NCBI GenBank assembly: GCA_009773055.1
Contig: WOUW01000005.1
Location: 1 to 46,397, forward strand
Length of the DNA: 46,397 nt
DNA from: Paracoccaceae bacterium
Lineage (GTDB): Bacteria; Pseudomonadota; Alphaproteobacteria; Rhodobacterales; Rhodobacteraceae
Direction of reading: 5' to 3'
Shown here: one piece after another, positions 1 to 46,397 of the stretch
How positions within the stretch are numbered: position 1 is the stretch's first letter
How the letters are laid out: each line of letters starts with the position of its first letter
Notes under the pieces: model-generated
What the model was told of the DNA's origin: nothing
Database searches by the model: none
What the model saw: only the letters and a program-made list of their open reading frames with translations
Made by a program: the position numbers and the translations under genes

Positions 1-46
1 CTGTGATCAGTTCCGTCGGCTCAGGCCCTGATCTCAACGTCGCAAA

Positions 47-98
47 GGGGGTCAATTTTGGACGCCGATGCGGGGTCAGTTTTGCGCGCCGATTGACA
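47..98 (+). mobile_element. IS21-family terminus, tandem end repeats
   Basis: Two near-identical 22-base units, at 47-68 and 72-93, both have the form GGGGTCArTTTTGsrCGCC. They end in TTGACA at 93-98. IS21-family elements typically carry several such direct repeats at their ends, where the IstA transposase binds. No istA or istB sequence is visible in the window, so the element body lies to the left or is lost. The end abuts an IS110-type transposase remnant, so the IS21-like element probably inserted into or recombined with it. The family call rests on the repeat style only. Confidence 0.5.
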
Positions 99-430
99 GC
101 GAAGCAGGTCAGTGCGGTGCGCAAGCGTCGGTTGCAGGCCCATCGGAAAGAGACCCCGCGGGACTTGCCGGACTGGCGAGTGACCGGCCCGAGGCCAGCA
201 TCGGCGGAAAGCTGATCGGGGGTCAGATAGCGGGCGCGATCCTCGCCCAACTCAGCCAGGATATGACCGGCAAAGAGTTGACCTGCCCTCGGGAAGCTCA
301 TGAGGATCTGACCATCCTCGCTGAACGCTGTCTCATGGCGGATGCGCGCGGTCAGGTCGATGATGCGGGTGACGAGCTGCCCGAGAACGGCAACAAGGGC
401 AGGATCATTGCCCTGCTCGACAAGGCCATC
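98..430 (-). pseudogene. IS110-family transposase, C-terminal remnant
   Basis: The minus strand reads through a stretch ending in the block RQSGKSRGVSFRWACNRRLR followed by TALTCF. This is the characteristic C-terminal Transposase_20 region of IS110-type recombinases. Upstream residues such as GQLVTRIIDLTARI and AGHILAELGEDRARYLTPDQL agree with the middle of that family. The N-terminal DEDD catalytic domain is absent, and the C-terminus runs directly into the IS21-like end at about position 98. It is a dead fragment. The antisense open frame over the same stretch is a shadow. Confidence 0.7.
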
Positions 431-505
431 ATCGCCGACTCAGTCGGCTTCGCATCTCCTCACCACTTTTCAGCCCGATTCGGGCTCACACCATGCCCCG
501 CTGCC
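431..505 (+). pseudogene. possible AraC-type regulator C-terminal scrap
   Basis: The plus strand encodes IADSVGFASPHHFSARFGLTP. This resembles the last helix-turn-helix of AraC-family regulators, whose usual form is GFASPSHFSRAFRxxFGxTP, with a short in-frame loss between the helix and FGLTP. It reads on without homology and has no start of its own. The match is short, so this is only a suggestion that a regulator was destroyed beside the IS remnants. Nothing else is recognised between 505 and 669. Confidence 0.25.
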
Positions 506-669
506 GCGGCGACATCGAGCCAATCGGCTCTTCCGTCAGAAGTGGTTATTCAAGGGTCACCCCACTACGCGAGGTCGAACACCTCAGCGCAGATACGCGC
601 AAAATCCCAAGCAACGCATAGTCCTTTCGGAAGTTCGGGAGCGACATTAATGCGTACGTTGCAAACGAC

Positions 670-1302
670 CTAAAGCAGTCCGCGTGCCCTACTCATGATG
701 ACCGCATGCGTCCGGTTGCGCGCCCCCAACTTCCGGCAGATGGCGCGGACATGCATCTTCACGGTTGACTCGCTCAGCTGCAGCCGGAAGGCAATCTCTT
801 TGTTGGCCAAGCCCTCGCCAAGATGGCGCAAGACCGACGATTCCATCTGAGTCAAGCTTGGCTCCTGGGCTTGCGTGGCGTCGGCCTGCCCAAATGCGGG
901 GATGCCGGGAATGAATGTTTGGCCCGCAGCCACAAGCCGAATCGCACTTGTCAAAGCACGCAGAGGCAGCGTCTTCGGAATGAAACCACGAGCGCCTAAT
1001 TCAACCGCCTTTTCGACGAAGCCTGCCGACACAGATCCCGAGAAAAGCACAACTCCGCCGTCACTGTTGGCCTGAACTACCTTTGCCACGTCGCCGATCC
1101 CGTTGAGTCCAGGTAGGACAACATCAAGAAGAACGACGTCGAAGCCACGAGCCTCTTCGATCCTTGCGATTCCGCTCGCAAGATCGCTGGACACAGTAAC
1201 GGCGAAACCGCCATCCGCCGAGAGGAAAGTCTTCACCAGTTCCACTATCAGACTGTGATCGTCGATCAGCAGAACCGTGATCACCGCAGGTTCAGTATAC
1301 AC
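670..1302 (-). CDS. NarL/LuxR-type response regulator 1
   Basis: This 210-residue cytoplasmic protein has an N-terminal receiver (about residues 8-125) and a C-terminal LuxR helix-turn-helix (about 145-208). The acidic pair is D14-D15, the phospho-acceptor is D60 in the block VVLLDVVLPG, and the conserved lysine is K110 in GFIPK. The output domain carries the NKEIAFRLQLSESTVKMHVR signature, so it should bind DNA when phosphorylated. The start is a GTG without a clear Shine-Dalgarno sequence; a GTG 18 bases further in is an alternative. It is divergent from the sulfite-oxidase-fold/hybrid-kinase operon, which contains a terminal Hpt domain and is the likely phosphate source. Target genes are unknown; the exopolysaccharide genes nearby are candidates by position only. 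Confidence 0.9.
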   Translation of the reverse strand: MYTEPAVITVLLIDDHSLIVELVKTFLSADGGFAVTVSSDLASGIARIEEARGFDVVLLDVVLPGLNGIGDVAKVVQANSDGGVVLFSGSVSAGFVEKAVELGARGFIPKTLPLRALTSAIRLVAAGQTFIPGIPAFGQADATQAQEPSLTQMESSVLRHLGEGLANKEIAFRLQLSESTVKMHVRAICRKLGARNRTHAVIMSRARGLL

Positions 1303-1524
1303 TTAGCCGTCTAGCCTGTCATTTGAGATCAATGAGGCACGCTCCGCCACACGGGGTAACCCTGTAAGTCTACTTTGCATGCGGTCGGAGCACTTTTAGA
1401 GGTGCGCCAGCCAAGATGGGCATGACTAAGCCCGCCATGCATTGCGGGTATTATCTAAAGATAGCATGCTCAGTCCAGATGGTCGATGTATCTTTCCGGG
1501 CGGACGCAACTTTAGGATAACCTC
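1303..1524. promoter_or_regulatory. divergent promoter region of the signalling block
   Basis: This 222-base intergenic region lies between the divergent regulator and kinase-operon genes. It holds a 12-base palindrome, TATCT-AA-AGATA, at 1452-1463, about 60 bases before the plus-strand start. AGGA, 8 bases before the ATG at 1525, is a plausible ribosome-binding site. A similar TATCTTTC word occurs at 1490-1498. I cannot define -35/-10 boxes with confidence. The palindrome may be an operator for one of the two LuxR-type regulators. Confidence 0.35.
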
Positions 1525-2031
1525 ATGCATCTATTGATTGTTTTGCCGCGTCTTGCGCTAGGCCTTGCCGCTGTCGTCTGTTTCGCCACTCCGCCTTCCA
1601 TCGCCGGGGCGCAGGACCCCTCGGAAGTCCTTCTTGAGCTTGTGCCGAAGGAAGGCGCCAATCTCGAACTGACACGAGCGGAGTTGGAGGCTCTGCCACA
1701 GGTCGAGTTCGAGACCACGACGGGATGGACCGAAGGATCGGCACGATACAGCGGGCCACGGTTAAGCGAGGTGCTGGCCCTTGCGGGCCTTTCAGAGCAA
1801 GCTGTTGAGGCCACTGCCGCGAATGACTACAGCGTGATCATGGATCGCGACCTCATCGGCCCCATTTATCCGATCATCGCCCTCAGAATCAACGGCAAGC
1901 CCTTTGGCAAGCGCGAACTCGGCCCCCTGTGGGTCATCTACCCGTATGACCTGTTGCCTGAATATCGATCAGAGAGAGTTTTTGCGGCTAGCATCTGGCA
2001 ACTCGTCAGCCTCGCACACGTCAACAACTGA
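1525..2031 (+). CDS. secreted sulfite-oxidase-fold protein, likely sensory partner
   Basis: This 168-residue protein has a cleavable signal peptide (about residues 1-28, ending IAGAQ), so it should act in the periplasm. The mature part resembles small Oxidored_molyb (sulfite-oxidase fold) domain proteins: LTRAELEALPQVEFETTTGW, then YSGPRLSEVL, then GPLWVIYPYD. In true molybdenum enzymes of this fold a cysteine near the GW motif ligates the metal. Here that position reads TTTGW and no cysteine remains in the mature protein. I infer it binds no classical Mo cofactor, or acts as a ligand-binding module. It sits 9 bases before the hybrid kinase gene, in the same direction, suggesting that it feeds the kinase's periplasmic domain. 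The fold assignment is fairly good; the role is inferred. Confidence 0.75.
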   Translation: MHLLIVLPRLALGLAAVVCFATPPSIAGAQDPSEVLLELVPKEGANLELTRAELEALPQVEFETTTGWTEGSARYSGPRLSEVLALAGLSEQAVEATAANDYSVIMDRDLIGPIYPIIALRINGKPFGKRELGPLWVIYPYDLLPEYRSERVFAASIWQLVSLAHVNN

Positions 2032-2040
2032 ACTTTCAAG

Positions 2041-4665
2041 ATGTACGAACTTTCCAGCCAGGCTGGGTTGAACCGCTACGAGGCGCACACTCGCATTTTG
2101 CTGGCAGCAGTAGTCGTCATTGTCTTGATCTTGCTGCCCGTGGTCTTGATTCGTGCGGTCCAGTTGAGCGACGAGTTGCAAGAAGGCCGCCTGGAGGTAA
2201 CAGATGACCAGACGTGGGTCGTGGCGCAGCTTGAGGTAGAGTATCTCAAGTTGGCCGTGGCTATTGGTGAACTTCGGTCCATGACAGCAGGGTCCATTTC
2301 GGAAGCCGATCTGCAGGAGCGGATGCCGAATATCCTGAATCGCTTCGATATCTTCTATTCGCGGGTCGGAACGGTCGCCAGCAAGATCCGGTCGTGGTCA
2401 GAGTCTTCGCACCAATGGAATAAGAGCCTTCGGATTCTGGATCGGGTCATTTACCGGAGGAACCAGCTCGCCATAATCCTCGACAGGTCGGCAACTCCGG
2501 GTGGAAAGCTGTGGCTGGACGCACTTGAGATGAATATGGCCGATTTCGCCGAGGACGTGCGTGAACTGAGTGTTACAACTTTGGCGAACTTGTCGGACCA
2601 GGCAACCGAACGGCGGTTGCTCTACATCAGCAAGCAAAGAACGCTTCTAATCCAAAGCGTTACATTGGTCGTCGTGATGGCCGTAATCTGTATGTTGGCT
2701 CTGATCCTTTTCCGTCAGGTTGGTGTCAGAGCTGCAGCGGAACGCAGAGTTAGCGAAAATCTATCCCGCGTTTTCGATTCCAAACCCGATGCGATCCTGC
2801 TCACCGACGCGAACCGACGCATCCTTTGGATGAACAAGGCGGCAGCGGAACTTCTGGACGTTGACCTCACCGAGGAGGCGCAAGCTCATCCCTTAGACTT
2901 CTTTTTTCCAGGGATCCAGCGGCTGATCCACCAAGGCAAAACACATCCCCTGGATCGCAGTGATCAGTCCAGCACGTTTCGTGACATCGTGCGCCAGACC
3001 GGCGGAGCAATCGTTGCGGTCGAAGTGACCCGGGTCCAGCTAATGGAAGAAAACGGAAAGAATACAAACGCTCTCTTCGTGCGGAACATATCGGAAACCC
3101 AGCGCGCCTTGCGGGCGCTCCGCCGGGAACGACGCCTTGCCGAAGGCGAGGCAGAGCGCTACCAGCGTTTTCTCGCTACTATGAGCCACGAAATACGCTC
3201 TCCCCTTCACGCGATCATGGCCTCTCTCGACCTTGCGCGACAAAGGCCAGGAGCTACGGCGCTGGCGGATCTCCATGATATCGCAATGGATGCGGCGCGG
3301 ATCGTACTCCGTGAAGCCGACGCGGTGTTGGAGAACGGTCGAGCCGAGCATGAAATGAACGTAGCCGAACGGGGCGTGTTTTCGGCCAGCGAGATCCTTA
3401 CCAATCTTGTCGAGATGAACGGTCCGGCCGCACATAGCGCCGGCACCAAACTTGCCGTCGAGATCGAACCAGAAGCGGACGTGCCCATCCACGGGCTGCG
3501 TGCCTGCTACTGGCACGCAGCTGCAAATTTGCTTAGCAATGCTGTCAAGTTCACCTTGAACGGCAAAATCACCGTGCGCCTTTCCCGCGGGGCAGATGCA
3601 CTTCGGGTCGAGGTCGCAGATACCGGCCCCGGCATCGCCCCAGACCTGCTGGACGTAATCTTTCGTGACCACTACACCCACAATCCAGTGACCGTAACAA
3701 CAGGGAAGGGGGCCGGACTTGGCCTGGGTCTGTTCGTCAAGGCGGTCCGGGCGATGGACGGGCGGTATGGAGTAGAAAGCGTTGTAGGCAAGGGCAGCAC
3801 CTTCTGGTTCACCTTTCCGGCGCGGTCCGCCACACTACCAAAATCAGCCGAACACCATGATCTTCCTGGTTTCAGTCACCTGCGATCGGACCTGAGGGTT
3901 CTGGTGGTAGATGACTCGCATGTGAACCGTTCACTGATCCATCAAATGTTTTCCATGCTTGGACTACATGCCGATCTGGCTGAATCCGGCACCGAGGCGG
4001 TGAGCCGCGCTGGGGAGTTTGGCTATGACCTGATTCTCATGGACCTGTCCATGCCGCACATGGATGGGTACACAGCAGCTGCCAAAATCCGGCGCGAAGG
4101 CGCGTCAAACAGCGCAATGATCGTCGCTCTGACAGCCAACGTGCTTGCGCGACAAGAGGTCGAAAAACAAGGGAGCTTTGATGGCTTTTTGCTCAAGCCT
4201 CTGCGGTTTGATGAACTGCGCACCTGGCTTGCAGGTGGCCTTCACCAGCAACCTTTGCCTCAAGGTGGTGTACCGAGTAGCATTGATCGAGCGGTCGCTC
4301 AGGACCTTCTGGACACGCTCCCTTTATCGACCCTGGAAACGCTTCTGAAGGCCTTTCTCGACGAGCTCGAGGACCTCGTAGCAAGTCTGGACTCCTACAG
4401 CAGGGATGCGGATTTGTCGGGCAAATTTCATAAGGTTGCTAGCTCGGCGAGCATGCTAGGAGCGGCACGCCTCCGCGACCTCTCCCTGGAAGGGGAGGCG
4501 GCTGCACAGAAGACAGGTTACAGACTCAAGCCCACCTTCCGTACAGCCTTTCTACAGGCAATCTCCGAGACCTCTCATGACTGGGCATTGCTTCTGAAGA
4601 GCGACTCGCAAGATATGCCTTTTTATGTCGAAAGATCATTGAGATACGCCTCCGCGCCCCATTAG
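2041..4665 (+). CDS. hybrid sensor histidine kinase with receiver and Hpt
   Basis: This 874-residue inner-membrane kinase has a membrane segment at about residues 18-40, a periplasmic loop of about 165 residues, and a second membrane segment near 205-228. A PAS-like region (about 235-350) and a coiled stretch precede the HisKA domain, with phospho-acceptor H383 in MSHEIRSPLH. The HATPase domain has its N-box at ANLLSNAVKFT, then ADTGPGIAP and GKGAGLGLGLF. A receiver follows with D624-D625, acceptor D668 in LILMDLSMP and K719. The tail is an Hpt-like domain with H797 in KFHKVASSASMLGA. This layout is a complete internal phosphorelay of the BarA/ArcB kind, and its final output must be a separate regulator. 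The two NarL-type regulators at 670-1302 and 7092-7796 are the only candidates here. There is no strong ribosome-binding site, so translation may be coupled to the preceding gene. Confidence 0.92.
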   Translation: MYELSSQAGLNRYEAHTRILLAAVVVIVLILLPVVLIRAVQLSDELQEGRLEVTDDQTWVVAQLEVEYLKLAVAIGELRSMTAGSISEADLQERMPNILNRFDIFYSRVGTVASKIRSWSESSHQWNKSLRILDRVIYRRNQLAIILDRSATPGGKLWLDALEMNMADFAEDVRELSVTTLANLSDQATERRLLYISKQRTLLIQSVTLVVVMAVICMLALILFRQVGVRAAAERRVSENLSRVFDSKPDAILLTDANRRILWMNKAAAELLDVDLTEEAQAHPLDFFFPGIQRLIHQGKTHPLDRSDQSSTFRDIVRQTGGAIVAVEVTRVQLMEENGKNTNALFVRNISETQRALRALRRERRLAEGEAERYQRFLATMSHEIRSPLHAIMASLDLARQRPGATALADLHDIAMDAARIVLREADAVLENGRAEHEMNVAERGVFSASEILTNLVEMNGPAAHSAGTKLAVEIEPEADVPIHGLRACYWHAAANLLSNAVKFTLNGKITVRLSRGADALRVEVADTGPGIAPDLLDVIFRDHYTHNPVTVTTGKGAGLGLGLFVKAVRAMDGRYGVESVVGKGSTFWFTFPARSATLPKSAEHHDLPGFSHLRSDLRVLVVDDSHVNRSLIHQMFSMLGLHADLAESGTEAVSRAGEFGYDLILMDLSMPHMDGYTAAAKIRREGASNSAMIVALTANVLARQEVEKQGSFDGFLLKPLRFDELRTWLAGGLHQQPLPQGGVPSSIDRAVAQDLLDTLPLSTLETLLKAFLDELEDLVASLDSYSRDADLSGKFHKVASSASMLGAARLRDLSLEGEAAAQKTGYRLKPTFRTAFLQAISETSHDWALLLKSDSQDMPFYVERSLRYASAPH

Positions 4666-4796
4666 CCTCCTAGGAGCACCTGCTTAACTCTCGACACGTG
4701 TTGACCATTCCCTTTGTCCATTAGATAGATCGCATGATCCTGCGGGCGCATTTAGAAAGGTAGTGTAGATTTTCTCACTAGCTTTCGGTGAAAGAT

Positions 4797-4958
4797 ATGT
4801 TGCCTCTTCACGCTCCGCACCAACTTTCCAAGCCGTCAGATAAGGAAAGCCCCAGGAAAACCGACGAGCTTCCAGGAGGCTGGTGGATCATTCCTTCTGC
4901 TATCTTTGGCCTCGCTGGATGGATCGGCATCTTCTACGCCTTGGGGCTACTATGGTGA
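4797..4958 (+). CDS. small membrane protein, 53 residues
   Basis: This short ATG frame ends at TGA 4956-4958. The N-terminal half is polar and charged (SKPSDKESPRKTDELP). The C-terminal half is a single hydrophobic segment rich in W, G and I (WWIIPSAIFGLAGWIGIFYA) ending at LLW. The predicted form is a single-span protein with a cytoplasmic N-terminus. The stop overlaps the start of the next gene in ATGGTGA, the usual sign of translational coupling, which is the main reason to believe it is real. No family is recognised. It lies 131 bases after the hybrid kinase, same strand, and may be an accessory of that signalling operon. Confidence 0.5.
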   Translation: MLPLHAPHQLSKPSDKESPRKTDELPGGWWIIPSAIFGLAGWIGIFYALGLLW

Positions 4959-5320
4959 GTGGACAAGAGAGCAACCTTGCCGGCCGCAACTGCTTTGCGG
5001 GAACGCTTTTGTGCGTCAGTGACGCAGTATTACCAACATTCGATGCATACGACTGCCCTGCGATCGTATTGGGAGGCGACGCAGATTTAGCAAGGGAAAT
5101 GCGCGCAGTGCTGCAGTCGCTGGGTTTCGACGTGCTGGCCGGAGCTAGCCATCTTGGTGTCGACGATATGCCAGTGTTCATTGTGCTGGGCGACTTCCTT
5201 GACCAGAAAGAGAACCGCCTGCAGCTACAGAGGATGAGCCTGCCCTGGCCATCCGCTCCCGTCATATCGATTTCCAATCCCGCCGACGCTGCGGGGAAGT
5301 TGATCCCACTTCTTTCTTGA
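4952..5320 (+). CDS. receiver-like protein A, no clear phospho-site
   Basis: This 122-residue protein starts at ATG 4952, inside the end of the small membrane protein gene (7-base overlap). The region from AIVLGGDADLAREMRAVL through LGFDVLAG looks like the first beta strand and helix of a CheY-type receiver. It is followed by a strand PVFIVLGDF and a last strand APVISISNP. The usual DD pair, the D-x-x-x-P acceptor loop and the terminal lysine are not present in standard form, so phosphorylation is doubtful. The longer open frame back to 4883 would overlap the membrane protein and lacks support. It may be an atypical receiver acting as a protein-binding module in the kinase operon. The fold call is an inference. 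Confidence 0.55.
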   Translation: MVSGQESNLAGRNCFAGTLLCVSDAVLPTFDAYDCPAIVLGGDADLAREMRAVLQSLGFDVLAGASHLGVDDMPVFIVLGDFLDQKENRLQLQRMSLPWPSAPVISISNPADAAGKLIPLLS

Positions 5321-5341
5321 TTCGGCAGGAGCAAAGCCAAG

Positions 5342-5848
5342 TTGACCCTCACCCGTTCCATAGCTCCAGTACCTGAGGTGGCGTTGTTTCGCCGATCCGA
5401 ATTTCGTTCCGCGGCGAATATGCCGAATGGCCATACAGGCGAAGCATGCTCGCTCAGAGGTCTGGCGGTACTTCACTTAGGGTTTTCTCGGGACGACGGT
5501 GTCCTTCTAAGCGAAACGATGCACAATCTCGGTGCTCGGAATGTTGCTCGGTCGGAGCACGTCTATCCCCTCGGCCTCGGCAAACCCGGGGCCCTACGAT
5601 ACGACGGCATTGTCGTAAACATTGACCGCTATGCAGATGTGGAGATGGGTGTAGACCGATTGATGCGCTTCCGCCGAGCGTGCCCGTCCTGCTTCGTCGT
5701 GTTGGCAACCGCGGACGTGGCGGCGGATGACTTCGGCCACCATCGTCGGGCGATTTGTGACAGCACCTTGAGGCTTCCACTGACCGCTTCGCGCCTGACC
5801 GAAGCGCTTGAAGCTGCTTTACTGAACCACCAAAACAACAAGGGTTGA
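5342..5848 (+). CDS. receiver-like protein B, degenerate
   Basis: This 168-residue protein starts at TTG 5342, chosen because AGGAG (5327-5331) lies 10 bases upstream; an internal ATG at 5420 is the alternative. The segment ALRYDGIVVNIDRYADVEMGVDRLMRFRRACPSCFVVLATADV reads like strand 3, helix 3 and strand 4 of a receiver. D in NIDRY sits near the acceptor site, and TLRLPLTASRLTEALEAAL resembles the last helix, with R where the conserved lysine should be. It is therefore probably a pseudo-receiver. It follows receiver-like protein A by 21 bases on the same strand, so the two form a pair. No named family is recognised. Confidence 0.55.
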   Translation: MTLTRSIAPVPEVALFRRSEFRSAANMPNGHTGEACSLRGLAVLHLGFSRDDGVLLSETMHNLGARNVARSEHVYPLGLGKPGALRYDGIVVNIDRYADVEMGVDRLMRFRRACPSCFVVLATADVAADDFGHHRRAICDSTLRLPLTASRLTEALEAALLNHQNNKG

Positions 5849-6214
5849 GCACCTGCTTGGCATTACAGCTTGCGGTCTCTACACGACAGTGATCACTGCT
5901 CTGGATTCGAATGATCAAGTGCGGTTCTTTTGCGACTATTCCGAACGACCAGGACAAACTATATGCGGCGGCAGTGACCTTCCCACGCCTTGCCCATGCA
6001 TCTTATCCAGTTTGTGCCAGCCTCTGGCAAAACCTCATTCGCCCCCGAACTCTGGGCCGTCCGCAGCCAGAGTTTTCCGGATCGCTCTGGGCGCCAGCTG
6101 GTAGCGCGCATGTTTTCGTCAGTATCATCGAGACTATATTGCCGATCGCGCGGTGTGGCCTTTGATCTGCTCACCGGTTTGTCCTCGTTCAGAAGTTAGT
6201 TCTGTACAGGGTTT
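5849..6214. other. intergenic, no gene recognised
   Basis: Several short frames cross this stretch, but none shows coding-like composition, a ribosome-binding site or recognisable homology. It separates the signalling operon from the IS3 remnant and is probably decayed sequence or the outer end of that element. Confidence 0.4.
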
Positions 6215-6905
6215 GGTCCTTTTCTGACCGGTTGAGGAACTCCCGCCGCATGGGCGGAGGAGGCTCGTGTGCGGGCCGGGAAGGTTGTAGTCGTGACGCC
6301 ATGCCGCGATCAAGTGGCGGTTACGGCGCAGACTGGAGAATAGGTGCTCGTTTAGGCACTCGTCCCGCAGGCGGCCGTTGAAGCTCTCGACGAAGCCGTT
6401 CTACATGGGTTTGCCGGGCTGGACTTAGTGCCATGCGACCTTCCGGTCCTGCTGCCACGTCAGGATCGCATTCGGGGTTAGCTACGTGCCATTGTCACTG
6501 ACCACCATGCAGGGCCAGCCCAGCAATTCGGCAACCCGGTCCAGTTCCCGCGCCACACGACCCGAGATCGATGTGTCCAAGAGGCTAGCCAGGCACTCCC
6601 GGCTGAAGTCGTCGATGATGCACAGGACCCGGAACCGCCGACCCCGGGCCAGGCTGTCAGATACGAAGTCCAACGACCAACGCTGGTTCGATCCCTGCAG
6701 GATCGGCATGGTTCGCGGGTACCGAGTGCCCGCTTGCGACCGCCACGCTTGCGTACTGTCAACCGTTCTTCCCGGTAGATGCGGTAGAGCTTCTTCCAGT
6801 TCACTTTCCCGCCCTTCCGCTCGAGCAGAATGTGCAGGCGGCGGTAGCCATACCTCATGCGTGTTTCACGGATCTCCTGGATCCGCTTCGCCACTTCAGC
6901 CTGTC
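6215..6905 (-). pseudogene. IS3-family transposase (orfB), broken
   Basis: Read on the minus strand, the pieces follow the order of an IS3-family OrfB. First comes RYGYRRLHILLERKGGKVNW with KLYRIYREE and VRKRGGRKRALGTR. A frameshift follows, then NQRWSLDFVSDSL, RGRRFRVLCIIDDFSRECLA and VVSDNGT, which carry the first two acidic catalytic positions. After another shift comes NGFVESFNGRLRDECLNEHL, with the catalytic E, and HTSLLRP. Stop codons replace residues in the WHYxxPGKPMQNG block (WH-stop near 6424 and PM-stop near 6401). The orfA part is absent. The element is inactive and lies between the signalling operon and the second regulator. Confidence 0.85.
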
Positions 6906-7091
6906 CGAAGAAATGCTAACCCTCATACTCCTCCGCTCCTCTCCCAGCCAGGAAAGTGCACCGAAGAACTGCAATTTAAGAATTTCGGATGTCCAGGGAT
7001 CAACTCGTCTGAAAGAAGAGGCACCGGCGAGCTGGTAATTGGCTATGGATCGAGAACGCGTTCCAGTCCTGGTGATCTTAGCAACCTGCTG

Positions 7092-7796
7092 TCAAATCAG
7101 ATGGAGATCACGCGCCCTAAGCGCGGCGCTTGTGCGGTTCGGGACGCCGAGTTTCTTACAAATTGACCGCATGTGCATCTTAACTCGGATCTCTGTGGAG
7201 CCGCACCTCCGCGCAATCTCCTTGTTGGGCAGGCCATCAACAACGAGGCGCAGTACTTCCGCTTCGGCAGAACTCAATGAGGACGCGGGCGAGGTCGCCC
7301 GATTGCCTTCTTGCACGATTAATCCGTCACCACTTAGCAAAGACGCCGGCAGATATGTCTCACCCATTGCAACGAAATTCAGAGCACTTAGCAAGGCCGA
7401 CAAACGCATGCTCTTCGGGATATAACCCTTCGCTCCCTTTGCCAGCGCCTGCAGGACAATATCCCGTGGGGCGTTGCCCGAAAACAAAATGACAGCCATC
7501 ACACCCTGCGTTGTGACCACTTTCTCGATAGATTTTATGCCCTCCATGTCTGGCATGTTAAGGTCGAGCATCAGAATATCGATCGGACCATCATCGCGAA
7601 CAACAGACAAGGCCGCATTCAGCGAGCCAGCAACGAGGACTTCGTGGTTTGAACTATTCCTGATAGTTTCAGCAATGGCGTCACGAACAAGCGAGTGATC
7701 GTCTGCGATGAGAATTTTGAGCTTGCCGACAGCCCCTATCCCCCCTGAGGGCTTTGCCTCGGTATCCGATCGCTCCTTACCACCCAATCCTGTCAT
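7092..7796 (-). CDS. NarL/LuxR-type response regulator 2
   Basis: This 234-residue protein has a 25-residue extension, a receiver (about 26-145) and a LuxR-type helix-turn-helix (about 165-230). Key residues are D32-D33, acceptor D78 in ILMLDLNMPDMEG and K128 in GYIPKSM. The output helix reads NKEIARRCGSTEIRVKMHMR, close in style to regulator 1, and both carry an SG pair at the switch position (LFSGN here, LFSGS there). The two are probably paralogues. The start ATG has AGGGA 6 bases upstream. No kinase gene is adjacent, so it is an orphan that could receive phosphate from the Hpt of the hybrid kinase. Twin AGTCGACT palindromes lie in its upstream region. Confidence 0.9.
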   Translation of the reverse strand: MTGLGGKERSDTEAKPSGGIGAVGKLKILIADDHSLVRDAIAETIRNSSNHEVLVAGSLNAALSVVRDDGPIDILMLDLNMPDMEGIKSIEKVVTTQGVMAVILFSGNAPRDIVLQALAKGAKGYIPKSMRLSALLSALNFVAMGETYLPASLLSGDGLIVQEGNRATSPASSLSSAEAEVLRLVVDGLPNKEIARRCGSTEIRVKMHMRSICKKLGVPNRTSAALRARDLHLI

Positions 7797-7854
7797 CGAT
7801 GTCCCTGCAGGTCTCTTAGGAAAAATCTATCTTGCGCGCAGCGGTTTCCAAGCT

Positions 7855-7892
7855 CAGTCGACTGAAGATACCGGACCATTTTGAGTCGACTC
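7855..7892. promoter_or_regulatory. twin AGTCGACT palindromes
   Basis: Two perfect 10-base palindromes, CAGTCGACTG at 7855-7864 and GAGTCGACTC at 7883-7892, share the core AGTCGACT. Their centres are 28 bases apart, which puts them close to the same face of the helix. They lie 59-96 bases upstream of the second LuxR-type regulator, a suitable place for an operator that could serve autoregulation. The binding protein is unknown. Confidence 0.4.
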
Positions 7893-8044
7893 TACCAGGA
7901 TGCCACCGATTCACGGTCGATAGGTAGATCAGACCACCGGGCTGCACCAACAGTCTCAAGGATATCTTCACTATCTTTCGCGCACCTTTCGCATCCAAAC
8001 CTATAAGACATGGCAGACCTGTGTACGGGTAAGCGGTGTCCGGA

Positions 8045-8510
8045 TCACACCGTGACGGCGCGATTCCATGGAAGATCGTCGTCCCGCCTCTGCTCGTAAC
8101 CCTGAACGATTGGGGTCAGCGTGGCTGACATCGGCGAGGGTGGAGCAGTCAAGGTCGACATCCTGACGGCAATAGATCTGGGCATGTCGGGGTCAGAGGC
8201 AGATGGTCGGCATACTTGCTGACCAGCACATGGCCGACTTTGGCCTCGGTGCGCATGGCGGCCGGGATCGGCAGCGCAGGTGCAGGGGCCTGAGCAACGC
8301 CGTCGGTTCACGACCGCCAGGCATATTTTTGGTTCGACGGGTGACAATGACCAGAACGGGCTGACACGATGGCCAGCCGTTCCGAGACGTCCTCAACATT
8401 GCAATGCAGACAGCCGCCTCAATTACAGATCAGGCCTGTCGGCGCTTCGATACATGGCAGGTGTTTGGGCAGAGATCCAAATTTGGCAGCACGCAGTGTG
8501 GCGGGGCGCT
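8045..8510 (-). pseudogene. IS66-family TnpC, fragment with frameshifts
   Basis: The minus strand gives, in broken frames, GSLPKHLPCIE, then NVEDVSERLA, then VIVTRR, then DGVAQAPAPA with AKVGHVLVSKYADHLPL, then HAQIYCRQDVDLDCSTLAD. These blocks occur in this order in the middle of IS66 TnpC transposases. At least three frameshifts and one stop are needed, and both the N-terminus and the catalytic domain are missing. It lies back-to-back with a plus-strand IS66 TnpA remnant, an order not found in an intact IS66 element, so a rearrangement has occurred here. Confidence 0.75.
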
Positions 8511-8860
8511 TGGGCCGTCGTCGGCATTTGCCTGACGCGGACAAAGTGCGGATCGTCGAGGAGAACCTGCGAGTGCACAGCAGGGGTCGGCGACTGCCCG
8601 GCGGTATAGGATTTCGTGCTCGCTTCTGGCGATCTGGCGGCGTGAGTATCGGATTAGTGCTCTTGACGGGCACGGGACGCATGCGGACTTCGTGCCGCTC
8701 GTGGTGGAAAACGTCACGCCGACGCGGCCGGAAGTGCCCGTAATGCCAGCGGCGATGGAGATGACCGACATCACGCTGGCGAACGCGCTTCGCATGTCAA
8801 TCCTTGTTTCGCTGGACCCAGCGCATCTTGCGGCGCTCCTTGCCGTGGTGGATTCGCGAT
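8511..8860 (+). pseudogene. IS66-family TnpA, broken
   Basis: The plus strand reads LPDADKVRIVEENLR and, after frame changes, ATARRYRISCSLLAIWRREY, a helix-turn-helix typical of IS66 TnpA (compare RRYGISRSLLxRWRREY). It ends with DITLANALRMSILVSLDP and AHLAALLAVV, the usual TnpA tail. Several frameshifts are needed. TnpB does not follow; an IS110-type remnant does. This is a second IS66 copy, separate from the one at 11.7-12.5 kb. Confidence 0.7.
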
Positions 8861-8869
8861 GTTGGCTAG

Positions 8870-9334
8870 AAGCCCATACAAATCAAGACAGATCGTCGGG
8901 ATGTCAGGGCTTCGAACGCCCACTCCATTGGGGTTTGTCCCGGCCGGTCAACGGGAAGTCGGTCTCGGCAAGGTCGATGCATAGCGCGGGTACGGACGTC
9001 GCCTTAACCTACAGATGTATTCTCGATGACCAAGCACGTTTCACCTCCTCGAAGAAGCTTGAGCCGTGGGTCAGGTTGACTCCCTCACGAAATAAGTCAA
9101 CCGAGAACGATGCCTTGGGCAAGATCACCAAGTCCGGTGACATCAATCTCTGTCGCGCGCTATGACAAGCTGCTACTGCCATCATACATCGCGGTCGTTC
9201 GACCTGGGTCCGGGGCGCACAAGTTCACCCCGTCCAGGATCGAAGCGGGCAAGGGTTCACTGGCGCGCCCCATCGATGTCATCTTGAATCGCATTCGGGT
9301 AAAAGGTACCGCCTTCCGCACTGATCGTCCCTAA
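8870..9334 (+). pseudogene. IS110/IS1111-type transposase, broken
   Basis: The plus strand contains KTDRRDVR, then RPVNGKSVSARS, then RFTSSKKLEPWVRLTPSRN with ENDALGKITKSGD and NLCRAL-stop-QAATAIIHRGRSTW. After a shift it gives SLARPIDVILNRIRVKGTAFR. These blocks follow the order of an IS1111-subgroup IS110 transposase. A large piece of the central helical region is missing and a stop codon interrupts the ALCQAA motif. The element is dead, and its N-terminus is lost at the junction with the IS66 TnpA remnant. Confidence 0.75.
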
Positions 9335-9687
9335 CCAAGTGTGCCCTGACACTCGGGGCCACCGATCGTGAATGCATTACCGATGGACTTCGAGGTGGCC
9401 CAGGGACTCATTCCGATGAGGCCGTGGCCCAGGCTGTTGATCACAGCACGATGCACGCAAGTGAGATGGGTATTCGCAATTGCATTGAACTGCAGCTCTT
9501 TTTGCCGCCGCTTCGCCTACCACAAACGGAACCATGCACCCGTGGTGATCTCAGGCGATTCCGACTGCTCCCCTGCGCCTGAAATCTCAAGTCCAAAACA
9601 CCTTGCAAGTGCTGACACGTTGCCAAAGTTCCGACCCCAGCGCAAAACATATTTACCCTACCCTCAGTAGCGCGGGCGCCAACGCGA
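9335..9687. other. no gene recognised
   Basis: This stretch lies downstream of the IS1111-type remnant and beyond the 3' end of the phosphosugar transferase pseudogene. A 100-residue frame crosses it, but the translation resembles no family known to me and no start signal precedes it. It may contain the outer end of the IS1111-type element. Confidence 0.4.
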
Positions 9688-10849
9688 TTAGGATGTTGGT
9701 GTGGCTCGAGTTACCGAAGGCTCCACATTGAAAGCTCTGGTTCCTGAAGGTCTTGTACGAAGCTTCCGAACCAAATTGGGAATCCGGGTGTAGCTGATCA
9801 CAAATACCGAGGCAAAGAAGACAACAGCAATGAACGCCTCGGCATTATCATTCCACAGAAGCACCCCAACCGCAGGAGGGGTAAGCACAAAAGGCGCCAG
9901 CACCACAGTCGTCAGTGGGTTGGCAAATTTCCTATGCGATCGACCAAGTAAGCAGATTTCAAGACTGCGCATTACAAGCTGGTGAACGTGCAGCCTGTCA
10001 GGAACCGTGACCTCCGCCTTCCTTAGCCTTCGGCGAAAGATAGCAAGCATCATATCGGCGACCGGCCAAAACACACACAAAAGGACCGCCCAAGGCGAAA
10101 CATCAGGGACATCGGCGAGAATAGCGATACCAAACCATGCCAGCATGAACCCCAAAGTATAAGCGCCGGCATCACCAAGAAACACCAAGCCAAATGGAAA
10201 GTTAAGAAGGCAGAAGCCCGCGACAGCCGCGACAAATATCAGGTTCAGCTCCCAAAGCTCAGAGTTTCCCCCAGTTGCTGAGATTGCACTCAGTGAGAAT
10301 GCCGCCCCAATAGCAGTCATGCCTGCCATGCCATTTACGCCATCGATAAGGTTGAAGCCATTGGTCACCCCCGCAGTTACGAGTAGGGTGAGAGGTACGC
10401 CTATCATGGCATAAGATGCTAGATGGTCGGCCCCAGGAATTCCGAGCCTCGGTAGCCAAAGGCCCGTTAGTAGAATTACGATCAGGCTCGATCCAATAGC
10501 TGCTAACAATCGTTTTGTCGGCGATACTCCGAACGAGATCCTCAAGAAGACCAACTACAAACAGGGGGACCCCGCCGATAAGAATGCCTGAGTAGCTTCC
10601 CCAGAGATCCTGTTGCAGTAGCGTCGCACTGACTCCGACCGCCCCAAAGATCGCCACACCGCCTACGCGTGGTGTTGGTCGCAAATGTATCGCCTGGATC
10701 GAGGATTTGATTGCGGTGTGGCCGTAGAACCTAGGCATTCGAGGAGAGATCGCCACCACCATAACGGTAAGTGCGGCAGATAGTATTGCAATAGCAATGA
10801 GCCTCCAATCACCGGAAATCGATATACTAAGAGGCATGATTGCCCACAT
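9688..10849 (-). pseudogene. WecA/MraY-type phosphosugar transferase, frameshifted
   Basis: Members transfer a sugar phosphate from a UDP-sugar to undecaprenyl phosphate in the inner membrane, the first step of many polysaccharide repeat units. Two overlapping minus-strand frames together make one protein of roughly 385 residues. The first frame ends its homology at VVGLLEDL and the second resumes at FGVSPTKRLLAAIGSSL, so an indel lies at about 10535-10541. Conserved blocks are HLRPTPRVGGVAIF, TNGFNLIDGVNGMAG, FLGDAGAYTLGFML and a histidine loop RLHVHQL. Many hydrophobic segments fit the multi-span family. Without the frameshift the gene would be complete, so this is either a recent mutation or a sequencing error. 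It probably primed the polysaccharide exported by the Wza-Wzc set. Confidence 0.85.
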
Positions 10850-11335
10850 CCACGTCTTTGGGAGGTGTTACGTGCTTCGCTGAACTTGCAGCTCGTGACT
10901 GAAACTTCGGTCTAAACTCGAGTGAACAGATTGCAGAGGATTGCTCTAGGTGTGTAAGTATTGAGGCTCTGACCATTGCTTCCTCACCCGCTTCCTGCTC
11001 TCTCAGCCCGATATCTCCAAAACGAAGATACTCATTCCAGTGTTATTCAAGCGGTCTCCAACTTTTTGGATAGAATGGTGCAATAAGATAAATAATAGAA
11101 ATGCGCACCAATCATAAGATCCGCGCAGTTCTGTTAGCTTTCATGTGTGGGTTGCTTATTGTTGCAAAAACCCCAACACGGAGTATCGCTTTTAAGCGGG
11201 CGCTGGCAACGGTGGCTTCCGATATACTTGTCTGTTCCGGGGCTACAAAAAGCCGCTCTAAAGTTTCACCGGTTTGGCTTTTGTGCTGATTTTTTCCAAA
11301 TATGGTCACTAAAGCGCAATTTCATTATTTCAGAC
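10850..11335. other. AT-richer intergenic region, no clear gene
   Basis: This is the region upstream of the phosphosugar transferase pseudogene, so it should hold that gene's minus-strand promoter. A 62-residue plus-strand frame from 11101 begins with a hydrophobic, signal-like stretch (VLLAFMCGLLIVAK), but it has no ribosome-binding site and its tail shows no homology. I do not call it a gene. Confidence 0.4.
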
Positions 11336-11337
11336 TT

Positions 11338-11690
11338 TCAGATCGGATAGGCGTTGTGGATACATTTGGCGGTTGGCCGAGCGGAGAGTCGAGGTTGCAG
11401 CAATGTGCCGCTAGCCCGGACAGTGGCCCCAAGGTTTGCCTTCTTCCGGAGGCAGACCTTGATCGTATCGATAAAGTCCAGCAAACGGACCTTGTCCGAA
11501 TTGCCAATGTTGATGATGCGGAACGGTAACGCGGGCGATAGGCTATCACCTTCCTGGACGATACCATCGGCGGGTCATTCGGAAGCGTCGTCGATCAGAA
11601 GGCGGATGGCGCGGACCAGATCGTCGACATAGGAGACCGGTTCGTTGATTGGCACCTGGTCGGGATGCACTCGGTAAGCGCTTTTCTAAC
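11338..11690 (-). pseudogene. UDP-glucuronate 4-epimerase-like, 3' fragment
   Basis: The minus strand reads EPVSYVDDLVRAIRLLIDDA, a stop, then DGIVQEGDSLSP and PFRIINIGNSDKVRLLDFID. This is the substrate-domain signature of NAD-dependent UDP-glucuronate epimerases, which supply UDP-galacturonate for capsules. The Rossmann N-terminus (GxxGxxG) is missing. The reading loses homology after the aspartate of FIDTI, and an in-frame stop splits the middle. The IS66 element on the right (from about 11711) probably removed the 5' part. It shows that the region once encoded an acidic polysaccharide pathway. Confidence 0.75.
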
Positions 11691-11710
11691 CCCGCCTTCC
11701 CCGTGAATCG

Positions 11711-12150
11711 GTAAACTGCGATGCGAGCCGTGTTGAGTTTTGCGCGGTGTCAGTGGGAGTCCATCGGGAGCGCAGTTTGGAGGCCGCTGGGTTTGTGGAG
11801 CTTTTGGCGGCTCCGGCAGCCAAGCGGCGGTGATCTCACGAGGCGAAGGGCCGGATGGTGGCGGAGACGCTGTTGCGCGGGGTCACGGCGAACGAGGTGG
11901 CGCGTCGGCATGAATTGAAGGCCAACCACTTGTCTTGGTGGCGGACGCTGGCGCGGCAGGACAAGCTGGTTGTGCCGGAAATTGCGGGAGCAGGTTCTCC
12001 GCGCCGGTGGTGGCGGCGCAGTCGGTGGACATTGCTGTTGCAACTTTTTCTATTGATCTGATCATCGGCCCTGTGATGGTCCGGCTGGACGGTGGCACAC
12101 CAGCAGCCCGGCTTGGGCAACTGGCCATGGCAGTTCGGGCCTGCTCATGA
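11711..12150 (+). pseudogene. IS66-family TnpA, broken
   Basis: The element seems to begin at GTAA (11711), as IS66 inverted repeats do. TnpA is visible as LLAAPAAKRR-stop-SHEAKGRMVAETLL, then GVTANEVARRHELKANHLSWW (the helix-turn-helix), RTLARQDKLVVPE and, after a frame change, VVAAQSVDIAVATFSIDLII with GPVMVRLDGGTPAARL. A stop and a frameshift inactivate it. The last codons overlap the start of tnpB as ATGA, as in intact IS66 operons. Confidence 0.8.
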
Positions 12151-12500
12151 TCTTCCCGTCGAACCGGGTTCGGATCATGGTTGCCACGAAGCCCATCGAC
12201 TTCCGCAAGGGTCACGACGGCCTGGCCGCGATGGTGAAGAACGAGTTGCGCAAGGACCCGTTCACCGGGACGATCTTTGTGTTGCGAGCCAGAAAGGCGG
12301 ACTGTCCGAAGCTGCTCTACTGGGACGGGAGCGGTCTGGTGATGGCCTACAAGCGGCTGGACGAGCACAGCTTCACCTGGTCCGCAGTGAAAGATCAGCT
12401 GATGCTGATGAACCATGCGCAGTTCGAGGCGCTGTTTGCAGGTCTGGACTGGCAGCGGCTTCGGGTCATCGCGGTGAAGGCCCCAAGAGCCGTGGCATGA
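12147..12500 (+). CDS. tnpB: IS66-family TnpB accessory protein
   Basis: This intact 117-residue frame is the usual length for IS66 Orf2/TnpB. It shows the family blocks NRVRIMVATKPIDFRKGHDG, LRKDPFTGTIFVLRARKAD, KLLYWDGSGLVMAYKRL and a closing LFAGLDW. TnpB is required together with TnpA and TnpC for IS66 transposition; its biochemical role is not settled. The start overlaps the broken tnpA stop by 4 bases. TnpC, which should follow, is absent. The gene is therefore intact but useless in place, and could act only for another IS66 copy. Confidence 0.92.
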   Translation: MIFPSNRVRIMVATKPIDFRKGHDGLAAMVKNELRKDPFTGTIFVLRARKADCPKLLYWDGSGLVMAYKRLDEHSFTWSAVKDQLMLMNHAQFEALFAGLDWQRLRVIAVKAPRAVA

Positions 12501-12758
12501 TCCGTGCAAGGCTGCGGCAAGATGACTCAGTCAGCTATTAGAGGCATAGCCGATGGTGGTTCCGCCGTCGTCCAAAGCCATATGCAAAGCCAGCCAGACG
12601 GCCTGCTCCCATGGAACGATGCCGTCACCGTGTGACCGGGACACCGCGTTGTGCACTCGTCCAATCTGGACAAATGCTTTAGTAACTTGCAGCAAACCGA
12701 TGACGTAGAATACGTCAAAGCGACGCTTTTAGCGACTTCGCCTTGACGTGCGGCCCAT

Positions 12759-13202
12759 TCAGCCCGCCGAACCCGTCCTGTTTTGGACCGCAGCCTTCAG
12801 CGCCGCCAAGCCTGAGGTCGACAGACCGGCCTCCGTTAGCGCGGCGATCATTCCATCAATTAAAGTGATAGCCTGCGCCGCTTCTGCTGGAGTGAGCACC
12901 GGGATCGACGCTCCACTCGTCACAAAGGTGGCCGCGACCACTCCCGCCAGTGAATTCACCGCGGTCAGCGCCTCAACCGATCCAGGTGGAGCCGCCTCAA
13001 GTGCTGCCACGGCCTGCTGTGCTTCGGGCGTGGTAACCGTCACTGTCGAAATCACCGCTATGATGGCCGTTGTGTCGACGACGGTAGGACTGATCGTGAT
13101 CGGCGCCGATGGTGGAGCAACCACTGGATCGGTTCCTGCCAGCGCGGGAACCGCCAGTACCGCACAGGTGAAGTTTACTGCACTGAAAAGTTTCGAATTC
13201 AT
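12759..13202 (-). CDS. small secreted Ala/Thr/Val-rich protein
   Basis: This 147-residue protein begins with a signal peptide (SKLFSAVNFTCAVLAVPALA). The mature part has low complexity, with proline- and valine-rich ITISPTVVDTT and many short helices (EAQQAVAALEAAP, AEAAQAITLIDGMIAALTEA). It has no cysteine and no recognised domain. It lies 14 bases after the outer membrane protein gene on the same strand, so the two are probably one unit. It could be a periplasmic or surface companion of the polysaccharide export system; that is inference from position alone. Confidence 0.6.
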   Translation of the reverse strand: MNSKLFSAVNFTCAVLAVPALAGTDPVVAPPSAPITISPTVVDTTAIIAVISTVTVTTPEAQQAVAALEAAPPGSVEALTAVNSLAGVVAATFVTSGASIPVLTPAEAAQAITLIDGMIAALTEAGLSTSGLAALKAAVQNRTGSAG

Positions 13203-13216
13203 GTTTGTGCCGATCC

Positions 13217-14023
13217 TCAGAACAAGTCATTGAAGGCGTACGAAACGGTGAGCGTCATTCGCTGTTCGTCGCGCTGATCGAAAGCATCCAGCAAGCTTGC
13301 ACTGACACTCAAGTTCTCCACCCAAGGCAGTCGCGCACTTGCGCCGATTATGGCGTAGTCACCGTTGTGGGCCACGGTAATGGAAAGGTTTTCCGAGACG
13401 CCAAGCCCCACAGCCGCGAATGGGGTCCAGCTGTCGCGACGGTCGGTTTCAGACGCCACGCCAAGATTGAAGAGCACCGGCAGTCGCCCTCCATTGGCAA
13501 GCGTGAACTGCCTCGCGCTTGTCCAGGCGATACTGGTCTTCACTTTCTCTCCAACCACATCTCCCCAAGGCGAAAGGTTATCGATTGTAATACCAACTGT
13601 ACCTGAGCCAAGCGCATCGGGCAGGACGCGTGAAAACTTCACGCTGAACGAGCCGGAGTCACCAAAGTCATTGGGGTCAGCAGACGTGATGCTTGTAACG
13701 ATCTGCACACCGATTGTTTTTCTGGCGTCACCAAAACCGACCCCAAACGCGAGGCTGCCGTCGATACCTCCAGTTCCGTCCCGGCGATCCGTCCCCGATA
13801 CCGATGCAAAGGCTGTGCCGTTTGGTAAAGTTGCCGCCGATGCAACTCCCTGGATCACGGCAAAGCGGGGTTTCTGGGTGGCGTCAGAGAAGGCCTCCAG
13901 CATCTCCAGAAACGCCTCAGGTGTTGTGCCCCTCACATCCTGGGCCTGTGTCGATGTTGGTAGAGAGACCAATGCGGCACCGACCAGAATAGGTGCTGAG
14001 TATTTAGTTATCTGGTGATGCAT
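13217..14023 (-). CDS. outer membrane beta-barrel-like protein
   Basis: From the chosen ATG (14023) this is a 268-residue protein with a signal peptide ending STQAQ. AGGAG lies 7 bases before that codon; an ATG 6 bases earlier is too close, and the longer open frame to 14263 lacks a signal peptide. The mature part alternates polar and hydrophobic residues in repeated strands (GGIDGSLAFGVGFGDARKTI, LSITVAHNGDYAIIGASARL) and ends in LTVSYAFNDLF, with a terminal aromatic residue as outer membrane barrels have. No specific family is recognised. It lies 310 bases downstream of the Wzc-like gene on the same strand, and may take part in polysaccharide export or anchoring. Confidence 0.7.
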   Translation of the reverse strand: MHHQITKYSAPILVGAALVSLPTSTQAQDVRGTTPEAFLEMLEAFSDATQKPRFAVIQGVASAATLPNGTAFASVSGTDRRDGTGGIDGSLAFGVGFGDARKTIGVQIVTSITSADPNDFGDSGSFSVKFSRVLPDALGSGTVGITIDNLSPWGDVVGEKVKTSIAWTSARQFTLANGGRLPVLFNLGVASETDRRDSWTPFAAVGLGVSENLSITVAHNGDYAIIGASARLPWVENLSVSASLLDAFDQRDEQRMTLTVSYAFNDLF

Positions 14024-14333
14024 GGGCATTCTCCTGAGGTCTCCCGTTGTGTCTGCGAAGGCTGCGAAGTACCGTGCACTGGAGTGTTTAAAATTCATTA
14101 CACGAGTCAAGTTCAGCTCTTGGGTTGAACCCTGTACATTCGCACGCAACCGCATGCCCGCTCCATCATCCTGCGCCGGGCGTCCGAAATATTTTCGCTT
14201 GTATTTGTTATAGGCTTTCGCGTTGGTCAGCCACATATCTGAAGGTAGTGGAGCGACCGTCAACTCGGTTCATCTGATGATCAACGGTCTGACACTCACA
14301 GCTCGACCGCACTCCACCTACCAAAGAGCTGCC

Positions 14334-16544
14334 TCAATCGTGCCGGGAATAACGATACTTATACCCATACCCATACCCATAGCTCCCGTACTGATAAGAC
14401 GAAGGCTTGGCCCGTTTCGGATCAAAGGCATTCAGGATCGCGCCATCAATCTTCCCGCCGCCCAGTTCCAACGCTCTCCGGACCGCGATGATATCCTGCA
14501 GTTCGGTTTCGGCGTGGCGCGCAACCACGATTGTCACTGCAGCCATGCGGGAAATAAGCGCGGCATCGGTAACCAGCAGCGTCGGAGGCGTATCGAAGAT
14601 CACCATGTCATACCGACCCGCCATGTCCCTGAAGAATGTGTCGAAACTCTCGCTCATCAACAGTTCCGATGGGTTCGGTGGGCGCCGCCCGGTCGTGACG
14701 ACGTCAAGCCGATCGACCATGGTTGACGCGATGACATCGTCGAGGGTCCCCTGCCCGATCAGATAATCCGAGAGACCCGGCAGTTTCGGAGAAAGGTTAA
14801 AGCTGCGCGCCAGCACACCCCGCCTCAGGTCTGCGTCGACGATACACACCCTCTGTCCGCCATTGGCGGCGATGACGCCAAGGTTGGCCGCACAGAAGGA
14901 TTTTCCCGCGCCGGGGAACGGGCTTGTCAAGACAAGCGCGGCGCTCTTAGCTCCCGGTTGCATGAAGCGCAGCGCTGTGCGGATTGACCGGAATGCTTCA
15001 GCAGTCGCGCCCTCTGGTTCGTCTCGAACAACCAGGGGCACGCTATTCTTGGCGTCCCCGGAAACCTTTGCGGCAAGGACAGACACGCCCAGTACAGGAA
15101 TGCCGATAGCCTCGATCTCTTGGGCGGAGTCGACGCCTTTGCGCAAGAAGTTCCGCAAAAGTGCAACACCGATACCCGCAAACAGCCCTGCCAAAAGCGC
15201 AAGACCAAGAATTCGCGATGTCCGGGGTGCAACAGGCCGCTGTCCAGCTTGCGCACTGTCGATCACACGTACGTTTCCGATCTCGCTCGCCTGCAACACG
15301 CGAAGCTCCTGAGCCCTGTTCAGAAGCTGCAGATAGGCCGCCTGTGCAACTTCCAGCGTACGGGTAAGATTTACCACTTCGCGCTGGGTCTCTGGCAATT
15401 CATCGATACTGGCTCGAACTTCAACAAGCCGTCGCTCAAGGCTCTCGCGGCGGGCAACCGCCTGGCGATAGATCGGGTGATTGGGAGTGAACCTTTGGCT
15501 CAGATCCCGCTCTTGGACCAGGGCTTCTCGAATTTGCGTTTCCAGTTGCGCGGATTCATCCAGCAACCTTCCCGTTTCGAACGGAATATCGATCGACTGC
15601 TGCTTCGTCCTGTAGTCGTTGAGTGCCCTTTCCGCATTGGTGACCTGGGCCTTGGCGATCGGGATTTGCTCCTCAACAAAACTTAGGCTCTGTGAGGCTT
15701 CGGCTGCGTTGTTGGTAATGCTCTTGTTCTGGTAGGCTGCAAGGACCGCGTCAAGCCAACGGGTCGCTGCCACGGGGTCTGCGGCTGCAACCGAAACCTT
15801 GAGTATGCCCGTCTGGCGTCCCAACTCTGCCACGCTGAGGGAACCGGCTAAACGCGCGACTGAAGCATGTTCAGGAATCTGCCGTATTTCAAACTGGCGG
15901 CCGGGCGGTGCTTCGATCTGCCCGAGTTCAAGCGCCAGCCCCCGCACGTTATCGGTCAGTAGCTCCCCCTCCTGGCCCTTTAGGACGGCTTGATCGGGCA
16001 GTAGGATCTCGTATTCCCCACCTGTCTGGATGGTCACTTCAATGGTCTGGTTGATCCATTCCGAGGGTACCTGCAGATACTCAATAGACAAACCCTCACC
16101 AGGACGTGGATAGGGATCGAAGGACCTGCCCAGATAATTCAGGAACTTACCATAGTAGAGAGCTTGCCCGACGATCGGTGCAAACTTGGGGGAAACATCC
16201 CAATCAAGGTGTACCGCAGCAGCCGCATCGCTCAGAACCGAACGCGATCGGAGTATTTCGATCTCGGTCAGACTGGATGGCGCGGAATCCACCGCCAGTT
16301 GGGAAAGCGCTTCGGGAACGACCAGCCGGCTTGAATTGCTCTCGATCTGGATCAGACCATCCGCCTGCCACGTAGGCGGGCGCGTCTTGGCATAAAGTGC
16401 ACCAATAACCAGCGCACCCAGTGTGCTTACGACAAGAAGCGCCCGCGCCGCCCAAATGGTCCTAACAATAGCAACCAGGTCAATCTCAGCGTCAGTTGAT
16501 GTGGCGATGGGGCCGGCAGATCGGTCTGCGGTACTCAAGATCAT
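14334..16544 (-). CDS. wzc: Wzc-type polysaccharide co-polymerase / tyrosine autokinase
   Basis: This 736-residue inner-membrane protein controls chain length and export of Wzy-dependent polysaccharides. A Wzz domain lies between membrane segments at about residues 34-53 and 446-465, with a long coiled-coil periplasmic region (about 280-420). The cytoplasmic BY-kinase has Walker A SPFPGAGKS (about 542-550), Walker A' CIVDADLRR and Walker B MVIFDTPP (about 648). The tail carries a tyrosine cluster YQYGSYGYGYGYKYRY, the autophosphorylation site, encoded by tandem six-base repeats near 14357-14386. The start overlaps the stop of the phosphatase gene by 4 bases (ATGA). The partner phosphatase and the Wza-like exporter precede it, as in classic capsule operons. 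Complete. Confidence 0.95.
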   Translation of the reverse strand: MILSTADRSAGPIATSTDAEIDLVAIVRTIWAARALLVVSTLGALVIGALYAKTRPPTWQADGLIQIESNSSRLVVPEALSQLAVDSAPSSLTEIEILRSRSVLSDAAAAVHLDWDVSPKFAPIVGQALYYGKFLNYLGRSFDPYPRPGEGLSIEYLQVPSEWINQTIEVTIQTGGEYEILLPDQAVLKGQEGELLTDNVRGLALELGQIEAPPGRQFEIRQIPEHASVARLAGSLSVAELGRQTGILKVSVAAADPVAATRWLDAVLAAYQNKSITNNAAEASQSLSFVEEQIPIAKAQVTNAERALNDYRTKQQSIDIPFETGRLLDESAQLETQIREALVQERDLSQRFTPNHPIYRQAVARRESLERRLVEVRASIDELPETQREVVNLTRTLEVAQAAYLQLLNRAQELRVLQASEIGNVRVIDSAQAGQRPVAPRTSRILGLALLAGLFAGIGVALLRNFLRKGVDSAQEIEAIGIPVLGVSVLAAKVSGDAKNSVPLVVRDEPEGATAEAFRSIRTALRFMQPGAKSAALVLTSPFPGAGKSFCAANLGVIAANGGQRVCIVDADLRRGVLARSFNLSPKLPGLSDYLIGQGTLDDVIASTMVDRLDVVTTGRRPPNPSELLMSESFDTFFRDMAGRYDMVIFDTPPTLLVTDAALISRMAAVTIVVARHAETELQDIIAVRRALELGGGKIDGAILNAFDPKRAKPSSYQYGSYGYGYGYKYRYSRHD

Positions 16545-16975
16545 TCCATCCCAGAAAGGCGTTCAAGCCAAGTGGATGCTGCCACGCGCAACAGCCCGAT
16601 GGTGAACTCATAGTCCGCGTCACTCCTGCCGAAGGGGTCAGCTATGTCTGGCTCTCCCTCCAACCATTGGCCAAAAAGCATGGTTCTGCCCGTTAGATGG
16701 GGGACGAGCTCGAGAACATGCCGTTTCTGGCTCCGCTCCATCACGAGTACCAAATCTGCGGTAGGAGGCTTGCGGTCGCTGAACCGGCTGGATCGATGCC
16801 CAAGCAAGGACGAAAGTTCGCCACCGAGAAATTCGATCATGCGCCGGTCTGCGGGCTGGTTCGGCACGGCGTGGAGCCCACTGGATTTCACGTGAAGACC
16901 GGATGTTTGTTCAAGTAAGGCCGCTGCAACCGGTGATCGGCAGATATTCGCGTGGCAAATGACTTCGACGATCAT
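16541..16975 (-). CDS. wzb: low-molecular-weight protein tyrosine phosphatase (Wzb-like)
   Basis: This 144-residue cytoplasmic enzyme dephosphorylates the tyrosine tail of the Wzc-type kinase. The P-loop CHANICRSP gives catalytic C7 and R13, in the usual C-x5-R spacing. The general-acid loop appears as IADPFGRS, with D before PF in place of the more common DPY. Length is normal for the family. It lies 8 bases after the Wza-like gene and overlaps the kinase gene by 4 bases, so all three are cotranscribed. Confidence 0.93.
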   Translation of the reverse strand: MIVEVICHANICRSPVAAALLEQTSGLHVKSSGLHAVPNQPADRRMIEFLGGELSSLLGHRSSRFSDRKPPTADLVLVMERSQKRHVLELVPHLTGRTMLFGQWLEGEPDIADPFGRSDADYEFTIGLLRVAASTWLERLSGME

Positions 16976-16983
16976 TGTCTGCC

Positions 16984-18048
16984 TTACTGGGTCACAGTCC
17001 GAGCAACACTCACCGTTGGAAGGACGCGCGATATAGTGTCATTCCAGCGTTGAATGGGAGAGCGGGTAACATAGACGACATCGTTCGGCGCGAGGATGAA
17101 GCGAGTACCCAGCACCAATCCAGTTGGTGACCTAAGGTCGACGCGGTAGATTGTAGTCTGACTGCCCTCGCCCCGGAACACGAATACGCCGCTTGCGTTA
17201 GCGCGCACTTCGTCAATTCCACCCTGCCGCGCGAGTGCTTGAGTCAGACTGACCTGCTCATCGGAAACATCTACCGTTGCTGGTTGGCCCACCTCGCCCA
17301 ACACGTAGACTTCCGCGCGGCGCTTAAGAGGCACCGACACAACATCGCCGCCGAACAAGATTGGATTGCTGCTTCCAGATTTCGCTTTTAGGAAGCCATC
17401 AAGATTCACCAAGTAGCTTTCGCCCTTGCGGCGAACCACTATTCTTGAAGCATCCGCATTTTCAGTCAACCCCCCTGCCCCATTGATGGCTTCAAGAATA
17501 GTCAATGGCCAGCTGGTGATCGACTGGGTTGTGGGGGAAGCAACCTCACCACCAACCACGACTCGTTGCGAGTTGAAGGATGCAATCCGAACATCAACCT
17601 GAGGCTCCGGAATGAACTTGTCCAACCGAGCCGCTATGTCTTTGCGGATTTCATCGACCGTCCGTCCACGCGCTTGCACTGCACCGATCAACGGGTAGTT
17701 GAATGTGCCGTCGCTTTGGACAGCGAACCCGCCGGTGCGCTCACCCTCCGCAAGGGGGACTGTTAGTTCCGGGTAATCGAAGACAAAAACAGATACGATA
17801 TCGCCCGAGCCAATCCGGTATTCTCCGGATTTCCCTGCGGGCAGTGTTGTAGCCCCAACCAACCGGCCTTCATCAATCAGCGAGGGAATATTCTCGGTCG
17901 TTACCTCCACGATCGTGAAGTCCGTTCCCTGAGCTGATTTCTGCGGCGAAACCCGAACTTCACCGTCCGCGCAAGCTGCGAGCAGAAGTGCAACCATCGT
18001 GAGGCCCATTACACGGCAAGCCTGCCGACAAACTGACTGAATCTGCAT
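16984..18048 (-). CDS. wza: Wza-like outer membrane polysaccharide export lipoprotein
   Basis: This 354-residue protein has a lipoprotein signal ending in the lipobox LLAAC, so it is anchored by its acylated cysteine (about residue 26). The Poly_export domain starts at YRIGSGDIVSVFVFDYPEL, followed by SLBB-type repeats at RVVVGGEVASPTTQ and VYVLGEVGQPATV. Family members form the outer membrane channel for capsule or exopolysaccharide and dock to the Wzc-type protein. First gene of the Wza-Wzb-Wzc unit; its promoter must lie in the 18049-18594 region. Length is close to that of E. coli Wza. Confidence 0.93.
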   Translation of the reverse strand: MQIQSVCRQACRVMGLTMVALLLAACADGEVRVSPQKSAQGTDFTIVEVTTENIPSLIDEGRLVGATTLPAGKSGEYRIGSGDIVSVFVFDYPELTVPLAEGERTGGFAVQSDGTFNYPLIGAVQARGRTVDEIRKDIAARLDKFIPEPQVDVRIASFNSQRVVVGGEVASPTTQSITSWPLTILEAINGAGGLTENADASRIVVRRKGESYLVNLDGFLKAKSGSSNPILFGGDVVSVPLKRRAEVYVLGEVGQPATVDVSDEQVSLTQALARQGGIDEVRANASGVFVFRGEGSQTTIYRVDLRSPTGLVLGTRFILAPNDVVYVTRSPIQRWNDTISRVLPTVSVARTVTQ

Positions 18049-18594
18049 CGCCTGCTTTCTTATCGGGTGTACGTGCAGTGAAGGCGTTGGAGCCCCTGCG
18101 GCAGTTTTGAGAAATCTGAGGCTACCTCGGCCCCTTCCCGTTGAGGTTCACACTTTAAGCGACAGCAGCGATCTCGAATGAGAACCGGCACAAGTGGCAC
18201 CGACCCAACAAAAGCGAGCGGTCCGCCGCTTGATCCAAGCTCGGTATGCAGGTTTAGCTGCGGCATCTCTCAACCACTCGGTTGTACCTGCTCCTTGTTA
18301 GAGCCGATCACCGCCCCTTCACAGTACGAAGGAGATAGATGACGATCTTTCGTGAAGCCTCAGATCTCTAAAGTGCGTCGAACCATCCACCGTTGAGGGA
18401 GCCGGGCCGCAGAGCTGCTTGTGCTAGGTCAAACCGGGAACCGAGACCTAGCCAACCTCGCTCGACTAAACTGGCAACATCGGCTGCTCTCTGGTAGCGA
18501 AACTCTGCCCTCCGCTGGTAGTCTGTTCTCAAAACAGTTGCATTGTCGAAAGAGAGAATTTAATCTAAAGAGCATCATTTGACATGGAGCTCAC
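18049..18594. promoter_or_regulatory. divergent control region of export operon and H-NS-like gene
   Basis: This 546-base region holds no convincing gene. It must contain the minus-strand promoter of the export operon and the plus-strand promoter of the H-NS-family gene. A word ATCTAAAGA followed by GCAT occurs at 18563-18575 and also, slightly changed, at 1454-1467 upstream of the kinase operon, so a shared control site is possible. GGAG at 18586-18589 is the ribosome-binding site of the H-NS-like gene. The length and position suit binding by a nucleoid protein, but no operator can be proven. Confidence 0.4.
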
Positions 18595-18912
18595 ATGGTA
18601 AACCTTGATCTGGGCGTGCTTACACTTAAGGAGCTGCAGCAATTGCAGAAGGACGTCGGCAAGGCTATTTCAACGTACGAAGACCGGCACATGGCCGAGG
18701 CTCGCGCCAAGCTGGAAGTGATGGCAAAGGAAATGGGATATTCTCTGTCCGAACTGCTGTCTCCCGGCGGGAAGAAAGTTCGGGCGCCTGCGGCAGCGAA
18801 GTATCGTCATCCGGAAAACCCAGCCATTACCTGGTCAGGTAGGGGTAGGAAGCCTCAATGGTTTGCCGAATATGTCAACGCTGGAAAGGAACCAAAGGAT
18901 CTCGCTGTGTGA
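18595..18912 (+). CDS. H-NS-family nucleoid protein (HvrA-like)
   Basis: This 105-residue protein has an N-terminal coiled-coil oligomerisation region (about 8-50, LKELQQLQKDVGKAISTYED) and a C-terminal DNA-binding domain. The latter carries the H-NS family core KYRHPENPAITWSGRGRKPQ followed by WF (about 78-100). Alphaproteobacterial relatives such as HvrA bind AT-rich DNA and silence or tune genes. GGAG 5 bases before the ATG supports the start. Divergent from the polysaccharide export operon, it may regulate that operon or silence horizontally acquired genes on this replicon. The following 273 bases up to the replication gene hold nothing I recognise. Confidence 0.9.
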   Translation: MVNLDLGVLTLKELQQLQKDVGKAISTYEDRHMAEARAKLEVMAKEMGYSLSELLSPGGKKVRAPAAAKYRHPENPAITWSGRGRKPQWFAEYVNAGKEPKDLAV

Positions 18913-19185
18913 GGCTGGAGCTGTCGCGGCACATTGGACTCCGCAGTAAGGGGCCTGATCTTCGACGGTGAGTGCTGGCTTGCCTCTACCTGACCTGCCG
19001 ACGATGAATGAAGCCCTTCCACTTTCTTCTTGAGATGTTCACTGGCGAAAGTCTTCGCAGCACCAGGTTTGATGATGACATGAGTTCTGCAGCGGCTTCG
19101 TCCCGTGCCGTTTTCAGTTCCCAACTCGCACCTGGACTGTAGTCGGAACGAACGGACGCCTTCCTGTCTCATCGGGGCAAACCCC

Positions 19186-20370
19186 TCATTGCTCCTCTTC
19201 GAAAAGCCCAGGATGAATTTTTTCCCAGAACGTCCTGATCGCTTCAGCATTCAGCGGACTCATCCAGCCGAAGCGTTCGAAGTCGTTTCGCTCTGCCCCT
19301 TCCAGCCGAGAATGAAACAACCGACGGTCGGCATCGCGCTGCGTTGGGGTTCGCTTTGCGACCACGTCCTGTATCCGCCGAAGGCGCTCCGCTCGGACAA
19401 GTATTTCGGGCGAAGTCGCAGGGCTCGCTACCGTCTTTGGCGCGCTATAGTCACCCTTCAGAGCCGCTGTCAGGTAACCCACCGGATTGCGTACCTCCCC
19501 CTGCCCTTCTACATAGTCGAGCTTCCCGGTAAGCACCGTCTCGCCATGCTCAACGATCCATTGCCGTGCCAGACGATCCGAGGCGCCCAAGCGGATCAGA
19601 CGCTCGTAAACCGGCGATTTCCGAACCCCCTCGCCGTCGTCCAGGTCCAGGATTGCCAACTGTGGGTTCTCGCGGATCAGAAAGCGGATTTCGGTGACCG
19701 ACCGCCCCATCTTCCGCGTCTCCGGCGTTACAACGATGTTCGACGTCCGGTTCACTTCCTCGACCGCCGGTTTGATGATCTTGGCATTCAGATGCTTGAA
19801 GGTCTCGTAATAGTCGCTGTCCCCTACCCCCATGAGCCGCCGGAAGAGATCAATGGGCCACCAGCCCGTGCTTCCCGTTCGCACGAAGCGGTAGCAGTTC
19901 TCATACAGCGCCAGCGCATGTCCACTCGAGAACCGACGCTGTATATTCATGTTAATCAGTGCAAAGACTTTGGGGTCGTGCAGCTTCTGCGCCAGAGCAG
20001 GGGAGTACGCGTATTCGCAGATCCCGCCCTTCAGCTTCGCATAAGCCAGCAAGCTGGACACGCCCCACTCTTGCCGCCCCTCCTCGTCCAGCATGTCCCA
20101 TTCCGCGACCGTCTCGGCCAACCCCCGCAGCGACGCTTTCAGTGTGTCCATGTCGTTGCTGTTGTAGCCGATCATCAGGCACAGCGTTCGGGCGTCGATC
20201 CGATGAACGCCGCGGGTCATCAGCGTGTCGTAGGCGTTCAGCAACAGCACGTTCGACAAGCGCCGCTGCAAGAGGGTCAGCTTGCCCGAAACATGGATCG
20301 CCGCCACATGCTTCTTCACCGCCCCGCGTCGCAAGGCGCCCGTCAGCTGATCCCTCGGAATGTCGTCCAT
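19186..20370 (-). CDS. Rep_3-family plasmid replication initiator (RepB type)
   Basis: This 394-residue protein is the initiator that should bind the iterons just upstream. It shows the paired winged-helix layout of the Rep_3 superfamily: an N-terminal region KLTLLQRRLSNVLLLNAYD, then a second domain with ALALYENCYRFVRTGSTGWW, IDLFRRLMGV, YYETFKHLNAKIIKPAVEEV and TEIRFLI. The chosen ATG (20370) has GAGG and AGGA upstream; the open frame runs on to 20553, but that extension covers a degenerate iteron-like operator and is unlikely to be protein. C-terminal residues beyond 300 look variable. It is transcribed away from the divergent parAB operon, a common layout in Rhodobacteraceae plasmids. Confidence 0.9.
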   Translation of the reverse strand: MDDIPRDQLTGALRRGAVKKHVAAIHVSGKLTLLQRRLSNVLLLNAYDTLMTRGVHRIDARTLCLMIGYNSNDMDTLKASLRGLAETVAEWDMLDEEGRQEWGVSSLLAYAKLKGGICEYAYSPALAQKLHDPKVFALINMNIQRRFSSGHALALYENCYRFVRTGSTGWWPIDLFRRLMGVGDSDYYETFKHLNAKIIKPAVEEVNRTSNIVVTPETRKMGRSVTEIRFLIRENPQLAILDLDDGEGVRKSPVYERLIRLGASDRLARQWIVEHGETVLTGKLDYVEGQGEVRNPVGYLTAALKGDYSAPKTVASPATSPEILVRAERLRRIQDVVAKRTPTQRDADRRLFHSRLEGAERNDFERFGWMSPLNAEAIRTFWEKIHPGLFEEEQ

Positions 20371-20486
20371 GCCTCGTCCTGCCCGCTTGGGTCGTTCATG
20401 ACCTCTTGGCACCACTTTAACCTGAAAGGTACCCGACAGCAACGTTGGTCCGGGATCCTTCTTGAACAGCAGTACCCCAGAGATTA

Positions 20487-20508
20487 GGTACCCGTTTACA
20501 GGACATTG
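20487..20508 (+). promoter_or_regulatory. inverted iteron copy, likely rep operator
   Basis: A 22-base unit beginning GGTACCCGTTTAC lies in the orientation opposite to the iteron array, about 117 bases upstream of the initiator start. It matches 16 of 22 positions of the iteron at 20599-20620. Iteron plasmids often carry an inverted copy of the iteron over the rep promoter, through which the initiator represses its own gene. That role is inferred here. Confidence 0.5.
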
Positions 20509-20598
20509 AGCCAACCCCCCTGCCCTTCCAAGGCGTCTAGTACCGCGATGCAAGGAGTTTTCGTCGAATCAGGGCCCACTTTCCTGCGAATCGGTCCG

Positions 20599-20664
20599 CT
20601 TCATCCCGTAAACTGGTACCCAATATCCCGGATCAGGGTGCCGGTGATCCCGTAGATCAGTACC
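20599..20664 (-). repeat. iteron array, three 22-bp tandem repeats
   Basis: Read on the minus strand there are three abutting 22-base units, at 20664-20643, 20642-20621 and 20620-20599. All start GGyACy and share CGGGAT at positions 13-18. Two weaker units keep the 22-base register further on (20598-20577 and 20576-20555). The array lies between the divergent rep and parA genes, followed by AT-rich DNA at 20665-20760, as expected for a Rep_3-type origin of replication. No DnaA box was identified by eye. Confidence 0.75.
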
Positions 20665-20782
20665 TAACTATCGCTAACTCTCGATAAAGTCGGCATTTTC
20701 TGTCGGTTAAAGCTTATAAAGACTCTCAATTACTCTCAAAACATTGCCCGCTGTGTTCTCATTCTTCTGATCGGAAACATGC

Positions 20783-20792
20783 GCTTGCAAGC
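20783..20792. promoter_or_regulatory. palindrome upstream of parA, candidate parS
   Basis: The perfect palindrome GCTTGCAAGC lies at 20783-20792, with flanking AT pairs extending the symmetry (14 of 18 bases across 20779-20796). It is 75 bases before parA. Rhodobacteraceae plasmids often carry a palindromic partition site beside the replication genes, but this could equally be an operator for parAB. Confidence 0.35.
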
Positions 20793-20866
20793 AGATTCCC
20801 TTTCCGCGTCGGATGTGCGAGTGTTGGCCTTACATCACGCTAAATCCCGCACATCCAGGACACCGC

Positions 20867-22240
20867 ATGACAAGCTCCTCCGATCTGCCTCCATACTTCG
20901 GTATCGATCCCGAAGTTGCCGCCAGCCGACTGGCTGAGCCTATTGATACCACGCGATTCGCCAAAGCCGCAGCCTTCGCATCCCGTGGACGCGACGACCT
21001 GGCGCGACGTGGCTACGCGCCGGATGGCAAGAAACGCTTGCGTAAGTTTTCCACTTGGGAGGTTTGCCGGTACCTGATCCCCGTTAACTCCGCGCATCTC
21101 CGTCGGGTGCTGAAGCAGAATCCTGATCTGCCGCAAGGCACTGGTGAAAGCGGCGCAAAGTGGTTCACTTTGGAAGAGGTTTTGGCGCTTCGCGAACACT
21201 TCGCTGTGGAGGGAGCCGGCTGGCGGGAGTACAAGGCTTGGCGGCCAGAGGGCCTTCCAGCGAAGATCGTCGCTGTGGCGAACTTCAAGGGCGGAGTTGG
21301 CAAGACCTCGACCGCCGCGCATCTTGCAATGTCGGCCGCGCTTGACGGTTATCGCGTTCTGGTGATCGACCTGGACAGTCAAGGGTCGATGACATCGATC
21401 ATGGGCGGCAAGGTGACCGATGAATGGCAGACAGTTTTCCCCCTCCTCGCCCGCGACTACGCCCGCCACGTTCAGTCAGAAAACGCAGTGCGTACCGCTG
21501 CTGGACAGGCAGAGCTCCCGCTTGACGAAACACTGACCGAAGCATTGGAGGTTTCGCCGCGAAACCTTATACAGTCGACGCACTGGCCGAACATCGACCT
21601 GATCGGAGCGCAGTTGAATCTGTACTGGGCAGAATTTCAGGTACCGGTCTGGCGAATGCAGATGCGCAACTGGGCACTGTGGGATGCCTTGGGCAGTGCG
21701 TTGACCGAAACCGGCATCGTGAACGACTATGACATCATCCTGCTGGATACGCCGCCGGCGCTTGGCTACCTCACGATCAATGCGCTCTCGGCAGCCGACA
21801 TCCTGCTCGTCCCGCTCGGAGCATCATTCCTCGAATTCGACTCCACGGGGCGGTTCTTCGACATGATCTACTCCACCTTCGCCTCGATTGAGGAGGGTGA
21901 AAATCGAACACGGCGTGCGCAGGGGCTGCCCGAGATGCGCTTCGAATGGGATGCGGTGCGTGCCCTGATCACCCGTTTCGATGCCGCCCAGCAGACAGAC
22001 CTTGCCAACGTAATCCAGGCCTATTTCGGCGACTTCATGACCACGTATCGGCAGGAACTGACAGCAATGGTCGGTCAGGCCGGTGAGCAGGTGTCCGGCA
22101 TCTACGAGACGGATTACCGCGACTTCAACCGTGACACCTACGTCCGGGGCCGCGAAACTTTTGACCGGACCTGGGCTGAGGTAAAACAGGTCATTCTTGG
22201 CGCCTGGTGGCGCGACCAGAAAATGGCTGAGAAAGGCTGA
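20867..22240 (+). CDS. parA: ParA-type partition ATPase
   Basis: This 457-residue Walker-type ATPase segregates plasmid copies together with ParB. An N-terminal DNA-binding region of about 100 residues includes KFSTWEVCRYLIPVNSAHLR. It precedes the ATPase domain with the deviant Walker A FKGGVGKTSTAAHLA, Walker A' VLVIDLDSQGS and Walker B DIILLDTPPALG. The long N-terminus is typical of type Ia ParA proteins that also repress their own operon. ATG 20867, with AGGA upstream, is preferred over the ATG at 20813. parB follows after 2 bases. Divergent from the rep gene. Confidence 0.93.
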   Translation: MTSSSDLPPYFGIDPEVAASRLAEPIDTTRFAKAAAFASRGRDDLARRGYAPDGKKRLRKFSTWEVCRYLIPVNSAHLRRVLKQNPDLPQGTGESGAKWFTLEEVLALREHFAVEGAGWREYKAWRPEGLPAKIVAVANFKGGVGKTSTAAHLAMSAALDGYRVLVIDLDSQGSMTSIMGGKVTDEWQTVFPLLARDYARHVQSENAVRTAAGQAELPLDETLTEALEVSPRNLIQSTHWPNIDLIGAQLNLYWAEFQVPVWRMQMRNWALWDALGSALTETGIVNDYDIILLDTPPALGYLTINALSAADILLVPLGASFLEFDSTGRFFDMIYSTFASIEEGENRTRRAQGLPEMRFEWDAVRALITRFDAAQQTDLANVIQAYFGDFMTTYRQELTAMVGQAGEQVSGIYETDYRDFNRDTYVRGRETFDRTWAEVKQVILGAWWRDQKMAEKG

Positions 22241-22242
22241 CA

Positions 22243-23331
22243 ATGGCCAAGCGCAAGACACTCGTCGCTCCCTCTTCCGAGGATCTGTCCCGGCTTGAGG
22301 ATGAGTTTCGCCGCGAAACCTCCGCACGCCCCCCGCTTGCGGCCCCCATCGCTCATGTTGCTGCCGAGGCCGCGGGCCAGATCGATCCCCGACCTCTGGC
22401 TGACCGGGCTGCCGAGGCGCGTGACCGGGCCGATGCCGCACGTCTGCGCCAGGCCGAGGCCGCTGGTCTGGTGATCCACGAAATTCCGCTGGACCAGATC
22501 GACGCCGATGCGCTGGTCCGGGACCGCATGTCACTGGCCAGCGACGAGTTGATAGAGCTTCAAAGCTCGATCGCGTCGCACGGATTGCGGCTGCCAGTCG
22601 AAGTCTTCGCCTTGGCCGAGCCGGGGCAGGGGGGGTGCCGCTACGGTCTTCTGTCGGGCTATCGCCGCCTGAGGGCTGTGCAGAATCTGCGTCAGCTTTC
22701 AGGGCAGGAGAAGTATACCACAATCAAGGCCGTTATACGGGACCCTTCCACACTCGGCGGCCCATTTGCCGCGATGGTCGAGGAAAACGAAATCCGGTCC
22801 AACCTCTCGCATTTCGAGCGCGGCAGGATCGCCGTGATCGCCGCGCAGCAGGGGGTCTTCACCAATGTCGAGGCGGCGGTCGACGCATTGTTTGCACAGG
22901 CGTCCAAGGCCAAGCGATCCAAGATCCGGTCCTTCGCCGCGATCTTCGAGGACCTGGGTGACATGCTGATCTTCCCGCAAGCACTCCGCGAAAAAGATGG
23001 CCTTCGTTTGGCTGCTGCTCTGCGCGACGGTCACCAGTCGGTCATACGTGAGGGTCTTGCTGACATCGCGCCGGAAACTTATGCGGAAGAGCTGGATCGC
23101 ATCGAGGCTGTCCTTGCGCGACTGGAGCCATCTGTCCCGCGTCCCGACCGAGGTGGCAGGCCTTCCACTAAGCCGGTGCAGGGCCGCAGATCTGAGCTGG
23201 CGACCGGGGTGCGTCTGATCTCGGGTCAGGACGGCGAAGCATGGTACATTCGAATCGAGGGCAACAGGGTGGACGCAAGGATGGTAGAGGATCTTCTCCG
23301 TCAGTTGGAAGCCTGGCTCGGGCCAGCTTGA
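22243..23331 (+). CDS. parB: ParB-type partition protein
   Basis: This 362-residue protein binds the plasmid centromere and stimulates ParA. The ParB/Spo0J N-terminal domain spans about 80-190, with IPLDQIDADALVRDR, ELQSSIASHGLRLPVEV, GLLSGYRRLRAVQNL and MVEENEIRSNLSHFERG. A helix-turn-helix region follows (about 190-290), and the C-terminus has a conserved WYIRIEGNRVDARMVEDLL tail. The N-terminal 60 residues are alanine-rich and charged. It is cotranscribed with parA. A short hairpin-prone stretch between its end and the convergent recombinase gene (23332-23378) may end transcription. Confidence 0.92.
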   Translation: MAKRKTLVAPSSEDLSRLEDEFRRETSARPPLAAPIAHVAAEAAGQIDPRPLADRAAEARDRADAARLRQAEAAGLVIHEIPLDQIDADALVRDRMSLASDELIELQSSIASHGLRLPVEVFALAEPGQGGCRYGLLSGYRRLRAVQNLRQLSGQEKYTTIKAVIRDPSTLGGPFAAMVEENEIRSNLSHFERGRIAVIAAQQGVFTNVEAAVDALFAQASKAKRSKIRSFAAIFEDLGDMLIFPQALREKDGLRLAAALRDGHQSVIREGLADIAPETYAEELDRIEAVLARLEPSVPRPDRGGRPSTKPVQGRRSELATGVRLISGQDGEAWYIRIEGNRVDARMVEDLLRQLEAWLGPA

Positions 23332-23378
23332 CTATTGCCGTCCCCGCTATCGCTCCAGGCTTTACGGTAGAGCGAGGG

Positions 23379-24476
23379 TCACAGCCCCGCCGCCTTGGTC
23401 AGGTTGACCCGGAACCTGTCCCTGCGCCGCTGGTAGCGGCGCGTCATCTCGGCCGAGGCGTGGCCAAGCTGTTTCTGGACATAGCGTTCTTCGGCCTCGG
23501 CACTGCTGGCCAGTCCGGCGCGCAAGGAGTGCCCGGAGAAAAGGCGCAGCCGCTCGGCTTCCGGCAGGTCGGGCCGCAGGCCCGCCTCGCAGGCACAAAT
23601 CTTGATGAGCCGGGCAACGTGCTTGTCGGACAGCCGTTCGCTCGTGGCCTTGAGCCCGTTGCGGCTGACGGCGACGAAGATCGGGCCGAAGTCAATCCTG
23701 GCGTAGTGGAGCCACTGCGTCAGGGCATGGACTGGGCAAGTCTCGTCGGCGGAGCCGCGTGAGATTTCCACCTCACGCCAGCCGGTTTTGCCGCGCAGCG
23801 TTATCAGGACACCGCCCTCCAGCACCTCAACCCAGCCGCAGCTGTCTGGCGTATCATCCTTGCCGTGATCGAGGCTGACGATTTCGGAACGGCGCAGGCC
23901 GCCAGCAAAGCCGATCAGTAGGATCGCGCGATCTCGCAGGCCACGCAGGTCGTGGGGCAAGGTTGCCAGCATGTCACGCAGGTCCTCGGACAGGATCGCC
24001 TCCTTCTGCCTGGGGGGCCGCCCATGCTTGCGCCGGATCCCGGCAAGCACAGTCGCGATGTGGCGGTCCTTGCGGTCCATGCGCTGGCCGCGCTGCGCAA
24101 ATTTCCAAGCCAGACCCGAGAGGCGGCGCTCGATGGACGTGACGGAGAGCGCTGGGGCCTGGCCGACTGGCGCTGCCAGATCGGCGATGTAAAGCCCGAT
24201 CAGCTGGGGCGACGGGGGCAGGGGGTCCGCGCCGCGCATCCGGCACCAACGTGCGAAGTGGGCCCAGTCCTTGGCATAGGCTTTGAGGGTGTTTTCAGAG
24301 GCAGCGGCGCGGGCATAGTTGCGCGCGGTTTCCGCCAGTCTGTCGAGCGCGCCTGAACGTGCGATGTGTGAGGGCAGTGCGAGGGCATCACCGTCACACC
24401 CCAAGTCCTCGTCCTGCTCGTTGGGATTGGATCGCTCTGGCGGGTCGATGGGTGATTTCTGGTGCGTTTCTGCCAT
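23379..24476 (-). CDS. tyrosine recombinase / integrase (XerC-like)
   Basis: This 365-residue site-specific recombinase has an N-terminal SAM-like core-binding domain (SENTLKAYAKDWAHFARWC) and a C-terminal catalytic domain. Visible catalytic residues are R in GGLRRSEIVSL, K in LRGKTGWREVE, HxxR in GHSLRAGLA, the second H in KQLGHASAEMTRRYQ and a nearby tyrosine as nucleophile. An ATG 12 bases upstream (24488) is an alternative start. Linked to parAB on the backbone, it probably resolves plasmid multimers rather than driving an integron or phage. A dif-like inverted repeat lies just upstream of its start. Confidence 0.9.
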   Translation of the reverse strand: MAETHQKSPIDPPERSNPNEQDEDLGCDGDALALPSHIARSGALDRLAETARNYARAAASENTLKAYAKDWAHFARWCRMRGADPLPPSPQLIGLYIADLAAPVGQAPALSVTSIERRLSGLAWKFAQRGQRMDRKDRHIATVLAGIRRKHGRPPRQKEAILSEDLRDMLATLPHDLRGLRDRAILLIGFAGGLRRSEIVSLDHGKDDTPDSCGWVEVLEGGVLITLRGKTGWREVEISRGSADETCPVHALTQWLHYARIDFGPIFVAVSRNGLKATSERLSDKHVARLIKICACEAGLRPDLPEAERLRLFSGHSLRAGLASSAEAEERYVQKQLGHASAEMTRRYQRRRDRFRVNLTKAAGL

Positions 24477-24496
24477 GCTTCTAATCATACTCTTTT

Positions 24497-24527
24497 GGCG
24501 TCCGATAATTCAACATTATTGGACATA
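24497..24527. promoter_or_regulatory. dif-like inverted repeat / possible resolution site
   Basis: GTCCGATAAT (24500-24509) and ATTATTGGAC (24515-24524) are inverted arms matching 9 of 10 bases, separated by 5 bases. The inner GATAA-N7-TTATT pattern recalls the XerC/XerD binding arms of dif and cer sites. It lies between the divergent recombinase and DUF1403 genes, so it could also be an operator for both. I favour a recombination site, with moderate doubt. Confidence 0.45.
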
Positions 24528-24602
24528 GTGACGATCCGAAAGCCGCGGCGCAAAGCGTCCAATTCTATAGTCAAAAGCGCCGCGCAGCAGTAGGCTTCCG
24601 GC

Positions 24603-25505
24603 ATGAGAAAATCCCGTATCAAGCCATCAGAAGCTTTGCCGACGCTGACACCGCTGCCGGGCTGGATCACCGCCACGCCTCCGGGAACGCTTGAGGTGGC
24701 AGCGTTCAAATCCGGAGCCGCATTGGCGCACCTCAATCTGGTGACAGCCGCCGACCATGTGCCGCAGGCGCTTTGGCGTGATCGGCTGGCGCTGACGGCG
24801 GCAGAGGTTTCAGCGAGCATCGCGGGACGCCGCGAAGGGGCCGGTGCGATGCGTGATGCCCTGCATCTGACCAAAGCGGGTGATGATCCCGGTCCTGCAG
24901 GAAGCATCTTGCGGCAGTGGTCGCGAGCAGTATCGCGGCCGATTTCAGTCTCAAGTCTGTGCCGTGCGCTGGAGGGTGTCGCGCAAGAGCGGATTGCCTT
25001 GAGCCTTGATGCCACAGGGCCAACCCTGGTGGACCGCGCGGCGCTGGTCATTGAGGCCGTGCTGACCGACAGTCCGCGGGCCGAGATCTCGGCCCTGGTC
25101 CTGGCGGATGCGGTGCTGTCACTGGCCTTGGGGCGGGATCACCTGCTGCCGCTTCTGGGCCCGGTGATGACGGCACGCGACCTGCGCCTGCGAGGCGATG
25201 ATCTGCGGCTGTGCTGTCACCGAGCCTGTGTGAGGGGGGTCAGCCTGGCGCTGCCCCTGGCGAGCACGCTGGTACGGGCGGAAGCACGGCTGCGCGCTGC
25301 CGTGCCGAGGCTGCGGGCCAAGGGGGCCGCGCGGGCGGTAGAGATGTTTCTGTCGCAGGATGCTTTGACCCCCGTGGCGCTCGCCCGGGCGGTGCCGGCA
25401 AGTCTGTCGGACCGTGCCGCGCGGCGGCTTTGTGAGCGGCTGGTGGAACTGGGTGCGCTGCGGGAACTGAGCGGGCGTGACACCTTCCGACTCTACGGGG
25501 TCTGA
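24603..25505 (+). CDS. DUF1403-family protein
   Basis: This 300-residue protein matches in style the DUF1403 family found on alphaproteobacterial plasmids: PLPGWITATPPGTLEVAAFK, AALAHLNLVTAADHVPQALW RDRLALTAAE and a helical C-terminus. It is rich in Ala, Leu and Arg, lacks a signal peptide and membrane spans, and no catalytic motif is visible. Its function is unknown. It is followed after 2 bases by a ScpB-like gene, and the pair sits beside the recombinase. That conserved linkage suggests a role in plasmid maintenance or chromosome-like organisation, but I cannot assign an activity. Confidence 0.8.
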   Translation: MRKSRIKPSEALPTLTPLPGWITATPPGTLEVAAFKSGAALAHLNLVTAADHVPQALWRDRLALTAAEVSASIAGRREGAGAMRDALHLTKAGDDPGPAGSILRQWSRAVSRPISVSSLCRALEGVAQERIALSLDATGPTLVDRAALVIEAVLTDSPRAEISALVLADAVLSLALGRDHLLPLLGPVMTARDLRLRGDDLRLCCHRACVRGVSLALPLASTLVRAEARLRAAVPRLRAKGAARAVEMFLSQDALTPVALARAVPASLSDRAARRLCERLVELGALRELSGRDTFRLYGV

Positions 25506-25507
25506 TC

Positions 25508-26116
25508 ATGGCACGGCGCGAAGACGGAGGGCTTGACCGCGAGCTGGCTGACCTGCGACCCGATCTTCGCTGGCGGGAATGGCTGCGCCGGATCGAGGCG
25601 GTTCTGTTTGCGAGTGCGAACCCGGTCGCGCGGGATCATCTTGCACGCGTCGTGGGGCAGGGGGCCTCGGTTGATCTCTTGATCGAGGACCTGAAGGTCG
25701 ATCTGGAGGGCCGCCCCTATGAGGTGGCGCAGGTGGGTGCCGGATGGATACTGCGGACGCGCGCGGCCTATGCGCCCGCGATCCGCGCTGCGGCGGACGT
25801 GGGGGATCAGGCGCTGAACCTGTCAGAGTTCGACCTCGCCGTGCTGGCGGCGATTGCGTTTCACCAGCCGATTAGTCGCGACGGGCTGAAAGACATCTTC
25901 GGCAAAGAGATCAGCCGCGATCTGATCGGCCGGTTGGCCGAGCGCAACCTGATCGGGACAGGACCGCGTGAACCCCGCCGTGGCGCCCCTTATACATTCG
26001 TCACCACGGATGTCTTCCTCGCAGCCTTCGGGATGGCGTCCTTGCGCGACTTGCCCGATACAGAGCAACTCGCTGATGCTGGCCTAGCGAACCCGACCGA
26101 GGCATACGACAGTTAA
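25508..26116 (+). CDS. ScpB-like winged-helix protein
   Basis: This 202-residue protein resembles ScpB, the winged-helix subunit of SMC-kleisin condensins. WREWLRRIEAVLFASANPVARDHLARVVG fits the first wHTH, and LAVLAAIAFHQPISRDGLKDIFGKEISRDLI with REPRRGAPYTFVTT fits the second, as in ScpB (TLAIIAYxQPxTRxEIxxIRG). No SMC or ScpA gene is in the window, so it may serve the host complex or act alone. Its start is 2 bases after the DUF1403 gene. A second copy of its last 45 codons, broken, lies at 43718-43853. Confidence 0.8.
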   Translation: MARREDGGLDRELADLRPDLRWREWLRRIEAVLFASANPVARDHLARVVGQGASVDLLIEDLKVDLEGRPYEVAQVGAGWILRTRAAYAPAIRAAADVGDQALNLSEFDLAVLAAIAFHQPISRDGLKDIFGKEISRDLIGRLAERNLIGTGPREPRRGAPYTFVTTDVFLAAFGMASLRDLPDTEQLADAGLANPTEAYDS

Positions 26117-26164
26117 GGAGCAGTGGAGCCGCGGCAGCAGATCGTTGGCTTCAAGGGAGCTGGT

Positions 26165-26284
26165 TTGCGACCCGCAGCAGGGCGGTCAGATCAGTCTACA
26201 GACATCGGCACACTTGGCGCCTGCCTCATGCTCCTGCAAAATCCCGATGCTCTGCTATTCGGCTCGATGGTGCGCTTCATTGTC
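26165..26284 (-). pseudogene. IS3-family orfA, 5' fragment
   Basis: The minus strand starts with MKRT at 26284. After a shift it reads IGILQEHEAGAKCADVCR, the opening of IS3-family OrfA (usual form MKRTRFTEEQIIGILxEHEAGAK). A stop follows. The segment up to about 26340 looks like the outer end of the same element. Only this scrap of orfA remains, with no orfB nearby. Confidence 0.65.
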
Positions 26285-26374
26285 CGTCCCTTCCTTGGGG
26301 CGGACTCTAGGCGCAGATGGCGGAAAAATCGGGTCGAAGGTCAGTCAGCGTCGGCAGAAGCCACGATGATCCCT

Positions 26375-26565
26375 CTCTCGGCAAAACTCCGCCAGCGCTG
26401 TGGCGCGCCATGACCGAATGGCCGGTCGTCTCTGCCCCGATGGCCGAGGCCCTAACCGGCGCCAGCCGCGCAGCCGTCCTGTGCAACCTAACGTGGATGG
26501 AAGCACGAGGTTTGATCGACGAGGTGACGGGCAGACGCGGTAACGGATGTGGTGCGCCACCACCT
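26375..26565 (+). pseudogene. DUF1612/HTH plasmid protein, C-terminal fragment
   Basis: The plus strand reads WPVVSAPMAEALTGASRAAV followed by NLTWMEARGLIDEVTG. This winged-helix tail is like that of the RHE_PE00001/DUF1612 proteins of alphaproteobacterial plasmids, which usually close with a GRYRMWxA tail. Here the tail is frameshifted. The N-terminal part is gone, replaced by IS3 sequence. Such proteins commonly accompany DUF1403/ScpB genes, so this looks like a backbone gene destroyed by an IS event. Confidence 0.5.
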
Positions 26566-26640
26566 GAAGGCCCGAGCGAACCTTCCTTTACTCACCGGCT
26601 GGATATCAAGCTGAACCTTTTCACCGCCGATTGCCACCAT

Positions 26641-26940
26641 TCACTTGGAAAGTCCCAGCAACACTGCCTCCGTTTCCGGCAACCGCTTCAAGGTCGCCTC
26701 GATCCGCTCTCGCCAGCGCGGCCCGCGCGAAAGGGCGTCACTGTAGGCTTCGCGGAGGTCATCCGGTCGATCCTCCGCCAGAACTTTGATCAAGAAAGTA
26801 GCCTGCCATCTATCCTTCCGAGCCTTGGTCTGATCAGGCCCGGCCTTTCGGCGGTCCGCCACGATCAGTTTGTGGATCGCAAAGCTCTCTGGCTGCGGGA
26901 TCTGAACCAAAACCCCCGACCGAAAACTACCGAGGAGAGA
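26641..26940 (-). pseudogene. nucleotidyltransferase-like protein, C-terminal fragment
   Basis: About 100 codons are open on the minus strand: SGVLVQIPQPESFAIHKLIV, then KARKDRWQATFLIKVLAED, then RPDDLREAYSDALSRGPRWR. This pattern resembles the C-terminal half of GSU2403-type nucleotidyltransferase-fold proteins, where a conserved HKLI-x-KARKD block follows the catalytic domain. No start codon or nucleotide-binding half lies upstream, so I call it a remnant. The family assignment is tentative. Confidence 0.45.
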
Positions 26941-27009
26941 TCATCTTCACACCATTGGCATCGGTGCGGTGCGCGGTTTAAGCACCGGTGGAGGCCCGGC
27001 AGAACGGCT

Positions 27010-27050
27010 GGGGCAACGTCAAAATGATCCCCATGTCTTGTCCACTCCCG
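27010..27050 (-). mobile_element. ISKra4-type end, copy A
   Basis: This segment shares the word CCCCATGTyTTGTCCACTCCCG and neighbouring bases with the element end at about 34411-34454, in the same orientation. Homology stops sharply after TCCCG in both copies. That marks an insertion-sequence terminus. Here no transposase is attached; it lies 16 bases beyond the stop of the bicarbonate transporter gene. Confidence 0.5.
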
Positions 27051-27065
27051 GGAAAGAGGATCATG

Positions 27066-28040
27066 TCAAATACCCTGCCAGAAGGCGGTCATCTGCCAGA
27101 CCAGCGGCACGCCCGCCAGCAGCATGAAGGGAAAGGTGACCCCCAGCGAGGCGGTCAGATAGACCGACGGATTGGCGTCGGGAAAGGTGGCCCGAACGGC
27201 GGCCGGCGCGTCGATATAGCTGGCCGAGGCCGCGACCGTGCCCAGCACGAAGGCAGATCCCATTGGCAACCCCGCCAGCGTGGCCAGACCGCTGACGACA
27301 AAGCCGTTTACCATCGGCATCGCAATCCCGAAGGCCAGCATCCGCCCGCCGACTGCAGCGAAGCCCTTCAATTGTCTTCCGGCTGTCATGCCCATTTCCA
27401 GGAGGAACAGCACGAGGACACCGCGGAAGAGATCGACGAAGAATGGCTCGACTTTGGCGAAATTCGCCTCACCCGACGCGGCGCCGATCACCAGCCCGCC
27501 GCCCAGCAAGAGAAGCCCCCTCCCCCTTAAAGTCTCCATCAGGATCGCGGACAGGGCCACGCCCACGGCACCCTTCGCCCGCGACAGAGCCAACCGCCCG
27601 TAGAACAGCGCGACCAGGATGCCCAGCTCCATCAGTGCGACAAGGCCCGTCACATAACCCTCCATCGGAAATCCTGCGCCTTCTGCATAGGCCCGCGCCA
27701 CAACGAATGTGACCGATGAGACGGAACCGTAGAGCGCCGCCACCCCGGCGGCATCCACAATGGACAGCCGGATGATGTAACGCGCGACCAGAAAGGCCAG
27801 AAGTGGGATGAGCAGCACGATCACTGCTGTCACCGTTACCGCGCCCAGTACGTTGGACAGGTCCGCCGTTGCCAATTCGCGTCCGCCCTGAAGGCCGATG
27901 GAGAACAGGAGGAAGATCGCAAAGATGCGGATCACGGGTTCGGGGATTTCCAGATCGGACCGGATCAGGGTGGCGATGATCCCCAGGATGAAAGACAGGG
28001 TGATGGGGGAAACCAAATTCTCGATCAGGATGGCGTCCAT
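27066..28040 (-). CDS. sbtA: SbtA-type sodium-dependent bicarbonate permease
   Basis: This 324-residue membrane protein has about ten hydrophobic segments in an inverted-repeat arrangement. Recognisable blocks are LVSPITLSFILGIIATLIRS, LEIPEPVIRIFAIFLLFSIG (with GLQGG), ALYGSVSSVTFVVA, GMTAGRQLKGF and GTVAASASYIDAPAAVR. These are the SbtA/DUF897 signatures, in which the serine-rich segments bind bicarbonate. Members import bicarbonate with sodium; in heterotrophs they may supply anaplerosis. No partner PII-like SbtB gene is seen. It is divergent from a LysR-type regulator, which probably controls it. Complete, with the stop 16 bases from an insertion-sequence end. Confidence 0.9.
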   Translation of the reverse strand: MDAILIENLVSPITLSFILGIIATLIRSDLEIPEPVIRIFAIFLLFSIGLQGGRELATADLSNVLGAVTVTAVIVLLIPLLAFLVARYIIRLSIVDAAGVAALYGSVSSVTFVVARAYAEGAGFPMEGYVTGLVALMELGILVALFYGRLALSRAKGAVGVALSAILMETLRGRGLLLLGGGLVIGAASGEANFAKVEPFFVDLFRGVLVLFLLEMGMTAGRQLKGFAAVGGRMLAFGIAMPMVNGFVVSGLATLAGLPMGSAFVLGTVAASASYIDAPAAVRATFPDANPSVYLTASLGVTFPFMLLAGVPLVWQMTAFWQGI

Positions 28041-28121
28041 GATGCGCAGCGCTCCGCTTGAGTACCGTGCTTTTCTGTCGGGCTGGATTTGAAAAGAGAA
28101 ACGAGAAGTTTACATTCGATT

Positions 28122-28138
28122 TATCAGTCTTACCGATA
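28122..28138 (+). promoter_or_regulatory. LysR-type box TATC-N9-GATA
   Basis: TATC (28122-28125) and GATA (28135-28138) form an inverted repeat containing ATC-N9-GAT, the classic T-N11-A binding pattern of LysR-type regulators. It lies in the 108-base divergent region between sbtA and the LysR gene and touches the regulator's own ribosome-binding site, which would suit autorepression. Confidence 0.55.
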
Positions 28139-28148
28139 GGTGGCCGCC

Positions 28149-29009
28149 ATGCACGACGTCGACACCTCTGTACTGCGAACCGTCTTGGCATTGGCAGAAA
28201 CGGGCAGTTTCTCGCGTGCGGGGGTGCGGGTGGGGCGATCGCAATCCGCCGTCTCCGAGCAGATCCGCAAATTGGAGGAAATGTTTGGCCGCACCTTTTT
28301 CGAGCGGACCACTCGCAGCGTCTGCCTGACGACCGAAGGCGAACATCTGCTGGCACATGCCCGCGCGATGGTTGCGCAGGCAGATGCCATGCTGGCCCGG
28401 TTCCGCGCCATCGACATCGCGGGCGAAGTGCGCTTCGGCAGCCCCGAGGATTTTGCCTCCGCTTATCTGCCCGACATCTTGGGCGTCTTCGCTTCGGCAC
28501 ATCCGGCGGTGGAACTGCACGTCACGTGCCAGTTGACCCTGCCGCTGGTCGAGGAATTCGAGGCTGGCGAGCAAGACCTGATCATCGTGAAGCAAGACCC
28601 GGGACGGCGCTATGCCGCCTCTCGCCCGCTTTGGCGTGAAAGGCTGGTCTGGGTGGCCGCCACATCTCTCTCGCGCGATTTTGCTGAAGCGACGCGGGGT
28701 CCGCTGCCTCTGGTGCTCAGCCCTTCGCCGTGCGTCTATCGTAGCCGCGCAACCCACACCCTGGAGCGGGCGAGAGTGACATGGAGCGGGGTCTTCACCT
28801 CTCCTTCCTTCGCCGGTCAGGCGGCGGCTGTTCGAGCGGGCTTGGGCTATGCCGTAATGCCCCGCGCCATGGTGCCGCCAGAGCTTCTTGTGCTGCCTGA
28901 CTGGCCGGACCTTGCGGAGGTGGAGATAGCTTTGCTTGGGCAGGCACGTCTGTCACCGGCCGCCGCCGCATTGGCTGGCTTTATCGAGGAACGCGTGGCG
29001 AGACGGTAA
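28149..29009 (+). CDS. LysR-family transcriptional regulator
   Basis: This 286-residue protein, counted from ATG 28149, has a GTG 9 bases earlier as the other option; AGG 8 bases before the ATG favours the later start. The N-terminal winged helix-turn-helix includes TVLALAETGSFSRAGVRVGR and SQSAVSEQIRKLEEMFGRTF. The C-terminal co-inducer domain includes GEVRFGSPEDFASAYLPDIL and GLGYAVMPRAMV. It is divergent from sbtA with a LysR-type box between them, so it probably regulates bicarbonate uptake in response to an unknown ligand. Confidence 0.92.
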   Translation: MHDVDTSVLRTVLALAETGSFSRAGVRVGRSQSAVSEQIRKLEEMFGRTFFERTTRSVCLTTEGEHLLAHARAMVAQADAMLARFRAIDIAGEVRFGSPEDFASAYLPDILGVFASAHPAVELHVTCQLTLPLVEEFEAGEQDLIIVKQDPGRRYAASRPLWRERLVWVAATSLSRDFAEATRGPLPLVLSPSPCVYRSRATHTLERARVTWSGVFTSPSFAGQAAAVRAGLGYAVMPRAMVPPELLVLPDWPDLAEVEIALLGQARLSPAAAALAGFIEERVARR

Positions 29010-29333
29010 TGCGGCAGCATCTGATAACGCCGCTGCGGACCCCAGTAGTAGCGTCCGGTTCCGAGCCCTCCAAGCTGCCCACGCCGCGTCAGCAAGGGCG
29101 GCCTGCGCAAGCTTGGCGGCCGGATGGAAGCGGCGCCAGCTAAGCAGGCACGACAACACCTATGGAGATTTGGTCTTAGACAGAATTACCGGCGGTATGT
29201 CCATGGACTTACACGGGACGAGCCCGCGCTCACATTCAGGTCTTCTGGCCGAAGGTACAATTCCGTCGCAACGCGCAGAGCGCTTACGCGCAACTGGGGC
29301 ATCCACCTTTGTGCGCAGAACGATTTAGAGCCC
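29010..29333. other. no intact gene
   Basis: The minus strand keeps a coding-like run of alanine-rich residues (LAQAALADAAWAAWRARNRT) at about 29033-29130, but it has no start and no family is recognised. The remainder shows nothing. It is likely a decayed gene end between the LysR gene and the permease fragment. Confidence 0.35.
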
Positions 29334-29499
29334 TTAGGACCTTGCTTCACCTCTTTCTCCACTCAGAAGGTTCGGCAGGTCAGGAAAGCCGCCGGTCGAC
29401 GATTTAAGAACACTGGCCAGACGCGGGCCGATGTAGGTTATGATCACCAGCATCGGGATGCCGCGGAGGGTGTCGATCAAGAACTCAGCGGCGATTGAC

Positions 29500-29500
<1 letters not shown>
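29334..29500 (-). pseudogene. ABC-type permease fragment (amino-acid class?)
   Basis: The minus strand reads AAEFLIDTLRGIPMLVIITYIGP followed by LASVLKSSTGGFPDLPNLL. The block with RGIP between hydrophobic residues resembles the conserved segment of amino-acid ABC permeases (usually YxxxxRGxPLL). Only about 50 residues remain, and no binding protein or ATPase accompanies it. Given the neighbouring glutamate dehydrogenase, an old glutamate-transport link is tempting but unproven. Confidence 0.35.
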
Positions 29501-31819
<2,319 letters not shown>

Positions 31820-31881
31820 CGCCCCGCAAGTGGGCTGTGCAAATACATGTTTGCGCTTCAGTACACGTCGGTCTTTCCCGG

Positions 31882-31900
31882 CCCGGCAAGTTACGCCGGG
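31882..31900 (+). terminator. GC hairpin after gdhA
   Basis: CCCGGC (31882-31887) and GCCGGG (31895-31900) form a 6-base-pair stem with a 7-base loop, about 60 bases after the gdhA stop. No T-tract follows, so it is at best a weak or Rho-assisted terminator. Confidence 0.3.
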
Positions 31901-31962
31901 TCAGGACGGCGGGTGCTGGTATGAAGCAGTGCCGTGCCTGCAAGGTCCGAACCCCACAAAAG

Positions 31963-33667
31963 GGCTCTGCCTCAATCTGTGCGGCGCACCTATCCTGAAA
32001 ACTGGAAGATTCAGGAGGGAAAGTGATGATTTCAAGGAAGCACTGGTCGCCCGGGAGCGATGTTTCCGTTCAAAGCGTTGAGCGGCGTGATTCCGGCGGG
32101 TGGACTGTATCCGGCAGTCTGACACCAAACGGCATCTGCCCAGACTGTGGATTGCAATCGCGACGTCGTCACGCCTGGCGGCGTAGCCGGCTGCTGGATT
32201 ATCCCGCCCGTGGAGACGGGGTCACGGTGTCTCTCCAGGTTTGCCGCTGGCGGTGTTTGGCGTCCACTTGCCCGCGCCGGACTTTCTCGGACCAGATCGG
32301 CTCGATTGCGCGTCCTTTTGTGCGGCGCACCTCGCGTGTCGGGGAAATTGTCAGCCATCTTGGGCACACGACCGGCGGGCGGCCTGCCGAGCGGCTCTTG
32401 CACCGCTTGGGCCTTGGGGTAAGCGATGACACGGTGCTTAGGCAGCTGAAGAACCGTACTCAAGACACTGCCGAGCCGCCGACGGTCATCGGGATCGATG
32501 ACTGGAGCTGGCGGAAGTCGCAAACCTACGGCACGATCGTTGTCGATCTGGAGCGTCGCGCGGTCATCGATGTTCTCGAGGATCGTGATGTGGTCACCTG
32601 CACCGACTGGCTGAAACGACATCCCGAGGTGGAAGTGATCAGCAGAGATCGCTGCGGTCTCTACGCCCAGGCTGCCCGGCAAGGCGCGCCGCAGGCGAAA
32701 CAGGTCGCCGACCGGTTCCATATCGTGCAGAATCTTGCGGCAGGCCATCGCGGAGCAGATGAACCTGCACGGCCGTGCGACCGGCAGGGCGCTGCTGTCC
32801 GAAGCGGCCAACATCGCCGCAGCCGGAAACCTTCTGAAGTCCCGCCTTGCGCACCGAACGTCACGGGAGGAGATATTCACCACCATCCATGCGCTCCGAA
32901 ATCAGGGGCTTACCTGCAGCGAGATTGGGCGACGAACAGCGTTCCCGCGTTCCCGCGTTCCCGCGTCGCAGCATCGCGAAATGGCTGCAGTTCGAGACGC
33001 CGCCGGACCGCAGGCGGGCAGCTTTGAAGAAGACTTCGCCGTGGTACTTTGAAGAGTTCCTGAGCCAAAGCTGGAAGGACGGCATTCGAACTGGAAGCGT
33101 CCTGCTCCGCCTGATTCGAGAGCGTGGATACGAGGGGAGTGCGACGCATTTGCAGCGGCTGCTGGCGGGCTGGCGCAGAGCAGTAAAGCAAGCGAAGGGC
33201 CCCGCCTTGAAGCGCCAGATCCTGGAGCCGGTCCGGGACCCGGAAACGGGGCACGCGATCTCCCCGGTTATCGCGACGCTCTGTGCATCAAACCCCGCGG
33301 AAAGCTCACCCCGGATCAGGAGCTGAAAGTCGACGCGCTCAAGGCCGGTTCTCCCGCCTTCGGAACGATGCGCTGCCTCGCCATGCGGTGCAACGGTTTC
33401 CTGCGTGGCCGCGAAGCAGACCCGCTCCCTGCATGGATCGACGACGCGATCGAAACCGACCTGGCGCCCATCGTGCGCTTCGCCCGCACCTTGAACCGGC
33501 ACTTCGATGCGGTCAAAAACGCCGTCGAGATGCCCTGGAGCAACGGCCAAGCCGAAGGTCAGATCAACCGCCTGAAGACCCTCAAACGCGCCATGTACGG
33601 CCGGGCCGGTCCAGATTTGCTGCGTGCGAGAATGCTTCCGTTCCACCACACAAATTGAGGCAGAGCC
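31963..33667 (+). mobile_element. ISL3-family insertion sequence, inactive
   Basis: The boundaries are given by terminal inverted repeats beginning GGCTCTGCCTCAAT: the left at 31963-31984 and the right, inverted, at 33646-33667, matching 20 of 22 positions. The 1.7-kb interior holds a single broken transposase. Flanking 8-base sequences do not match (CACAAAAG and GAGTTAAG), so the expected target duplication is missing. On the right it adjoins a PIN-domain gene that has lost its N-terminus, but the left flank carries no PIN sequence, which implies rearrangement after insertion. Confidence 0.88.
32023..33658 (+). pseudogene. ISL3-family transposase, multiple frameshifts
   Basis: The first frame gives an N-terminal zinc-finger-like part, CPDCGLQSRRRHAWRRSRLL, with a later CRWRCLASTCPRRTF. 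It continues to the DDE domain start VIGIDDWSWRKSQTYGTIVV and VISRDRCGLYAQAARQGAPQ with KQVADRFHIVQNL, which are typical of ISL3. Frame changes occur near 32740, 32930 and 33290. The last part, NAVEMPWSNGQAEGQINRLK, with its catalytic E and TLKRAMYGRAG, closes the family signature. A tandem GTTCCCGC repeat near 32940-32960 coincides with one frameshift and may be its cause. The enzyme cannot be made. Confidence 0.9.
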
Positions 33668-33671
33668 GAGT

Positions 33672-34039
33672 TAAGGGCAACGCGACACCTGGTCAAGGGC
33701 TATGAGGCCTTAGTTCCTGCCCTTAACTTGCCAGATTCCGACGATCCGCATGTTCTGGCGGCCGCCATTGTCGGGCGTTGCGACGACATCGTCACGCAGA
33801 ACCTGAAGGACTTTCCAACAGAGACACTTGCGCCCTTCGGCATCGAAACCCAGCAACCGGACGATTTCTTCCGAAACCAGCTTTCTCTCGCGCCGGGCCT
33901 GGTCTGCTCGGCGCTGCGCAAAGTTTGCGCGCGCCTCAAAAACCCGCCCAAGGACGTGGACGAGTATCTGTCGATCCTCACACAGCAAGGGCTGGTCGCC
34001 ACGGTTGCTGATCTGGAGCAATTTGCGGATTTGCTCTGA
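33672..34039 (+). pseudogene. PIN-domain (VapC-like) protein, C-terminal part
   Basis: After the ISL3 end the plus strand reads ATRHLVKGYEALVPALNLPD followed by SDDPHVLAAAIVGRCDDIVT and QNLKDFPTETLAPFGIE. The acidic pair in DPHVLAAA and the TQNLKDFP block are typical of PIN-domain RNases of toxin-antitoxin type. The N-terminal part with the first acidic residue is missing, so the enzyme should be inactive. No antitoxin gene is adjacent. An internal ATG at 33728 could express a short product, but no ribosome-binding site supports it. Confidence 0.7.
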
Positions 34040-34056
34040 TCGTTGCTGTCGGTCAC

Positions 34057-34262
34057 TTACCCAATCACAGGCAACAGGCTGTCGAGCGACTTCTTCGCGT
34101 CGCCGTAGAACATCCGCGTGTTCTCCTTGTAGAAGAGCGGGTTCTCGATCCCCGAATACCCCGTCCCCTGCCCGCGCTTGCTGACGAACACCTGCTTGGC
34201 CTTCCAGCACTCCAAGACCGGCATCCCCGCGATAGGGGAGTTCGGGTCCTCTTGAGCGGCCG
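34057..34262 (-). pseudogene. PntB (NADP transhydrogenase beta) C-terminal fragment
   Basis: The minus strand encodes [20 protein letters not shown], then [20 protein letters not shown], then [20 protein letters not shown], a nearly perfect NADP-binding C-terminus of transhydrogenase subunit beta, ending at a stop at 34057. Only about 65 residues remain. The 5' side is fused to the ISKra4-type fragment at about 34262-34275. It lies tail to tail with the PIN fragment, 17 bases apart. It is evidence that chromosomal-type sequence was captured and cut here. Confidence 0.85.
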
Positions 34263-34275
34263 GGGCCCGATCCCG

Positions 34276-34454
34276 TCAGGACAGGTCACCCGGTAGGGTC
34301 GTGAAATGCCTTCAAGCTGATGAGTGTGCTTTTCCCCGTTGTCGAAGGTCGTTTCGACCGTAATCCGAACGTCCATGGCAAACCCCCACGCAAAGAACTC
34401 ACCTTAGCACGGGCCGCAACGACGAAGACGACCCCCATGTTTTGTCCACTCCCG
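34276..34454 (-). mobile_element. ISKra4-type element, 5' end with transposase start
   Basis: Reading leftwards from GGGAGTGGACAAAACATGGG at about 34453, a leader of about 75 bases precedes an ATG at 34376. It encodes MDVRITVETTFDNGEKHTHQ and [17 protein letters not shown], the N-terminal style of ISKra4-family transposases. After about 33 codons it breaks into the PntB fragment. The outer end cuts directly into the kduD-like gene. The same terminus recurs at 27010-27050. The family call is moderately sure. Confidence 0.55.
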
Positions 34455-34958
34455 ACATTCTGGTGAACAACGCCGGGACCATCAAACGCTCTCCCGCCGT
34501 GGAACACCCGGAGGACTGGTGGGACGAGGTGATCGAGACCAACCTGAGCGCCCAGTTCCTGCTGACGCAAGCCGTGGGGCGGGGCATGATCGCCCGGGGC
34601 AGGGGCGGCAAGGTGATCTTTACCGCCTCGCTGCTGACCTTCCAGGCCGGGATCACCGTGCCGGGCTATGCGGCCTCGAAAGGCGGAGTGGGGCAGTTGA
34701 CGATGGCCTTTGCGAACGAATGGGCGGCGAAGGGCATCCAGGTCAACTCCATCGCGCCCGGCTATATTGCCACCGACAACACGCAAGCCTTGCGCAACGA
34801 CCCGGACCTTTCGGCCAGCATCCTTGGCCGCATCCCCGCCGGACGCTGGGGAACGCCGGAGGGATTTCGCGGGACCCGCGGTGTTCCTGGCAAGCCGGGC
34901 GTCGGACTATGTCTCGAGCACGATTCTGACGGTGGACGGGGGCTGGATGGGGCGTTGA
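34442..34958 (+). pseudogene. kduD: KduD-like SDR dehydrogenase, truncated and frameshifted
   Basis: KduD oxidises or reduces a keto-deoxy-gluconate intermediate of uronate breakdown. The plus strand starts inside the protein at PDILVNNAGTIKRSPAVEHP, continues with the SDR catalytic serine region TASLLTFQAG and [20 protein letters not shown] (Y-x3-K), and [18 protein letters not shown]. At RWGTPE a one-base insertion in a GGAGGG run (about 34857-34862) shifts the frame; the next frame gives [20 protein letters not shown] and VDGGWMGR. The Rossmann N-terminus was removed by the ISKra4-type end. The gene is therefore doubly broken. It converges with the LacI gene and belongs to the sugar locus. 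Confidence 0.85.
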
Positions 34959-34966
34959 TCAGACGG

Positions 34967-36028
34967 TCAGACGGTCTCGCTGCGGGGAAGCGGGGCCGCG
35001 ACTGACTGGCGCTTGATCATCGGGCAATCGAACTTCAGCCGGGTCGGACGCGGCAGAGCCTTTTGTCGGTCGATCAACGCCACCAGATCCTCGACCGCGT
35101 GGCGGGCCATGTCGGCGTGGGGCAGTTCCATCGTGGTGAGGGGCGGCAGCATGTCTGCGGTATAGGCCTCATTGTCGAAGCCGATCACCGAGAGGTCGCG
35201 CCCGACGACCAGCCCTGCCTCGGTCGCGGCGTTGTAGACGCCGACGGCGGTGCGGTCGCAAAAGCAGAAGACCGCGGTGGGTGGGTCGGGAAAGGTGAGA
35301 AGCTTTTTCAGCGCCTTGTAGCCGCCCGAAATCGTCCAGCCGCCCTTGACCACCAGCGCCGGATCATACGGCACGTCACGGGTGGCAAGGGCGCGTTTGT
35401 AACCCTTCAACCGTTCGTGCGAGGCTTCGATGCTTTCGTCGCCGCCAATGAAGGCGATCCGGCGGTGGCCAGCGTCCAGCAGCGCAAACGTCGCGGTCAC
35501 CCCTGCCGCCTGGTCGCCCGGAACGACCGACGGAAGGCTGTCCTTTGCCACGTAGCAGTTCAGAAGGATGCAGGGCCAGTCGGTCAGGCGGGGTGGCACC
35601 ACCACCTCTTGCGTGACAAGCCGGGTATAGATCACCCCGGCCACCGGCAGCGAGGCGAGAAAGCCGATGGCGGATTCCTCGGCCTCGTCATCGCCCGAGG
35701 TGGGGATCACCGTCACCAGAAACCCGGCGTCGTTGGCGGCATCGGACACGCCATCGATCAGGCCCGCCACATGCGGCGAGCTGGTGACATCGTTGATCAG
35801 CATGGCGATCACCGGCCGCCGTCCGGCCGCCCGGTGCGCGACGTGATAGCCCAGCTCTGCCGCCTTCTTCAGCACCATGTCGCGGGTGGTGGGCGATATG
35901 CGCGTGCCGGGCGCGTGGTTCAGGACCAGCGAGACCGTGGCCTGGGACACGCCGCAGGCCACGGCGATTTCGGTCATCGTCGGCTTCTTCGGCACAATCC
36001 CATCCGGTCGGTCACGCGGCTCCACCAT
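34967..36028 (-). CDS. LacI-family transcriptional regulator
   Basis: This 353-residue protein has a DNA-binding N-terminus TMTEIAVACGVSQATVSLVL (about 17-36) with the hinge region LKKAAELGYHV. The periplasmic-binding-like effector domain includes RRPVIAMLINDVTSSPHVAG, DAGHRRIAFIGGDES and DLSVIGFDNEAYTADMLPPL. It should act as a dimer repressor released by a sugar ligand. It is divergent from the ABC importer operon, with a candidate operator in the 115-base gap. The natural inducer is probably the oligosaccharide or a breakdown product handled by the neighbouring transporter and GH2 enzyme. Confidence 0.93.
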   Translation of the reverse strand: MVEPRDRPDGIVPKKPTMTEIAVACGVSQATVSLVLNHAPGTRISPTTRDMVLKKAAELGYHVAHRAAGRRPVIAMLINDVTSSPHVAGLIDGVSDAANDAGFLVTVIPTSGDDEAEESAIGFLASLPVAGVIYTRLVTQEVVVPPRLTDWPCILLNCYVAKDSLPSVVPGDQAAGVTATFALLDAGHRRIAFIGGDESIEASHERLKGYKRALATRDVPYDPALVVKGGWTISGGYKALKKLLTFPDPPTAVFCFCDRTAVGVYNAATEAGLVVGRDLSVIGFDNEAYTADMLPPLTTMELPHADMARHAVEDLVALIDRQKALPRPTRLKFDCPMIKRQSVAAPLPRSETV

Positions 36029-36084
36029 TCAACATCTGCCCCGTTGTCGCAATACCGTTCTTTAGCTTGATATCACCTTCGGCT

Positions 36085-36123
36085 TTAGTTATGAACACTC
36101 AACATATAACTAACCATAACTGA
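36085..36123. promoter_or_regulatory. candidate LacI-family operator
   Basis: TTAGTTATG (36085-36093) is inverted against ATAACTAA (36106-36113), and a third half-site, CATAACTG, lies at 36115-36122. These AGTTAT/ATAACT half-sites sit in the only intergenic space between the divergent regulator and importer operon, just before the ribosome-binding site GGGAGGAG at about 36128-36135. A LacI-type repressor binding here could control both directions. Confidence 0.5.
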
Positions 36124-36143
36124 ATCTGGGAGGAGACGGCTGC

Positions 36144-37232
36144 ATGGGTCAGGTCAGCTTGCGCAGCGTGTCGAAAAGCTATGGCTCGGCCATGGTGATC
36201 CCGGGAGTGTCGCTTGACATTGCCGAGGGTGAGTTCGTCGTGTTCGTCGGCCCCTCGGGCTGCGGCAAGTCCACGCTTCTGCGCATGATCGCGGGGCTGG
36301 AGGACATCACTGGCGGCGAGGTCCGGATCGGCGGCAAGCGCGTGAACGACGTGGCCGCGCGCGACCGGGGCGTGGCGATGGTGTTCCAGAACTATGCGCT
36401 TTATCCGCACATGTCGGTGCGGGAAAACATGGTGTTCGGGTTGCAGAACCTTGGCACTTCCAAGGCCGAGATCGCCGAGCGTCTGTCCCGTGCCGTGCAG
36501 ATCCTGCAGCTGGAGCCCTACCTCGACCGCAAGCCGCGCGCCCTGTCCGGCGGGCAGCGTCAGCGGGTCGCCATCGGTCGCGCCATCGTGCGCGAGCCGC
36601 AGGTGTTCCTGTTTGACGAGCCGTTGTCGAACCTCGACGCCGCGCTGCGGGTCCAGATGCGGACCGAGATCGCCAAGCTGCACCACCGGCTGGGCGCGAC
36701 GATGATCTATGTGACGCATGACCAGACCGAAGCGATGACGATGGCCGACCGGATCGTCGTCTTGCGCGCGGGTCTGATCGAGCAGGTCGGCACCCCGATC
36801 GAGTTGTACGAACGCCCGGCGAACAGCTTCGTGGCCGGGTTCCTGGGCGCGCCGAAGATCAACCTCATTCCCGGTGTGATGACGGGCGTGCGGGGGGCGG
36901 ATGCCGCGGTCGATCTGGCGGGAGCGAGGGTGCCGGTGCGGATCACGGGCGGCGCCGAGGGTGACAAGGTCACGCTGGGCCTGCGGCCCGATGTGTTGGT
37001 GCTGCAACCCGAAGGCCCGATCCCCGCGACCGTGGACGTCGTCGAGGAGCTGGGCAACGTCAAGCTGATCTACGCCACGCTGCCGGGCGGCCATCCAGTT
37101 GTGGCGGAACTGCGCAGCCCGGCCTTGCCGAAGGTGGGCGATGCGATCCGGCTGGCTTTGGGCGACGGCCAGCGCCACGTCTTCGACGCCGAGGGCCGGG
37201 CGATCACCCTGCACGAAGGCCCACGCGCATGA
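36144..37232 (+). CDS. sugar ABC importer ATP-binding protein (UgpC/MalK type)
   Basis: This 362-residue ATPase energises the importer. It shows Walker A GPSGCGKST, Q-loop FQNYALYPHMS, signature LSGGQRQR, Walker B VFLFDEPLSNLDA and H-loop YVTHDQTEAM. The C-terminal 120 residues form the OB-fold regulatory domain of the CUT1/MalK group (GLRPDVLVL). The first gene of the operon, it begins about 8 bases after a strong GGAGGAG ribosome-binding site and overlaps the first permease gene by 4 bases. Complete. Confidence 0.95.
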   Translation: MGQVSLRSVSKSYGSAMVIPGVSLDIAEGEFVVFVGPSGCGKSTLLRMIAGLEDITGGEVRIGGKRVNDVAARDRGVAMVFQNYALYPHMSVRENMVFGLQNLGTSKAEIAERLSRAVQILQLEPYLDRKPRALSGGQRQRVAIGRAIVREPQVFLFDEPLSNLDAALRVQMRTEIAKLHHRLGATMIYVTHDQTEAMTMADRIVVLRAGLIEQVGTPIELYERPANSFVAGFLGAPKINLIPGVMTGVRGADAAVDLAGARVPVRITGGAEGDKVTLGLRPDVLVLQPEGPIPATVDVVEELGNVKLIYATLPGGHPVVAELRSPALPKVGDAIRLALGDGQRHVFDAEGRAITLHEGPRA

Positions 37233-38128
37233 GCGGCGGTGGCGCAAGCGGCGGGTCACCGGGGCGGCGCGCGCCGGGTGTCGCGTTTCTGTTCCTCGCC
37301 CCGTTCCTGGTGATCTACGCAATCTTCCTGGTCTATCCGCTGTTCAAGGGCTTCTGGATCAGCCTGCACGATTGGGAGTTGGCGGGGGGCTACCGAGAAT
37401 ACATCGGGTTCCTGAACTATGAGGACCTGTGGACCGACAAGCTTTTCTGGCGGACGGTCCGCAACACCCTCTACTTCGTTGCGCTCACCGTGCCGACGAT
37501 GACGCTGCTGGCGCTGCTTTTGGCGCTTGCCGTGCATGGGACCGGGCGGCTGCGGTCGATCCTGCGGTCGGTGTTCTTCATGTCCTCGGTCTTTTCGGTG
37601 ACCGTGGTCACGCTGGTCTGGTCGATGGTGCTGTCGGCGGATCAGGGCCTTCTGGTGCCGCTGTGGCATGCCATCGGGATCAAGCCGGTGAACTTTCTGG
37701 CGCATCCGACGCTGGCGATGCCGTCCATCGCGCTGGCGACGCTGTGGTGGGGCGTGGGGCTGCCGATGGCGTTGTTCCTGGCCGCCCTGGGCCAGATCCC
37801 GCAGGAACTGTACGAGGCGGCCGAGCTGGACCACGCCTCGCGCTGGACGGTGCTGCGGCGGATCACGCTGCCGTCGATTCGGCACACGCTTTTGCTGGTG
37901 GTGGTGCTGCAGATCATCGGGCAGTTCCAGATCTTCGGGCAGGCGATGCTGATGACGCAAGGCGGTCCGGCGAACAAGACCAAGACGATGGTGCAATACA
38001 TCTACGACACCGGCTTCCGCGACTGGCAGGTCGGCTATGCCTCGGCCATCGCGATGGCGCTGTTTCTGCTGATGCTGGGCTTTTCGATGCTGCAACTGTG
38101 GCTGGGCCGCAAAGGGGACGAGGCATGA
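37229..38128 (+). CDS. sugar ABC permease 1 (MalF/UgpA type)
   Basis: This 299-residue inner-membrane protein has six hydrophobic segments, the first at about 15-37 (FLFLAPFLVIYAIFLVYPLF). The cytoplasmic EAA loop, which contacts the ATPase, reads YEAAELDHASRWTVLRRITLPS. It overlaps the ATPase gene and the second permease gene by 4 bases each (ATGA), showing tight translational coupling. CUT1-type sugar importer subunit. Confidence 0.94.
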   Translation: MSGGGASGGSPGRRAPGVAFLFLAPFLVIYAIFLVYPLFKGFWISLHDWELAGGYREYIGFLNYEDLWTDKLFWRTVRNTLYFVALTVPTMTLLALLLALAVHGTGRLRSILRSVFFMSSVFSVTVVTLVWSMVLSADQGLLVPLWHAIGIKPVNFLAHPTLAMPSIALATLWWGVGLPMALFLAALGQIPQELYEAAELDHASRWTVLRRITLPSIRHTLLLVVVLQIIGQFQIFGQAMLMTQGGPANKTKTMVQYIYDTGFRDWQVGYASAIAMALFLLMLGFSMLQLWLGRKGDEA

Positions 38129-38970
38129 GCACCGCGCGCCGCACGGGCTCGACCCGCACGGCCGACCTGATCCTGCTGGGGCTGACGGTCGCCTTCGCGA
38201 TCCTGTGGATGATCCCGGTGGTCTGGGTCGTGACCATGTCGCTGAAGCCGAACGACGAGCTGATGCGGTCGACCGCGGGATTCATCCCCTATCCTTTCAC
38301 CATCGACAACTACGTCAGCCTGCTGAAACTGGCCACGGTGCCGCGCTGGCTGATGCACAGCTTCGTCGTCGCCATCAGCATGACGGCGCTGGTGCTGATC
38401 GTGTCGTCGATGGCGGGCTATGCCTTTGCGCGGCTGCAGTTCCCGTTCAAGCGGACGCTGTTCCTGATCGTCCTGGCCGGGCTGATGGTGCCGGAGCAGG
38501 CGGTGTTCATCCCGCTTTTCACCATGTTCGCCGACTGGGGGATGCACAACACCCATGCCGCGCTTGTGGCCCCGCGCCTGGCCGTTCCGATCGGCGTGTT
38601 CCTGATGACCCAGTTTTTCCGCGCCGTCCCGCGTGAGCTGGAAGAGGCGGCCGAACTGGACCATGCTTCGCACTTCACGATCTTCTGGCGGATCATGCTG
38701 CCCCTGTCGGTGCCTGCGCTGACGACCTTGGGCCTTTTCACCTTCATCTTCGCCTGGAACGACTTTCTCTGGCCTCTGGTGTCGGCCACCAAGGCGGACA
38801 TGTTCACCGTGACGGTGGGCCTTGCCTCGATCCAGAGCAACTTTGCCTTCTCGGAAGGGCTTGGCAGCGTGATGGCCTCGGCCGTTTTCGCCAGCCTGCC
38901 CATCGTCATCCTGTTCCTGATCTTCCAGCGTTTCATCGTGGCGGGTGTCGCGATGGGCGCGGGCAAGTGA
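38125..38970 (+). CDS. sugar ABC permease 2 (MalG/UgpE type)
   Basis: This 281-residue protein starts at ATG 38125, in the ATGA overlap with permease 1; the frame is open further upstream but that part is antisense-free shadow of permease 1. It has six membrane segments, the first being ILLGLTVAFAILWMIPVVWV, and the EAA loop EEAAELDHASHFTIFWRIML. It completes the transmembrane half of the importer and is followed by the binding-protein gene after 34 bases. Confidence 0.94.
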   Translation: MSTARRTGSTRTADLILLGLTVAFAILWMIPVVWVVTMSLKPNDELMRSTAGFIPYPFTIDNYVSLLKLATVPRWLMHSFVVAISMTALVLIVSSMAGYAFARLQFPFKRTLFLIVLAGLMVPEQAVFIPLFTMFADWGMHNTHAALVAPRLAVPIGVFLMTQFFRAVPRELEEAAELDHASHFTIFWRIMLPLSVPALTTLGLFTFIFAWNDFLWPLVSATKADMFTVTVGLASIQSNFAFSEGLGSVMASAVFASLPIVILFLIFQRFIVAGVAMGAGK

Positions 38971-39004
38971 CCCAACCAAATCACGGCATCCATAGGAGGA
39001 TATG

Positions 39005-40327
39005 ATGCACCATTCGAAACTTCTGGCGCGCCTTGCGCTGGCCACCGCACTGACCGGCGTTGCCGGAACGGCCTCGGCGGTCGAGATCAGCTTCTTCCGC
39101 TTCTTCGGCGATTGTCAGACCGACTACGGCACCGTGATGAAGGCCTCGGAAGCCAATGGCGAATGCGGGATCATCACCGCGCTGACCAACCAGTTCAACG
39201 CCGAGAACACCATCGGCGCCAAGGTCGTGACCCAGACAGTGGACTGGGGTGCCTACTATGACCAGCTGACCGCGACCTATTCGACCGGCAACATCCCGGA
39301 CGTCGCCGTCATGCACTCGTCCGTGCTGCCGAACTTCTCGGACCGCGACCTTCTGGTGCCGCTGGCCGACGGCTTTGCCAACGTGGGCATCGACACGGCC
39401 GACTTCGTTCCCGCCGCGCTGAAGAACGCGACCACGAACGACACGCTCTACGCGCTGCCCTATGACCTGCATGCGCTCTTGTTCCACGTCAACGTGGACC
39501 TGATGGCGCAGGCCGGGTTCGTGAACGCGGACGGCTCGATCAAGCTGCCGACCTCGCCCGAAGAGCTGATCGCGATGGGCAAGGAATTCAAGGAAAAGAC
39601 CGGCAAGTTCTACATCGCCTCGGAATCGCAGTCGTCCGAAGGGATGATGGTGCGCCTGTGGGAAAGCTTCATGTGGCAGCAGGGCGTCGACGTTCTGTCG
39701 GCTGACGGAAAGACCGCGTCGATCAACACGCCCGAGGGTGAAAAGGCCGCCGCGCTGATCAAGGCGATCTACGACGAGGGGCTGGCGAACACCGCGCTGG
39801 ACTATCCCGGCGCCGAGCAGGCGTTCCTGAACGGTGAGGCTGGAATCCTGATCAACGGCACCTGGGGTGTGGACAACTACGACAGCCAGGCGAAAAGCGG
39901 CAAGGCCGTGCTGAAGAACTACGCGGTGGCCAACCTTCCGGGCATCTTCGGCGCGCCGAAAGTCTGGGCGGACAGCCACATGTGGGTGATGCCGAAAGAT
40001 GAAGGCCGCACCCCCGAAGAGACCGAGGCAGCGCTGGCGTTCATCAAGTTCCTGAACGACAACAACTTCCAGTGGGCGCGCACCGGCCACCTGTCGGTCC
40101 GCCAGTCGGTCATCGCCAGCCCCGAGTTCGCGGCGCTTCCGCACCGCAGCGAATATGCGGCGACGGCTGACAACGCCACGGCGCTGCCGGTGGTGCAGAA
40201 CCAGCGCGCGATCTTCAGCGCGATGATTACCGACCTGAACGCCATGTGGCTGACCGGCACAGAGCCGGCGGATGCGCTGGCCGCGATGCAGGACGGGGTC
40301 GACCAGATCCTGCGCCGCAACCGCTGA
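39005..40327 (+). CDS. sugar ABC importer substrate-binding protein
   Basis: This 440-residue periplasmic protein has a signal peptide ending GTASA. The extracellular binding protein family 1 fold shows in VDWGAYYDQLTATYSTGNIP and DVAVMHSSVLPNF, then YALPYDLHALLFHVNVDLMA. Two cysteines (in FGDCQTDYG and NGECGI) may form a disulfide near the ligand cleft. ATG 39005 has AGGAGG 5 bases upstream; the preceding ATG 39002 is too close. The ligand is not predictable from sequence; context suggests an oligosaccharide, perhaps from plant or algal polysaccharide. A hairpin follows the gene. Confidence 0.94.
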   Translation: MHHSKLLARLALATALTGVAGTASAVEISFFRFFGDCQTDYGTVMKASEANGECGIITALTNQFNAENTIGAKVVTQTVDWGAYYDQLTATYSTGNIPDVAVMHSSVLPNFSDRDLLVPLADGFANVGIDTADFVPAALKNATTNDTLYALPYDLHALLFHVNVDLMAQAGFVNADGSIKLPTSPEELIAMGKEFKEKTGKFYIASESQSSEGMMVRLWESFMWQQGVDVLSADGKTASINTPEGEKAAALIKAIYDEGLANTALDYPGAEQAFLNGEAGILINGTWGVDNYDSQAKSGKAVLKNYAVANLPGIFGAPKVWADSHMWVMPKDEGRTPEETEAALAFIKFLNDNNFQWARTGHLSVRQSVIASPEFAALPHRSEYAATADNATALPVVQNQRAIFSAMITDLNAMWLTGTEPADALAAMQDGVDQILRRNR

Positions 40328-40338
40328 TACTACCTTGT

Positions 40339-40361
40339 CCGGGCGCCGCTCCCGCGCCCGG
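40339..40361 (+). terminator. GC-rich hairpin after binding-protein gene
   Basis: CCGGGCGC (40339-40346) and GCGCCCGG (40354-40361) form a perfect 8-base-pair stem with a 7-base loop, 11 bases past the binding-protein stop. There is no T-tract. In ABC operons such hairpins often stabilise the upstream messenger, giving high binding-protein expression while allowing lower readthrough into the next gene (here GH2). Confidence 0.5.
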
Positions 40362-40472
40362 GCAGACTTCCGGGACCTGCCTTTGCCTGACACGGTTTCC
40401 TCCCGCTTGCCCGACGCGGCGGGTCCCGGAGCCCCTTGACCCCCCTTCACGACCCACCCGCAAGGACCTGCC

Positions 40473-43232
40473 ATGATGCTGCACTCGCCGCTTTCGCCGC
40501 TTGCCCGGACGCCGCTTCGGACCAAGCTTTCCCTCGACGGCAACTGGGAGTTCCGGCACGAAAGCCAGTCGGACTGGCACAAGGCGCGCGTCCCCGGCCA
40601 CTGGCAGGCGCAGTTTCCTGAATTGGTCGTGGCCTTCGGCCAGGCGACCTATGCCCGCGACATTGCCATTCCCGCCGCCTGGCAGGGGCGCGAGGTGGCG
40701 ATCTGCTTCGGTGCGGTCAGCGACAGCGCCGTGATCCGGCTGGACGGGCAGGAAATCGCCCGTCACGAGGGCGGCTATCTGCCCTTCGAGGTGGTGATCC
40801 CCGCCGACCTGATCCGAGCCAGCAACCGGCTGGAGGTTCAGTGCGACCTCCCGGACGGGCATCACCGGGACGGCAGCGATTTCGCCGAGATCCCGCATGG
40901 CAAGCAAAGCTGGTATGGCCCGCAGGCGGGCATCTGGCAGTCGGTGCGGCTGGAAGCCCGCGCGCGCACCCATATCCAAAGCCTGCGGCTGGACCCGCAC
41001 TGGCCCGATGGGCGGCTGGACATCGACCTTGCGCTGTCGGCGGCCTTCCGGGGCAGCGTCCGGCTGGAGATCGCCGACCCTTCGGGCAAAGCGGTCCATG
41101 CGGCGACGCTCTCGGTTGAAGGCACCCGGCTGCGGCATCATCTGACGCTGGCCGACATCCAGCCCTGGTCGCCCGAAATGCCCGCACTATACACCCTGCG
41201 CGCCATCCTGTCGCTGGCGGGCGGGGATGAGGATGAATGCAGCGAGACCTTCGGTTTCCGCAAGATCGAGACGCGGGACGGCAGCATCTGGCTGAACGGC
41301 CAACCGCTGTATCTGCGGGGCGCGCTGGATCAGGATTACTACCCGGACGGCTTTGGCGCGCCCCCTTCGCTGGAGCTGCTGGAGGATCAGGCCCGCAAGG
41401 CCAAGGCGATGGGGCTGAACTGCCTGCGCTGCCACATCAAGGTGCCTGACCCGCGCTATTATGAGGTGGCCGACCGGCTGGGCCTGCTGATCTGGACCGA
41501 AATTCCGAACATCGAAACCTTCACCCCCGCTTCGGCTGCGCGGTTGCGGACGACGATGGAGGGCATCCTTGCCCGTGACCGCAACCATCCGTCCATCGTG
41601 ATCTGGACCCTTATCAACGAAGACTGGGGCACCCGCCTGCGTGAGGTGGCGGACCAGCGGCTGTGGCTGTCGAACATGGTGGACTGGCTGAAGGCGGAAG
41701 ATCCGCTGCGGCTGGTTGTCGACAACTCGGCCTGCTTCCCGAATTGGCATGTGAAGACCGACCTCAACGATTACCACTACTACCGCACCGCTACCGACCG
41801 CCGCGAGGAATGGGATGCGCTGAACGCGGAATTCGCGGCCGGGGCTGACTGGACCTTCGGCACCGGCGAGGAGATCACCCGCACCGGGAAGGAGCCGCTG
41901 ATCCTGTCCGAGTTCGGCGTCTGGGGCCTGCCGCAGCCGGACCTGTTGCGCAAGGACGGGCAGGACCCGTGGTGGATGGCCTATGGCGCGACCTGGGCCG
42001 ATGGCGCGGCGCTGCCTCAGGGCATCGAGGCCCGGTTCCGCGAGCTGGGTCTGGCGCAGGTATTCGGCAGCTTCTCCGGCTTCATCACCGATGTGCAATG
42101 GCACCAGTGGATGAACCTGAAGCACGAGATCGAGGCGTTCCGCCGCCACCCGACCATCGCGGGCTACGTCATCACCGAATTCACCGATGTGCATTGGGAG
42201 GGCAACGGCCTTCTCGACATGGAGCGGAACCCTCGGGTCTTTGCGTCCGCGATGCAGAAGGTGAATGCCGATATCGTCATCTCTCCCGGCCTTGCGCGTC
42301 ATGCGGCCTGGGCGGGAAAGGCTGTGACCTTCGATCTGAAGGTCTCGACCGGCGGGGCCAGCCTGCCCGAGGGGACGAAGCTGAACTGGGCGTTCGGCAA
42401 GGACTCCGGGTCGGTTCCGGTGGCCGCGACTGGGCCGATGGCGGTGACCGCCGCGCCAGTGACGGGGGCGACCGAAGCGGGGGCGGCCTCGGCGCTGGTG
42501 AAGGCCAGCTTCACGCTAACCACGCCGGATGGAACGGTGCTGACGCAGAACGATGAAAGCGTGTCGGTCTACGCCCGGCGCGAGGTTGCCCCGGTCCGCG
42601 TGGCGACCGACGACGCCGCGCTGGCAGAACGGCTGGCGGCACTGGGCCATACCGTCACCGGCGCGAAAGAGGCACAGGTCTTTGTCACCCACGGCCTTGA
42701 TGCCCAGCGGGTCGAAGACCTCCACGCCGGGGCGAAGGTGCTGCAACTGGTCGCCAAGGCCTCGGGCCGGTTGCGCGACGACCTGTCGCCGCGGGATGGG
42801 CCGATGTCGATGCAGATCGAGGACGGCCAGGGCGGCTTCCGCTCTGGCGCCTATTTCACCTTTCCGGGCTATCAGCTTGTCGACCGCCACCGCAGCATCT
42901 GGCGCGGCGATTGGGTCGGTAACTTCAGCTGGCTGCGCCGGGACGGAGTGTTCTCTCACCTGCCGGGAGGGCCGATGTTCGATCTGTCGTTCACCGGCGT
43001 GGTGCCGCTCCAGCTCATGACCGGCTTCCGCCCCTGGGAGTTCCAGGGCCGGGTGCATTCCGGCGTGGTCGTGGGCTGGGTCCACAAGCCGGGGGCCTTC
43101 ATCATCGAAAAGCGTCTGGGCCGGGGCAAGCTGGTCGCGACGACGTTCCGGCTGAACGCCGAGGCCCCGGATGCCAACCCGGTCGCGACTGCGCTATATG
43201 ACGGACTTCTGGCCTTGGCGGCGCGAGACTGA
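40473..43232 (+). CDS. glycoside hydrolase family 2 enzyme
   Basis: This 919-residue protein has no signal peptide and is therefore probably a cytoplasmic glycosidase acting on imported sugar. Order: sugar-binding jelly roll (about 20-170), immunoglobulin-like domain (about 175-265), catalytic TIM barrel (about 268-600), and further beta domains to the end. The acid/base is E383 in WTLINEDWG and the nucleophile is probably E480 in ILSEFGVWG, spaced as in GH2 beta-glucuronidases and beta-galactosidases. SWYGPQAGIWQSVRLE is the typical domain-1 junction. A GATase-like C-terminal part (about 700-800) is longer than in E. coli UidA. The specific linkage cannot be told. It is the downstream gene of the importer operon. 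Confidence 0.92.
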   Translation: MMLHSPLSPLARTPLRTKLSLDGNWEFRHESQSDWHKARVPGHWQAQFPELVVAFGQATYARDIAIPAAWQGREVAICFGAVSDSAVIRLDGQEIARHEGGYLPFEVVIPADLIRASNRLEVQCDLPDGHHRDGSDFAEIPHGKQSWYGPQAGIWQSVRLEARARTHIQSLRLDPHWPDGRLDIDLALSAAFRGSVRLEIADPSGKAVHAATLSVEGTRLRHHLTLADIQPWSPEMPALYTLRAILSLAGGDEDECSETFGFRKIETRDGSIWLNGQPLYLRGALDQDYYPDGFGAPPSLELLEDQARKAKAMGLNCLRCHIKVPDPRYYEVADRLGLLIWTEIPNIETFTPASAARLRTTMEGILARDRNHPSIVIWTLINEDWGTRLREVADQRLWLSNMVDWLKAEDPLRLVVDNSACFPNWHVKTDLNDYHYYRTATDRREEWDALNAEFAAGADWTFGTGEEITRTGKEPLILSEFGVWGLPQPDLLRKDGQDPWWMAYGATWADGAALPQGIEARFRELGLAQVFGSFSGFITDVQWHQWMNLKHEIEAFRRHPTIAGYVITEFTDVHWEGNGLLDMERNPRVFASAMQKVNADIVISPGLARHAAWAGKAVTFDLKVSTGGASLPEGTKLNWAFGKDSGSVPVAATGPMAVTAAPVTGATEAGAASALVKASFTLTTPDGTVLTQNDESVSVYARREVAPVRVATDDAALAERLAALGHTVTGAKEAQVFVTHGLDAQRVEDLHAGAKVLQLVAKASGRLRDDLSPRDGPMSMQIEDGQGGFRSGAYFTFPGYQLVDRHRSIWRGDWVGNFSWLRRDGVFSHLPGGPMFDLSFTGVVPLQLMTGFRPWEFQGRVHSGVVVGWVHKPGAFIIEKRLGRGKLVATTFRLNAEAPDANPVATALYDGLLALAARD

Positions 43233-43342
43233 GGCGGTGCATTCTGCCCCGCCAAGGCCCAGAAGCCGCCAAGCCGGCGTAGTCAGGATATGCCGGCAGC
43301 GGCGACTTTGCCGAGGTTCATCAGCGGCGGTGCTTGAAGGAA

Positions 43343-43545
43343 TCAGTCCGCAAGGGCCAGGAATTCCAGCACCATCGCGGCTGTCCAGGTGAAGCGACTG
43401 CCACCCAGCGGCTCGCCAGATTCGGGATCGTAGTATTCCGCGAAACCCGATGTCCGGATCAGGTCAAGGGACGACCGGGTGATCGCGGCGGAAGCCTCCG
43501 CAAGGCCGGACCGGGCAAGCCCATCGGCGATCATGTAGTTGACCA
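43343..43545 (-). pseudogene. glycosidase (MGH1/GH63-like) C-terminal fragment
   Basis: The minus strand reads NYMIADGLARSGLAEASAAI, then LIRTSGFAEYYDPESGEPLG, then FTWTAAMVLEFLAL and stop. The block GFxEYYDPxTGExxGG followed by FSWTAA is the C-terminal (alpha/alpha)6 signature of MGH1/GH63-like glucosidases and trehalase relatives. About 65 residues remain, directly fused to an IS5 transposase fragment. It converges on GH2 and fits the sugar locus as a second, lost glycosidase. Confidence 0.7.
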
Positions 43546-43718
43546 TCGCATCCGTCACAGCGTGCAGCTTGGTGTTCAGGCCGCCCTTCGTGCGTCCGAT
43601 CAGACGCCCGCGCTGATCGTCGGCCCCCCTTCTTCACCCGCAGGCTTGATGCCGTGCGGTGCGCCTTCAGATAGGTCGCGTCGATCATGATGGTCTTTTG
43701 CTCGGTGCCTTCGCGCGG
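43546..43718 (-). pseudogene. IS5-family transposase fragment
   Basis: The minus strand has TIMIDATYLKAHRTASSLRV with KKGGR, and after a frameshift RLIGRTKGGLNTKLHAVTDA. This is the central DDE stretch of an IS5-family transposase (catalytic D in MIDATYLKAH). Both ends are missing. It joins glycosidase sequence on the left and ScpB-like sequence on the right, so it marks a recombination junction. Confidence 0.85.
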
Positions 43719-43853
43719 GGCACCTTACACATTTGTCACGACCGAGACCTTTCTTTGCGTATTCGGATGGCGTCCTTGCCCGACTTGCCCGAGACCGAGC
43801 AACTTTCAGATGCGGGCCTAGCTGGTCCGTCCTATGCACCGCATGGCGAATAG
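43718..43853 (+). pseudogene. second ScpB-like C-terminal fragment
   Basis: The plus strand reads RGAPYTFVTTETFLCVFG and, after a frameshift, MASLPDLPETEQLSDAGLAG, then stop. It is a diverged copy of the last 45 codons of the intact ScpB-like gene at 25508-26116 (GAPYTFVTTDVFLAAFG, MASLRDLPDTEQLADAGLAN). The divergence shows it is not a recent duplication but the remains of a second backbone. Confidence 0.8.
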
Positions 43854-44144
43854 AAATGGGAAGCGTCATAAATTGGGAGCGTAGTTTGCCGAAAAGCCGC
43901 CAAACGAGGCTACTTTGTGAAGCAGGCTTGTCGGGGGTCTGAACAGGGCGCGCCCAGTAGGCCAGTCAGATCATGTGCGAAGGGCTGGATGTGAGCACTT
44001 TCTTTGCCACCGCACTCCGTTCACCCTTTAAGAAAGCCTCCAACGCCCAACGTTCTACACCTCCATTCGCAAATGCACCCGTTTTGAAAACTTTCGCTGT
44101 TCGCCGTCGCATAGATGCGTCGCGGTCATCCTTGCAATTAAAAA
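43854..44144. other. no gene recognised
   Basis: There are only short frames with no start signals. The composition is more AT-rich than the sugar locus. Nothing is recognised. Confidence 0.4.
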
Positions 44145-44169
44145 AAGGCCCCAACTGAGTCGGGGCCTT
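44145..44169 (-). terminator. Rho-independent terminator, minus strand
   Basis: AAGGCCCC (44145-44152) pairs with GGGGCCTT (44162-44169), with a small inner stem. On the minus strand it is followed by a run of T residues (A run at 44140-44146), the classic intrinsic terminator form. No recognised minus-strand gene ends here, so an unannotated transcript from the right is implied. Confidence 0.65.
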
Positions 44170-44253
44170 CTGAGTCAAGGGCGATCCGTTACAGAACGTA
44201 CTTGGAGTTAAGCGTCAAATGAGGAGGATTGATCAATTGCGCATTAGTTCAAG

Positions 44254-44436
44254 ATGGTACTCTTTCGCGTTGACCTGCCGGCCGATAGATGGTCGCAAGT
44301 GTTCGGATCGTGGATGTGTAGCCTGTGGCCGGAACGCAACCTGGACGCCAGATTGAGTGGCGATCGTCGCGGCAGTTCAAAATTGAAGGTTTACATGGTT
44401 CGCCAAAAGAAATTGCGGGCAGAAAACTCAAAATAA
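44254..44436 (+). CDS. small basic ORF before a terminator, uncertain
   Basis: This 60-residue frame starts with an ATG and ends in a lysine-rich tail (KVYMVRQKKLRAENSK), 7 bases before a strong hairpin at 44444-44473. It matches no family I know. Its start lacks a good ribosome-binding site. A competing frame from ATG 44219 (45 residues, 44219-44356) contains a cysteine cluster KCSDRGCVACGR. At most one is real; the terminator is the main argument for some transcript here. Confidence 0.25.
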   Translation: MVLFRVDLPADRWSQVFGSWMCSLWPERNLDARLSGDRRGSSKLKVYMVRQKKLRAENSK

Positions 44437-44443
44437 TTGGATA

Positions 44444-44473
44444 AAAGGATCCCGGCTGCAATCGGGATCCTTT
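44444..44473 (+). terminator. strong hairpin, both-strand terminator-like
   Basis: AAAGGATCCCG (44444-44454) and CGGGATCCTTT (44463-44473) form a perfect 11-base-pair stem with an 8-base loop. The terminal TTT on the plus strand and the matching run on the minus strand could terminate transcription in both directions. Confidence 0.6.
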
Positions 44474-45533
44474 ACAGTCTTAGGGCAGGCGCGACAAATA
44501 ATAGCCGCCCTTCGTCGCTGACAGATTGATAAGCTTTTGGCAACCTATAATTGGCATCCGCTATAAATCTTTAGTTACTCATATCTCTAAAGGGCTTCGC
44601 TCCAACAGTGCATCGTATCAGTACATAGGCTTTCGGCGATCACATGTTCCATGGTCGCTTCGCCGCGGCCCAGATCAAAAGTAAATGACACTCAAAATGC
44701 CGGAGCCCCGGTAGACCAAAGGGTACTCTCGCAGAGATGTCGGTCGATATTCTAAGGCGAATCCAAAGCTAGATTAATGCAATTATGAGCGTTCACATTT
44801 GATCTAGTGATCGCTCGTGCTATTAAGCGACCTGTTGGGTTCCTGTGCGCGGGTTGTGGTGAGCGAGCCTTGCAAGGCACGTTCACTGCGTCACTCCGCC
44901 GAGGGAAGCGTCTGACATCTGGGGAGGTCTATGTTCGTTTTCCCTCTCCGTGCATCGGGTATTGTGTGGGGATGAGCGGAGTGGCACCAATTGCTCAATA
45001 GCAGCAGTAATTTTGTTTTCATGGTCGATTGTCGCAGGGACCTCGTACTTGAGAAGTCAGTGCCATGCGCTGCGTGCTGGTGAAGCGGTTATCCCGTGTC
45101 GTACACCGTATCTTTGAACCAGAAAGCAAATGAGACCCGGTTGGAAAACATCCAGTCGGCTTTTGCCAGGCAGTGCCGCCGCTGGCCAGAAGAGGCATCT
45201 CTATGGGCCTAAAGCCGGCGTCGATTGTAGATTTGGCCATACTCGAATAATCTTCCAAGGCAAATTACTGGGCAAGAACTTGTGCGCACTGACCTTCGAT
45301 GCAGAGGTGGGTGACGTTTCCTGTTGGCCGATGGCCAGGGTGCTGATGTCTCGGCGCCATTCAGCAAAGCAACTCCCAAGTCAAACCACCAGCGGCCGAA
45401 TAGTGTGACTCAGTTGCTAAGATGTACTATAGCTGCTCAGGAAAGAAAGAGAGGGAAAGGGCTGTGGGTTTGAGGGGTGACGGGAAGTGAGATCGGGAGA
45501 GTGGCTTCCGGCGCCCGTCGTGGAGAAGATCTG
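44474..45533. other. gene-poor region and leader of the second parB
   Basis: There is no convincing gene between 44474 and about 45420; short frames lack start signals and homology. From about 45440 the plus strand is purine-rich (AAAGAAAGAGAGGGAAAGGG, then GGGAAGTGAGATCGGGAGAG), leading into the ParB-type gene. This probably forms its untranslated leader, with GGAGAAG as ribosome-binding site 7 bases before the ATG. Confidence 0.4.
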
Positions 45534-46397
45534 ATGGCAAAAGCAGCTCAGAAGGTCACCCTGTGCCCGTCGCGGGACATCCCCTTCGACAAGCTCGTGC
45601 TGAGCCAGTCCAACGTGCGGCGCATCAAGGCCGGCGTCTCTGTCGAGGAACTGGCCGAGGACATCGCGCGGCGCGGCCTGCTGCAGGGCTTGAACGTCCG
45701 GCCCGTGCTTGATGCCGACGGGGTCGAAACCGGCACGTTCGAGATCCCGGCCGGCGGCCGCCGCTTCCAGGCGCTATCGCTCCTGGTGAAGCAGAAGCGT
45801 TTGGCCAAGACCGCGCCGATCCCCTGCATCGTGCGGGATGCCGCCTCCAAGATTTTGGCCGAGGACGACTCGCTGGCCGAGAACATGCAGCGTGTGGCTT
45901 TGCATCCGCTGGACCAGTTCCGTGCGTTCCAGGCCCTGCGCGAAAAGGGTCAGGGCGAGGAAGCGATCGCAGCGGCCTTCTTCGTGACGCCGCAGATCGT
46001 GAAGCAGCGCCTGAAACTCGCCTCCGTGGCCCCTGCCCTGCTCGAGGTTTATGCCGAGGACGGCATGACGCTCGAACAGCTGATGGCCTTCACCGTGAAC
46101 CCGGATCATGCGCGTCAGGCGCAGGTCTGGGATGCGGTGAAGAACTCCTGGAACAAGGAGCCCTACGCCATACGGCGCATGCTCACGGAGACCTCGGTCC
46201 GGGCGTCTGATCGCCGCGCGGTGTTCGTCGGTGTCGATGCCTATGAGGCGGCGGGAGGTGTCGTGCTGCGCGACCTCTTCCAGGGTGACGACGGAGGCTG
46301 GCTCGAGGACCCTGCCCTGCTCGATCGGCTGGTCTCCGAGAAGCTCCAGGCCGAAGCCGAGGCGCTGGCCTCGGATGGCTGGAAGTGGATCGAGGTG
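45534..46397 (+). CDS. ParB/RepB/Spo0J-family protein, 5' part (runs off window)
   Basis: 288 codons are open to the window edge. The N-terminal ParB nuclease-like domain shows PFDKLVLSQSNVRRIKAGVS, VEELAEDIARRGLLQGLNVR, AGGRRFQALSLLV and SLAENMQRVALHPLDQFRAF. The helix-turn-helix follows with EAIAAAFFVTPQIVKQRLKL. Large ParB-like proteins of this kind occur on alphaproteobacterial plasmids, often ahead of antirestriction or conjugative genes; they differ from the true partition ParB at 22243. It may be a transcription regulator or a second partition factor. It differs strongly from that ParB and is not a duplicate. Total length cannot be seen. Confidence 0.88.
   Translation, partial: MAKAAQKVTLCPSRDIPFDKLVLSQSNVRRIKAGVSVEELAEDIARRGLLQGLNVRPVLDADGVETGTFEIPAGGRRFQALSLLVKQKRLAKTAPIPCIVRDAASKILAEDDSLAENMQRVALHPLDQFRAFQALREKGQGEEAIAAAFFVTPQIVKQRLKLASVAPALLEVYAEDGMTLEQLMAFTVNPDHARQAQVWDAVKNSWNKEPYAIRRMLTETSVRASDRRAVFVGVDAYEAAGGVVLRDLFQGDDGGWLEDPALLDRLVSEKLQAEAEALASDGWKWIEV

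Follow-up and report, generated by a model that had tools for sequence, protein, structure and literature searches.

The locus described here probably encodes a PruR-DTB pterin-responsive phosphorelay with NarL-type output and damping by a pseudo-receiver, a reading to which, taken as one whole, a probability of roughly 0.7 is assigned. It lies in a 46,397-nucleotide stretch of Paracoccaceae contig WOUW01000005.1, hereafter termed the window. The PruR-DTB core of this system has already been named; what is new beyond the available text of that description (PMC13259868) is the conserved Hpt domain, the linkage to NarL-type regulators and the receiver-fold accessory proteins.

Gene Content of the Locus

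Gene calling in the window recovered every gene of the initial annotation at the position reported there (Table 1). Five plus-strand genes are indeed present, although four, rather than five, follow the gene encoding the periplasmic protein. Likewise, the divergent NarL-type regulator said to complete the set was found, yet a second such regulator lies beyond the region that had been delimited. When all seven genes were compared with their relatives in another locus (L079; 74% identity in PruR), dN/dS values of 0.08-0.26 were obtained, with dS being saturated for the 53-residue protein and the second NarL-type regulator. As such, these genes are not chance open reading frames. A scan for sigma-70 promoters across positions 600-6300 returned three matches, as compared to 1.7 expected, and a scan for terminators returned four, as compared to 5.5 expected, in both cases near chance.

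Table 1. Features of the locus, with positions given in the window.
Feature	Position	Strand	Basis
NarL-type response regulator (receiver and GerE HTH), divergent from pruR	670..1302	-	Pfam Response_reg 1.2e-18, GerE 7e-18
Divergent intergenic region, presumed promoter site	1303..1524	.	Gene layout
PruR-type periplasmic pterin-binding protein (putative), 168 aa	1525..2031	+	Family profile vs PDB; N100, Y102 and W158 kept
DTB-type hybrid histidine kinase, 874 aa	2041..4665	+	Pfam, hydropathy
WX7E motif of the periplasmic domain (W59...E67)	2215..2241	+	Conservation in 74 kinases; motif named in PMC13259868
H797 of the C-terminal Hpt, presumed phospho-acceptor	4429..4431	+	Pfam Hpt, column conservation
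53-residue single-TM protein, motif PGGWWIIP (P0003)	4797..4958	+	Family profile
122-aa protein (P0004), weakly receiver-like	4952..5320	+	AlphaFold, family profile
168-aa predicted pseudo-receiver (P0005), TTG start, ATG at 5420 possible	5342..5848	+	AlphaFold, Foldseek
Second NarL-type response regulator	7092..7796	-	Pfam; L079 relative

The Periplasmic Protein Is of the PruR Type

Judged by its sequence, the product of the first plus-strand gene is a PruR-type protein. Comparison of the family profile (A1) with solved pterin-binding proteins in the PDB yielded E-values of 1.4e-48 for 7kos, 9e-43 for 7rkb and 3e-34 for 7kom, with matches to such proteins spanning 1e-48 to 4e-34. The pterin-site residues N100, Y102 and W158 are invariant in 19 of 19 sequences and are spaced as are N102, Y104 and W160 in the available text of PMC13259868. 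Hydropathy analysis revealed a hydrophobic, signal-like N-terminal segment, within which lies the only Cys of the protein, at residue 19. The TTTGW motif that had drawn attention earlier is confirmed, at residues 64-68, with W68 presumed, following PMC13259868, to occupy the usual position of the Moco-ligating Cys. The absence of that Cys, noted previously, is a stated hallmark of the PruR family (PMC13259868). By analogy with the Agrobacterium tumefaciens protein, the PruR-type protein considered here would bind reduced pterin.

The same gene could be taken to encode a catalytic molybdenum oxidoreductase whose role is to sense a sulfur compound or to process one, given the weak match to Pfam Oxidored_molyb (9e-4, below the model cut-off) and the database label of its relatives, namely, 'molybdopterin-dependent oxidoreductase'. 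Such an assignment is, however, highly improbable, as this protein of about 168 residues contains no Cys beyond its N-terminal segment, as pterin-binding proteins match far better than do sulfite oxidases (1e-48 vs 0.0017), and as the PruR site is probably unable to hold Moco (PMC13259868). The candidacy of a catalytic sulfite oxidase was rejected on the first two of these grounds. The presence of a pteridine reductase (TIGR02685) in the genome was also considered as support for a source of pterin and was dropped, since the model matched in 61 of 61 genomes and in 13 of 14 controls, never above its cut-off, and is hence uninformative.

The Adjacent Hybrid Kinase Carries a DTB Motif and a Conserved Hpt

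The gene directly downstream of pruR, similarly oriented and separated from it by 9 bases, encodes a hybrid kinase comprising, in order, a TM segment, a periplasmic domain, a second TM segment, and PAS, HisKA, HATPase, REC and Hpt domains, as assigned by Pfam and hydropathy. The Pfam Hpt match (E-value 5.5e-4) scored 20.6 bits, below the cut-off of 24.6, while the best NCBIfam model, TMAO_torS (8e-58), likewise fell below its cut-off. Judged by its WX7E motif, the periplasmic domain is of the DcpA type. Across 74 kinases, both the Trp of this motif and a Gln at +4 are present in every sequence (74/74), with the +8 position being occupied by Glu in 36, Asp in 37 and Ser in one.

Because the kinase bears the WX7E motif of DTB kinases, it forms, together with PruR, a PruR-DTB system, one of the recently named DcpA-TorS-BaeS-type systems proposed to sense envelope pterins (PMC13259868). 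The earlier view that no named system has this composition accordingly does not hold for the periplasmic protein and the kinase. As in the available description of PruR-DTB systems, pruR precedes, in a two-gene operon, the gene of a kinase whose periplasmic domain is of the DcpA type and bears WX7E, and as in the Ruegeria pomeroyi example (Figure 5 legend), PAS, HisKA, HATPase and REC domains are present (PMC13259868). The locus considered here differs in the addition of the C-terminal Hpt, the divergent and second NarL-type regulators, and three small genes. The terms 'response regulator' and 'phosphotransfer' have zero occurrences in the text of PMC13259868, and literature searches not using the name PruR offered nothing on this pairing.

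H383 is conserved in 74 of 74 kinases and, when ungapped rows are considered, D668 in 70 of 70 and H797 in 66 of 69, such that the sampled PruR-linked kinases end in a conserved Hpt. H797 had been correctly singled out in the initial annotation. These conserved residues point to a His-Asp-His relay within the kinase, and, by analogy with A. tumefaciens, PruR would contact the periplasmic domain. The original reading of the locus is partly supported, a redox- or ligand-sensing phosphorelay that combines a periplasmic co-sensor with an Hpt and additional receiver-like proteins being the likely arrangement.

NarL-Type Regulators Commonly Accompany PruR and Its Kinase

The initial annotation had made its reading depend on recurrence of the gene order in other genomes. 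This was looked for, and the core was found to recur widely. In 80 named PruR loci, corresponding to the nearest PruR relatives, the order PruR-kinase was seen in 73, while two more end at the end of a contig and five show no such kinase. A NarL-type regulator is present in 63 of these loci, being both divergent and adjacent in 50, and such regulators number 69 in 914 kb of PruR loci, as compared to a single copy in the 282 kb spanned by 20 comparison loci. Since no NarL-type regulator was found in 17 of the 80 loci within the stretch covered, some such stretches ending early, this partner is not universal.

The receiver domain of the divergent regulator retains the usual DD, D and K residues. 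The second NarL-type regulator belongs to the set; in L079, where the pair occupies 4090-4728 and 5151-5783, its relative adjoins the first regulator. Accessory genes are carried by all six loci with two NarL-type regulators (6/6) and by 13 of the other 74. From this anatomy, the kinase would be expected to transfer phosphate to the NarL-type regulators.

A Predicted Pseudo-Receiver and Two Further Small Proteins

The first of the small genes encodes 53 residues when read from ATG, or 56 when read from GTG at 4788. Its family includes 12 distinct sequences, this one among them (profile E-values of 8e-15 to 2e-10), and is represented in 6 of the 80 PruR loci. The gene encoding P0004 overlaps that of the 53-residue protein by 7 bases. 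The P0004 family comprises nine distinct sequences, again counting this one, and the AlphaFold model, built from seven sequences, reached a pLDDT of 72. As no match to a PDB fold under 1e-3 was obtained, and as hhalign comparison of the P0004 and P0005 families gave a probability of 57%, P0004 was not accepted as a proven receiver. By contrast, P0005 was modeled (pLDDT 83) as a receiver fold that keeps helices 1 and 5 but lacks helices 2 and 4, and matched receiver domains in Foldseek with a probability of 1.00 (best, 4dad; 2.3e-5). The predicted phospho-site is altered, with N93 replacing the Asp, G47-F48 the acid pair and L145 the Lys; across 27 family members, the acceptor column holds Asp in 16, Asn in nine and Ser in two. 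Where two receiver-like proteins had been proposed, a receiver fold is thus supported for P0005 and not shown for P0004. Neither belongs to the core, with P0005-type proteins being encoded in 17 and P0004-type proteins in 4 of the 80 loci.

Rather than inhibiting the kinase, the pseudo-receivers could serve as positive outputs, namely, as partners of phosphorylated NarL-type regulators or of flagellar or polysaccharide machinery. Indeed, the best fold and profile neighbors of P0005 include AmiR and, among pilus-assembly proteins, the receiver-like domain of the CpaE type, and in some loci (L098, L124 and L151), P0005 adjoins a NarL-type regulator rather than the kinase. On the other hand, no effector domain was found in the pseudo-receivers, and the predicted P0005 structure retains helices 1 and 5, which in receivers provide the docking surface for kinases and Hpt domains. 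A positive role is hence held to be rather unlikely, with restraint of the kinase being preferred.

Linkage of the Small Genes to PruR

Of the 80 PruR genes, 17 have a P0005 relative close by, with four arrangements of position and strand being seen. This is far more than the background, put roughly at 48 places across 295 genomes, the searches being unequal in sensitivity and the 80 loci being the nearest PruR relatives. On a quick kinase tree, this linkage is clustered, requiring eight changes, a value as low as which was reached in 0 of 500 shuffles, although long branches account for four of the linked rows and may have been grouped artificially. Part of the linkage is explained by shared descent.

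These counts and the clustering argue against the possibility that the PruR-DTB core stands, while the three small genes constitute a separate neighboring cassette serving another kinase or none. Still, 131 bp separate the kinase gene from that of the 53-residue protein, and the P0005 family occurs also away from PruR. A stretch of a Rhodobacter plasmid carries the trio of small genes, and its gene table, which is incomplete, lists no kinase. In L159, P0004 and P0005 relatives lie beside a PAS hybrid kinase in a genome (G233) with no PruR match, and in 20 further loci, most P0005 relatives have no kinase or NarL-type regulator among their near neighbors. All told, a separate cassette is considered a serious yet less probable alternative to membership of the small genes in the pterin-responsive relay. 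In plasmids, tblastn searches with P0005 matched one record, while P0003 and P0004 gave no match; profile searches placed relatives of P0003 and P0004 on one plasmid stretch (L066). The one other genome of the same genus in the family set matched neither PruR nor P0005.

Proposed Mechanism and Comparison With Known Systems

In the proposed relay, reduced pterin in the periplasm would bind PruR, which, so loaded, would dock on the kinase periplasmic domain holding WX7E and shift the balance between kinase and phosphatase activities. Phosphate would then pass from H383 to D668 to H797 and on to both NarL-type regulators. These would act on transcription, with surface polysaccharide and motility genes being conjectured as the most likely targets. 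Polysaccharide genes are found at 9.7-18.0 kb of the window and a sugar-nucleotide transferase lies upstream in L079; nearest-neighbor genes are mixed, with polysaccharide or chemotaxis genes being only a minority of 136. By analogy with Osp and FixT, P0005 is conjectured to dock on the kinase, or on the Hpt of that kinase, and to damp the relay while accepting no phosphate itself. The 122-residue protein may, again as conjecture, do likewise, and the 53-residue membrane protein could conceivably hold the small receiver-like proteins at the membrane.

TorT-TorS-TorR, like other pairs of a periplasmic protein and a kinase, couples a periplasmic binding protein to a hybrid kinase with REC and Hpt domains, with TorR being of the OmpR type. 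The present locus shares the pairing of a periplasmic protein with such a kinase, TorS being the best, sub-cut-off, NCBIfam model, yet differs in sensor fold and ligand and in the NarL type of its regulators. A. tumefaciens PruR-DcpA shares the periplasmic pterin-binding co-sensor and a related partner periplasmic domain; there, the partner makes or degrades c-di-GMP, whereas here, its output would be a phosphorelay. Osp, from Cereibacter, and FixT are receiver-like proteins that inhibit kinases and are not themselves phosphorylated, with Osp acting on CckA (PMC9430884). By description, these resemble P0005 as small, kinase-linked, receiver-like proteins without the usual phospho-site residues, although the P0005 gene sits within the sensor locus, whereas osp is presumed to be monocistronic (PMC9430884).

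It can be tentatively, if doubtfully, proposed that a group of Rhodobacterales pterin sensors acquired a brake of its own, made up of receiver-like proteins blind to phosphate and a tiny membrane protein. Pterin signal, full His-Asp-His relay to two NarL-type regulators and decoy receiver would then act together as a single tunable switch between attachment and motility. Should the linked pseudo-receiver restrain the kinase, the mode of control exemplified by Osp and FixT would extend to a regulator that is dedicated to, and encoded within, one locus. The review that named PruR-DTB systems does not describe their output side in its text; the data presented here point to a NarL-type partner, reached via the conserved Hpt, in Rhodobacteraceae-type loci, rendering phosphorelay signaling by pterins directly testable in cultivable species.

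Identity of the Sensory Core

On sequence grounds, the pair formed by P0001, a periplasmic protein, and the hybrid kinase encoded downstream belongs to a class that already has a name, PruR-DTB, such that the description in the initial annotation of a sensory phosphorelay of no named system does not hold. A profile built from 19 sequences of the P0001 family matched the solved structures 7kos, 7rkb, 7kom and 7kp2, described as pterin binding proteins, with E-values of 1.4e-48 to 4e-34, as compared to 0.0017 at best for sulfite oxidases. According to the available parts of a review of the PruR family by Rucker and others, these periplasmic proteins of about 170 residues present a Trp in place of the Moco-ligating Cys and bind pterin via Tyr104 and Trp160, with Asn102 also being discussed (PMC13259868). 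P0001 contains no Cys beyond residue 19 and retains Y102, W158 and N100, each of which is invariant in all 19 family sequences.

In the same parts of that review, pairs of PruR and a kinase are named PruR-DTB, with WX7E given as the motif of the periplasmic domain (PMC13259868). W59 and E67 of the window kinase fit this pattern. In an alignment of 74 kinases, namely that of the window and those from the 73 loci at which the PruR gene is immediately followed by a kinase gene, the Trp and a Gln at position +4 were found in every sequence, while position +8 was occupied by Glu in 36, Asp in 37 and Ser in one; that is, the strict motif appears in about half of the kinases and an acidic +8 residue in all except one. 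The module as a whole represents a probable phosphorelay of the PruR-DTB class in which a NarL arm recurs, joined in one group of loci by receiver-like and tiny membrane proteins.

Gene Content and Conservation of the Module

The six genes originally noted are present in the layout described, an observation that was both correct and useful, and a second NarL-type regulator lies nearby (see the table). The Hpt domain at the C-terminus of the kinase scored below the Pfam cut-off, and searches of Pfam and NCBIfam returned no match up to an E-value of 1 for the three small genes that follow the kinase.

Features of the module, its surroundings and loci elsewhere
Feature	Source	Position (strand)	Length	Remarks
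First NarL-type regulator	window	670-1302 (-)		divergent
P0001, PruR-type protein	window	1525-2031 (+)	168 aa	weak Pfam Oxidored_molyb match (9e-4, under cut-off)
Hybrid kinase, DTB-type	window	2041-4665 (+)	874 aa	two hydrophobic segments around presumed periplasmic domain, then PAS-HisKA-HATPase-REC-Hpt
P0003, tiny protein	window	4797-4958 (+)	53 aa	single hydrophobic segment
P0004, 122-aa protein	window	4952-5320 (+)	122 aa	
P0005, pseudo-receiver	window	5342-5848 (+)	168 aa	
IS3-type transposase-like fragments	window	6200-6900 (-)		by eye; between module and second NarL-type regulator
Second NarL-type regulator	window	7092-7796 (-)		
Polysaccharide genes	window	9.7-18.0 kb		
ParA-like, ParB-like and integrase genes	window	20867-24476; 45534-46397		
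L066	Rhodobacter xanthinilyticus plasmid pEJ01	8031-9399		tiny protein, 122-aa family, pseudo-receiver, same order
L072	E. coli plasmid pFZ11	5987-10084		PruR-like protein, hybrid kinase
L073	Klebsiella plasmid pF17KP0012-2	4036-8078		PruR-like protein, hybrid kinase
L159	genome G233	~550-3816		P0004 and P0005 relatives adjoining PAS hybrid kinase; GAF/PAS protein beside it

Relatives of all seven genes are found at L079, a locus from a different Rhodobacteraceae assembly in which the first protein is 74% identical. Between the window and L079, dN/dS was 0.08-0.26 for all seven genes, with the values for the tiny protein and the second regulator being rough, given that dS is saturated there (4.0 and 2.9, respectively). 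All seven are also present at L078, a near copy of the window (98.6% over 7.9 kb). The two NarL regulators lie side by side at L079. At L078, as in the window, the second is found across the module from the first, and transposase-like fragments, detected by eye, intervene. These IS3-type fragments may account for the relocated regulator.

Distribution of the Core

P0001 relatives were detected in 170 of the 295 genomes searched within the family, including that of the window, and were absent from the single other genome of the same genus listed among the 295. A scan of named genomes confirmed at least 588 stretches, of which the best 80 were used, biasing the sample to near relatives. The kinase directly follows the PruR gene at 73 of these loci; two of the other seven end at a contig edge and five are without such a kinase. 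A NarL-type regulator was found within the examined stretch at 63 of the 80 loci, divergent and adjacent in 50. Such regulators numbered 69 in 914 kb across the 80 loci, as compared to one in 282 kb across 20 comparison loci, a non-random choice comprising the surroundings of pseudo-receiver relatives elsewhere.

Nature and Linkage of the Accessory Proteins

The P0005 family comprises 31 distinct sequences, that of the window included. When 28 aligned members were considered singly, seven matched Pfam Response_reg (best E-value 2.2e-6), with P0005 itself not being among them, while the family profile matched receiver-type structures at 3e-5 to 9e-4, including one designed protein (6e-4). The predicted structure of P0005 (pLDDT 83, pTM 0.77) follows the receiver order, with five strands and helices 1, 3 and 5, but lacks helices 2 and 4, and Foldseek matched this model to receiver domains at a probability of 1.00 (25 matches at E <=0.001). 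The acceptor column holds Asp in 16, Asn in nine and Ser in two of 27 sequences; in P0005, the acceptor is Asn, the acid pair is missing and Leu occupies the Lys column.

That the 122-aa protein is a receiver is less clear than for P0005. Its model, built from seven sequences, is poorer (pLDDT 72) and gave no structure match below 1e-3, a profile search returned no clear match, and profile comparison with the P0005 family suggested a weak link (probability 57%). The tiny-protein family, with 12 distinct sequences, shares a GW-rich stretch ahead of the hydrophobic segment.

Of the 80 loci, 17 carry a member of the pseudo-receiver family, six the tiny protein and four the 122-aa family. The pseudo-receiver gene lies downstream on the plus strand at five loci, downstream on the minus strand at five, upstream on the plus strand at five and upstream on the minus strand at two; the persistence of linkage through these changes in position and strand speaks for a functional connection. 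As a rough background, a search of lower sensitivity across 295 genomes located the family at 48 sites. In a quickly built kinase tree comprising 73 rows, from which the near copy L078 was left out, eight changes were needed to explain the linkage to PruR loci; the mean after shuffling was 15.5, and no shuffle among 500 gave so low a value. Fifteen of the 17 linked rows fall within one 26-row part of the tree (branch support 90, under the tool's star), with false joining being possible for the long-branched linked rows L091, L097, L123 and L124. All six loci with two NarL regulators, including L078 and L079, carry accessory genes, as compared to 13 of the remaining 74 loci (p 9e-5 by Fisher's test, kinship ignored).

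Against such a connection, the pseudo-receiver family is also found in mixed surroundings at 20 loci away from PruR. One of these is L159, where relatives of P0004 and P0005 adjoin a PAS hybrid kinase in a genome with no PruR match, such that this pair may serve other kinases as well. At L063, a NarL regulator separates a pseudo-receiver relative from a GAF/PAS hybrid kinase ~2.5 kb away. All three small genes recur on plasmid pEJ01 (L066), where no kinase is annotated over the 18 kb shown, in a gene table that is incomplete and includes two short 'ATP-binding proteins'; no member of the kinase cluster of the PruR loci was found on this stretch. Insertion sequences surround this trio, and type IV secretion genes lie near.

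The Proposed Relay and Its Putative Output Regulators

In the kinase alignment, H383 is conserved in all 74 sequences, and D668 in all 70 ungapped; among 69 sequences ungapped at the Hpt His, 66 retain it. In both NarL regulators of the window, the acid pair, the acceptor Asp and the Lys typical of receivers are present. Phosphotransfer from Hpt to these proteins would be the natural reading. In the Ruegeria example of the Figure 5 legend, the domain series ends in REC, and neither 'response regulator' nor 'phosphotransfer' occurs in the available review text (PMC13259868); the primary 2024 paper may describe a NarL partner.

Plasmid-Borne and Divergent Relatives

A tblastn search with P0001 matched 389 plasmid records, including Klebsiella (67), Escherichia (56), Salmonella (28) and Shigella (14). 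In the two enterobacterial plasmid matches inspected, L072 and L073, the pterin-site Asn, Tyr and Trp of PruR are kept and the WX7E pattern is absent from both kinases. A conserved protein and a regulator, which carries either an HTH-protein or a response-regulator annotation, are encoded upstream of each pair, and these modules adjoin conjugation genes in divergent orientation. PruR-like genes on Pseudosulfitobacter and Paracoccus plasmids (L070, L074 and L077) are accompanied by shorter HAMP-type kinases, an alternative composition found in the same bacterial order.

Neighboring Genes and Proposed Mechanism

The polysaccharide genes of the window encode Wzc/Wzz-type, low-molecular-weight phosphatase, Poly_export and family-4 glycosyl transferase proteins, and are followed by ParA/ParB-type replicon genes. 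Given these and the integrase genes, the window probably belongs to a plasmid or chromid on which polysaccharide genes are also present. A sugar-nucleotide-type nucleotidyl transferase is encoded upstream at L079, and on a Ruegeria plasmid the module sits inside a polysaccharide cluster. A survey of 136 nearest genes (139 picked, three dropped for size), restricted to the 25 commonest of 183 families, revealed Poly_export (four), WecG (three), Bac_transf (three) and chemoreceptor signaling (three), as well as ABC transporters (five) and GntR (four). FliP, FliS and a sigma factor containing regions 2 to 4 were identified among ten hand-picked neighbors, three of which had no match. Recurrent clusters, named mostly via N-termini, included those of polysaccharide export (seven loci, including the window) and flagellar type (five loci). 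Neighboring genes lean to surface and motility functions, short of proof.

In the mechanism proposed, a reduced periplasmic pterin would load PruR, loaded PruR would set the kinase, and phosphate would pass from H383 via D668 and H797 to the NarL regulators. The first two steps are modeled on A. tumefaciens work, in which, as far as the available review text describes, the PruR partner is a c-di-GMP enzyme, whereas that in the window is a hybrid kinase. In searches of open-licence literature, none of the papers listed described these accessory genes together with PruR. In the available text of a further report, CckA is damped by Osp, and FixT damps its own kinase (PMC9430884). By analogy, and as conjecture, the pseudo-receiver would damp the relay in the manner of Osp or FixT.
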